From positions 1-40,975 of the forward strand of contig JAGXTJ010000028.1 in NCBI GenBank assembly GCA_018333655.1: DNA of 40,975 nt. Direction: 5' to 3'. The position numbers and the translations under genes are program-made. The DNA comes from Bacillota bacterium (GTDB lineage: Bacteria; Bacillota; UBA994). The notes beneath the pieces were generated by a model. It did not search any database and had not been told where the DNA came from. It saw only the letters and a program-made list of their open reading frames with translations. How positions within the stretch are numbered: position 1 is the first letter of the stretch; each line of letters starts with the position of its first letter. This document shows positions 1-40,975 of the stretch, in pieces.

Positions 1-1
1 C

Positions 2-109
2 AAAGTTAAGGATGACGACAAAGTTAAGGATGACGACAAAGTTAAGGATGACGACAAAGTTAAGGATGACGACAAAGTTAAGGATGACGACAAAGTTAAG
101 GATGACGAC
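2..109 (+). repeat. Tandem 18-bp coding repeat (six perfect units, KVKDDD)
   Basis: Six identical 18-bp units start at 2, 20, 38, 56, 74 and 92, and the array probably continues left of the window. The period is six codons, so copy number can change without breaking the frame. Diverged units continue to about 235. Perfect identity at synonymous positions points to recent slippage or unequal recombination. Confidence 0.9.
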
Positions 110-385
110 AAAGGCAAAGATGTCGATGAAGTTAATAATAACGACAAAATTAAGGACAATGACCGAGTTAAAGACAATGACAGAGCTAAGGGCAATGACG
201 ACATTAAGGACGACGACAAAGTTAAGGATAGTGACGAAACTCAGGAAGATGCTGACGAGAAGAAAGACCGGCCTGCGCAGAAGACTGTGCAACGCCCTAG
301 CGACAAAGACCAAGATGGACCAGAAGACGAGCCTCGCGCCGGCGATAGTGACAGGGATGACGATGAAGATGGGGGCGACGAGTAA
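2..385 (+). CDS. Partial C-terminal tail of an acidic Asp/Lys-rich repeat protein
   Basis: Only the last ~127 codons are in the window; the start lies beyond the left edge. Read in the frame beginning at base 2, the first 108 bases are six perfect 18-bp units encoding Lys-Val-Lys-Asp-Asp-Asp. Degenerate KIKDND/RVKDND/DIKDDD units follow, then a more mixed acidic tail with some Pro and Arg, ending at TAA 383-385. The frame choice rests on the composition matching the acidic tail of the next gene, and on the other open frame here giving only a monotonous Met-Thr-Thr-Lys-Leu-Arg string. No catalytic domain is visible. By analogy with its neighbour it may be the tail of a secreted or RsgI-like protein, but that is inference. 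The function of the tail is unknown; cation or wall-polymer binding would fit its charge. Confidence 0.7.
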   Translation, partial: KVKDDDKVKDDDKVKDDDKVKDDDKVKDDDKVKDDDKGKDVDEVNNNDKIKDNDRVKDNDRAKGNDDIKDDDKVKDSDETQEDADEKKDRPAQKTVQRPSDKDQDGPEDEPRAGDSDRDDDEDGGDE

Positions 386-436
386 AACTTTTCTCTCGGT
401 GAGAGTGCAACCTTTTGTCGGGGAGTGCATTATCTA

Positions 437-468
437 GGTAAAGGCCGAGAATAGTCTTGGCCTTTACC
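437..468 (+). terminator. Strong hairpin between the two acidic-tail genes
   Basis: Perfect arms GGTAAAGGCC (437-446) and GGCCTTTACC (459-468) extend inward by four more pairs (one G-T) to a loop of about four bases, giving a ~14-bp stem. No T-run follows; instead the ribosome site GAAGGAG (471-477) of the next gene begins three bases later. It could be a weak terminator for the upstream gene, an mRNA-stabilising or processing hairpin, or a regulator of translation of the downstream gene. The structure is seen; the role is inferred. Confidence 0.55.
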
Positions 469-485
469 ATGAAGGAGTGATTAAA

Positions 486-1802
486 TTGTTAAAATCTCGA
501 GCTGCTAAGCTCACCGCGTTGACCCTGGTCGCCGCTCTCTTGTTCGCTGGCTACACTACATATTCGGCGCCGAGGGCTTTCGCCGAACTGACGGTTCAAG
601 TAAATCCGGAAATTGTACTCACTCTCGATCAACACCAAAAGGTACTGGCAGCCCGCTTTACGGGGCTTCTGGCTCACCCTACTTTAGGAGACCTTGCCCT
701 AGTCAATCTATCTGTGGGCGAGGCCTTAGATAAAGTGAACGCGGCCCTCACTGTACTAGGCCTCTTAACACCAGACCGGGAGGTATTGATTGTCGTCAAT
801 CCCGTGGGCGGTGCCAATAGCGAAAAGGTGCAGGGCATTGCCGCTGCGGCCGAGGAGAAGCTTAAGACCCATCTCAAGCAGCAAGCTAATCTCCCTCCTG
901 CTGTCACCTCTGTTCTCGTCAGCACCCCCCTCACTGAAGTAGCACAGCAACTCTCAATTCCACTGAGTTCTTTCGCTCGCTTTCTCCGCAAAGGGGTTAC
1001 GGAGGCCAATCTGACCGCCATTATGGCGCTGCAGGATGGGCTTAAATTAGACGCGGCAGCCTTTGCACAAGAGTTTAACAAAGTGGTCAAGTCCTTTGCC
1101 GATATGCGCGAGGCAGGTCTGCCTGAGGACACGGCACTAGCCCTACTCTCGGAGTCCCTGCAACTTGATGGCGCACTAAAGAATGTGTACCACCTCGTCT
1201 CCGGCTTGATAGATATGCACGAAGCTGGCCTATCCCCAAGCGATATGTCGGCCGCTCTAGAACTGCATCGCGACCTCAAGCTCTCGCCCTCCTTGCTCCG
1301 CCGGGAGTCAGATTCTCTCTTCTCCTCCCTGATCGACATGCACGAAGTCGGTGTTCCTAGCGCTGTCGCCCTCTCCACTCTCCAGGCGGCCATGCTGGCT
1401 GACCCCTCCCTTAAAGAAATCGACACCATTGTCTCTGCCCTGATTGATCTTGTTGACAAAGGCGCCACCGCCGAAGTCGCCTTGGCCAGTATAAATACCG
1501 CCATCAGTGCCGATCCCACCTTGAAGAACCTGGATGGAATGCTGGGCCTTAGCCCCGGACGTGGACGCTCTGACGACGATGATGATAAGAACAATGAGAA
1601 TAAAGGCCAAGGCCGCCGCGACAAAGATGACAAGTCAGACGATAACGACGAAGACGAAGAGGACCAAGACGACCAAGACGACCAAGACGACCAAGACAAA
1701 GATGATAACGATGACGAAAGGGACGACAAAGACAAGGACAAAGACGACGATGATAAATCCGACAATAAGAACTTGCCAAAAGGCAGAGGGCGCGGCAACT
1801 AA
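486..1802 (+). CDS. Secreted protein: RsgI-like domain, four helical repeats, acidic tail
   Basis: The TTG at 486 is preferred because GAAGGAG (471-477) sits 8 bases upstream; the in-frame GTG at 477 overlaps that ribosome site. The ~438-residue product has a basic N-terminus, a hydrophobic stretch (~9-23) and an AFA-E signal-peptidase-like site near residue 33, so it is probably exported. Residues ~35-130 (VNPEIVLTLDQHQKV, then a Val/Leu-rich strand-helix pattern) resemble the extracytoplasmic domain of RsgI-type anti-sigma factors. No cytoplasmic sigma-binding domain is present. Residues ~195-350 are four ~39-residue helical repeats marked by LIDMHEAG-like motifs. From ~362 on it is almost pure Asp/Lys/Asn/Glu, including DQD repeats, ending in a basic GRGRGN. 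It follows a gene with a similar tail, so the two may be related. The function is unknown; a surface or cation-binding role is a guess. Confidence 0.75.
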   Translation: MLKSRAAKLTALTLVAALLFAGYTTYSAPRAFAELTVQVNPEIVLTLDQHQKVLAARFTGLLAHPTLGDLALVNLSVGEALDKVNAALTVLGLLTPDREVLIVVNPVGGANSEKVQGIAAAAEEKLKTHLKQQANLPPAVTSVLVSTPLTEVAQQLSIPLSSFARFLRKGVTEANLTAIMALQDGLKLDAAAFAQEFNKVVKSFADMREAGLPEDTALALLSESLQLDGALKNVYHLVSGLIDMHEAGLSPSDMSAALELHRDLKLSPSLLRRESDSLFSSLIDMHEVGVPSAVALSTLQAAMLADPSLKEIDTIVSALIDLVDKGATAEVALASINTAISADPTLKNLDGMLGLSPGRGRSDDDDDKNNENKGQGRRDKDDKSDDNDEDEEDQDDQDDQDDQDKDDNDDERDDKDKDKDDDDKSDNKNLPKGRGRGN

Positions 1803-1845
1803 GCCCTAGTGTAGGTCAAGGCATAAGGCATCGCTGTTACTCTCC

Positions 1846-1901
1846 ACTCACACAATAAAAGGCTGCCCCGAAGTTGCGGGGCAGCCTTTTGTTGTGTGAG
1901 T
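1846..1901. terminator. Bidirectional terminator between convergent genes
   Basis: A long inverted repeat: outer arms ACTCACACAA and TTGTGTGAGT, inner arms AAAAGGCTGCCCCG (1857-1870) and CGGGGCAGCCTTTT (1877-1890), loop AAGTTG. The A/T flanks give a T-run on both strands, so it can terminate the acidic-tail gene (+) and the encapsulin operon (-), whose stop codon is five bases away. Confidence 0.88.
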
Positions 1902-1905
1902 AAGT

Positions 1906-2742
1906 TTAGGCAAAAACCACAATGGCGTCTTTTCTCTTGATGCGCAACATCACCGTCTCGAGCACGCGCAGGCTGTGGTTTAGCTTGTCGGGGCCTAGGT
2001 AGCCCGTAATCATATCCTGCCCGATAACGAGATCCATGTTTTGTGCTTCACTGCATACCAGGACAGCGGAATTGGTGCCGAGAACAGCAGATTGGAATAA
2101 CTGGCCATCAACCAACTTGCCCACCCGCTCGGACTCGAGCAAGCCAGTGTGCGGTTGCACACGCTGCATTTGCCGATAAAGGTCTGGGCTTACGACCAAG
2201 GCAAAATTGCTCACCAAGCCGTTGCCGACTAGGATTTCGATCCCCCGGGCGACGTCTGTAAAAGCCGTCTCGCCTTCGGCCCAGTTGCCTTTGGCGATTT
2301 TTTCGACTCCGGTGGCAGTTAGCAACCCCTCATAGCCTTGTTCAAGATTGCCAAGGAAAATAAGCTCATCTTCCTTCTTGGCACATATGGCAGCAGCCCC
2401 GGCCACGCTCGATAAATCGAGCGGCAGATTGAACTGCGCACTATGTTCGACATCGCGCCACGTGATCTTAAAGTCCTTGTACACCATCGGAATCTCCATG
2501 AAACGCCGACTCTTAACGCCCAAAGGAAAACACTCGTTCTCCCCAAAAAACTCGATATGACCGCAGTCCGTGGAGTCAAAAGAATCTATGTTGATGCTCT
2601 GCACACCCGCACCTAGTGGACCATAAAGGCTAATAAAACGTCTGCCCACCAGTACTTGGCGCGCGATTTTGACTACCTTATCGTCTATTTTGGCCCATTG
2701 CTCCAAGGAAAATGGCGCGTCCTGCCTTGACAAGAATTCCAT
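1906..2742 (-). CDS. Encapsulin shell protein (family 1, linocin M18-like)
   Basis: The protein self-assembles into an HK97-fold icosahedral nanocompartment that encloses cargo enzymes in the cytoplasm. The 278-residue product starts MEFLSRQDAPFSLEQWAKID, matching the classic encapsulin N-terminus (MEFL.R..AP....QW..ID in the Thermotoga maritima protein). It also shows the family's GR.F....GP.G segment, a conserved DLSS stretch, EDE.IF.G, and GQD...GY in the A-domain/C-terminal part. The ATG at 2742 is chosen over GTG 2751 because AGGGAGG lies just upstream of it and it restores the canonical MEFL start. It is 13 bases downstream of the ferritin-like cargo gene in the same operon, the usual cargo-then-shell order. 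The family usually stores iron or buffers oxidative stress. A Trp lies near the flavin-binding Trp region of the Thermotoga shell, but flavin binding is not established here. Confidence 0.95.
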   Translation of the reverse strand: MEFLSRQDAPFSLEQWAKIDDKVVKIARQVLVGRRFISLYGPLGAGVQSINIDSFDSTDCGHIEFFGENECFPLGVKSRRFMEIPMVYKDFKITWRDVEHSAQFNLPLDLSSVAGAAAICAKKEDELIFLGNLEQGYEGLLTATGVEKIAKGNWAEGETAFTDVARGIEILVGNGLVSNFALVVSPDLYRQMQRVQPHTGLLESERVGKLVDGQLFQSAVLGTNSAVLVCSEAQNMDLVIGQDMITGYLGPDKLNHSLRVLETVMLRIKRKDAIVVFA

Positions 2743-2755
2743 ATTGCGCACCTCC

Positions 2756-3106
2756 CTACTCTTTCTTGAGACTGCCGATGGTCGCGCGCCCAGTAGAACT
2801 TATACCGAGGGACTCTAGCATTTCTCTAACTTCGCCTTCGCCTTCAGCAAAATGCTCGGCCTCTTGCGGGTCTAAATGCCGCAGCAGGGCCATTAGTTCA
2901 CCCACATGAACTTTTTCTTCGTCGCGGATGTCGCCAATAACCTTCTTGGCCACTGGGTCATCCGTGGCTAAGACATGCGCATCATAGACAAAGATGGCTT
3001 CGAGTTCTCCGGCAATATTGAGGCGGATGGCCTGAATAAGCTCTTCTTTGGATATCTTTCTGTTGACATTGCCTTGGAACGGATTAGCAAAATTTGGCAC
3101 GTGCAC
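2756..3106 (-). CDS. Encapsulated ferritin-like cargo protein (EncFtn/Flp)
   Basis: A small two-helix ferroxidase of 116 residues. It has the EncFtn ligand pattern Glu34, Glu64 and His67 (AGELEAIFVY and RDEEKVHVGE), with the same 30+3 residue spacing as the characterised Rhodospirillum protein, plus Tyr41 at the matching aromatic position. The C-terminus ends in a flexible stretch and TIGSLKKE, a typical encapsulin cargo-loading peptide, so the product should be packaged by the shell encoded directly downstream. As known for the family, it should oxidise Fe(II) and deliver mineral to the capsid lumen. The GTG at 3106 follows AAGGAAGG; a second in-frame GTG at 3100 is also possible. Confidence 0.93.
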   Translation of the reverse strand: MHVPNFANPFQGNVNRKISKEELIQAIRLNIAGELEAIFVYDAHVLATDDPVAKKVIGDIRDEEKVHVGELMALLRHLDPQEAEHFAEGEGEVREMLESLGISSTGRATIGSLKKE

Positions 3107-3148
3107 GACACCTTCCTTCTAAAAATTGTTCCACCTATACTATATACC

Positions 3149-3178
3149 ATTATGTGCTATTGAGCATTATCTTAACAA
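3149..3178 (-). promoter_or_regulatory. Possible sigma-A promoter of the encapsulin operon
   Basis: On the minus strand TTGTTA (3173-3178) and CATAAT (3149-3154) are separated by 18 bases, about 45 bases upstream of the ferritin-like start. The spacer holds a small inverted repeat (TGCT and AGCA around four bases), a possible regulator site but too short to assign. No clear Fur or PerR box was recognised. Confidence 0.4.
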
Positions 3179-3205
3179 AAATTTCTCTTTTGTGCTCAAC
3201 CACGA

Positions 3206-3880
3206 CTACAGCAGCCCTGCCAGCACTACGGCAAACAACATGGAGGGCAAGAGGTTGCCAATTCTGATTTGCTTTAGTTCCAGTATATTGATTCCAATGG
3301 CTACAATGAGGAGCCCACCCGTAGCTGACATTTCTGTAATTGCGGCAGGCGATAGTAAGGGTGCGATTACGCCCGCCAGCAAGGTGATGGCTCCCTGGTA
3401 GAAGAGCACGGCAAACCCCGAAAAGACCACACCCACTCCCATGGTGGAGGCAAAAACTACGGCTGAAACGCCATCGAGCATGGCTTTGGCATAGAGGATG
3501 GTGTGTTCCCCCGTAAGTCCGCTTTGTAGGCTGCCCGTGATGGCCATCGCCCCCACGCAGTAAATTAAACTGGTGGCGACAAAGGCCTGCCCCGCCTGAC
3601 CTTCGCCCCGCCCAAATCTCTTTTCGGCCCTTTGGGCAAGGCGGTAAAGGCGCCCTTCGATATCTAGCCACTCGCCAACTAGCCCGCCTAGCACCAGGCT
3701 TCCGATGACTATTAAGGCGCTTTCTGTAGTAAGTGCCATTTTAAGTCCAATGAGCATGACCGCTAACGCCAGACCATGCAGTATGGTTTCCTTACTTCGC
3801 GTCTTTATACCCCCCTCTAGGAGTATACCGAGCAGTCCGCCGAGCATAATTGCTACCGCATTGACTATCGTGCCAAACAT
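3206..3880 (-). CDS. DUF554 membrane protein
   Basis: A 224-residue polytopic membrane protein of the DUF554 (YdfK/YqgA-like) family. The N-terminus MFGTIVNAVAIMLGGLLGILL and the LPSMLFAVVLAGLL C-terminus are characteristic, with about six hydrophobic segments and Gly-rich helices. The family's function is not firmly known; a small-molecule or ion transport role has been suggested. The ATG at 3880 has GGAGG five bases upstream. The start overlaps the end of the class V aminotransferase-like gene by 16 bases, so the two are translationally linked. Confidence 0.9.
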   Translation of the reverse strand: MFGTIVNAVAIMLGGLLGILLEGGIKTRSKETILHGLALAVMLIGLKMALTTESALIVIGSLVLGGLVGEWLDIEGRLYRLAQRAEKRFGRGEGQAGQAFVATSLIYCVGAMAITGSLQSGLTGEHTILYAKAMLDGVSAVVFASTMGVGVVFSGFAVLFYQGAITLLAGVIAPLLSPAAITEMSATGGLLIVAIGINILELKQIRIGNLLPSMLFAVVLAGLL

Positions 3881-5022
3881 TGTTCCTCCCGCGCAATCTC
3901 CTCTACCGCCGCGAGGAGTTCATCTACCTCTGCTGTTGTGGAAAACGGACCGGGGCTCGCCCTGACTGCTCCCTGCGTTGTAGTACCCAAGGTTTGGTGA
4001 GCCAGGGGTGCACAGTGCAGGCCAGCCCGTGTAGCCAGGCCGAAATTAGCGTCTAAGATATGCGCTACCTCCGTCGAGCCCAAGTCGTAAATATTGAAGG
4101 CCACGATAGGTGCGCCTTCAGATCGCCCATAGACCTTAACTCCGGCGATAGCGCTCAGCCCATGGCGCAGTCTCATTACTAGCTCGCTTTCATGCCGGTA
4201 AATGTTGGGTAGTCCGCGCAGGGTTATATATTCTAAAGCGGCGGCTAGCCCGGCGATTCCTACGGTATTAAGGGTGCCGGCCTCCAGACGATCTGGGTAG
4301 ACTTCAGGCATGGCCATATGCATAGAGAAGCTGCCCGTGCCCCCATAGAGCAGCGGAACAACGTCAACACCCTCTCTGACATAGAGGGCGCCGACTCCTG
4401 GCGGCCCTAGGAGCGATTTATGCCCTGGTACAGCCAGCAAGTCTACCCCCAACTTCTCTACATCTATAGGAAAGACCCCCGCTGTTTGCGCGGCATCCAG
4501 CAAAAACAACGCCCCCGCCTGCCGAGCTAGCTGACCCACTTTCTCTACGGGGAGCATAGTTCCACAGACATTAGAGGCATGGGTCATGGCTACAAGGCGC
4601 GTGTTCTTGCGCATGGCCTTGGCGACCGCCTCAAAGGGTAGCGAGCCATCTTCCTCGCCAGGCACGATAGTTACCTCTACGCCTTGCTCTGCCAAGTGAT
4701 GTAGCGGGCGCGCCACGGCGTTATGCTCAAGGGAAGTGGTGATGCAATGGTCCCCCGGGCGCAGTACGCCAAACAGCGCTATGTTTAGCGCCTGCGTCGC
4801 ACTAGCGGTAAAAATCAGGCGCGAGGCATCGGCAACACCAAAGAGCGCCGCCAAGCTCTGGCGGCAGAGAAAAACGGTTCTGCCAGCTTCTAAGGACATG
4901 GCATGCCCGCCGCGGCCAGGGTTGGCGGCGTTATCGCGGAGAAAGCTCACCATCGTCTCTCCCACGCTGGGCGGCTTGGGCCAGGCAGTGGCCGCATTGT
5001 CTAGATAAATAGTGTTCTTCAT
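3865..5022 (-). CDS. Class V aminotransferase / cysteine desulfurase-like protein
   Basis: A PLP enzyme of 385 residues. It has the YLDNAATAWPKP N-terminus, a THASNVCG loop, a LLDAAQTAG metal-free PLP site with Asp, and the Schiff-base lysine K202 in PGHKSLLGPPG. The Cys-loop GLHCAPLAHQTLGT (Cys337) is typical of the SufS-like 'EF2568' subgroup of cysteine desulfurases. It likely takes sulfur from cysteine or selenium from selenocysteine, but the exact acceptor is unknown because no iscU or sufU is next to it. It lies one base downstream of parB, in the parA-parB operon, a common arrangement in Clostridia. Confidence 0.88.
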   Translation of the reverse strand: MKNTIYLDNAATAWPKPPSVGETMVSFLRDNAANPGRGGHAMSLEAGRTVFLCRQSLAALFGVADASRLIFTASATQALNIALFGVLRPGDHCITTSLEHNAVARPLHHLAEQGVEVTIVPGEEDGSLPFEAVAKAMRKNTRLVAMTHASNVCGTMLPVEKVGQLARQAGALFLLDAAQTAGVFPIDVEKLGVDLLAVPGHKSLLGPPGVGALYVREGVDVVPLLYGGTGSFSMHMAMPEVYPDRLEAGTLNTVGIAGLAAALEYITLRGLPNIYRHESELVMRLRHGLSAIAGVKVYGRSEGAPIVAFNIYDLGSTEVAHILDANFGLATRAGLHCAPLAHQTLGTTTQGAVRASPGPFSTTAEVDELLAAVEEIAREEQCLAR

Positions 5023-5023
5023 G

Positions 5024-5878
5024 CTATGTTCCCGACCTCACCAGCATTTCAAGCAAACGCTCTAACTCTTCCACGCTGTGGTAGCTGATTTGAATTTCTC
5101 CCCCCGGCCCCTGGTGCTTAAGCAACACTTTAACCTGCAAGCGCTCTCGCAATTGCGCCTCGGCCTCCCGGTACTCCAGTGGCAAGGCAGGGGTAGTCTG
5201 TCGGCTGATTGTTTCACGTGAAACATTTTGCAGGCCCTGGGCGGCCTTCTCAGCCTCCCTTACTGTCAAGCCCTTGTCTGCGATACGCAGGGAGAAGGCC
5301 TCTCGTAAATGCTCAGGCGCAGCTAGAACCGCCCTCGCCTGACCGGCGCTTAGTAGGCCCTTGGCCACAAGGTCGGCTGCGACTTGCGGTAGAGCCAGCA
5401 AGCGCAAGGTGTTGGCCACATGAGAGCGGCTCTTACCAAGGCGCTCAGCAATCTTCTCTTGCGTGTAGTCAAGGGTCTGCAACAAATGGTTGAAGGCGTT
5501 TGCCTCCTCTAGCGGGTTCAAGTCCTCGCGCTGTAGGTTCTCGATAATAGCGATTTCTGCGCTCTCTAAATCGGTCATATCGCGCACCATAGCCGGTATC
5601 TCGCGCAAATTAGCGAGCTTGGCGGCCCGCAGGCGCCTCTCCCCCACCACTAATTCAAAACGGTCGCCGCGCGGGCGAACCGTGACCGGCTGAATCACGC
5701 CATGCTGCTTAATCGAGTCAGCGAGCTCGCGCAGTTGGTCGTCCGAAAAAACACGTCGCGGCTGGTGCGGGTTTGGCGAAATACGGTCGAGAGCGATGTT
5801 CTGCACGCCATCTTCAGAAAGGCTCTCCATGTCGGTAATCAGAGCCTGCAGTCCCTTGCCTAGGCGCGACTTAGCCAC
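5024..5878 (-). CDS. parB: Chromosome partitioning protein ParB (Spo0J)
   Basis: A CTP-dependent DNA clamp that loads at parS and spreads, organising the origin for segregation and SMC loading. The 284-residue product has the RLGKGLQALI N-terminus, the ParB/Srx nuclease-like domain with GERRLRAAK (the CTP-binding box C region), the NLQREDLNP segment, and a helix-turn-helix around TQEKIAERLGKSRSHVAN. A C-terminal dimerisation region follows. The GTG start at 5878 overlaps the parA stop by eight bases, so the pair is co-translated. The gene contains its own parS site. It is distinct from the upstream paralogue noc. Confidence 0.96.
   Translation of the reverse strand: MAKSRLGKGLQALITDMESLSEDGVQNIALDRISPNPHQPRRVFSDDQLRELADSIKQHGVIQPVTVRPRGDRFELVVGERRLRAAKLANLREIPAMVRDMTDLESAEIAIIENLQREDLNPLEEANAFNHLLQTLDYTQEKIAERLGKSRSHVANTLRLLALPQVAADLVAKGLLSAGQARAVLAAPEHLREAFSLRIADKGLTVREAEKAAQGLQNVSRETISRQTTPALPLEYREAEAQLRERLQVKVLLKHQGPGGEIQISYHSVEELERLLEMLVRSGT
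5210..5225. promoter_or_regulatory. parS: parS centromere site
   Basis: TGTTTCACGTGAAACA is a perfect 16-bp palindrome identical to the ParB/Spo0J-binding consensus. It lies inside the parB coding region, the same placement as one of the Bacillus subtilis sites, about 8.7 kb from the dnaA start. No second copy was seen in the window. Confidence 0.97.
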
Positions 5879-6635
5879 GTGCCAACACCTCCCTGGCGAG
5901 ATCCATGTAAACCTCCGCCCCCCGAGAGCGCGGATCGTAGGTCATAATCGGTTGCCCATGGCTTGGCGCCTCACTCAGACGCACATTGCGTGGTATGATG
6001 GCCTCGAAAACCCTTTCTTTGAAAAAGACCTTGACCTCATCTGCTACCTGCGAGGCCAAATTGGTGCGCGAGTCAAACATAGTCAGAACCGCGCCCGTGA
6101 CGACAAGACTGGGGTTGAGATGCCGCTGCACCAAAGCCACTGTATTCATCAACTGAGTCAAGCCCTCCAAAGCGTAGTACTCGCACTGCACGGGGATCAA
6201 CACCCCGGTCGCAGCCGTCAATGAATTAAGGGTCAACAGCCCAAGGGAGGGCGGGCAGTCGATCAAAATGAAATCGTAACCCCCTAGTAAAGGGGACAAG
6301 GCCTCTCGCAACTTTATCTCCCTCTGCATGGCCAATACCAACTCTACCTCGGCCCCAGCCAGCTGAATGGTCGCCGGCACGATCTCCAGCCCTGCGATAG
6401 CGGTCGGTATAATTACAGCGTCAAGACTTAGTCCCTCGATCAACACATTGTAAATGCACTTCTTGATGCGGCGCCGATTGATTCCTAGCCCAGAAGTAGC
6501 ATTCCCTTGGGGGTCGATATCCACGACAAGGACCCTTTGCCCGAGCTCCGCCAAACCGGCTCCTAAATTAACAGCGGTGGTAGTCTTTCCTACCCCGCCT
6601 TTCTGATTAACAATGGCAATCACTTTTGCTGGCAT
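5871..6635 (-). CDS. parA: Chromosome partitioning ATPase ParA (Soj)
   Basis: A Walker-type ATPase of 254 residues that drives origin segregation with ParB and, in its family, also modulates DnaA. It shows the deviant Walker A NQKGGVGKTT (residues ~10-19), VVDIDPQGNAT, the Walker B FILIDCPPSLG, and the short N-terminus typical of chromosomal Soj (no DNA-binding extension). The start is ATG 6635. It is followed by the overlapping parB and preceded by noc 50 bases upstream. Confidence 0.97.
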   Translation of the reverse strand: MPAKVIAIVNQKGGVGKTTTAVNLGAGLAELGQRVLVVDIDPQGNATSGLGINRRRIKKCIYNVLIEGLSLDAVIIPTAIAGLEIVPATIQLAGAEVELVLAMQREIKLREALSPLLGGYDFILIDCPPSLGLLTLNSLTAATGVLIPVQCEYYALEGLTQLMNTVALVQRHLNPSLVVTGAVLTMFDSRTNLASQVADEVKVFFKERVFEAIIPRNVRLSEAPSHGQPIMTYDPRSRGAEVYMDLAREVLARG

Positions 6636-6685
6636 GCGTCTTCACCTCGACACCCTTATTCTAAGCTACTGCGCCTTCCCCTAGC

Positions 6686-7507
6686 TCACTTGCTCTTAGG
6701 AATGCGCACTACCACTTCGTAGTACTCGTCGCTGTCTCTCTCTTGCACCGAAGCGGCGACGCCATTGCGTTTCATTAAATCTACCGCCTGGCGAACCGTG
6801 TTGACAAATATGCGTACATCGCGCACCAGCAGTTTGCGCACTGGCTTCACAGCTGTGGCCGCAATCGCCTGCGTTACGGGCTCCCCGGCGAGATACCTCT
6901 CTACAGCCTCTTCCACTTGGCGAACCGTCATATCCTCGCTGATGATCTTGGCCGCCACGTCCGTCTGTACGTCTCCGTCCTCAATTTTTAGCAAAGCGCG
7001 CGCCTGTCGTTCATTGACAGCGCCGCTGGCCAGTAGTTCCTTAACCTCAGTGGACAGCTTCAACAACCGGCGCTTATTAGCAATGGTCGACTGGCTCTTG
7101 CCTACGCGCTTTGCTAACTCCTCCTGGGTGATCTGAAACTGCGTCAGCAGCTGATCGTAAGCTACAGCCTCCTCCAGAACATTGAGCTCCTCGCGCTGAA
7201 TGTTCTCGATAAGCGTCGCTTGCGCCACTTCTTGGTCAGTGTATTGTCGTACCACCGCAGGGACTGTGCTAAAGCCAGCGGCCTTAGCGGCCCGCAGGCG
7301 CCTCTCACCCGCCACCAGCTCGTAAATATTACCCACCTTGCGCACCACCAGGGGCTGAATAATGCCGACTTGCTTGATCGAATCGCGCAACTCAGCTAGA
7401 CAATCCTCTGAAAAAGTCTTGCGCGGTTGATACGGGTTAGGCTTTACGTCATTGACATTGAGTTGTAGGACCTGCTCAACGTTGCGGCCACCAAACCACC
7501 TCATCAA
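6686..7507 (-). CDS. noc: Nucleoid occlusion protein Noc (ParB paralogue)
   Basis: A 273-residue ParB-family protein. It has the PNPYQPRKTF segment, GERRLRAAKAAG in the CTP-binding fold, IENIQREELN, and a helix-turn-helix at TQEELAKRVGKSQSTIANKRRL. The N-terminus MMRWFGGRNVEQVLQL could form the amphipathic membrane-targeting helix of Noc. The position between rsmG and parA is the standard Noc location. In Bacillus, Noc binds its own sites and blocks FtsZ assembly over the nucleoid. No consensus Noc-binding site (ATTTCCCGGGAAAT) was found here. Confidence 0.9.
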   Translation of the reverse strand: MMRWFGGRNVEQVLQLNVNDVKPNPYQPRKTFSEDCLAELRDSIKQVGIIQPLVVRKVGNIYELVAGERRLRAAKAAGFSTVPAVVRQYTDQEVAQATLIENIQREELNVLEEAVAYDQLLTQFQITQEELAKRVGKSQSTIANKRRLLKLSTEVKELLASGAVNERQARALLKIEDGDVQTDVAAKIISEDMTVRQVEEAVERYLAGEPVTQAIAATAVKPVRKLLVRDVRIFVNTVRQAVDLMKRNGVAASVQERDSDEYYEVVVRIPKSK

Positions 7508-7584
7508 ACCACTCCTCCCTACCTTGCTTCGCGGTGTACCACCTATAATTCGCTGCCGTAAAAACCGTTACCTTTCGTAAGGGC

Positions 7585-8307
7585 TCACTGCAGTGGATTT
7601 TTTTCCGGAGTGCCCGCCTGGCGTGGAAAGCGGCGCTCAGTCTCCGCAATCTTAGGCACAACTACCAAGACCCTCTCCTCACCACTGCCCGGCAGCTGCC
7701 AGCGCACCACCCTAACCTGGCCCCCGCCAAGCTTCTGCACCGCGTTACCCGCTTCCTCTATTTCCTCAGGTGCTCGCGGTCCCTTCATGGCCAAAAATAA
7801 GCCGCCTGTTTTGACAAAGGGCAGGGCCAATTCGCAGAGTACCGCGAACTTTGCCACCCCCCGTGAGACGGCAAAATCGAACTGCCCACGCTTAGTCGCC
7901 TGGTGGGCCATGTCTTCGGCCCGCCCATGCTGAGCCACCACGCGCTCGGCCAAGTCCAACTTGTTAATTGCTTCCTGCAAAAAACCTACCCGCTTCCTGA
8001 GGCTGTCAAGGAGGGTCATTTGTAAGTCCTTGCCAGCAATGGCCAAGGGCAAACCGGGAAACCCTGCGCCACTGCCAATGTCAATGCCCGTACCGCGGTG
8101 CGGTAAGACCAAGAGCGCCGACAAACTGTCTAAAAAGTGCTTGCGCCAAATCTCGCCCTCGTCGACTATGGCCGTGAGATTCACCTTTTGGTTGTATTCC
8201 TGCAGTAGCGCACAGTAAAGAGCGAAGCGCTCGCGGTGTGCATCCTCTAGTGTGACACCTAGCTCCGCTACGGCCGCCTTAAAATCCTGCCAGTTCACTG
8301 CGCTCAC
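7585..8307 (-). CDS. rsmG: 16S rRNA m7G methyltransferase RsmG (GidB)
   Basis: A 240-residue SAM-dependent methyltransferase that makes m7G527 in 16S rRNA (E. coli numbering). Evidence: YNQKVNLTAI and HFLDSL near the N-terminus, the SAM-binding IGSGAGFPGLPLAI, LLDSLRKRVGFL, and AVSRGVAKF. The GTG start (8305-8307) overlaps the mnmG TGA (8304-8306) as GTGA, indicating coupled translation. Confidence 0.96.
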   Translation of the reverse strand: MSAVNWQDFKAAVAELGVTLEDAHRERFALYCALLQEYNQKVNLTAIVDEGEIWRKHFLDSLSALLVLPHRGTGIDIGSGAGFPGLPLAIAGKDLQMTLLDSLRKRVGFLQEAINKLDLAERVVAQHGRAEDMAHQATKRGQFDFAVSRGVAKFAVLCELALPFVKTGGLFLAMKGPRAPEEIEEAGNAVQKLGGGQVRVVRWQLPGSGEERVLVVVPKIAETERRFPRQAGTPEKNPLQ

Positions 8308-10166
8308 CTACCTTCAATATAGACTAGTAGCACGGCCACATCTGCCGGCGAGACCCCGCTCATACGCAAAGCCTGACCAATGTACTGCGGCCTTTGGCGG
8401 GCTAGTTTCTCCCTAGCCTCGCTAGACAGGCCCTTAATCTCCTCGTAGCGGAGGTCGCTTGGTATCTGGCGGTTCTCTAGGCCGAGAAACCGCTCCACCT
8501 GTTCCTTTTCTTTAGCAATGTAGCCCGCATACTTGACTTCGATCTCTACTCTTGTCGCCAATTGCCAAGGTACCGCCGCAAGCTCTACTACCATCTGGCA
8601 CAGTAAGTTCCAGCGTACTTCGGGCCGGCGCAAAAGCTGGGCCGCTGCCTGGGCCTCGGCAATAGGCGTGGTGCCCACACTTTGCAGCAGCACATTGACC
8701 TCCTCCGTAGAGCGAACCTGCTGCTTCTCCATCCAAGCCACCCAAGTCGCTAACTCATCCTCTTCCTCTTTTATGGCCTGGAGTTCGGCCGGAGATATCA
8801 GCCCGTACTGGGCTGCTCGCGGCCCCAACCTGCCGTGCGCATTATCGAGACGTAGCAGTAAGCGATGCTCTGCGCGCGAGGTCATCAAACGGTATGGCTC
8901 AACTACTCCCTTGGTAACGAGGTCGTCAATCAGTACCCCCAAGTAGGCCTCCGAACGACGCAGGATCAGGGGCGGTAGCCCCTTTACTTGCGCCGCGGCA
9001 TTTATCCCAGCCAAAAGCCCCTGCCCGGCGGCCTCCTCATAGCCTGAAGAACCGTTTATCTGACCGGCGAAGAAAAGGCCCGCACAAACCTTGCTTTCTA
9101 GGGCGAGCGTTAGCCCCGTCGGCACAACGTAGTCGTACTCAATGGCATAGCCAGGGCGGAGCATTTCTACCTGCTCCAGTCCTATTATTGAGCGCAGCAT
9201 CTCTACCTGCACATCCTCGGGCAGACTGGTCGAAAATCCCTGCACATACATCTCGTCCGTGTCATAACCCTCAGGCTCTAAAAAGATCTGGTGGCGCTCC
9301 TTATCAGCAAAGCGCACGATTTTATCCTCGATAGACGGACAGTAGCGCGGACCCCTGCCCTCTATCAGTCCGGCATAAAGTGGCGAACGGTGTAAATTCG
9401 CGCGGATTATCTCATGGGTGCGGGGAGTCGTGTACGTCAACCAGCAAGACAACTGCTCTTTTGGCTCGCTACTGCTGCGCGCGGAAAACCGCCATGGTTC
9501 CCTATCGCCCTGTTGTTCCTCCATACGGGTCAAATCTACCCCCCGCCGATGAATCCGCGGCGGAGTTCCCGTCTTAAAGCGTCCCATCTCAATGCCAAGG
9601 CCGCGCAAATTGTCTGCTAGACCGGTAGACGCCAAGAGACTATTCGGTCCGCTGAGTAGAGTGGAACTGCCTACAATGACCTTGCCGCCAAGGTAAGTCC
9701 CCGCCGTGATAACTACTGTCGGCGCGGTATAAACAACACCGTAATGGGTGCGCACACCCTGTACGCGTCCGTCCTCAGTAAGCACTTCCGCAACTAAGGC
9801 TTGCACAAGGCGTAGACCCTCGGCCTGCTCAAGCAGCCGCTTCATCTCTACGTGGTACTGCCTCTTGTCAGATTGAGCGCGTAAAGCGCGTACCGCAGGT
9901 CCTTTGCCTGTATTTAACATGCGCATCTGTAAGTAGGAGCGGTCTGCCACCAGCCCCATCAACCCGCCAAGCGCATCTATCTCAGCAACCACATGTCCCT
10001 TGGCCGGCCCCCCTACAGAGGGGTTACAGGGCATCAGGGCAATGGAGTCTAGACTTTGGGTCAGTAAGAGAACGCGGCACCCCATACGTAAAGCCGCATG
10101 GGCAGCCTCACAGCCAGCATGGCCAGCCCCTACCACTATGCAATCATAGCTTTCTGCCCTGTTCAA
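8304..10166 (-). CDS. mnmG: tRNA uridine-34 modification enzyme MnmG (GidA)
   Basis: A FAD-dependent partner of MnmE that installs the 5-(carboxymethyl)aminomethyl group on U34 of certain tRNAs. The protein has the Rossmann VVGAGHAGCEAA near residue 10, CNPSVGGPAKGH, the KTGTPPRI motif, GPRYCPSIEDK, and the C-terminal helical domain ending in GVSPADVAVLLVYI. TTG at 10166 is the preferred start: GAGGAAGG lies just before it and it gives ~620 residues, the family length. An in-frame ATG at 10202 would lie inside mnmE. It is 10 bases after mnmE. Confidence 0.95.
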   Translation of the reverse strand: MNRAESYDCIVVGAGHAGCEAAHAALRMGCRVLLLTQSLDSIALMPCNPSVGGPAKGHVVAEIDALGGLMGLVADRSYLQMRMLNTGKGPAVRALRAQSDKRQYHVEMKRLLEQAEGLRLVQALVAEVLTEDGRVQGVRTHYGVVYTAPTVVITAGTYLGGKVIVGSSTLLSGPNSLLASTGLADNLRGLGIEMGRFKTGTPPRIHRRGVDLTRMEEQQGDREPWRFSARSSSEPKEQLSCWLTYTTPRTHEIIRANLHRSPLYAGLIEGRGPRYCPSIEDKIVRFADKERHQIFLEPEGYDTDEMYVQGFSTSLPEDVQVEMLRSIIGLEQVEMLRPGYAIEYDYVVPTGLTLALESKVCAGLFFAGQINGSSGYEEAAGQGLLAGINAAAQVKGLPPLILRRSEAYLGVLIDDLVTKGVVEPYRLMTSRAEHRLLLRLDNAHGRLGPRAAQYGLISPAELQAIKEEEDELATWVAWMEKQQVRSTEEVNVLLQSVGTTPIAEAQAAAQLLRRPEVRWNLLCQMVVELAAVPWQLATRVEIEVKYAGYIAKEKEQVERFLGLENRQIPSDLRYEEIKGLSSEAREKLARQRPQYIGQALRMSGVSPADVAVLLVYIEGR

Positions 10167-10176
10167 AATACCTTCC

Positions 10177-11526
10177 TCATTTCCCAATACAAAACTGTGC
10201 AAAGATCTCGTCTGTCAGGCCATGTGTGACGTCGTCACCAGTTATCTCGCCCAATAAGGCCAAGGCCCTGCGCACATCAATCACCACCATCTCCAGTTCC
10301 CAGCCCGCTTTAGCTGCGCACATGGCGGTCTCCGTAGCCAAGCGAGCCTTACTAAGCGCGGAGGTGTGCCGAATATTGGTTACAAATTGGGCTTGCGTGC
10401 CGAGCGTAACCCGCGCCGCGGCCGCAATTAACTCCCTAAGCTCATGAACGCCAACCCCTGTGTGGGCACTGACACCTAACCAAGCGTTCTCACCAGGCAG
10501 AACAACTCGCGGTGGCAAATCGCTCTTGGTCAGTACAATATGGCGCTTAAAATTCGCTGTTCTCTCTAGTAAACTGAGATCCTCGGCATGTAGCTCCTCT
10601 GACGCATCGATCAGCAACAAAACAAAATCCGCCTGCTCCATGGTCTGCTCGGTGCGCTCCATGCCCAAACGCTCTAAGAAATCGCCTTCGGCGCGAAGCC
10701 CCGCCGTGTCAAACAGTTTGAGCAACAGGCCCTCATGGTTGATAGTAACCTCTAAGACATCCCGCGTAGTGCCGGCGATGGAAGTCACAATGGCCCTTTC
10801 CTGACCTGCGAGGTAGTTAAACAATGAAGACTTGCCGACATTAGGGCGCCCAATCAAGGCGACGCGAAACCCCTCTCTAACCACCCGCCCACCTCGGGCG
10901 GTAGCGACCAGGCTGTCTAAATTTTCTGCGGCCAGAGCCAGCTCGGCCTCCACCTCACTGTGGGTGAGGAGCGGAGCGTCAAGATCGGGGAAATCAAGAT
11001 GTGCCTCAACCAGAGCTAGAGCCCCGAGTAGGCGCTGGCGAATCTCCAATATCTCGCGCCTTAAAGAGCCCTGCAAATGTAAATTGGCGTTTCGTAAAGC
11101 CAGATCGGAACTGGCGCGAATAACATCGATTACGGCTTCCGCCTGGGCAAGGTCGATGCGTCCATTAAGAAAAGCTCGCTTAGTAAACTCGCCGGGGGCG
11201 GCCAAAGCCGCACCGCACTCTAGCAGCCTCTCTAGTACCCGGCCCGCCACAAAGGAGCCCCCGTGTACGCCAAACTCCACCACATCCTCGCCCGTATAAG
11301 AGTGGGGCGCGCGAAAGTAAGTCAGCAGACACTCATCAATACGTTCTCCACCCAAAGCGCAAACCTCTCCATAGTAAACGCGCCAGGGCTTAGGCGAGAA
11401 GCGCCCCCTGCGGCGCCTAAAGCACTTTTTAGCAACGGCGAGCGCCAGTTCTCCAGATAAGCGCACCACGGCAATGCCGCCCTCCCCCGGGGGAGTCGCT
11501 ATCGCAGCGATAACATCTTGGTACAA
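10177..11526 (-). CDS. mnmE: tRNA modification GTPase MnmE (TrmE)
   Basis: A 449-residue GTPase that acts with MnmG on wobble uridine. The N-terminal tetrahydrofolate-binding domain begins DVIAAIATPPGEGGIAVVRLSG. The G domain has the P-loop GRPNVGKSSLFN, the TTRD switch, DTAGLR and TKSD. The C-terminus is the invariant FCIGK, whose Cys is characteristic. The start is TTG 11526 with AAGGAGG eight bases upstream. A terminator-like hairpin separates it from jag. Confidence 0.97.
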   Translation of the reverse strand: MYQDVIAAIATPPGEGGIAVVRLSGELALAVAKKCFRRRRGRFSPKPWRVYYGEVCALGGERIDECLLTYFRAPHSYTGEDVVEFGVHGGSFVAGRVLERLLECGAALAAPGEFTKRAFLNGRIDLAQAEAVIDVIRASSDLALRNANLHLQGSLRREILEIRQRLLGALALVEAHLDFPDLDAPLLTHSEVEAELALAAENLDSLVATARGGRVVREGFRVALIGRPNVGKSSLFNYLAGQERAIVTSIAGTTRDVLEVTINHEGLLLKLFDTAGLRAEGDFLERLGMERTEQTMEQADFVLLLIDASEELHAEDLSLLERTANFKRHIVLTKSDLPPRVVLPGENAWLGVSAHTGVGVHELRELIAAAARVTLGTQAQFVTNIRHTSALSKARLATETAMCAAKAGWELEMVVIDVRRALALLGEITGDDVTHGLTDEIFAQFCIGK

Positions 11527-11540
11527 ATTTCTTCCTCCTT

Positions 11541-11573
11541 AACAAAACAACCCAGTAACAAGCAGTTACTGGG
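11541..11573 (-). terminator. Intrinsic terminator/attenuator between jag and mnmE
   Basis: Arms CCCAGTAAC (11551-11559) and GTTACTGGG (11565-11573) form a perfect 9-bp stem. Read on the minus strand it is followed by the T-rich TTGTTTTGTT. It lies just after the jag stop and before the mnmE ribosome site, so it would end or attenuate the rpmH-jag transcript. Confidence 0.75.
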
Positions 11574-11584
11574 TAAACAAGCCA

Positions 11585-12205
11585 TTAGCGCACCGCTATA
11601 ATCACTTTGCGGTAGGGTTCGTCCCCCTCACTGTAGGTCACAATGCCAGCCTCATCTTGTAAGGTCATGTGCACAATGCGCCTCTCAGCCGCACTCATAG
11701 GCTCAAGTATGGCCTTCCGTCCCGTACTGCGAACTCTCTCCGCCAAGCTCTTACTGAGGTCAACTAGGGTTTGTTTGCGACGCTCACGGTACTGACCAAT
11801 ATCGACTAGCAAGCGTCTATCCCCGCCCACGCGCGAGTAGATGACCGCGGCCAACTGCTGTATAGCGTCTAGAGTCTGCCCTCTTTTGCCGATCAACATG
11901 CCCGTGTTAAGACAACCCACCGCGATTTCAACTTCGTCTGCGGTTTCACGAACAATAGTGCAGCTGGCTTCTTTCGCACCCATGTGCGCCACTAAATCGA
12001 GGACAAAGTCAATGACCTTGTCCTCAGGCTGCAGTCTCTTGGTCACCAGGATGCGGGCAGGCTTCACTCCCCACAAACCAAAAACGCCCTTGGTAGGTTC
12101 CTCAAGCACCGTGACCTCAACTTGCTCCAACACGAGACCTAGTTCAAGCAAAGCTGCTTGAATAGCTTCCTCTACGCTTTTAGCCGTCTTTTCGACGCTT
12201 AGCAT
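11585..12205 (-). CDS. jag: RNA-binding protein Jag/KhpB
   Basis: Cytoplasmic partner gene of spoIIIJ/yidC, ~206 residues. It has an N-terminal Jag_N domain (KTAKSVEEAIQAAL ... GVFGLWG), a KH domain with IGKRGQTLDAIQQL in place of GXXG, and a C-terminal R3H domain with the Arg-x3-His pattern in ERRIVHMTLQ. ATG 12205 is chosen because GTGGAGG lies upstream and the longer frame to 12271 would overlap deep into yidC. It still overlaps yidC by 26 bases. Confidence 0.93.
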   Translation of the reverse strand: MLSVEKTAKSVEEAIQAALLELGLVLEQVEVTVLEEPTKGVFGLWGVKPARILVTKRLQPEDKVIDFVLDLVAHMGAKEASCTIVRETADEVEIAVGCLNTGMLIGKRGQTLDAIQQLAAVIYSRVGGDRRLLVDIGQYRERRKQTLVDLSKSLAERVRSTGRKAILEPMSAAERRIVHMTLQDEAGIVTYSEGDEPYRKVIIAVR

Positions 12206-12884
12206 TCGTCTCTGCCTCCACTTCCACGACTTGGCGGCTGGTAAAAACGGTGTACAAGTATTCCTGCCCAATAGTAAACAAGTTGCGTGAGACCCAGTAT
12301 AGAGCCAGTGCAGTGGGGAATTGCAGGGTAAACCAGCCCATAAACAGGGGCATCATGTACAGCATGGTGCGTTGCGAAGGTTCCGTACTCTGCATCGTCT
12401 GCTTGGACTGCCAGAAAGTCGTGCCAACGGTCAAGATAGGTAGTATCCAGTAGTACCAACCAAGCGTCATGATGGCGTTCTCGGGATTCGGGATAGTCAT
12501 ATTTAGGCCCAAGAATAAAGGTTGTTTGTCAAAAATACCCGGAACCTGGAGCACATTAAACATAGCCCACAACACCGGCATCTGAATGATCATGGGTAAG
12601 CAGCCTGAGGCAGGATTGACCTTGTGCTTGGCCCACAGCTCTACAGTTGCTTCATTCACCTTCGTCTTGTCATCTTTAAACTTCTTTTTGATGGCATCAA
12701 GCTCAGGCTGCACACGGCGCATAGCGCGCGTAAACTGCATTTGCTTGATATTCAGCGGCAAGGTGACCACGGTTACCGCCAGTGAAAGTAGTATTACCGC
12801 CCAACCATAACTCTGCGTGAAGTCAAAAAAGAAATCTAGCATGGCCCGCAACATCATGTTGATCATTTCCATTATAACTATCAT
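12180..12884 (-). CDS. yidC: Membrane protein insertase YidC/SpoIIIJ/OxaA
   Basis: An insertase of 234 residues for Sec-dependent and independent membrane proteins; in spore formers it also assists the SpoIIIA-SpoIIQ channel. The N-terminal helix is followed by GWAVILLSLAVTVVTLPLNIKQMQ, the cytosolic hairpin RRVQPELDAIKKKFKDD, NPASGCLPMIIQMPVLWAMF, and later helices ending in ALALYWVSRNLFTIGQEYL. It lacks the lipobox signal peptide of the Bacillus proteins, as in many Clostridia. A second ATG at 12872 could be the true start because the ribosome site GGAGGG abuts 12884. Confidence 0.95.
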   Translation of the reverse strand: MIVIMEMINMMLRAMLDFFFDFTQSYGWAVILLSLAVTVVTLPLNIKQMQFTRAMRRVQPELDAIKKKFKDDKTKVNEATVELWAKHKVNPASGCLPMIIQMPVLWAMFNVLQVPGIFDKQPLFLGLNMTIPNPENAIMTLGWYYWILPILTVGTTFWQSKQTMQSTEPSQRTMLYMMPLFMGWFTLQFPTALALYWVSRNLFTIGQEYLYTVFTSRQVVEVEAETNAKRRKDG

Positions 12885-12895
12885 CCCTCCGGCAC

Positions 12896-13105
12896 TTATT
12901 TCACAGGGTCGTATCCGCCCTTAGACCACGGGTGACAACGAAGCACACGATGTGCCGCCTTCACGCATCCACGCAAAGCCCCGTGCCGCTCGATTGCCTC
13001 TGCAGCATACTGGCTACAGGTAGGTCGGAATCGGCAGCTAGGGGCCTTATAGGGCGAAATATAGCGTTGATAAATACGTATCAAGCTTAAAGAAAACTTT
13101 TTCAT
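12896..13105 (-). CDS. yidD: Membrane protein insertion factor YidD
   Basis: A 69-residue protein with the family signature [27 protein letters not shown] and the ending [11 protein letters not shown], cut here to its key parts: the PxCRxxPTCSxYA core and three conserved Cys. It is thought to aid YidC-dependent insertion at the membrane. The ATG start (13103-13105) overlaps the rnpA stop as ATGA, and yidC follows 11 bases later. Confidence 0.96.
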
Positions 13106-13443
13106 GGCTCACTCCACATTTTTAGACGGCGACAGATCTGCTGAAACTCTCTTTCGAGCTCCGGCCAAGTGGCCTTTACTGCGCCGGCTCGGGCGATGAC
13201 TACCAAGTCCCTTCCCCCTTTTAGACGCGGTAAGAACTGGCGCACCATCTCTTTGAGTCTCCGGCGCGCTCTATTACGCACTACGGCATTCCCCAACTTT
13301 TTGCCCGCAGAGAAGCCAATACGAACACTGGTGGACTCGCGCGGCATGGTATAAACTACCATGAGACTCGAAGCAGCAGACCTACCGGTTCCGAAAACTT
13401 GTGAGAAATCTTTTCTCTTCTTCAGTCTAAAAGAGCGGCGCAC
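13102..13443 (-). CDS. rnpA: Ribonuclease P protein component RnpA
   Basis: The 113-residue basic protein subunit of RNase P, which binds the catalytic RNA and pre-tRNA leader. It carries [11 protein letters not shown] at the N-terminus and the diagnostic RNR motif in [12 protein letters not shown]. The GTG start at 13443 is preceded by GAGGAG about 10 bases away. It lies downstream of rpmH in the standard operon, with a hairpin in between. Confidence 0.96.
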
Positions 13444-13464
13444 CAGTATCAGCTCCTCATGATT

Positions 13465-13486
13465 AAAAGGCCACGTGCGCGGCCTT
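13465..13486 (-). terminator. Hairpin between rpmH and rnpA
   Basis: Arms AAGGCC (13467-13472) and GGCCTT (13481-13486) form a 6-bp GC-rich stem. On the minus strand it is followed by TTTTAATC, and it overlaps the rpmH stop. It could partially terminate transcription so that the abundant L34 message exceeds rnpA; this role is inferred. Confidence 0.45.
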
Positions 13487-13619
13487 AGGCAGACAGAACT
13501 TTTCTTCCCTTTAGACGACGCCTGCTGAGCACCTTGCGCCCATTAGCCGTACTCATCCTCTCACGGAAACCGTGCACCTTCTTACGCTGTCTATTGTTGG
13601 GTTGAAATGTACGCTTCAT
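13485..13619 (-). CDS. rpmH: 50S ribosomal protein L34
   Basis: A 44-residue highly basic ribosomal protein. The frame from ATG 13619 to TAA 13485 reads [18 protein letters not shown], then [19 protein letters not shown], the near-invariant L34 pattern with family-typical length. It is the first gene left of oriC, transcribed away from it and followed by rnpA. The ribosome site GGGAGAG lies upstream. Confidence 0.98.
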
Positions 13620-14101
13620 ATATTCACTCTCCCTTCAGAGTCCATAACGCCAGACTATCTTTGAAATTATACCAAAACGATGTCCCAGGCGCAATAAATA
13701 AACTCGCTTTAGTATCCATGTCGAACTTTGTCGTTTATGCACACCTGTTGATAACCTTGTAGATAAGTTGTATATTATGTCGAACCCTCACGCAGCTTAG
13801 CGAAGTTAGGGAGGCCGACTAGGCAGGTTGTGTCGGCGGGCCACGTATTTTACCACACACAGGCGTTCTCCACACCTGTGGATAACTTTGTGGACATCTT
13901 GCAGTGCCAAAAACCTCGAAAAAGGGCGAAATCACTTGCAGCGACAAGCTCTTCTAGGCCTAAAATGACCATCCACAAGCCTTGTGAATAGGCTCATCGT
14001 CGAAAGACGCAAAAAAATATCCACAGGGTGGGATGACGCCATAGGATTCGACTCAATATATGTTGAACGTATACATCTACACATTCTGGGGAGGTTCTAA
14101 A
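13620..14101. other. oriC: Replication origin, upstream DnaA-box cluster (rpmH-dnaA)
   Basis: This 480-bp gap holds no gene. It carries DnaA-box-like 9-mers: a perfect TGTGGATAA at 13877-13885, TGTTGATAA at 13746-13754, TGTAGATAA at 13758-13766, TGTGGACAT at 13889-13897, CCATCCACA at 13969-13977 and ATATCCACA at 14017-14025. Divergent transcription of rpmH and dnaA starts from this gap. A weak dnaA promoter candidate is TCGACT (14048-14053) with TATACA (14070-14075). The location and box density match Bacillota bipartite origins. Confidence 0.88.
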
Positions 14102-15424
14102 ATGGTAATGAGCGCAGCCGAGTTATGGCAGACTACTCTTGGTTTGCTAGAAGCACAAATTAGTAAACACCAATTCGAGACTTGGCTACAACCATGCCAA
14201 GCACATACCTTGCATGGCAACACCCTCCATATCACTGTAGCCACCGAGTTTAATCGTAATTGGCTCGAAAACAACTACACTCCCACCGTACAGAAAGCGC
14301 TCTCTTCTATTCTTAACAGAGAAATGCTTGTGAAATTCACTCTCGCCAAAGATGAACCACAAAAACCCCTTCTCGTCGAGAAAATGGCGGGTGAAGACTG
14401 GCCCATACTTAATCCTCGCTATACTTTTGACAATTTTATCATCGGCGAAAGCAATCGCTACGCGCATGCAGCCTCCTTGGCTATCTCGGAAGCACCAGCG
14501 CGAGCCTACAACCCTCTTTTTATCTACGGAGGAGTCGGTCTTGGCAAAACGCACCTTATGCATGCCATTGGCCACTTTGTGTTGCAAAGATACCCAGGGA
14601 TAAAGGTTGTCTATATCTCATGTGAGAAATTTACTAATGAGTTTATTTCTTCCATTCAAACGCGCAAAACAGTAGAATTTCGCGCTAAGTATCGCTCAAT
14701 AGACCTACTACTAGTAGATGATATCCAGTTCTTAGCAGGTAAAGAACAAACCCAGGAGGAGTTTTTCCACACATTTAATGCTCTTCATGAGGCCAACAAG
14801 CAAATTATTTTCTCTAGTGATCGTCCCCCTAAAGAAATCGCCACGCTAGAAGAAAGGCTCCGTAGTCGCTTTGAGTGGGGTCTTATTACTGATATACAGC
14901 CACCAGACTATGAAACGCGCGTCGCTATTCTGCGGCAAAAAGCGGATAGCGAAAATTTCCGTATTCCTTTAGAGTTAACGTCCTACCTCGCAGGCCGCAT
15001 CAAGAGCAATATTCGCGAACTAGAAGGCGGCTTAAACCGCATTATGGCCTATGTTTCTTTCAGCAAAAAACCAATTACACGCGAACTCATCGACGAAGTC
15101 TTGCGTAATCTATTCCCCGAAGAGAAAACCCGCATTTTGACAATCCTAGACATCCAAAAAGTCGTCGCTGCTCATTTCGGCCTTAAAATAGAAGAGCTCT
15201 CGGCCAAAAAACGCACCCGCAATGTCTCCCTACCGCGCCAAGTGGCCATGTTTCTAGCGCGAAAAAACACCGAGGCTTCCCTCCCCCGTATCGGGGACGA
15301 GTTTGGGGGACGTGACCACACCACTGTTATCCATGCTTGCGAAAAAATCGCCACCGATATAGCCAGCGATGCTGCTTTTGCCGCCATTGTGCGCGAAATA
15401 GAGGCCAAACTGAAAACAATATAG
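14102..15424 (+). CDS. dnaA: Chromosomal replication initiator DnaA
   Basis: A 440-residue AAA+ ATPase that binds DnaA boxes and melts the origin. Domain I is LWQTTLGLLEAQISKHQFETWL. Walker A GGVGLGKT is near residues 143-150, Walker B LLLVDDIQF near 203, and the C-terminal domain IV has the signature GGRDHTTVIHACEKI. The ATG at 14102 is preferred because GGGGAGG lies seven bases upstream. The gene is flanked on both sides by DnaA-box regions and is followed by dnaN. Confidence 0.98.
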   Translation: MVMSAAELWQTTLGLLEAQISKHQFETWLQPCQAHTLHGNTLHITVATEFNRNWLENNYTPTVQKALSSILNREMLVKFTLAKDEPQKPLLVEKMAGEDWPILNPRYTFDNFIIGESNRYAHAASLAISEAPARAYNPLFIYGGVGLGKTHLMHAIGHFVLQRYPGIKVVYISCEKFTNEFISSIQTRKTVEFRAKYRSIDLLLVDDIQFLAGKEQTQEEFFHTFNALHEANKQIIFSSDRPPKEIATLEERLRSRFEWGLITDIQPPDYETRVAILRQKADSENFRIPLELTSYLAGRIKSNIRELEGGLNRIMAYVSFSKKPITRELIDEVLRNLFPEEKTRILTILDIQKVVAAHFGLKIEELSAKKRTRNVSLPRQVAMFLARKNTEASLPRIGDEFGGRDHTTVIHACEKIATDIASDAAFAAIVREIEAKLKTI

Positions 15425-15665
15425 TCCACACCCCCTTGCAACCTTATCCACCATCCCTTGTGGATGACCACAACGCTACCTAGAGCAACTAACATGCTCG
15501 GGAATAGTAAAATATATAACTCACAGGCGAATGTATTGTTTACACTCTGCCCTCGCATAGCCTTTTGTACTTATCAACATCTCCACAGCCCTTAGTACTA
15601 GTGCTACGATTCTTTTTAACTAATACTATATGCACTTCACTAAATCTATAGAACGGAGGACACCC
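15425..15665. other. oriC: Replication origin, downstream DnaA-box cluster (dnaA-dnaN)
   Basis: The gap between dnaA and dnaN holds near-consensus boxes TTATCCACC (15444-15452), TGTGGATGA (15459-15467) and TTATCAACA (15571-15579), with weaker ones at 15422 and 15579. AT-rich stretches lie around 15505-15520 and 15612-15632. In Bacillus the unwinding element is in this interval; the AT-rich stretch next to the boxes is the best candidate here, by analogy only. Confidence 0.75.
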
Positions 15666-16775
15666 ATGCACATTTCCGTAAAAAAAGATGACTTTGTCGC
15701 CGCTTCCGTTGCCGTAAGTCGAGTCATTAGCTCTAAAACAGGTGGCTCCTCAGCTAGTATTCGCCTTATAGCTGAGAATGACACCCTAATCCTCACCGCC
15801 AATGACTTAGAACTAGCCATCTCTTCGCGCATCAAGGCTGAAATTATCGTACCAGGCTCGATAGTTGTGCCGGGTAGGTTGCTCGGTGAGGCCGCGCGGC
15901 GCTTCCCCCATGATGACGTAACCCTTCATGTCATGGAAGGAAGACAGGTGCTAAGAATATCTAGTGGTTTTTCTGACTTAGAATTAGTGGGTATGGGTGC
16001 CGCCTTTTTTCCGGAGCTACCTGATGTAGATGGTTTAAAAGTGATCACCCTGCCGCAGAGTCAGTTAAAATCCATGCTCCGGCAAGTTAGCTTTGCTATG
16101 TCGCAAGATAGTGTTCGCCCCATACTTACTGGCATGCTGTGGGAATATAAAGGCAACTCTCTGCGCCTTGTCGCTGCCGATGGCACCAAAGTAGCCTCTC
16201 GACGTGAAGAAATCAGCGAACAGGACGACACCTCTTTTTCGTTAGTTATGCCAGGTAGAACGGTAAATGAACTGATTCGCTTACTCTCAGATACAGACGA
16301 TGAAGTGCAAGTAGCCGTCGGGAAAAGTCACTGTCTTATACAGATGCAGGAGACAGTCGTGGTCACCAAGCTCTTAGAAGGCAATTATATTAATGTCGAC
16401 CAGTATGTGCCGACTAACTTTACCAATGTTGTGGAGATAAAACCGAAAGTGCTCCTTACGGCCCTCGACCGTAGTTCTGTAGTAGCAAAAGACGCCCTCA
16501 CTGGCATTGTTAAGTTATCCTTAGACAAGCAAATGCTGACGATCAGAGCACATTCCGCTGAGCTAGGTAGCCACCATGAAGAGTGGCCGGTAGAAATGAC
16601 CGGCGAGCCCTTAGAAATATTTTTAAATATTAAAGTGCTCAGTGATATCATGAGGTCACTAGATTACGGTGACGCCACCATTTCCTTTACCGGTCAATTT
16701 GGTCCGGCTGTTTGTCGTAGCCGTATTAACGAGAAGAATTACTGGAGTCTGGTCATGCCTGTCAGGTTATCATAG
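15666..16775 (+). CDS. dnaN: DNA polymerase III sliding clamp (beta subunit)
   Basis: The processivity clamp, a ring-forming dimer that tethers the polymerase. The 369-residue protein begins MHISVKKDDFVAASVAVSRVIS and has the three-domain clamp pattern (RLIAENDTLILTANDLE, DSVRPILTGMLWEY, and the C-terminal VMPVRLS ending, matching the family's VMPMR.). ATG 15666 follows GGAGGA by a few bases; the open frame further upstream to 15630 lacks a ribosome site. Confidence 0.97.
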   Translation: MHISVKKDDFVAASVAVSRVISSKTGGSSASIRLIAENDTLILTANDLELAISSRIKAEIIVPGSIVVPGRLLGEAARRFPHDDVTLHVMEGRQVLRISSGFSDLELVGMGAAFFPELPDVDGLKVITLPQSQLKSMLRQVSFAMSQDSVRPILTGMLWEYKGNSLRLVAADGTKVASRREEISEQDDTSFSLVMPGRTVNELIRLLSDTDDEVQVAVGKSHCLIQMQETVVVTKLLEGNYINVDQYVPTNFTNVVEIKPKVLLTALDRSSVVAKDALTGIVKLSLDKQMLTIRAHSAELGSHHEEWPVEMTGEPLEIFLNIKVLSDIMRSLDYGDATISFTGQFGPAVCRSRINEKNYWSLVMPVRLS

Positions 16776-16792
16776 GAGAGGAGAAACAGGCT

Positions 16793-16981
16793 TTGAAGGA
16801 ACACATTACCCTAGGACAATTTCTCAAGGCACAAAATTTTATCTCGAGCGGCGGAGAAGCCAAGCACTTTCTTATTGAGCATGTGGTGCTGGTTAATCAA
16901 GAAAAAGAACAAAGGCGCGGGCGCAAACTTTACCCTGGAGATACCGTGCATATAGACCAACAAAGCTATACAATTACCTAG
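16793..16981 (+). CDS. yaaA: S4-like RNA-binding protein YaaA
   Basis: A 62-residue S4-domain protein (LGQFLKAQNFISSGGEAKHFL, V.VN.E.E.RRGRKLYPGD.V). The gene between dnaN and recF is constant in Bacillota. TTG at 16793 has AGGAG upstream. The family is linked to ribosome assembly, but its exact role is not settled. recF starts three bases after its stop. Confidence 0.92.
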   Translation: MKEHITLGQFLKAQNFISSGGEAKHFLIEHVVLVNQEKEQRRGRKLYPGDTVHIDQQSYTIT

Positions 16982-16983
16982 CT

Positions 16984-18093
16984 ATGTGGATTAGAGAAGT
17001 CACGCTTATTAATTTCCGCAATTACGCCAAGGAAACCATTGTTTTTTCGCCAGGCATTAACCTAATCATAGGGAGTAATGGTGAAGGCAAGACAAATCTC
17101 TTAGAGTCCATATTCTTACTAGCTACCACACGTTCTTATCGTCAGTCGCACGAAAGAGACATGGTGGCCTTAAGTTGTGATTCTTTTTATGTTTCAGGCG
17201 CGGCCACTTTAACGGGCGATATCAAGCATACTTTAGAGCTCGCTTACTCACAGGTGCAAAAAAAGAAACAAGTAAAAGTATCTGGTGTACCTGTTACTAG
17301 GCTCACGGACTTTATGGGGATACTCAATGTTGTCTTCTTCTCGCCAGAGGATTTAAACTTAGTAAAAGGGCCCAAGGGCCTGCGTCGTCGCTTTTTGGAC
17401 ATCCTTCTCTCGCAGATTGACAAACTGTATCTTTACACCCTGCAGCAATATACTCGCGTCCTCAAACAGCGCAATGAATGCCTTAAATCGATCCAGCGAG
17501 GCACAATGCGCACCACGGATTTAGCGCCCTGGAATGAGCAATTTGCCTCATTAGCCGAAAGAATAGTCAGGCGAAGAGCAGAAGCAGTGACGGAGATAGC
17601 CAAGTACTTCGCGGTGTATTCTCGAGCCATAAATCAAGGTAAAGAAATATTAGCTCTCGAATATATTAGCCAATTACTAAAAGTAAAAGACATTTTGTCT
17701 AATGTCAGCATTCATGAAGTACTACTAAAAAAACAACAAGAAGACATCGCACGAGGTCTCACCAGTGTAGGACCACACCGCGACGACCTGTTATTTACGA
17801 TTAACGGCCTACAGGCAGCAGAATATGCCTCGCAAGGGCAGCAACGCACCGCTGTGCTAGGCTTGAAAATGGCGGAATTAGAGTACATGTATAAAGTAAC
17901 AGGAGATTATCCGATACTACTTCTTGACGATGTTTTTTCGGAGTTAGATCAGTCGCGCCGTGAGCTGCTCTTGTCAACACTACATGGCAAGGTGCAGGCG
18001 CTAGTAACGGGCACAGAAGTGCCGGCGTTTAGTTTGTCACCTCTAGAAGCCTCTCCGCAACTTATCCGTGTACGACAAGGCAAGGTGATTTAG
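16984..18093 (+). CDS. recF: DNA replication and repair protein RecF
   Basis: A 369-residue SMC-like ATPase that helps load RecA at gaps with RecO and RecR. It has ITNFRNY-like LINFRNYAKE, Walker A GSNGEGKTNLLE (~30-41), the FSPEDL.LVKGPK segment, SVGPHRDD-type TSVGPHRDDLLF, and the Walker B ILLLDDVFSELD. Its stop overlaps the GTG start of remB. Confidence 0.97.
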   Translation: MWIREVTLINFRNYAKETIVFSPGINLIIGSNGEGKTNLLESIFLLATTRSYRQSHERDMVALSCDSFYVSGAATLTGDIKHTLELAYSQVQKKKQVKVSGVPVTRLTDFMGILNVVFFSPEDLNLVKGPKGLRRRFLDILLSQIDKLYLYTLQQYTRVLKQRNECLKSIQRGTMRTTDLAPWNEQFASLAERIVRRRAEAVTEIAKYFAVYSRAINQGKEILALEYISQLLKVKDILSNVSIHEVLLKKQQEDIARGLTSVGPHRDDLLFTINGLQAAEYASQGQQRTAVLGLKMAELEYMYKVTGDYPILLLDDVFSELDQSRRELLLSTLHGKVQALVTGTEVPAFSLSPLEASPQLIRVRQGKVI

Positions 18094-18356
18094 TGTATCT
18101 TCATCTAGGTGGCGAGGTCGTGGTCTCAAGTGCTGAAATTATAGGTGTTTTCGATATAAATATCGCCAAAAACCCCTCAACCAGAGACTTCCTTAAGCGA
18201 ACACAATCGAAAAATATGCATGTCACAGTGACCTTAGGACATGAAACAAAAGCTTTTGTGGTGACCAATGATAAGGTTTATCTTTCTCCTATTACTGGCG
18301 CCACTCTTCGTCGCCGCAGTATTAGCCTGTTAAACAGTATTCCACGTGAGCCGTGA
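18093..18356 (+). CDS. remB: DUF370 protein, RemB-like
   Basis: An 87-residue protein of the DUF370 family (YLHLGGEVVV...EIIGVFDI, TLR-type tail). It sits between recF and gyrB, as B. subtilis remB (yaaB) does. RemA/RemB proteins affect matrix gene regulation in Bacillus; in other species the role is less clear. The GTG start overlaps the recF stop (TAGTG). Confidence 0.9.
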   Translation: MYLHLGGEVVVSSAEIIGVFDINIAKNPSTRDFLKRTQSKNMHVTVTLGHETKAFVVTNDKVYLSPITGATLRRRSISLLNSIPREP

Positions 18357-18373
18357 GAAATCACGGTTTTTCT
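18349..18373 (+). terminator. Intrinsic terminator after remB
   Basis: Arms CCGTGA (18351-18356) and TCACGG (18361-18366) with a GAAA loop, extendable by two pairs, are followed by TTTTTCT. The remB stop codon is part of the left arm. It separates the dnaA-remB unit from gyrB. Confidence 0.8.
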
Positions 18374-18396
18374 CTGCACAGAAGGTAAATGTTTGA

Positions 18397-20346
<1,950 letters not shown>

Positions 20347-20359
20347 GGAGGTGGCTGGT

Positions 20360-22804
20360 ATGGACTACACCCATGGAAGAATAGAACAGATCAAAATCGA
20401 AAGCGAAGTAAAGAAATCTTATATTAACTATGCGATGAGTGTTATTGTTTCACGCGCCTTACCCGACGTCAGAGATGGTCTTAAACCGGCACATCGGCGC
20501 ATTCTCTATGCCATGCATGAGATGGGTTTTACGCCCGATAAGGCCTACAAAAAAAGTGCGCGTATCGTGGGTGAAGTGCTTGGTAAGTACCACCCCCATG
20601 GTGATATGGTTATATACGACACCATGGTGCGGCTCGTGCAGACTTTCTCTTCGCGCTACCCACTGATAGATGGACATGGTAATTTTGGCTCTATCGATGG
20701 CGATTCAGCCGCGGCCATGCGCTACACCGAAGCACGTCTAGATCCGCTGGCTATGGATATGCTAGATGAACTAGACAAGAAAACAGTCAATATGGGCCCT
20801 AATTTTGACGACACCCTGGAACAACCTTTAGTGCTGCCAGCGAGATTTCCCAATCTATTGGCCAATGGAACTTCTGGCATCGCGGTAGCCATGGCTTCGA
20901 ACATACCGCCGCACAATCTTAGCGAACTCATCGACGCCGTTACTGCCCTGATTGACCGCCCAGAAATGACTGTGCATGAGCTCGCAGAGCATGTTAAGGG
21001 GCCCGATTTCCCGACAGGCGGGCTCATTCTCGGGCGCGAAGGTTTTATGCAAGCCTACGAAACAGGCAGGGGCTCCGTTCGCATACGTTCTAAGACCCGC
21101 CTTGAGAAAATGAATAACGGCAAAACGAGGATTATCGTCAGTGAAATACCCTACCAGGTCAATAAGGCAAAAATGATCGAGCGCATTGCCGAACTAGTCA
21201 GAGACAAGCAGATTGACGGCATTACCGACTTGCGCGACGAGAGTGATCGCGATGGCATCAGGGTGGTCATTGAGCTTAGGCGCGACGCGCAGAGTGAGGT
21301 TATTCTTAAACAGCTGTTCAAGCACAGCCAAATGGAGACTACCTTTGGGGTCAATATGTTGTCCTTAGTTGACGGACAGCCGAAAACACTGACTCTCAAG
21401 GAGATGCTCTACTACTTTGTCGAGCACCAAAAAGACGTGGTTACACGGAGAACGCAATTCGACTTAGACAAAGCTGAAGCGCGAGCACACATACTGGCTG
21501 GGTTACGCCGTGCCCTTGACTTTATCGACGCCATTATTGCTTTAATTCGCGCTTCGCTTAGTACGGAAGAGGCCAAGAAGGGTTTAATGGAACAATTTAC
21601 CTTCTCGGATAAGCAAGCACAAGCGATTCTAGATATGCGACTCGCTCGCCTTACCGGACTAGAGCGCAATAAACTAGAGGACGAGGAACGTGAGGTTCTA
21701 GCTCTTATCGCGGAGCTAAGAAAGATTCTAGGTGACGAAGCAGTGCTCCTTGAGATTATAAAAAGTGAGATTGCCGAAATTAAAAAACGCCACGGTGATC
21801 CGCGACGCTCTGAAGTGGTAGAAGCCCTTGGGGATGTCGGCGCCCTAGACTTAATTGCGGAAGAAGATGTAGTCGTCACCTTAACACACCAAGGGTATAT
21901 CAAGCGCCTGCCACTAGAAACATACCGCAGCCAGCGTCGCGGGGGCCGAGGTATAACTGCTATGGGTACACGTGAGGAAGACTTTGTCGAAAATCTATTC
22001 ATCACTACCACGCATCACTACCTCTACTTTTTAACCAACAAAGGAAAGATATATCGCACCAAGGTGCATGAAATACCAGAAGCGAGCCGCCAAGCACGCG
22101 GGCTAGCCCTTGTTAACCTTATCTCTTTAGAGGCTAAGGAGAAAATTACGGCGGTTATTCCTGTGCGTGAGGCCTCGGGCGAGGAAGAATATCTGTTTAT
22201 GGCGACAAGACAAGGCATGGTCAAGAAAACCCTCCTTGCGGAGTACGCGAGCATGCGCAGCAATGGCATCATAGGCATTTCTTTGCGCGAGGGCGACGAA
22301 CTCATCTCTGTGCGTCTAACTAATGGCCAGCAAGAAGTAGTACTCGGCACACGTATGGGCATGGCCATCAGGTTCGACGAGAAAGATGTGCGACCGATGG
22401 GACGCGATACCCAAGGCGTCAAGGGCATAGAACTCGACCAGGGCGATTACTGTATTGGCATGGATATAGTCAGAGAAGGGGTAGACATTCTGGTCGTAAC
22501 ACAGAATGGTTTTGGCAAACGCTCGGCCATCGAGGAGTACCGCAAGCAGACACGCGGCGGCAAGGGGATTCGCACCGTCAAGATGAGCGAAAGAAATGGT
22601 CAAGTAGTTTGCTTGCGAGCCGTCAATTCTGAAGATGACTTGATGGTTATCACCGAGCAAGGCATTATCATTCGCATGGATATGAGAAGTATTTCGCAAC
22701 TAGGACGTTCTACCCAAGGGGTCACCATTATTCGGCTTGACCAAGGCGATTCCGTCGTGGCCATTGCGCGGGTTGTGCAAAAAGCCGAAGTGCAAGAGCA
22801 GTAG
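20360..22804 (+). CDS. gyrA: DNA gyrase subunit A
   Basis: The cleavage-rejoining subunit (814 residues). The active Tyr is in [10 protein letters not shown] at residue 122, the same number as in E. coli. The GyrA box QRRGGRG, needed for DNA wrapping, is present, so this is gyrase rather than topoisomerase IV. ATG 20360 is preferred over GTG 20351 because AAGGAGG (20345-20351) lies nine bases upstream. In the quinolone-determining region the usual HPHGDSAVYD-type motif reads [10 protein letters not shown]: position 83 is Met and 84 is Val. The gene ends one base before the convergent DUF3147 gene, with no terminator in between. Confidence 0.98.
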
Positions 22805-22805
22805 T

Positions 22806-23153
22806 CTAAATTTTGATGCCCAAGCGTCCCAGCAGGTTGACGTACAGTGCGTATGTAGCAGCCATGACGCCGCAAGCTATAAAGAGAGAGCTAAAAAAAC
22901 CGAGATTGCGCCTCAGGAGAAACTGTAAGGCAATAAAGAAGATGAGAGAAGGCAGTATAATCCAGCTAATGCCCTGGGAGAGAGCGATGACCTTGTTTAC
23001 ATCTTTGGTATCAGTGTAGAGCCAGACCATGGCTAAAATTGAGGTCAGAGGAAGCGAGGCAATAATCGCTCCTAGCATGGGGAGGCGTTTGCTGGCGGTA
23101 GAGATGGAAGCTACTAGCAGAGCAGAAACAAGCGTCTTTATCACAAATTGCAC
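22806..23153 (-). CDS. DUF3147 membrane protein
   Basis: A 115-residue protein with four predicted membrane segments (residues ~5-20, ~28-46, ~57-80, ~88-110), matching the small DUF3147 family. It has only one Cys and no visible metal-binding motif. It lies 21 bases downstream of a CsoR-type repressor gene on the same strand, so the two very likely form an operon controlled by the palindrome upstream of the repressor. The function is unknown. Confidence 0.82.
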   Translation of the reverse strand: MQFVIKTLVSALLVASISTASKRLPMLGAIIASLPLTSILAMVWLYTDTKDVNKVIALSQGISWIILPSLIFFIALQFLLRRNLGFFSSLFIACGVMAATYALYVNLLGRLGIKI

Positions 23154-23174
23154 TGTTCTATCTCCTTATCTTTG

Positions 23175-23471
23175 CTAATGTCTACCCTCTAAGCGCTTGG
23201 TGTTTGTGCCCACGTATTTATCAATAGCGTCAAACAGCTTTTCTAGAACCTCATGCTTTTCCTCGCCGAGAGATTCCACTAGACAGTGGCTAATGTGGTC
23301 TTCAAGGATAACTTTACTGACACTGTTGAGGGCAGCGATTACCGCAGAAATTTGCACCAGGATATCACTACAATCGCGCCCTTCTTCTGCCATCTTCCTT
23401 ACTGCTTCAAGGTGTCCACTAGCACGCGCCAATCGGTTAACAACATTCTTGTTCTGGGTATGTTTATCCAT
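23175..23471 (-). CDS. csoR: CsoR-family metal-sensing repressor
   Basis: A 98-residue all-helical DUF156 repressor. It has RLARASGHLEAVRKM and the Cys34-His59-Cys63 set, with the same spacing (25 and 4) as the Cu(I) ligands Cys36/His61/Cys65 of Mycobacterium CsoR. This favours copper over the nickel/cobalt (RcnR) or persulfide (CstR) subtypes. ATG 23471 follows GGAGG. No copper ATPase or CopZ is adjacent; the only co-transcribed gene is DUF3147. Confidence 0.88.
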   Translation of the reverse strand: MDKHTQNKNVVNRLARASGHLEAVRKMAEEGRDCSDILVQISAVIAALNSVSKVILEDHISHCLVESLGEEKHEVLEKLFDAIDKYVGTNTKRLEGRH

Positions 23472-23486
23472 TAGGCAACCTCCTTC

Positions 23487-23509
23487 AATATCCCCCTTTG
23501 GGGGATATT
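23487..23509. promoter_or_regulatory. Palindromic operator of the csoR unit
   Basis: Two perfect 10-bp arms, AATATCCCCC and GGGGGATATT, surround TTT. A GC-rich core with AT-rich flanks is typical of CsoR-family operators. The site lies immediately downstream of the promoter, so bound repressor would block transcription (autoregulation). Confidence 0.78.
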
Positions 23510-23517
23510 TTTACCTC

Positions 23518-23546
23518 ATTGTACCCAAACTCATGCTGTTTGTCTA
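23518..23546 (-). promoter_or_regulatory. Promoter of csoR-DUF3147
   Basis: On the minus strand TAGACA (23541-23546) and TACAAT (23518-23523) are 17 bases apart, close to the sigma-A consensus. The start of transcription would fall just before the palindrome. The promoter lies inside and just beyond the 3' end of the neighbouring glycosyltransferase gene. Confidence 0.7.
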
Positions 23547-23554
23547 CTTAGTCC

Positions 23555-25525
23555 TCATTCACGAGTACGAGGTGTCTTAGTCCAGGTGGTGGGCGAACGC
23601 CCAATCACTTTGAGGAGCATGGCACTAGTATAGGGTACCGGAAAAAAGAAAGCGGCCAGCGGCAAGAAGCAGAGCTCGGCAGCAACACCTAGGTGGCCGT
23701 ACCAAGCAATAGGGCGACTAGTCTGGTCAAGATGACTGCGGTAACGAAAGAAGGCGTAGAAGGTAAAACTGATATAGACTAAGCTCAAAAAGTTCAGCAT
23801 GGTGCGCATAAAGGGTGGCAGTATAGAAGGGTCGACATTTCCCGTCAGATAAAGAAACAGCATGGTCGGGGGGAGTAAGGTGACGGACTGGTAAAAGATC
23901 CACTCATAAGGTCCTTTGATGGACAATTGACGCAGAAGCTGTTCTCTCCGGCCTACAGGACCGACCTGATTACGGCGGATTTTGTCCATTACTTGCAGGT
24001 GCCCGGCCCCCCAGCGCAATCTTTGCCGGTAGAAGGAGAGAAAGCTAGGAGGAGTTTGCTCACTACTGGCATACGGTAGGTAATCTGGCCAAGCTCCTGT
24101 AGAGAGATATGCTCTCGTGCCCAGCTCCAGGTCCTCAGTCAGCGACTCATGGTCATAGCCCCCGAGAGCCATTAGGAGTTTGTAGTCCACATATAAATTG
24201 GTGCCACCTACAAACGGTAGGCGCCGAAAGACCACTGGCAAGTACCAATCATGGGCTACAGCCTGGTAAAGAGAGGCAATCTTACTAAAGGGCCCCATTT
24301 CGTAAAAGTTGCGGACCTGAAAAACAGGCCCTTGCCAAATTTTAGTATGATCATTTCCGGTCAGCTTCTTGTAGGCAACATACAAAAGTACATCAGCCTG
24401 CGGCCTGCTTTCAGCATCATAAAAGCCGCAAATTGTGGTCTCCCGTGAGACGGCTCGCGAGAGGGCATAGTTTAAGGCGCGACCCTTAGTAGAAGGCACA
24501 GCCACACCTAGCAGGCGGCCCGGCATAAGCCCATCATAGTCATGCGGCACATCGATATGTTTAAGTACGGGGTGAGTCTCCTGTCGTTCATCTAGCACCC
24601 TAGCCACGATGGTTTGCGTGGTCGGAAAACAGTAGGGGTACAGATTGTGTAGTAAGTCGTGCACTTTGTCCTCGCGTAGTACCTCACGCAAGGCGGAAAA
24701 CATTCCTTGCGTGACGATATTAGTAAAGCTGGCTAAGATATCCTGTGTCACTTTATGACCCGCCTGAGCAGTATATTTAATGGCAGTATGCAGCAGTCTC
24801 AGGTGAGAATCACCTGAGAGCTTGGCATAGGCGGCGATGATAGGCAGGGCCAAGCAGAGATACTTGGGGTAGATACGCGCAATCTCTACGTCCGCACTAT
24901 CGGGATAGGCGCGCCGCAAGAGACAGTAGACGCGGCCGATATGTAAACGGCCGCCACTAGAAATTAGTTCGGTGGCCAGCGTCGAGATAAGCTCGCGCAT
25001 CAGCCATCTAGGATAGTTGGCTAGCTCGGCAGGAGAGAGAGACGCGTGGTCTTTGAATTCTGCCGCATAGTACTCCGTAAGCGCTAGCTCGCTCAGAACA
25101 TGCAGGGCCAGACAACGCTCGGCATTGCCCTGTGGACCGGCCAAGCCATGCTTCTCTCCGTTTAAAAAAGCTAAGGTCTTGGCCAAAATATCGGCCTGCA
25201 GGCGCAAAGCGTCTAAAGACTCTTTCTCATCGGTTACCACTATCACTTCGTAAGCATTTTTGGGATAATTGAGCTTGAGCATGTGCTTAAGGGTCTTTTC
25301 GATTACTTGGGCTTCATTGCGGGCCGGAATCAGAATAGAAAAGAAGGGCAGCAACTGCTGGCTGGTAGTGCTTAATTCAACTAGGCTGGGGATCGATACG
25401 CTAGGTCGCACGCGCCAGTATCGCGCTTCAGCATAGCGTTTCCAGAGAAAGAAACGGCTGAACATGAGAAAAAGAAGCACATAGATAGCGACCGCGATTA
25501 AATAAATGTGTTGGGGCGTTGTCAA
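23555..25525 (-). CDS. Family 2 glycosyltransferase with large helical insertion
   Basis: A 656-residue membrane-anchored glycosyltransferase, processive/cellulose-synthase-like type. It has an N-terminal membrane helix (~6-24), the GT-A start FFSILIPARNE, Asp99 in VVTDE, the second Asp motif FYDAESRPQ (~368-376), FVGGTNL, the TED motif (463-465) and QRLRW (501-505), followed by C-terminal membrane helices. Between VVTDE and GRLLGVAVPSTKGRALNYAL lies an insertion of roughly 215 mostly helical residues (~110-325) not expected in the minimal GT-A fold. The sugar donor and product are unknown. It is transcribed against replication and stands alone. Confidence 0.85.
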   Translation of the reverse strand: MTTPQHIYLIAVAIYVLLFLMFSRFFLWKRYAEARYWRVRPSVSIPSLVELSTTSQQLLPFFSILIPARNEAQVIEKTLKHMLKLNYPKNAYEVIVVTDEKESLDALRLQADILAKTLAFLNGEKHGLAGPQGNAERCLALHVLSELALTEYYAAEFKDHASLSPAELANYPRWLMRELISTLATELISSGGRLHIGRVYCLLRRAYPDSADVEIARIYPKYLCLALPIIAAYAKLSGDSHLRLLHTAIKYTAQAGHKVTQDILASFTNIVTQGMFSALREVLREDKVHDLLHNLYPYCFPTTQTIVARVLDERQETHPVLKHIDVPHDYDGLMPGRLLGVAVPSTKGRALNYALSRAVSRETTICGFYDAESRPQADVLLYVAYKKLTGNDHTKIWQGPVFQVRNFYEMGPFSKIASLYQAVAHDWYLPVVFRRLPFVGGTNLYVDYKLLMALGGYDHESLTEDLELGTRAYLSTGAWPDYLPYASSEQTPPSFLSFYRQRLRWGAGHLQVMDKIRRNQVGPVGRREQLLRQLSIKGPYEWIFYQSVTLLPPTMLFLYLTGNVDPSILPPFMRTMLNFLSLVYISFTFYAFFRYRSHLDQTSRPIAWYGHLGVAAELCFLPLAAFFFPVPYTSAMLLKVIGRSPTTWTKTPRTRE

Positions 25526-25623
25526 TTCCTCTCACCTCTACCCGGAGTTATCCGTTCTTTAGTGTGTGAAAGAGTAATTGACAATATCCTAATCCAGAGA
25601 AACTAAGTAAGGAGATGAAGTAC

Positions 25624-26688
25624 ATGAGTACTCCACGGCTGTTGGTTGACAGGGAGATAGTAGAGCGCAATATCAGAGAGATGCAGGATTTGGCAACGTC
25701 TCGGCGTATTAAGCTGCGCCCCCACATCAAGGCCCATAAATGCCTCGAAATCATGAACATGCAACTTAAAGCCGGGAGTAGCGGCATCACAGTGGCGAAA
25801 CTAGGTGAAGCCGAAACCATGCACAAGGGCGGCGCGCAAGATATTTTTGTGGCCTATCCCCTCGTTGGGGAAGAAAAACTAGACCGGCTTGTCGCTCTTG
25901 CGCAAGTGGCAGAGGTGACAGTCGCGGTAGATAACCTAGAGGTGGCAGAGCGCATGGCAGAGCGCTTTACTGACACCAGGCCAATTGGGGTGCTCATTGA
26001 AGTAGATAGCGGGCTAAAACGCTGTGGCGTCCTGCCAGATGAGGCTGTCGACCTCGCCCGTGCGCTCTTGGCGGTGCCAAACCTGAAGTTAAAAGGGGTT
26101 TTCACTCATGCCGGACAAGTCTATGGAGCTACGCCCGAAAAGGTACATGAAATAGGTCTTATGGAGGCGCACACGGTAGTAGCGGTGCGCGATGCCCTAG
26201 AAAAGTACGATATAACTATTGAGACGGTCAGCACAGGCTCTACCCCCACCGCCAAGCACAATGTTGAAGTGGCGGGTGTCACTGAGATTCGCCCCGGCAA
26301 CTACGTGTGGAACGATGCCATCCAGGTAGGGCTCGGCGTCGCCCGTCTTTCGCAGTGCGCGTTGACTGTAGAAGCCACTGTCGTCAGCTCACCTATGCCG
26401 GGTCGCCTTGTTATTGACGCGGGCAGTAAGGTGCTAGGCTTAGATAAGGGGGCGCATGGTCTTAGCATAGTCACAGGCTATGGTCGCATTATCGGATGGC
26501 CAGAGCTTACCATTGAGCGACTATCTGAAGAACATGGGGTGGTCACTTTTCTAGGCGCAGCTCCCGCCATCGGCCAGAAAGTGCGGATTGTTCCCAACCA
26601 TGCCTGTGTAGTGGTAAACTTAGCAGAGGCGCTGTGGGTAAACGACCGCGAGTATTGGTCAGTTGCGGCGCGTGGTCGCTCGGACTAG
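25624..26688 (+). CDS. DSD1/D-threonine aldolase-like PLP enzyme (alanine racemase fold)
   Basis: A 354-residue fold-type III PLP enzyme. The N-terminal TIM-barrel has the Schiff-base lysine in RPHIKAHK, and GVLIEVDSGLKRCGV and VSTGSTPT follow. The C-terminal domain has the NHAC (His-x-Cys) zinc ligands shared by eukaryotic-type D-serine dehydratase and D-threonine aldolase. It probably acts on a D-hydroxy-amino acid; the substrate cannot be told apart by eye. ATG 25624 is chosen because AAGGAG lies nine bases upstream; ATG 25615 abuts the ribosome site. A TTGACA hexamer (25578-25583) could be its -35, but the -10 is weak. Confidence 0.87.
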   Translation: MSTPRLLVDREIVERNIREMQDLATSRRIKLRPHIKAHKCLEIMNMQLKAGSSGITVAKLGEAETMHKGGAQDIFVAYPLVGEEKLDRLVALAQVAEVTVAVDNLEVAERMAERFTDTRPIGVLIEVDSGLKRCGVLPDEAVDLARALLAVPNLKLKGVFTHAGQVYGATPEKVHEIGLMEAHTVVAVRDALEKYDITIETVSTGSTPTAKHNVEVAGVTEIRPGNYVWNDAIQVGLGVARLSQCALTVEATVVSSPMPGRLVIDAGSKVLGLDKGAHGLSIVTGYGRIIGWPELTIERLSEEHGVVTFLGAAPAIGQKVRIVPNHACVVVNLAEALWVNDREYWSVAARGRSD

Positions 26689-26733
26689 TCTAAGCAGTAA
26701 TTTAACGCATACTTATGGGCAAGGGGGATGCAG

Positions 26734-27225
26734 GTGGTCATTACAGAAACGCAACTGATTATTATAGGGGCTGTAGTAGGCGTAGTCGCCATTTTGGCGC
26801 TACTAGTAGCAGCATATGCTTGGCATGAGTTCGCGAAGGTGCGGCGCATGTACCGCGTCTTTATGACGGGAGTCGATAAAGGCAATCTCGAGCAAGGCTT
26901 ACTAGGCTTAGCCGCGAGAATAGAAAACTTGACCAGTGATAGTCAAATTCAGGGCAAGGAGCTGCGCGAGCTAGAGCGCAGGCTGTCGTTCGCCATACAG
27001 CGCGTGGGCATGGTCAAGTTCAACGCCTTTAACGATGTGGGCGGCGAGATGAGCTTTGCTATCGCCCTCCTAGATGCCGCAGGCAGTGGTATCGTGGTCA
27101 GTTCGATCTACGGACGTGCGGAGGCAAGAGTTTATGCTAAATCAGTAGAGAAGCGGGTAGCGACAAGCGCCCTGAGTGCCGAGGAAAGCAAGGCCATTGA
27201 CGAAGCCATGCAAACTCGTAAATAG
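26734..27225 (+). CDS. DUF4446 membrane-anchored protein
   Basis: A ~163-residue protein with one N-terminal membrane helix (~8-30), a coiled-coil-like helical stretch, and the DUF4446 core QRVGMVKFNAFNDVGGEMSFA. The family is common in Clostridia near the parAB/origin region; the function is unknown. GTG 26734 has AAGGGGG six bases upstream; ATG 26728 abuts that site, so the later start is preferred. It is followed by the M23 peptidase and bactofilin genes. Confidence 0.85.
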   Translation: MVITETQLIIIGAVVGVVAILALLVAAYAWHEFAKVRRMYRVFMTGVDKGNLEQGLLGLAARIENLTSDSQIQGKELRELERRLSFAIQRVGMVKFNAFNDVGGEMSFAIALLDAAGSGIVVSSIYGRAEARVYAKSVEKRVATSALSAEESKAIDEAMQTRK

Positions 27226-27308
27226 TTGATGCAAAAGAAGAGCTATTGGCAGGAGAATATGATAGCCTTAGAGAAAAGTCTTCTTTGCGCGATTGGAGGT
27301 TTGGTGAC

Positions 27309-28247
27309 TTGAGTCTTATTAAAAAACATGGCAAAGAGTTTACCATCATCATTGTGCCTCATGGGGAGGAAGAAACAGTTACTGTTCGTATGCCTCAGTG
27401 GTGGGTACACTGGGGGGGCATTGCCTTAGTGGTGCTCTTTATTAGCTCCATCAGTATAGTCTACTCTTTGCGGCAGACTAAGCTGCAATTGGCGAATTAT
27501 CATGGCCTGATGTTAGAAAACAGACAGCAGCAGGAGCATATACTTCACTTGGCGAAACAGACCAATGAGCTGCAAGCGCAGCTAGAAGAGATTCAGGCCT
27601 TAGATTCATCTATTAGAGAAATGATGAGGCTAGGCAGTAGCAGAACAACGCCCGCCACCAATGCGGCGCCGACTGTGGCCATGGCCCAAACGCGCGATAT
27701 GCGTCCGCAGTTAGCTAATCGCAGCTTGAGCCTAGCGGCCACCCTTTTACGCACCGAGCAAAATATCGAGTCTATAAAAGAAGCCATACCAATAACAGAA
27801 GACAGTCTTAAAGGATTAGAAAAGCAAGTAGAAGCGCAGCGGGCCAGAGAAGAGGCCACTCCGTCCTTGTGGCCCGTCACGGGCAACATTACCTCTGGGT
27901 TTGGGTACCGCCGTTCTCCTTTTGATGCTAGCCGCGAGTTTCATCCCGCTATAGATATTGCCGCCCCACGAGGAACGTCGGTGCATGCTACCGCTGCTGG
28001 TACCGTGCGCATGGCAGGTTGGAACGGCGGCTTCGGCAATGTAATTTTCCTAGACCATGGGTTCGGTTTTGTGACCGTGTACGCCCATCTCTCGCGTATA
28101 TCAGTTCGTGTAGGGCAGGAAGTAGACAAGGGCCAGGTTATTGGTCTGGTGGGTAGCACCGGGCGCAGCACCGCACCACATCTGCACTACGAAGTGCGGG
28201 TGGGCGGAGCGACAGTGAATCCTATGCGTTTCCTAGAAGCAAGGTAG
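27309..28247 (+). CDS. M23 family peptidase (LytM domain), membrane-anchored
   Basis: A ~312-residue cell-wall endopeptidase. A short cytosolic N-terminus is followed by a membrane helix, a coiled-coil linker, and a C-terminal LytM domain with the zinc ligands in EFHPAIDIAAP (His and Asp) and HLHYEV (His-x-His). TTG 27309 is preferred because GGAGG lies nine bases upstream; the open frame begins at TTG 27246. The bactofilin gene begins 9 bases later, a recurring peptidase-bactofilin partnership. Confidence 0.9.
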   Translation: MSLIKKHGKEFTIIIVPHGEEETVTVRMPQWWVHWGGIALVVLFISSISIVYSLRQTKLQLANYHGLMLENRQQQEHILHLAKQTNELQAQLEEIQALDSSIREMMRLGSSRTTPATNAAPTVAMAQTRDMRPQLANRSLSLAATLLRTEQNIESIKEAIPITEDSLKGLEKQVEAQRAREEATPSLWPVTGNITSGFGYRRSPFDASREFHPAIDIAAPRGTSVHATAAGTVRMAGWNGGFGNVIFLDHGFGFVTVYAHLSRISVRVGQEVDKGQVIGLVGSTGRSTAPHLHYEVRVGGATVNPMRFLEAR

Positions 28248-28256
28248 GTGAGAGAA

Positions 28257-28652
28257 GTGTTTGGTAGTAACAAGCCTAAGAGCGAGAAAGAGCAGGAACG
28301 TCTGCACGATAAGGTGGACACTATAGTAGGTGCGGGAACCTTGTTTGTGGGCGACATCCATGTTAAAGGAACCCTACGCATCGATGGACGAGTAGAGGGA
28401 AAAGTGATTAGCTCAGGGGATGTCGTCGTGGGTGAGACCGGAGCTCTCGAAGCCGAGGTGCGCGGGCGCTCCATAAAACTAGCTGGCACACTTAAAGGAA
28501 ATGCCTTCGCCTCTGGCACGCTCGAACTCGCTAGTACAGGTAAACTTTATGGTGATATAGAGGTCGGTAAGGTAGTCATCAGCGATGGAGCTGTTTTCCA
28601 GGGCCAATGTAAGATGCATAGCCCGGAAGTCACTGCGAATAAGAAAGATTAA
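28257..28652 (+). CDS. Bactofilin (polymer-forming cytoskeletal protein)
   Basis: A small (~131-residue) right-handed beta-helix protein that polymerises without nucleotide. The DUF583 pattern is clear: TLFVGDIHVKGTLRIDGRVEGK, then repeated 'G.L...' rungs, with short polar tails at both ends. GTG 28257 follows AAGGTAGGTG; GTG 28248 is also in frame. In other bacteria bactofilins localise M23 peptidases, as the adjacent gene suggests here. Confidence 0.92.
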   Translation: MFGSNKPKSEKEQERLHDKVDTIVGAGTLFVGDIHVKGTLRIDGRVEGKVISSGDVVVGETGALEAEVRGRSIKLAGTLKGNAFASGTLELASTGKLYGDIEVGKVVISDGAVFQGQCKMHSPEVTANKKD

Positions 28653-28708
28653 ATCGCCATGCCCAGGGCAAGTTTTGGCCTTGGGCAAGTTGATGCGGAG
28701 GCTAGACG

Positions 28709-29587
28709 ATGCGCATAGCCCTAATTGTCAATCGTAGTGCCGGGCACGGTCAGTGCGGCCGAAAATATACCCATGTCGCCGAGTACTTTAAGTCGGCAGG
28801 CCTTGACTTCACTCCCCTGTTTACCGAAGGCCCGGGTCATGCCACAGCTCTGGCTAAACAAGCAGTACATGACGGGTATGAAGCGGTAGTTTCTATGGGG
28901 GGAGACGGAACGCTTAACGAAGTAGTCAATGGCTTAGCCGGTAGCAGTGCCATTCTAGGCTTCATACCAGCTGGTTCGGGCAATGACTTTGGGCGTACTT
29001 TTGGTCTAAAACTACAGGACATTGTGACTGCCTGCCAAGTTATAGTAAAAGGAAAAGTTCAAGAGATAGATGTTGGGCAGATAGGCGAGCGGAGGTTCAT
29101 TAATATCGCTGGCGCCGGTTTGGATGCCGAAGTCGGTTTAATGGCCAATGTATGGGGCAAGAAGTATTTTCGCGGCTACACGGCCTATGTGGCCTCCATA
29201 CTGCGGCAGTTATTCTCTTTTAAGCCCCAAGAAATAACTATTGAGCTAGATCATACAACAATTAAGACCAAGGCATGGTTTGTAGCGATTGCCAATGCGC
29301 GCTTTTTTGGTGGCGGCCTTATGATTGCCCCACATGCGGATCTTAACGACGGTCTCTTCGATGTTTGTATAGTGAAGGACCTAGCGAAGCTCGAGCTCAT
29401 CAAGATGATTCCTAAGGTCTTTAAGGGGGATCATATTCATCATCGAGCCGTGGAAATACACCGTTCACGGCGGGTCTACCTCTCTGCCTCCAGCAAAATG
29501 GCTACGCAGGCCGATGGTGAGGTTTTGGGCACCTTGCCGCGAGAATTTTGCATTGCGCCAAACAAACAGAAAGTTTTTCTGCCCTAG
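28709..29587 (+). CDS. Diacylglycerol/lipid kinase family protein (DagK/YegS-like)
   Basis: A 292-residue lipid kinase with the nucleotide-binding GGDGTLNEVVNG, PAGSGNDFGRTFGL and FGGG segments characteristic of the DagK/YegS family. It likely phosphorylates diacylglycerol, returning it to phospholipid synthesis; the exact lipid is inferred. ATG 28709 has GGAGG seven bases upstream. A terminator follows immediately. Confidence 0.9.
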   Translation: MRIALIVNRSAGHGQCGRKYTHVAEYFKSAGLDFTPLFTEGPGHATALAKQAVHDGYEAVVSMGGDGTLNEVVNGLAGSSAILGFIPAGSGNDFGRTFGLKLQDIVTACQVIVKGKVQEIDVGQIGERRFINIAGAGLDAEVGLMANVWGKKYFRGYTAYVASILRQLFSFKPQEITIELDHTTIKTKAWFVAIANARFFGGGLMIAPHADLNDGLFDVCIVKDLAKLELIKMIPKVFKGDHIHHRAVEIHRSRRVYLSASSKMATQADGEVLGTLPREFCIAPNKQKVFLP

Positions 29588-29613
29588 AAAAAACCCCGCA
29601 AGGGGGTTTTTTT
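29588..29613. terminator. Bidirectional terminator between dagK-like gene and yyaC
   Basis: Six As plus CCCC, a GCAA loop, GGGGG and a run of Ts form a hairpin with T-runs on both strands. It begins one base after the kinase stop and overlaps the stop codon of yyaC, serving both convergent genes. Confidence 0.85.
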
Positions 29614-30208
29614 AGGCTCGAATCCTATCGCAGTCTGTAGCCAGAAGCGCCTGAGATAGCCCTGCGGCTATTGTCTCAGCCAAGCGGTAGACCAAGTAGA
29701 GGCGAGTGTTTTGCAAGACAAAATACTCCATGTAGCCCCCCACATTTACCACTCCGGTTACGTAGATATCGCCAATGGGGGGCAGATCTTTATTAACGCC
29801 GGCCCCAGGGCGTAGGCTTCCCCTACCGACCGTAATCAAGCCGATGCTCTCAGATTTCCCTAGGCAGGCATCGACGGCGACAACCTTAGCCGCCGCGTGC
29901 GTGCGCGACAAAAGGGCCGCAGTTTCATGCAAGTTTACCGCGTGAACTGGGTCGCGCAGCGTGCCATAGATATGCGTGTTGGGTAATCTTCTTTGGCTAA
30001 GCAAAGTGCCGATAATGGGGCCTAGAGAGTCACCCGTGGAACGATCGGAGCCTATACATACTACAACCACCCCACAGTTAGAGGAAGTGCCTGCCGCTAA
30101 GGCCAAAGTTACGGCACGGCCAACATCTTGCGTGGCAGAAAGCGAGTCGACATTAATCCTAGTCTCATGGGCACAAAAGGTTGACCACAAACCGCCCTTA
30201 GGCCACAT
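29612..30208 (-). CDS. yyaC: Sporulation protein YyaC (GPR-peptidase-like fold)
   Basis: A 198-residue protein with the family signature VVVCIGSDRSTGDSLGPIIG, a ....VDACLGK. segment and VGGYMEYFVLQNTRL. In B. subtilis yyaC is a forespore-expressed gene near the origin. It resembles the germination protease GPR fold, but no activity is assigned here. The ATG at 30208 has GGGGGG-rich ribosome sequence eight bases upstream; the much longer open frame to 30364 lacks one. The promoter region looks forespore-type. Confidence 0.88.
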   Translation of the reverse strand: MWPKGGLWSTFCAHETRINVDSLSATQDVGRAVTLALAAGTSSNCGVVVVCIGSDRSTGDSLGPIIGTLLSQRRLPNTHIYGTLRDPVHAVNLHETAALLSRTHAAAKVVAVDACLGKSESIGLITVGRGSLRPGAGVNKDLPPIGDIYVTGVVNVGGYMEYFVLQNTRLYLVYRLAETIAAGLSQALLATDCDRIRA

Positions 30209-30233
30209 AGCCTCATCCCCCCTTGCTTGAGGT

Positions 30234-30262
30234 ATTATATGACAGGGGGGGCTTGGGTATGC
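30234..30262 (-). promoter_or_regulatory. Possible forespore (sigma-F/G-like) promoter of yyaC
   Basis: On the minus strand GCATA (30258-30262) and CATATAAT (30234-30241) are 16 bases apart, resembling forespore -35 and sigma-G-like -10 elements. The -35 hexamer has no match to TTGACA, while the TATAAT core is good, so the assignment to a forespore sigma is tentative. Confidence 0.4.
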
Positions 30263-30339
30263 ACTGGCCTCAGGTAGCAGGGATACCCTTGCGCATGGCG
30301 AACAATAAGTGATATCGATAGCAGGAAGGAGGGGCAGAG

Positions 30340-31533
30340 ATGTGGGAAGATTATGAAGAGGCACGCGCAGACAAACCCTATACTTGGGTAGTATTTATCT
30401 TCATTCTGCTCTTTCTCAGCAGTATATTTATCTTTAGACCCCAAATTGGCCCTCGCAATACCAATGCCGTGCCCCAAACTACACAGGCGGCCGTAGTAAG
30501 CATGCTCAACGAAGTGAGCCATGGGCGGCCTCTTTTAGCGCGTGAAACAGCTACCGGTATGTGGGCCGTACACTCCACGGCCCCGCAGGGAAGGCAACTA
30601 GTTCGCTATCTTAACGCGCACGGTGACGAGCTATGGGCAGAAACAGTTATGTTCACAGATTCGAGCATGGCGGTGCAAGGCAACTTTCTCGCCATCGCGG
30701 GGATAGGGCAGCCGAGGATTTTTGTTTACCACATTCGTCATAAACTCGTTTCTGCTATTACTGCCCCAGGAGAAGTGCAAGCTGTATCGGTTAACGAGCA
30801 AGGTGAGGTCTTAGCCGTCTTTACCGTGGCCGCGGCCGAGCCTCTGGCCATACGTACTGAGGTCGCTAAATATTCCTCTCAAGGACAGCAGATGTGGCGG
30901 CAGTCACTGCATAATGAGCTGCCCTTGCTCGCGGCTCAGTCTGCTGATGGTGCCGTAAATGCCGTCTTAAACCTGACCTTTGGCCAAGAAGTAGGCACTG
31001 TGCTCAATGTACTTGGCCGCCATGGCGAGACGCTCTTTAAGGCCGAAATTATGGGGCAGCCCCTCTCGCTGATGGTGCAGCCTGACGGAGAACGAGTAGT
31101 CGTGGGCACACAAAGAAGTATCGTTAGTTTCACCAAGACTGGGCACAAGCAGTTTGCTTACCAAACGCCAGGTAATTTATCTGCGCTGCAGTTTGTGGGT
31201 ACAGGCCCGCATTTAGCGTTCGCTTTCGACAGAAGGTCTTTTCTTGATTTTAGCCTGCAGTCCACCGTAGCTGTACTCGAAGAAAATGGGCGACAACTAT
31301 GGCAGTCTCGCCAGCGCGAGAGGGTTTTGTTTATCAGTGCTGCCAGAGAGAGCCACGACATAGTCATAGGTACGGCACAAAGCATCATGGTGTATAGCCA
31401 GGGCGGTCAACAGAGCCTTACTGTGGAACATGCTTTTGGTGCAAATTACAAGGGAGTCGCAGTGGGCGCCAATCAGTACTTCCTCCTAAATGGCGACGGC
31501 CAAGTGGTGCAGGTGAGGCCGGAAGGAAAGTAG
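30340..31533 (+). CDS. DUF5711-like membrane-anchored beta-propeller protein
   Basis: A 397-residue protein with a short acidic cytosolic N-terminus, one membrane helix (~16-32), and a C-terminal region of repeated ~40-residue beta-rich segments (Trp/Gly and Ala-rich 'blades'). This is consistent with a propeller and with the DUF5711 family. The role is unknown; an extracytoplasmic sensor or scaffold is possible. ATG 30340 has GGAGG upstream. The last base is shared with the following CvpA-like start. Confidence 0.7.
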   Translation: MWEDYEEARADKPYTWVVFIFILLFLSSIFIFRPQIGPRNTNAVPQTTQAAVVSMLNEVSHGRPLLARETATGMWAVHSTAPQGRQLVRYLNAHGDELWAETVMFTDSSMAVQGNFLAIAGIGQPRIFVYHIRHKLVSAITAPGEVQAVSVNEQGEVLAVFTVAAAEPLAIRTEVAKYSSQGQQMWRQSLHNELPLLAAQSADGAVNAVLNLTFGQEVGTVLNVLGRHGETLFKAEIMGQPLSLMVQPDGERVVVGTQRSIVSFTKTGHKQFAYQTPGNLSALQFVGTGPHLAFAFDRRSFLDFSLQSTVAVLEENGRQLWQSRQRERVLFISAARESHDIVIGTAQSIMVYSQGGQQSLTVEHAFGANYKGVAVGANQYFLLNGDGQVVQVRPEGK

Positions 31534-32216
31534 TGAGCAATGTGAACTACATGGATATCCTGCTGTTAGGAAATGCTGGGTGGCACATCTACCTTGCTCT
31601 AGCAGAGGGATGGCGGCGTTCTTTCTTCGCTGTCTGCCGCGATATAGTCGCCTTGGCCCTAGCGTTACTCTTGCGGGCGCCGCTATCCGTAGGTGTAACT
31701 AGATCGCCATGGTTCCCACGTTTTGCCGCCACGATGGACATACATATCGCCCTCCCAGCAGGGGGAGGACTTACTTTCTCTGGCGCCCTGCAGTGGCTTG
31801 AGGAGGTACAGCTACCAAGGGCCATCGCTAGGGCCATAGCGGGTGTTTGGCAGAGAGATAGCGGCAGCGATGTCTCGATACTGCTAGGCAGTGCTAGGCA
31901 CATCCTGGCGGAGGCCATGGTAAACCTAGTATTTTTGCTCGCGCTTTTTGTGGGCCTGCGTGCTCTCATTAACGTGGCCAGTAAGGCGGTAGTCTGGGCT
32001 CTGCCCAAGGAGACAGCCGGAGACAATGTGGCGCTGAAGTTAGCTCTAGGTATGACCCAGAGTACCTTGGTGGGTTTGTTGCTGCTAGCTGCCCTACTGC
32101 CCCTAAGCGGTCTTGCGGCCATGCCACGAGGGTTGTTCGAACAACTAGGAAACTCGCGCTTGGTCTTTCTTCTTAACTACATCTTGCACCACATCAACTT
32201 TTACGGCTTACTGTGA
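31533..32216 (+). CDS. CvpA-family membrane protein
   Basis: A 227-residue polytopic protein. The N-terminus MDILLLGNAGWHIYLALAEG and following helix match the CvpA/colicin-V-production family, which has ~4 membrane segments. An extracytoplasmic insertion of ~80 residues separates the first helices from the later ones. The start is GTG 31533, overlapping the upstream stop. The family is often near envelope genes, but its function is unclear. Confidence 0.65.
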   Translation: MSNVNYMDILLLGNAGWHIYLALAEGWRRSFFAVCRDIVALALALLLRAPLSVGVTRSPWFPRFAATMDIHIALPAGGGLTFSGALQWLEEVQLPRAIARAIAGVWQRDSGSDVSILLGSARHILAEAMVNLVFLLALFVGLRALINVASKAVVWALPKETAGDNVALKLALGMTQSTLVGLLLLAALLPLSGLAAMPRGLFEQLGNSRLVFLLNYILHHINFYGLL

Positions 32217-32226
32217 GGGGACAACT

Positions 32227-32478
32227 ATGCTGATTTTAACATTTCTCTCCACCCACCATGCTCTGGCGGCCGAGAGCCTTTTGCGACAGCAACAAATTAA
32301 CTACGAGCTACTACCGACTCCCCGGGCTATTACGGCCCATTGTGGTCTAAGTCTACGCTTGGAGAGAAGTGACTTTTGGCTTGTACAAGCCATGCTAGGG
32401 GATAACGCTGGCCTAGCAGCCATCTACACCAGAGAAGACGAGCATGGCGACTATAAAGAACTGACCACGAAGGAGTGA
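32227..32478 (+). CDS. DUF3343 family protein (putative Se/S carrier-like)
   Basis: An 83-residue soluble protein with the family pattern FLSTHHALAAESLLRQQQI and LPTPRAITAHCGLSLR. The conserved Cys in AHCG could carry sulfur or selenium, as proposed for the family. It overlaps the start of the MscS gene by four bases. No selenium gene is visible in the window. Confidence 0.85.
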   Translation: MLILTFLSTHHALAAESLLRQQQINYELLPTPRAITAHCGLSLRLERSDFWLVQAMLGDNAGLAAIYTREDEHGDYKELTTKE

Positions 32479-33353
32479 TGGCAGTGCTAGAAGTAGTGCG
32501 CCCCATGCTAGAGCGGGTACCTATACTAGCCCCCTATGCAGGGGTGATCTTGGTGTTCCTGCGGGTGATTTTACTCATCATGCTGGCCAAGATAGGGCTA
32601 AAAATTGGCGCCATAGTCATTACCAATGTATTTGAGGCCGAAAATACGCGCCGCCGCATGGAGGCACGCCAAGCTAAGACCATCGGGGCACTACTAAAAA
32701 GTGTACTGCGCTACGTAGTCTACTTTCTCTTGGCCATCTCTGTTGTCGACGCCCTTGGCGCCCCCACAAGCTCCATCATCGCTTCCGCCGGCATCGTCGG
32801 GTTAGCAGTAGGCTTTGGCGCGCAAAACCTTGTGCGCGACGTCTTGACTGGGTTTTTTATCTTGTTTGAAGACCAGTTCAGTGTGGGCGACTACGTAGAG
32901 ATTTTTGGCTTGGCGGGCGTGGTAGAAGAAGTGGGGCTTAGAGTCACTAAGCTACGAGACTTTAGTGGTGTGCTGCACATCATTCCGAATGGCGCTATCG
33001 ACAAAGTGTCCAATCATAACCGCGGTCATTTGCGCGCTCTAGTCGATGTAAGAGTCGCCTACGAGGAAGACCACGAACGAGTAAAGATACTGCTCGAAGA
33101 AGTAGCGGCAGGGGCGGCGGCAGACATTAAGGAGATAGTGGAGGGACCGACGGTACTAGGCATTGCCGATTTCACCGATTCCGCGCTTGTTTTTCGTCTC
33201 TGGGCCCGTACCTTGCCCCAGGAGCAATGGGCAGTAGAGAGAGAACTACGTAGGCGCATCAAATTAGTCTTTGACCGTGAAGGCATTGAAATCCCCTACC
33301 CTCGACGCATAGTCGTAGAGAACGGGGAAAGAAAGGCAGGAAGCAAAGAATGA
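32475..33353 (+). CDS. MscS-family mechanosensitive channel
   Basis: A 292-residue small-conductance channel of the three-helix MscS core. TM3 shows the Gly/Ala-rich pore pattern IIASAGIVGLAVGFGAQNLVRD, and the beta domain FEDQFSVGDYVEI follows. It gates under membrane tension to release osmolytes. GTG 32475 overlaps the DUF3343 stop, and its stop overlaps the DUF951 start. This is the common Clostridia context upstream of rpsF. Confidence 0.95.
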   Translation: MMAVLEVVRPMLERVPILAPYAGVILVFLRVILLIMLAKIGLKIGAIVITNVFEAENTRRRMEARQAKTIGALLKSVLRYVVYFLLAISVVDALGAPTSSIIASAGIVGLAVGFGAQNLVRDVLTGFFILFEDQFSVGDYVEIFGLAGVVEEVGLRVTKLRDFSGVLHIIPNGAIDKVSNHNRGHLRALVDVRVAYEEDHERVKILLEEVAAGAAADIKEIVEGPTVLGIADFTDSALVFRLWARTLPQEQWAVERELRRRIKLVFDREGIEIPYPRRIVVENGERKAGSKE

Positions 33354-33586
33354 TGCCGATGAAACTCTACATTGGTGATATACTGCTCCTCAAGAAGGAG
33401 CATCCTTGTGGCGGTGCGGAATGGGAGGTGCTGCGTACCGGCATGGATTTTCGTATCAAATGCCGAAAATGTGGGCACAGCGTCATGATTGCGCGGGTAA
33501 AACTAGAAAAGGATATTAAGAGAGTGGTCAAGTCCATGGGCAGTACGCTGAACAATGTTACGGCTCAAGCGGAAGATAACAATTAG
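33350..33586 (+). CDS. DUF951 (YyzM-like) protein
   Basis: A 78-residue protein with the DUF951 pattern: HPCGGAEWEVLRTGMDF and KCRKCGHSVMIAR, where the Cys-x2-Cys may bind a metal. Its function is unknown. It is widely conserved just upstream of rpsF or near ychF. The ATG at 33350 or 33359 could start it; the first overlaps the MscS stop. Confidence 0.92.
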   Translation: MMPMKLYIGDILLLKKEHPCGGAEWEVLRTGMDFRIKCRKCGHSVMIARVKLEKDIKRVVKSMGSTLNNVTAQAEDNN

Positions 33587-33601
33587 TAAGCTCCGTTTTA
33601 T

Positions 33602-33630
33602 TTGCTTTGTCTTGACACGGGTGTTATAAT
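33602..33630 (+). promoter_or_regulatory. Promoter of the rpsF operon
   Basis: TTGCTT (33602-33607) and a perfect TATAAT (33625-33630) are 17 bases apart, with an extended -10 TG two bases before it. A consensus TTGACA at 33612-33617 is only seven bases from the -10 and is not usable as its -35. Confidence 0.75.
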
Positions 33631-33645
33631 AAATCGTTCTTGCCA

Positions 33646-33684
33646 CCCTGCCCCGCGCAACGTCGTGGGGCCTTATGTCCAGGG
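33646..33684 (+). promoter_or_regulatory. Structured leader upstream of rpsF (possible S6:S18 site)
   Basis: A two-stem structure fits: CCCTG (33646-33650) with CAGGG (33680-33684), and CCCCGCG (33651-33657) with CGTGGGG (33664-33670, one G-T), leaving a nine-base bulge only on the 3' side. It ends just before the ribosome site. Autoregulatory S6:S18-binding leaders have this overall shape, but the conserved CCG of the known motif is not clearly present. Confidence 0.4.
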
Positions 33685-33699
33685 GGAGGAGGTGCAGCA

Positions 33700-33987
33700 A
33701 TGCGCAAGTACGAAACGATGTTCATCCTTAACATTGGGCTCTCGAAAGAGCAGCTGCCAAGTAAGGTTGAGCGCTTTACCACGCTGATTACAAGTAACGG
33801 TGGTCAAATTGATAAGATTTCTGAGTGGGGCAAGCGTCGCTTGGCTTACGAAATCGACAAGCAACGGGAAGGTTACTACTTCCTTATCAATTTTACCGCA
33901 GAACCAAGCGTGACTAAAGAGCTCGAGCGCGTCTTCAGAATCACTGAAGACATCGTTCGCTACGCAGTTTTTCGCCTAGACGAGTAA
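33700..33987 (+). CDS. rpsF: 30S ribosomal protein S6
   Basis: A 95-residue ribosomal protein with YETMFILNIGL, WGKRRLAYEI and GYYFLINFTAEP, all S6 hallmarks. ATG 33700 follows GGAGGAGG; an earlier in-frame start would lie inside the leader. First gene of the rpsF-ssb-rpsR operon. Confidence 0.97.
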   Translation: MRKYETMFILNIGLSKEQLPSKVERFTTLITSNGGQIDKISEWGKRRLAYEIDKQREGYYFLINFTAEPSVTKELERVFRITEDIVRYAVFRLDE

Positions 33988-34005
33988 TCCTTGGGGGCGA
34001 TGTAG

Positions 34006-34398
34006 ATGTTAAACAAGGTAATCTTAATTGGCAGACTTACGCGTGATCCTGAGATGCGCTACACACCAAGCAATGGTACGGCAGTGGTCACTTTTGGCCT
34101 AGCCGTCGACCGCGGTGGGAAGAACGCAGGCACAGACTTCATTAACATTAAAGTTTGGGAAAAACAAGCTGAATTATGTGCACAATATTTGAGTAAGGGT
34201 CGCTTAGTGGCCGTTGTGGGCCGCCTAGAAATCCGTCCCTATGAGAAGGACGGGCAAAAGCGTTCCTTTACTGAGGTTGTAGCGGAACAGGTCAAATTCT
34301 TGGGTTCTGGCAACAAAGAAGGCGGAACGAGCGAAAAACAAGAAACAGAAGCTTTTGCTCGTGAAGTAAACCTTGATGACGAAGACGTTCCTTTTTAG
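34006..34398 (+). CDS. ssb: Single-stranded DNA-binding protein
   Basis: A 130-residue OB-fold SSB ([49 protein letters not shown]). It has a short flexible linker and the acidic tip DDEDVPF, which recruits partner proteins. It lies in the usual place between rpsF and rpsR. Confidence 0.98.
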
Positions 34399-34421
34399 CT
34401 CTAAAAAAGGAGGGAATCCCT

Positions 34422-34649
34422 TTGCGCAAACGCTCACGGAAGCCGAGAAAGCGAGTATGTAATTTTTGCGTCGATAAGGCCGTAGCCGTTGATTACAAAG
34501 AAATCGACAAGTTGCGCCGCTTTATTACGGAACGCGGAAAGATACTGCCACGCCGTATCTCTGGCAATTGTGCGAAGCACCAACGCCTACTAACAGATGC
34601 GATTAAGCGTGCTCGCAATATAGCCCTGCTGCCATATACAATCGAGTAA
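34422..34649 (+). CDS. rpsR: 30S ribosomal protein S18 (zinc-binding type)
   Basis: A 75-residue basic protein. Cys13, Cys16, Cys50 and His53 form the zinc-ribbon of C+ type S18 proteins. [22 protein letters not shown] is the core, shown by its matching to S18. The start is TTG 34422, with AAAGGAGG upstream. It is followed by a hairpin. Confidence 0.96.
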
Positions 34650-34654
34650 TTTTT

Positions 34655-34676
34655 AAGGGGAGCGAAAGCTCCCCTT
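34655..34676. terminator. Hairpin after rpsR
   Basis: A perfect 9-bp stem, AAGGGGAGC and GCTCCCCTT, encloses a GAAA loop. No T-run follows on the plus strand, so it is more likely a processing or stability hairpin than a full terminator. It lies 6 bases after the rpsR stop. Confidence 0.5.
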
Positions 34677-34734
34677 CATGCATGCAGGTAAAAGGCAGTC
34701 CCCGCAGAATATAACAGAGAATGGGGGGCTGCAC

Positions 34735-35055
34735 ATGAATGAAACAGGCAGAGACTTTGAAATCGGGCGCAATGTGCGCATGATCGAATGGCTTAAAACA
34801 GAGCTTGTCAGTGGTTTAGCGCAGATATATAAAGAGATGCCCAAGGGTAGAGATGAAGCTATCGCGAGTGCCCTAGCCAGGGTAATGATGTACTGTTACT
34901 TGCTTGGCAAGCGGCTCAATATAAGTTTTGCCAAATTAGAAGCGACGGTAGAGCGCAAGGCGCGCCTTCATGCTGAGGAGGGCCATGAACTCGAAGAGTG
35001 GTATCAGGACTTATCCACTTTAATGGCTCATCTCGAGGCTCGGCGTACAAAGTAA
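34735..35055 (+). CDS. MazG-like family protein
   Basis: A 106-residue helical protein resembling the MazG-like nucleotide pyrophosphohydrolase fold (IGRNVRMIEWLKTELVSGLAQIYKE, ARVMMYCYLLGKRL). The usual EExxE metal site is not obvious, so enzymatic activity is uncertain. It is found between rpsR and rplI in several Clostridia. ATG 34735 is preceded by GGGGGG; the longer frame to 34678 overlaps the hairpin region. Confidence 0.75.
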   Translation: MNETGRDFEIGRNVRMIEWLKTELVSGLAQIYKEMPKGRDEAIASALARVMMYCYLLGKRLNISFAKLEATVERKARLHAEEGHELEEWYQDLSTLMAHLEARRTK

Positions 35056-35073
35056 GGCGGAGGTGTACTGGTA

Positions 35074-35517
35074 GTGAAAGTTATTTTAAATAAAGACGTC
35101 AAAGACCTCGGCAAACGTGGTCAGGTGGTAGAGGTGAGCGAAGGTTATGCTCGTAACTACCTTCTGCCGCGGGGACTTGCCGCTATAGCCACAGAGGGAG
35201 CAGCGCGCAATATAGAGCAAGAAAAGCTCGCGCAAACGCGCAAAAAAGAGCGCGAACAAAAAGAGGCCGCCTCACTGGCTGCCCGCCTAAACAGTGTCAC
35301 CATACAAATTGGGGCCAAGGCGGGAGAAAACGGCAAGCTTTTTGGGGCCATTACGGCGACCGATATCGCCAATCAACTTGCCTTAGCGGGCATTCAAATC
35401 GACAAGCGGCGCATTGAACTAGCGTCTCCCATCAAGGTGGCTGGCTCTTACAAAGTTGCCGTGCGCGTTCACCCAGAGACGATGGCCAGTATGACGGTCA
35501 TTGTGGTGGCCGAGTAG
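35074..35517 (+). CDS. rplI: 50S ribosomal protein L9
   Basis: A 147-residue two-domain ribosomal protein joined by a long helix. MKVILNKDVKDLGKRG, VEVSEGYARNYLLPRGLA and FGAITATDIA are its signatures. The start is GTG 35074 with GGAGG upstream. It ends one base before the dnaB start. Confidence 0.97.
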   Translation: MKVILNKDVKDLGKRGQVVEVSEGYARNYLLPRGLAAIATEGAARNIEQEKLAQTRKKEREQKEAASLAARLNSVTIQIGAKAGENGKLFGAITATDIANQLALAGIQIDKRRIELASPIKVAGSYKVAVRVHPETMASMTVIVVAE

Positions 35518-35518
35518 T

Positions 35519-36853
35519 ATGTCAGAGCTCCGCGTTCCTCCTCACAATTTAGAGGCCGAGCAGTCCATGCTCGGCGCCATTCTTCTCGACAAAGAAATGC
35601 TCATTAATATCGCCGTGACTGTGCAGCCTCAGCATTTCTATAAAGAGGCGCATCGCTACATTTATGACTGTATGCTCGCTCTCTACATGCAAAATCAACC
35701 GGTAGACTTAGTGACCGTATCCGACAAATTGAGCCAGCAAGGCAGGCTCTCAGATTGCGGCGGCCTCCCCTACCTCACCTCGCTGCTTGACGCCACTCCG
35801 GTCATCAGTCACGCCCCCATTTACGCCAAAATTGTGCGCGATAAATATATTCTGCGCCAATTGATCGCTGCCGGCAGCGAGATTTCGGCCTCGGCCTTTG
35901 CCTCTACGGGCGAAACCACCAATCTCTTAGACCATGCCGAGCAGCGCATTTTTCGCCTGGCCCAAATGCAGGAGTCGCGCGATTTTGTGCCCTTAGTCAA
36001 TGTCCTGCATGAAGTTTATGCCCAACTTAACGCCAGTAAGCTTCCTGGCGGCAATATTAACGGCGTCCCCTCTGGCTACTACCAGCTAGATAGGCTCACC
36101 CATGGTTTTCAAAAGGGTGACCTGATTATCCTAGCCGCGCGTCCCTCCGTGGGCAAGACCGCCCTCAGTCTCAACTTCTCGGTGCATGCGGCGGTGAGAT
36201 CAAAGATTCCGGTAGCCTTTTTCAGCCTAGAGATGCCCAAGGAGCAACTAACCATGCGCATGCTATGCGCAGAAAGCCTGGTGCGCATTGAGGCCGTGCG
36301 TAATGGCACCTTAGGCGACAAGGACTGGGACCGCATCGCGCAGGGCATTCACGACCTGTCTGAAGCCAAAATTTACATTGACGATACCCCCTCCCTTTCC
36401 GTCATGGAAATGCGCAGCAAGGCGAGGCGGCTTAAAATGGAGCATGACATCGGGCTCATTGTGGTTGATTACTTGCAGCTCTTACGTTTTCCCCAAAGGT
36501 CAGAGAATCGCCAGCAAGAGGTAGCAGAGATTACGCGCACCCTTAAGGCGCTAGCGCGCGAACTAGAAGTGCCCCTCATTGCCTTAGCCCAAATCACGCG
36601 TGCCTCAGAGCAGCGCACTGATAAAACACCTAATCTCTCTGATCTACGTGAATCAGGCGAAATTGAACAGGCAGCCGACTTGGTGATGTTCCTCTATCGT
36701 GAAGATTATCAAAGTGCAGGTGCTGCGCCCACCGACAGCGCAGGCCCGATCGAGGTGTTGCTGCGTAAGCACCGTAACGGCCCTACGGGAAATGTAACCC
36801 TCGTCTTTCGTAAAGACTATGGCCGTTTTGAAAATGCAGCACTTAACACTTAA
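35519..36853 (+). CDS. dnaB: Replicative DNA helicase DnaB (DnaC in Bacillus)
   Basis: A 444-residue hexameric 5'-3' helicase. The N-terminal domain is PPHNLEAEQSMLGAILLD; the RecA-like domain has Walker A ARPSVGKTALSLN, SLEM, Walker B GLIVVDYLQLL, LSDLRESGEIEQAADLV and a C-terminal KHRNGPTG. No intein or insertion is present. ATG 35519 is used; the frame extends back six codons into rplI without a ribosome site. It is the last gene before the tRNA pair. Confidence 0.98.
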   Translation: MSELRVPPHNLEAEQSMLGAILLDKEMLINIAVTVQPQHFYKEAHRYIYDCMLALYMQNQPVDLVTVSDKLSQQGRLSDCGGLPYLTSLLDATPVISHAPIYAKIVRDKYILRQLIAAGSEISASAFASTGETTNLLDHAEQRIFRLAQMQESRDFVPLVNVLHEVYAQLNASKLPGGNINGVPSGYYQLDRLTHGFQKGDLIILAARPSVGKTALSLNFSVHAAVRSKIPVAFFSLEMPKEQLTMRMLCAESLVRIEAVRNGTLGDKDWDRIAQGIHDLSEAKIYIDDTPSLSVMEMRSKARRLKMEHDIGLIVVDYLQLLRFPQRSENRQQEVAEITRTLKALARELEVPLIALAQITRASEQRTDKTPNLSDLRESGEIEQAADLVMFLYREDYQSAGAAPTDSAGPIEVLLRKHRNGPTGNVTLVFRKDYGRFENAALNT

Positions 36854-36867
36854 GGCAGTTTTTTCGT

Positions 36868-36896
36868 TTGACTTTTGCGTTCTGATGCTGTAGCAT
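36868..36896 (+). promoter_or_regulatory. Promoter of the tRNA-Glu/tRNA-Asp pair
   Basis: TTGACT (36868-36873) and TAGCAT (36891-36896) are 17 bases apart, about 18 bases upstream of the mature tRNA-Glu. Confidence 0.65.
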
Positions 36897-36913
36897 GAGA
36901 CAGTATCATCATT

Positions 36914-36988
36914 GGCCCCATAGTGAAGCGGTTAACACACAAGCCTTTCACGCTTGCGACGCGGGTTCGAATCCCGCTGGGGTCACCA
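36914..36988 (+). tRNA. tRNA-Glu (TTC)
   Basis: The 75-base cloverleaf with encoded CCA has acceptor arm GGCCCCA with TGGGGTC (one G-T), anticodon stem CAAGC/GCTTG, anticodon TTC at 36947-36949, and T arm GCGGGTTCGAATCCCGC. Confidence 0.97.
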
Positions 36989-36991
36989 CTT

Positions 36992-37067
36992 GGAGCTGTG
37001 GTGTAGCGGTAAACATGCCGGCCTGTCACGCCGGAGACCGCGGGTTCGATTCCCGTCAGCTCCGCCA
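36992..37067 (+). tRNA. tRNA-Asp (GTC)
   Basis: The 76-base cloverleaf with encoded CCA has acceptor GGAGCTG/CAGCTCC, anticodon stem CCGGC/GCCGG, and anticodon GTC at 37025-37027. It is three bases after tRNA-Glu. Confidence 0.97.
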
Positions 37068-37080
37068 TTGTAAATTGACA

Positions 37081-37114
37081 AAGAACTCGCCCTTCTGGGG
37101 GCGGGTTCTTTTTT
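37081..37114 (+). terminator. Intrinsic terminator after the tRNA pair
   Basis: Arms AAGAACTCGCCC (37081-37092) and GGGCGGGTTCTT (37099-37110, one G-T) are followed by a run of Ts. Confidence 0.9.
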
Positions 37115-37296
37115 AGTACGGTATTAATAAAGCAGATGTAGCGTCGCCAGTTTTTGCATGCAGTAGCGAAGCAGCCAAAAAAGTTTACCTCCCTGCAGGA
37201 ACTAGGGTGAAAGTTGCGAATTATCATACTACGCCATAAATAGAGCGGCTTCTATTCGGTGTAGATGTGAAGTGAAGCCACGAGGAGGACAGCAAG
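37115..37296. other. Non-coding gap before the TRAP operon
   Basis: No gene was seen in these 180 bases. GAGGAGG just before 37297 is the dctQ ribosome site. No clear sigma-A promoter or repressor palindrome was recognised. Confidence 0.5.
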
Positions 37297-37815
37297 ATGG
37301 AGAGAAAAATTCCGTCCTTTCGTGCCCTAGACGCCTTGCAGGAGGGTATTGAGACCGTTGCGCTATGGTTAATCTACCCACTCATCGCCGTCATGGTCGC
37401 CGAAATCATCGCGAGATATGCTTTCGCGAATCCACTGCCCTGGGTGAGAGATGTGTCAACTTGGTTGTTCGCGGTGCCCTTCATGCTAGTCGTAGCCTTC
37501 TACTACAAAAAGAACATGCACATCTCCGCCGAAGACCTAGCCCACACCTTCGGCTTGACAGATACCCAGCGGGCCGCGATCAACCTAGCCCATAATCTAA
37601 TCCTGCTGTCGCTGGCAGGCTTTCTCTTCTGGCCTTCAGTGCAGGCCGTAACGAGATCAATCAATATGCACGAGCTTTCCATTATGACCACGTGGCGCCC
37701 CGTGCTCTGGCCTTTTCGCGCCGTTATACCCATAACGCTGCTGCTACTAGGCTTGCAGGGCCTACGCGGGATAATTGAGTCGCTCTCGGCCCTGCTCCAA
37801 GGAGAAAAAGCATGA
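37297..37815 (+). CDS. dctQ: TRAP transporter small membrane subunit (DctQ)
   Basis: A 172-residue four-helix membrane protein, the DctQ family pattern (IARYAFANPLPWVRDVSTWLF at residues ~42-60 in parts; W..D.S.WLF). With the DctM subunit it forms the sodium-coupled secondary transporter for carboxylic acids. Its TGA overlaps the dctM ATG (ATGA), so the two are co-translated. Confidence 0.93.
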   Translation: MERKIPSFRALDALQEGIETVALWLIYPLIAVMVAEIIARYAFANPLPWVRDVSTWLFAVPFMLVVAFYYKKNMHISAEDLAHTFGLTDTQRAAINLAHNLILLSLAGFLFWPSVQAVTRSINMHELSIMTTWRPVLWPFRAVIPITLLLLGLQGLRGIIESLSALLQGEKA

Positions 37816-39140
37816 ACCCATCTTTACTTACAGCTGTGATGTTCTTCGCCCTGCTCATCGGTATTGGGTCGGGCATGCCCGTGGCTTCCGTACTGGCCGG
37901 GCTTGGCCTTTTTACCGGGCTTGGAGTATGGGGCATGCGTTCTATTCCTATTCTGTTATCAGCTATCTTCGGCGTTATGAACAGCGATGTGCTAATCGCC
38001 CTGCCGCTCTTTGTTTTCATGGGGTGCATGATGGAGGCCTCAGGGGTGGCCGACAAGCTATTTATGAACTTGCGCATCTTACTTGGCTCCATGCGCGGAG
38101 GGCTAGGCATTGTGGCCATTGTACTTGCCACCGTATTAGCGGCGACCACCGGCATTATCGGCGCCTCCATCGTCATGATGGCCGCCCTAGCGCTACCCAG
38201 CATGCTTAAGGCTGGGTACAACAAGCCGCTGGCGGCGGGCATTATCTGCGCGGGCGGTAGCCTAGGCATACTAATTCCGCCCAGCAATATGCTTATAATT
38301 TATGGGCTGTCGGCCGGAGTCTCTATCGTCTCGCTTTTTGCCGCTGCAGTCGTGCCCGGGTTGCTGCTATCCTTTTTCTACATTGTTTATGTCGCCGTCC
38401 GGTGTTATCGTAACCCAGAACTGGGGCCATCGTTGCCACTTGAAGAGAGGCGCGCAATCAAATGGGGTCCTTTTCTTTTGGATTTACTGACTTCCCTGCT
38501 GCCGCCTTTGTTTCTCATCGTGGCGGTACTTGGGACGATCTTTCGTGGCGTAGCCGCCCCAGTCGAAGCTGCAGCGGCAGGCGCCTTTGGTGCCACGCTA
38601 CTGACCGTTTTTGGGCGCAAACTAACTTTTGACATCATGAAGAAGGCCGCCAAGCACACACTCGAAATTTCGTCCAGTATTCTGTGGCTAGTTGTGGGCG
38701 CTAGTATGTTTACCGCTATCTTTCTCACGCTTGGCGGTGGAAATGTAGTAAGAGATCTGATGCTCAGCATTTCTGGCGGTAGCCCTGCCGTAGTGATTGC
38801 CATCATGATGCTCATTCTGTTTGTGCTGGGCAAGCTCATTTGCTGGGTCGGCATCTTGCTTATCGCTGTCCCCATCTTTACGCCCATTGCCGCCTCGCTA
38901 GGCTTTGACCCGCTCTGGTTCGCCCTGCTCGTGTGCGTCAACTTGCAGATGTCGCTCTTAACCCCGCCTTTTGCCTATTCCATATTCTATCTCAAACAGG
39001 CAGCCCCGCCGGAGGTCACCCTAGGCGATATGTATCGCGGTGTTTGGCCCTTTATCGCCTTGCAGGCCTTGGGGCTACTCCTAATTATAATCTTCCCCGA
39101 CCTAGTGTTGTGGCTGCCTCGTCTACTCTTTCAGCGCTGA
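37812..39140 (+). CDS. dctM: TRAP transporter large membrane subunit (DctM)
   Basis: A 442-residue polytopic membrane protein with about 12 hydrophobic segments, typical of the transport-channel subunit. It shows the family segments LPLFVFMGCMMEASG, ICAGGSLGILIPPSN, and LLTPPFAYSIFYLK. It carries the ion-coupled transport step for the substrate delivered by the binding protein encoded next. Confidence 0.95.
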   Translation: MNPSLLTAVMFFALLIGIGSGMPVASVLAGLGLFTGLGVWGMRSIPILLSAIFGVMNSDVLIALPLFVFMGCMMEASGVADKLFMNLRILLGSMRGGLGIVAIVLATVLAATTGIIGASIVMMAALALPSMLKAGYNKPLAAGIICAGGSLGILIPPSNMLIIYGLSAGVSIVSLFAAAVVPGLLLSFFYIVYVAVRCYRNPELGPSLPLEERRAIKWGPFLLDLLTSLLPPLFLIVAVLGTIFRGVAAPVEAAAAGAFGATLLTVFGRKLTFDIMKKAAKHTLEISSSILWLVVGASMFTAIFLTLGGGNVVRDLMLSISGGSPAVVIAIMMLILFVLGKLICWVGILLIAVPIFTPIAASLGFDPLWFALLVCVNLQMSLLTPPFAYSIFYLKQAAPPEVTLGDMYRGVWPFIALQALGLLLIIIFPDLVLWLPRLLFQR

Positions 39141-39185
39141 CGACGCCTCTGTTGTCGGAACAAACCAAGGAATGGAGGTTGTAAA

Positions 39186-40268
39186 TTGAAAAAAGGTCTT
39201 TCTCTTCTCTCGATCGTACTCATCCTGGTGGCCTTCGTGCTGGGCTTCGCCCTGCGCCCGCTGGTGGCGCCTACCGCAGCGGGGCCAGAGGGTGCTGCAG
39301 GAGAAACCTTCCAGTGGACTCTGCAGATGCATGGTACCTCAGCTCACCCTGTGTTCCCCCTCTACCAGCAGTGGGCCGCCGACATTAAAGAAATGTCGGG
39401 TGGGCGCCTGCAAATCACCATCCATCCCGTGGGGACAGTAGTACCGCTGCTGGAATCCTTAGGGGCTGTCACTCAAGGCACTCTTGATGGGGCCATAATG
39501 TGGGGGCCGTTCTGGCGCGGGCAAGACCCGGTGCTGCCCCTCTCCTGTGGCCAAACCGCGGGGCTTACATCCGCCGAGATGCAGACTTGGCTGCACAACT
39601 ACGGGGGACTAGAGCTGATTCAGGAGGCCTACGGGCGCCACAATATCCACTGGTTGCCTGCCATTCCTATTCCATCAGAGATTTTTCTTTGGGCACATCG
39701 GCCCGTGCGCACTGTCGCCGACCTGCGCGGACTCAAACTCAGGGCAGCAGGCTACTCCTTAGACGTCTTTACCGCCCTTGGTGCAGCGGCCACTTTCATG
39801 CCGGGCGGCGAGACTCCCCCTGCCCTCATGAAGAAAACCATTGATGCGGGCGAATTTGGCTCCCTCGTACAAGACATGGCCATGGGCTTCCACGAGGCTG
39901 CCAGGTATGCCATGGTTGGCCCTCGCGCGCCGGTAATTAACGATGATCTTTTGATTAATGCCGACCGCTGGAAAGAACTTCCTCCGGACCTGCAAAACAT
40001 AGTTAAAACCTCAACTCTGCGCCATGCTTCGACGGGATACGGACACTTGCTTCGCCTAGACCAAGAAGCAATGCAAAGGGCTAATCAGCATGGTACGGTC
40101 TTCGTAAGCGTTAGCGACGAGCTGGCACTAGCATTTCGCAGCACTCTCGATGGCATCCTAGATGGAGAAGCAGCTGGAAATGCAAACCTAGCGAAGATAT
40201 GGCAGGCACAACTTGCCTTCCGCACTGACTTCCGCACGTTCAAAGGCACCCTATTCGCTTGGGAATAG
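39186..40268 (+). CDS. dctP: TRAP transporter substrate-binding protein (DctP/TakP-like)
   Basis: A 360-residue extracytoplasmic binding protein. The N-terminal hydrophobic segment (~4-22) lacks a lipobox Cys, so it is either a signal peptide or an uncleaved anchor. GLKLRAAG carries the conserved substrate-carboxylate Arg. The IDAGEFGSLVQDMAMGFHEAARY segment parallels the TakP keto-acid subfamily (IDAAEW...), suggesting a 2-oxo or hydroxy acid, but the ligand is inferred. The start is TTG 39186, with GGAGG seven bases upstream. Its last six codons, LFAWE and stop, form the first unit of the tandem repeat that follows. Confidence 0.9.
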   Translation: MKKGLSLLSIVLILVAFVLGFALRPLVAPTAAGPEGAAGETFQWTLQMHGTSAHPVFPLYQQWAADIKEMSGGRLQITIHPVGTVVPLLESLGAVTQGTLDGAIMWGPFWRGQDPVLPLSCGQTAGLTSAEMQTWLHNYGGLELIQEAYGRHNIHWLPAIPIPSEIFLWAHRPVRTVADLRGLKLRAAGYSLDVFTALGAAATFMPGGETPPALMKKTIDAGEFGSLVQDMAMGFHEAARYAMVGPRAPVINDDLLINADRWKELPPDLQNIVKTSTLRHASTGYGHLLRLDQEAMQRANQHGTVFVSVSDELALAFRSTLDGILDGEAAGNANLAKIWQAQLAFRTDFRTFKGTLFAWE

Positions 40269-40365
40269 CTCTGCTATTCGCTTGGGAATAGCTCTGCTAT
40301 TCGCTTGGGAATAGCTCTGCTATTCGCTTGGGAATAGCTCTGCTATTCGCTTGGGAATAGCTCTG
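40251..40365 (+). repeat. Five tandem copies of a 23-bp hairpin-forming repeat
   Basis: Identical units start at 40251, 40274, 40297, 40320 and 40343. Each has arms CTATTC and GAATAG around GCTTGG, then the spacer CTCTG. The first copy codes the end of dctP (Leu-Phe-Ala-Trp-Glu-stop), so the array arose from the gene's 3' end. It lies between dctP and the tRNA-Thr promoter and is not a CRISPR (no unique spacers). Confidence 0.97.
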
Positions 40366-40378
40366 CTAGAACCACAGA

Positions 40379-40407
40379 TTGACGCACACCGGTCCCCCCG
40401 CTATAAT
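40379..40407 (+). promoter_or_regulatory. tRNA-Thr promoter
   Basis: TTGACG (40379-40384) and a perfect TATAAT (40402-40407) are 17 bases apart, eight bases upstream of the mature tRNA. Confidence 0.85.
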
Positions 40408-40415
40408 TAGCTTGT

Positions 40416-40490
40416 GCCGATGTAGCTCAGTGGTAGAGCAGCTGATTCGTAATCAGCAGGCCAGGGGTTCAAATCCCCTCATCGGCTCCA
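40416..40490 (+). tRNA. tRNA-Thr (CGT)
   Basis: The 75-base cloverleaf with encoded CCA has acceptor GCCGATG/CATCGGC, anticodon stem GCTGA/TCAGC, anticodon CGT at 40448-40450 and T arm AGGGGTTCAAATCCCCT. Its 3' end is the probable attachment site of the adjoining integrase remnant. Confidence 0.97.
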
Positions 40491-40501
40491 GTGTTATCAA
40501 G

Positions 40502-40530
40502 GCTCTTGGGGTTTTCCCAAGAGCTCTTTT
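40502..40530 (+). terminator. Intrinsic terminator after tRNA-Thr
   Basis: Arms GCTCTTGGG (40502-40510) and CCCAAGAGC (40516-40524) with a short loop are followed by TCTTTT. Confidence 0.85.
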
Positions 40531-40536
40531 GTTCGG

Positions 40537-40567
40537 AAGGTGCCCAAAAGGTGCCGAAAGGTGCCGA
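40537..40567. repeat. Three short direct repeats (AAGGTGCC)
   Basis: AAGGTGCC recurs about every 11 bases around 40537-40567 (AAGGTGCCCAA, AAGGTGCCGAA, AAGGTGCCGAG). They lie between the tRNA 3' end and the integrase terminator, where integrase or excisionase arm sites often lie. The role is inferred. Confidence 0.45.
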
Positions 40568-40577
40568 GCCAACAAAA

Positions 40578-40595
40578 GAGCACCTTACGGTGCTC
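40578..40595 (-). terminator. Terminator of the integrase remnant
   Basis: Arms GAGCACC and GGTGCTC enclose TTAC, which on the minus strand is followed by TTTTGTT. The TAA of the integrase remnant lies in the loop. Confidence 0.75.
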
Positions 40596-40875
40596 GGTGA
40601 GTAGTAGCGATGTGATCAAGTTTGGTGGCGATCTCCCGCTTTTTCTGCGGTAACACATGACTGTAGATTTGGGTTGTGCGGATGTCGGCATGACCCAGCC
40701 GCTCGGAGACTTCCGGCAGGGTTACGCCCTGCTCCAATAGTAATGTCGCGTGTGTGTGTCGCAAATCATGGAACCGCACAATCGGCAAACCTATGCGCTT
40801 TAGAAACGCGGGGAACCACCCAGTGATGGTGTCTGGGTGCATAGGGTCCAGGGATTCGTCAAAGTCAGAACTCAT
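40585..40875 (-). pseudogene. C-terminal remnant of a tyrosine-recombinase integrase
   Basis: The 96-residue open frame contains only the catalytic C-terminal part of a phage/ICE integrase: FHDLRHTHATLLL (His36, Arg39), RLGHADIRTT (His62) and the nucleophile Tyr71 in QIYSH. The N-terminal arm-binding and core-binding domains and the first catalytic Arg are missing. A TAG lies five codons upstream in frame, and sequence before it does not resemble an integrase. It may be the relic of an element that used the adjacent tRNA-Thr 3' end; the rest could also lie to the right of the window but would then be disrupted. Confidence 0.8.
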
Positions 40876-40975
40876 AGGTACGACTACCTAGAACCCCATA
40901 TACCGCAAGGAGTTTTCCGGCCTTCGACTACATGTGCGCAGCGCCTGTGCAATGTTTTTTACATTGTGAAGTCGA
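40876..40975. other. Right-edge sequence of unknown nature
   Basis: No gene was recognised. It includes a short inverted repeat (CAATGT and ACATTG around a run of Ts) near 40950-40966, and TCGA-containing segments. It is too short to say whether it belongs to the element or the host. Confidence 0.3.

Follow-up and report, generated by a model that had tools for sequence, protein, structure and literature searches.

The window analyzed here is the entire contig C28 (40,975 nucleotides) of a Bacillota genome, G000, and coordinates refer to it unless another contig or locus is named. At its left edge lies part of a three-gene arrangement (ECF-type sigma factor, gene 1, and gene 2), the first two genes of which start on a second contig, C57 (Table 1). 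The edge falls within an 18-bp tandem repeat, and C57 terminates in the identical repeat; the final 82 bases of C57 are identical to the opening 82 bases of the window, with the repeat in the same frame. In the relative G002, a single contig carries a divergent NhaC-like gene, followed by the sigma factor, gene 1, gene 2, a copper-amine-oxidase-N-like gene, the encapsulin gene, and, beyond it, ferritin-like, DUF554-like, cysteine desulfurase-like, and ParB-like genes (several of these neighbor names, assigned by eye and recall, are presumptive). This order equals that of C57 followed by the window, and gene 1 therefore begins on C57; the G000 operon spans the contig break, and the length of the gene 1 tail given below counts the window part only. 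The sequence-only reading would have been refuted had the first tail belonged to an unrelated cytoplasmic protein; such an owner was rejected, both by the 82-base overlap and by the membrane RsgI_M protein found beside the sigma factor on C57. Minus-strand open reading frames (ORFs) across the repeat were likewise rejected, because gene 1 of the relatives enters its acidic tail in the plus frame. The probable operon terminator downstream of gene 2 includes a short terminator-like match at 1873-1885.

Table 1. Features of the locus in the window and on contig C57
Feature	Coordinates	Strand	Basis or remark
ECF sigma gene	C57 29616-30377 (= L002 541-1302)	+	Regions 2 and 4
Gene 1, N-terminal part	G000:C57 30378-31337 (L002 from 1303)	+	Directly 3' of sigma gene
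18-bp tandem repeat, KVKDDD units	1..229	+	12.7 copies; assembly break point
Gene 1, C-terminal part (polyacidic Asp/Lys tail)	2-385	+	Repeat, overlap, frame, synteny with G002 and G001
Promoter-like element TGCAACCTTT-N14-TTATCT ahead of gene 2	406..435	+	Common to relatives' leaders
14-bp near-perfect hairpin in gene 2 leader, just 5' of ribosome site	437..468	+	Leader z -4.2
Gene 2, RsgI_M protein (exported or anchored) bearing helical repeats and an acidic tail	477..1802	+	441-aa ORF
Gene 2, signal peptide or membrane anchor	486..575	+	AFA immediately ahead of first strand
Gene 2, RsgI_M domain (self-cleaving type, SEA-like)	588..962	+	PF23750 and fold
Gene 2, Asn-Pro codons, position of RsgI self-cleavage site	603..608	+	Conservation and PDB chain starts
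Gene 2, helical-repeat region, four motif copies	924..1541	+	Motif and structure model
Gene 2, polyacidic tail	1557..1799	+	Composition
Probable operon terminator, strong hairpin with T-rich end	1847..1900	+	Adjoins convergent encapsulin gene

Both proteins end in long Asp/Lys-rich tails. The window part of the gene 1 tail comprises 127 residues (36% Asp, 20% Lys, net charge -23), and the gene 2 tail (residues 361 to 441) contains 41% Asp and 69% D/E/K/R, with a net charge of -20. When all window ORFs that reach 100 aa (67 in number) are ranked by D+E content over 80 residues, these two come first (0.49 and 0.45), the third-highest value being 0.26, and the claim of two adjacent genes with extreme acidic C termini is thereby upheld. 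Acidic tails recur in gene 1 and in most gene 2 proteins of the relatives; the gene-2-like proteins at L046 and L053 are nearly tail-less.

Most of the architecture that the sequence-only reading had assigned to gene 2 was recovered. The RsgI-like domain corresponds to residues 38 to 161, which match the Pfam family RsgI_M (PF23750) with 29.8 bits against a curated cut-off of 25.3, and the four helical repeats appear as a D[ML]-x-[ED]-x-G motif that recurs at residues 209, 246, 287, and 324; in the predicted structure, residues 150 to 355 are all helical (mean pLDDT 87.1). The repeats belong to no Pfam family at E values up to 10, giving weak matches only (e.g., T2SSF, 0.1), and structure comparison pairs them with helical repeats of designed proteins (8v2d, Z = 12.1; 5cwc, Z = 10.3), which may reflect just a common arrangement. 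The proposed signal peptide stands as a hydrophobic N-terminal stretch preceded by about 8 residues, and both a cleaved and an anchored form are compatible with it; the AFA motif is no proof of signal-peptidase cleavage, because membrane-anchored RsgI proteins show similar AxA motifs. With so few residues ahead of the stretch, the protein lacks a cytoplasmic anti-sigma domain, as had been suspected. Translation likelier starts at the TTG at 486, located 8 nt behind an AAGGAG, than at 477.

Gene 1 encodes an N-in membrane protein with about 67 residues ahead of a hydrophobic helix, beyond which lie an RsgI_M domain (42.1 bits versus the cut-off of 25.3), a short helical region, and the acidic tail; this RsgI_M domain is invisible from the window because the N terminus is on another contig. 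Gene 1 proteins in the window's genus are without most of the helical repeats. Across 11 aligned rows of the cytoplasmic part, four residues never vary (L13, P19, L30, and L34), and P24, K27, and L35 are almost invariant. Neither Pfam, at E values up to 1, nor the solved structures offer a relative of the N-terminal domain, and its model is poor (pLDDT of about 44 to 68); three gene 1 proteins scanned at E values up to 1 matched RsgI_M only, with no RsgI N-terminal domain. Ten of the 249 phylum genomes searched with a profile of this N terminus gave matches, each at the same locus type, and no independent anti-sigma example was therefore gained. Position and topology make gene 1 the probable anti-sigma factor of the adjoining ECF sigma factor.

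The sigma factor contains Pfam regions 2 and 4 only (45.2 and 55.8 bits) and matches the sigma70-ECF model with 96.1 bits (cut-off, 42.9), whereas SigI factors are without sigma4 (PMC4711584). A genome-wide profile search of G000 gave no SigI above the cut-off, and only two RsgI_M domains are found in that genome, those of gene 1 and gene 2. Thirty distinct loci were sorted into 27 with SigI and an RsgI N terminus, two with an ECF sigma factor and another N terminus, one stand-alone, and none mixed; the sorting profiles were home-made from L020 to L025 and the family's own operons, so that matches at those loci arise by construction and the independent cases are 22 SigI loci and one ECF locus (L088). 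The home-made RsgI N-terminal profile was silent at the ECF loci. The same division is seen in a tree of 45 RsgI_M domains, in which 21 RsgI domains (from 21 of the 27 sorted RsgI loci) split from 24 ECF-type domains with support of 100/99. Within the ECF-type part, eight gene 1 rows (90/73) and seven gene 2 rows plus the stand-alone protein of G046 (91/77) form sister groups, and three gene 1 rows (G004, G037, and G218) fall outside the main gene 1 group; support for the sister relationship is moderate, with gene 2 forming a single group in only 66% of bootstrap trees.

The Asn-Pro pair at the RsgI self-cleavage position is kept in the alignments in 13/13 gene-2-like rows, 24/24 ECF-type domains, and 20/21 RsgI rows, and the structure models place it in the turn joining strands 1 and 2. 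Both models resemble Bacillus subtilis RsgI (8t9n), with Z = 16.1 over 110 residues (2.0 Å) for gene 1 and Z = 14.5 over 109 residues (2.3 Å) for gene 2. The profiles of both genes align to PDB chains 8u9o_B, 8her_B, 8hep_B, 8heq_B, and 8hdj_B from their first residue, which is the Pro of Asn-Pro; chains beginning exactly at this Pro come from the RsgI2, RsgI1, RsgI6, and RsgI9 domains, and we read these B chains as C-terminal products of cut RsgI domains. This correspondence suggests that the ectodomains of gene 1 and gene 2 are likewise self-cleaved at Asn-Pro. A natural RsgI relative located beside a SigI gene (L098 955-2184, minus strand) carries Gly-Pro in place of Asn-Pro and, judging from its sequence, is perhaps a non-cleaving variant like RsgI8.

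The gene 2 leaders of 7/7 genomes have TGCAACCT in common, and the exact 10-mer TGCAACCTTT occurs 39 times in eight genomes. Fourteen of these sites lie 50 to 134 nt ahead of gene 1, gene 2, or a stand-alone paralogue, and in 13 of them TTRT begins 24 nt downstream of the first T, with TTTA in the remaining one; 19 of the other 25 sites were inspected, all of them without the second half. A weight matrix trained on the 14 sites recovered the element at all but one of 10 held-out genes, the exception being gene 1 of G004, with a background fraction of at most 0.0068; the background was drawn from partly overlapping loci and includes some true sites (maximum, 19.3). By the same matrix, G004 alone among 11 genomes has the element ahead of its sigma gene; distances are approximate for G005_orph, G046_g1, G001_sig, G003_sig, and G046_sig, whose start positions are off the start codon. 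The strict pattern TGCAACYYNT-N14-TTRTD, which the window's own element misses by its last base, matched 23 sites in 11 genomes, compared with one for the reversed pattern. Seventeen of them are at gene 1, gene 2, or paralogues, the G004 sigma gene counted in, and six are elsewhere, comprising one in G218 and five that look like chance. The second anti-sigma-like gene of G004 is without the element.

For gene 1, the element is embedded in the 3' end of the sigma coding sequence, with about 50 nt between it and the gene 1 start, and a search for an ECF-type promoter motif ahead of the sigma genes gave no match. ECF -35 boxes carry AAC, and the usual ECF -10 sequence is CGTC. The element has AAC in its -35-like part and TTATA or TTATG as its -10 part; since the latter is not CGTC, another sigma factor could use it, and dependence on this ECF sigma factor is a prediction from the sequence pattern. 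Its occurrence at gene 1, gene 2, and the paralogues but not at the sigma gene suggests one regulon with negative feedback, because activation from a promoter inside the sigma gene would raise the brake and its copies, not the sigma factor. The hairpin in the window's gene 2 leader is placed at the expected transcript start and is absent in G001 and G002 of the same genus. A secreted protein encoded close to the sigma locus of G218 (L159 1580-2527, plus strand) has a perfect copy of the element ahead of it; RsgI_M is not evident in this protein, which is possibly a further regulon member.

The gene 2 profile matches 10 of 15 genomes in the class sample, all eight of the family included, with G008 and G010 matching through SigI/RsgI pairs; in the phylum sample, 97 of 398 genomes match at an E value of 1e-15, mostly across RsgI_M only. 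Full-length gene-2-type proteins occur in the eight family genomes and G046. Seven of the eight family genomes show the order sigma-gene 1-gene 2, G000 being counted although its copy is split by the contig break. In G004, the sigma gene stands between two anti-sigma-like proteins bearing helical repeats, with a genuine SigI/RsgI pair elsewhere, and G037, G046, and G218 have the sigma gene and gene 1. Stand-alone paralogues distant from any sigma gene, with the promoter-like element, are present in G005, G006, G007, and G046. Scanning a genome collection with the window protein returned no relative; an alignment of narrower scope returned three MAGs, GPS119, HKB212, and UBA994.

Taken together, we favor an envelope-signaling operon composed of an ECF sigma factor, a self-cleaving RsgI-type anti-sigma factor (gene 1), and an exported paralogue without the anti-sigma part (gene 2), with a probability of roughly 0.68. 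As described in PMC12203970 and PMC10202637, the periplasmic domain of RsgI cuts itself and the halves hold together until dissociation, upon which RseP/RasP and ClpXP finish the degradation; for B. subtilis RsgI, sensing of peptidoglycan gaps by the disordered tail has been proposed (PMC10128001 and PMC13059805). G000 encodes ClpX (664.3 bits) as well as a protease of the M50 family (200.6 bits). By sequence, gene 1 appears to hold every part needed for this path, and gene 2 all but the anti-sigma part; that gene 1 is a self-cut ECF anti-sigma factor we regard as quite likely.

By analogy with RsgI, the cytoplasmic domain of gene 1 would bind the sigma factor, a single membrane helix would connect it to the RsgI_M ectodomain, and the disordered Asp/Lys tail would reach into the wall; the tails possibly contact the wall as an RsgI-type sensing tail does. 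The ectodomain would be cut constitutively at Asn-Pro with its halves staying associated, and a pull or a wall change sensed via the tail (the signal presumably being force or a wall gap) would strip off the cut ectodomain. The site-2 protease would then cleave the membrane stub, ClpXP would degrade the remainder, and the released sigma factor would activate the conserved promoter ahead of gene 1, gene 2, and the scattered paralogues. Its own inhibitor and free sensor-like ectodomains would rise, so that the response is damped and the same wall sites are occupied or shielded. Gene 2, a paralogue that would have retained the signal or anchor, RsgI_M, helical repeats, and acidic tail and lost the anti-sigma part, would be a regulon product outside the cell, acting as a decoy or co-sensor or as a wall-binding effector, about evenly between the two.

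The arrangement shares with the SigI/RsgI systems of B. subtilis and Clostridium thermocellum the RsgI_M ectodomain, the Asn-Pro position, the membrane helix, a disordered or sensor C terminus, a sigma gene just upstream, and an M50 protease and ClpX in the genome. It differs in that the sigma factor is of the ECF type, the gene 1 cytoplasmic domain gives no match to its RsgI counterpart, the tail is polyacidic, the next gene encodes an exported paralogue, and the RsgI_M domains form their own group in the tree. Like ECF sigma/membrane anti-sigma pairs controlled by regulated intramembrane proteolysis, it combines a sigma gene with a downstream gene for a single-pass N-in membrane protein and has an AAC-containing -35-like element; unlike in those pairs, the ectodomain is of the self-cleaving RsgI type and, in 10/11 genomes, the element precedes the inhibitor, at the sigma gene's 3' end, and not the sigma gene itself. 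RsgI9, an orphan RsgI of C. thermocellum, has no adjacent sigma gene, as is the case for the stand-alone paralogues, and among PDB entries its structure 8u9o matches the gene 2 profile best; however, RsgI9 keeps a long cytoplasmic part (PMC12203970), whereas gene 2 and its paralogues have about 5 to 8 residues ahead of the hydrophobic stretch.

In the open-licence papers searched, judged by title or by individual passages, we found no description of an ECF sigma factor paired with an RsgI_M anti-sigma factor, although the key papers on the self-cleaving domain may mention one. RsgI-type self-cleaving domains are known as SigI partners that sense wall gaps or polysaccharides, and here one accompanies a different sigma class and cytoplasmic domain. 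If the signaling reading is true, the sensor is a portable part, and its force-sensing logic becomes testable in a second, independent setting. The promoter embedded in the sigma gene predicts a negative-feedback loop, and paralogues under one promoter raise the question of why a cell would export copies of its own sensor.

How gene 2 acts can be read in more than one way. It might be a decoy or co-receptor that pairs with gene 1, or competes with it for its wall ligand, and so sets the threshold of sigma activation, a possibility we put forward tentatively. The sister grouping of gene 1 and gene 2 (90/73 and 91/77), their same type of promoter-like element, and the helical repeats on the anti-sigma-like proteins of G004 are consistent with this; in the window's genus, however, gene 1 is without most repeats, so that a shared ligand would have to be contacted via RsgI_M or the tail.

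Gene 2 and its paralogues could instead be effectors: polyanions that, once secreted, would bind Ca2+/Mg2+ or polymer of the wall and protect the wall in alkaline water, with RsgI_M as no more than a folded, self-cut linker. We consider this somewhat unlikely. The tails are indeed high in Asp and of low complexity, and the sigma-distant paralogues of G005, G006, G007, and G046 bear the promoter-like element. The Cedars and Hakuba are alkaline springs of pH 10.7 to 11.9 (PMC9751293), and the relatives GPS119 and HKB212 may come from such hyperalkaline springs, given the resemblance of their labels to those in that source. On the other hand, conservation of Asn-Pro and of the entire fold goes beyond the needs of a linker, the sigma-adjacent gene 1 with its cytoplasmic domain bears the same type of tail, and the gene-2-like L046 and L053 proteins have almost none. 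The binding of cations, minerals, or wall polymer, which the sequence-only reading had offered as a possible role, gained no direct support; operon context, fold, and the shared promoter-like element point to envelope signaling.

The envelope-signaling reading might be carried further, to a sigma factor whose detectable regulon consists almost only of RsgI-type ectodomain proteins and whose self-cut, acidic-tailed probes are spent as decoys or gap fillers, forming a wall-tension homeostat for very alkaline habitats; this extension is speculative, and we think it improbable. An ordinary SigI/RsgI pair of degraded sequence, with which the locus has the RsgI_M domain, the Asn-Pro site, and an RsgI-like fold in common, is highly improbable and was rejected on region 4, the ECF match, the locus sorting (0/30 mixed), the genome-wide SigI search, the gene 1 proteins scanned for an RsgI N-terminal domain, and the tree.

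Several neighbors of the operon recur among the relatives. A 463-aa antiporter, which by eye we take to be NhaC-like, is divergent from the sigma gene in 3/3 genomes of the genus (L042 5949-7340, minus strand; L044 4288-5679, minus strand; L045 3558-4949, plus strand). In three related genomes, what are presumably an ABC ATPase and an ABC-2-like permease lie directly 3' of gene 2 (L048 11047-12779, L051 5610-7399, and L055 1-1616), and a response regulator and a histidine kinase, also named by eye, are divergent upstream of the sigma gene. Convergent with gene 2 in the window, at 1906-3106 on the minus strand, is an encapsulin gene (Linocin_M18, 232.8 bits) preceded by a small ferritin-like protein with EncFtn-like and COQ7 matches; the same order is found in G002, and by sequence the two probably form an encapsulin-cargo pair.
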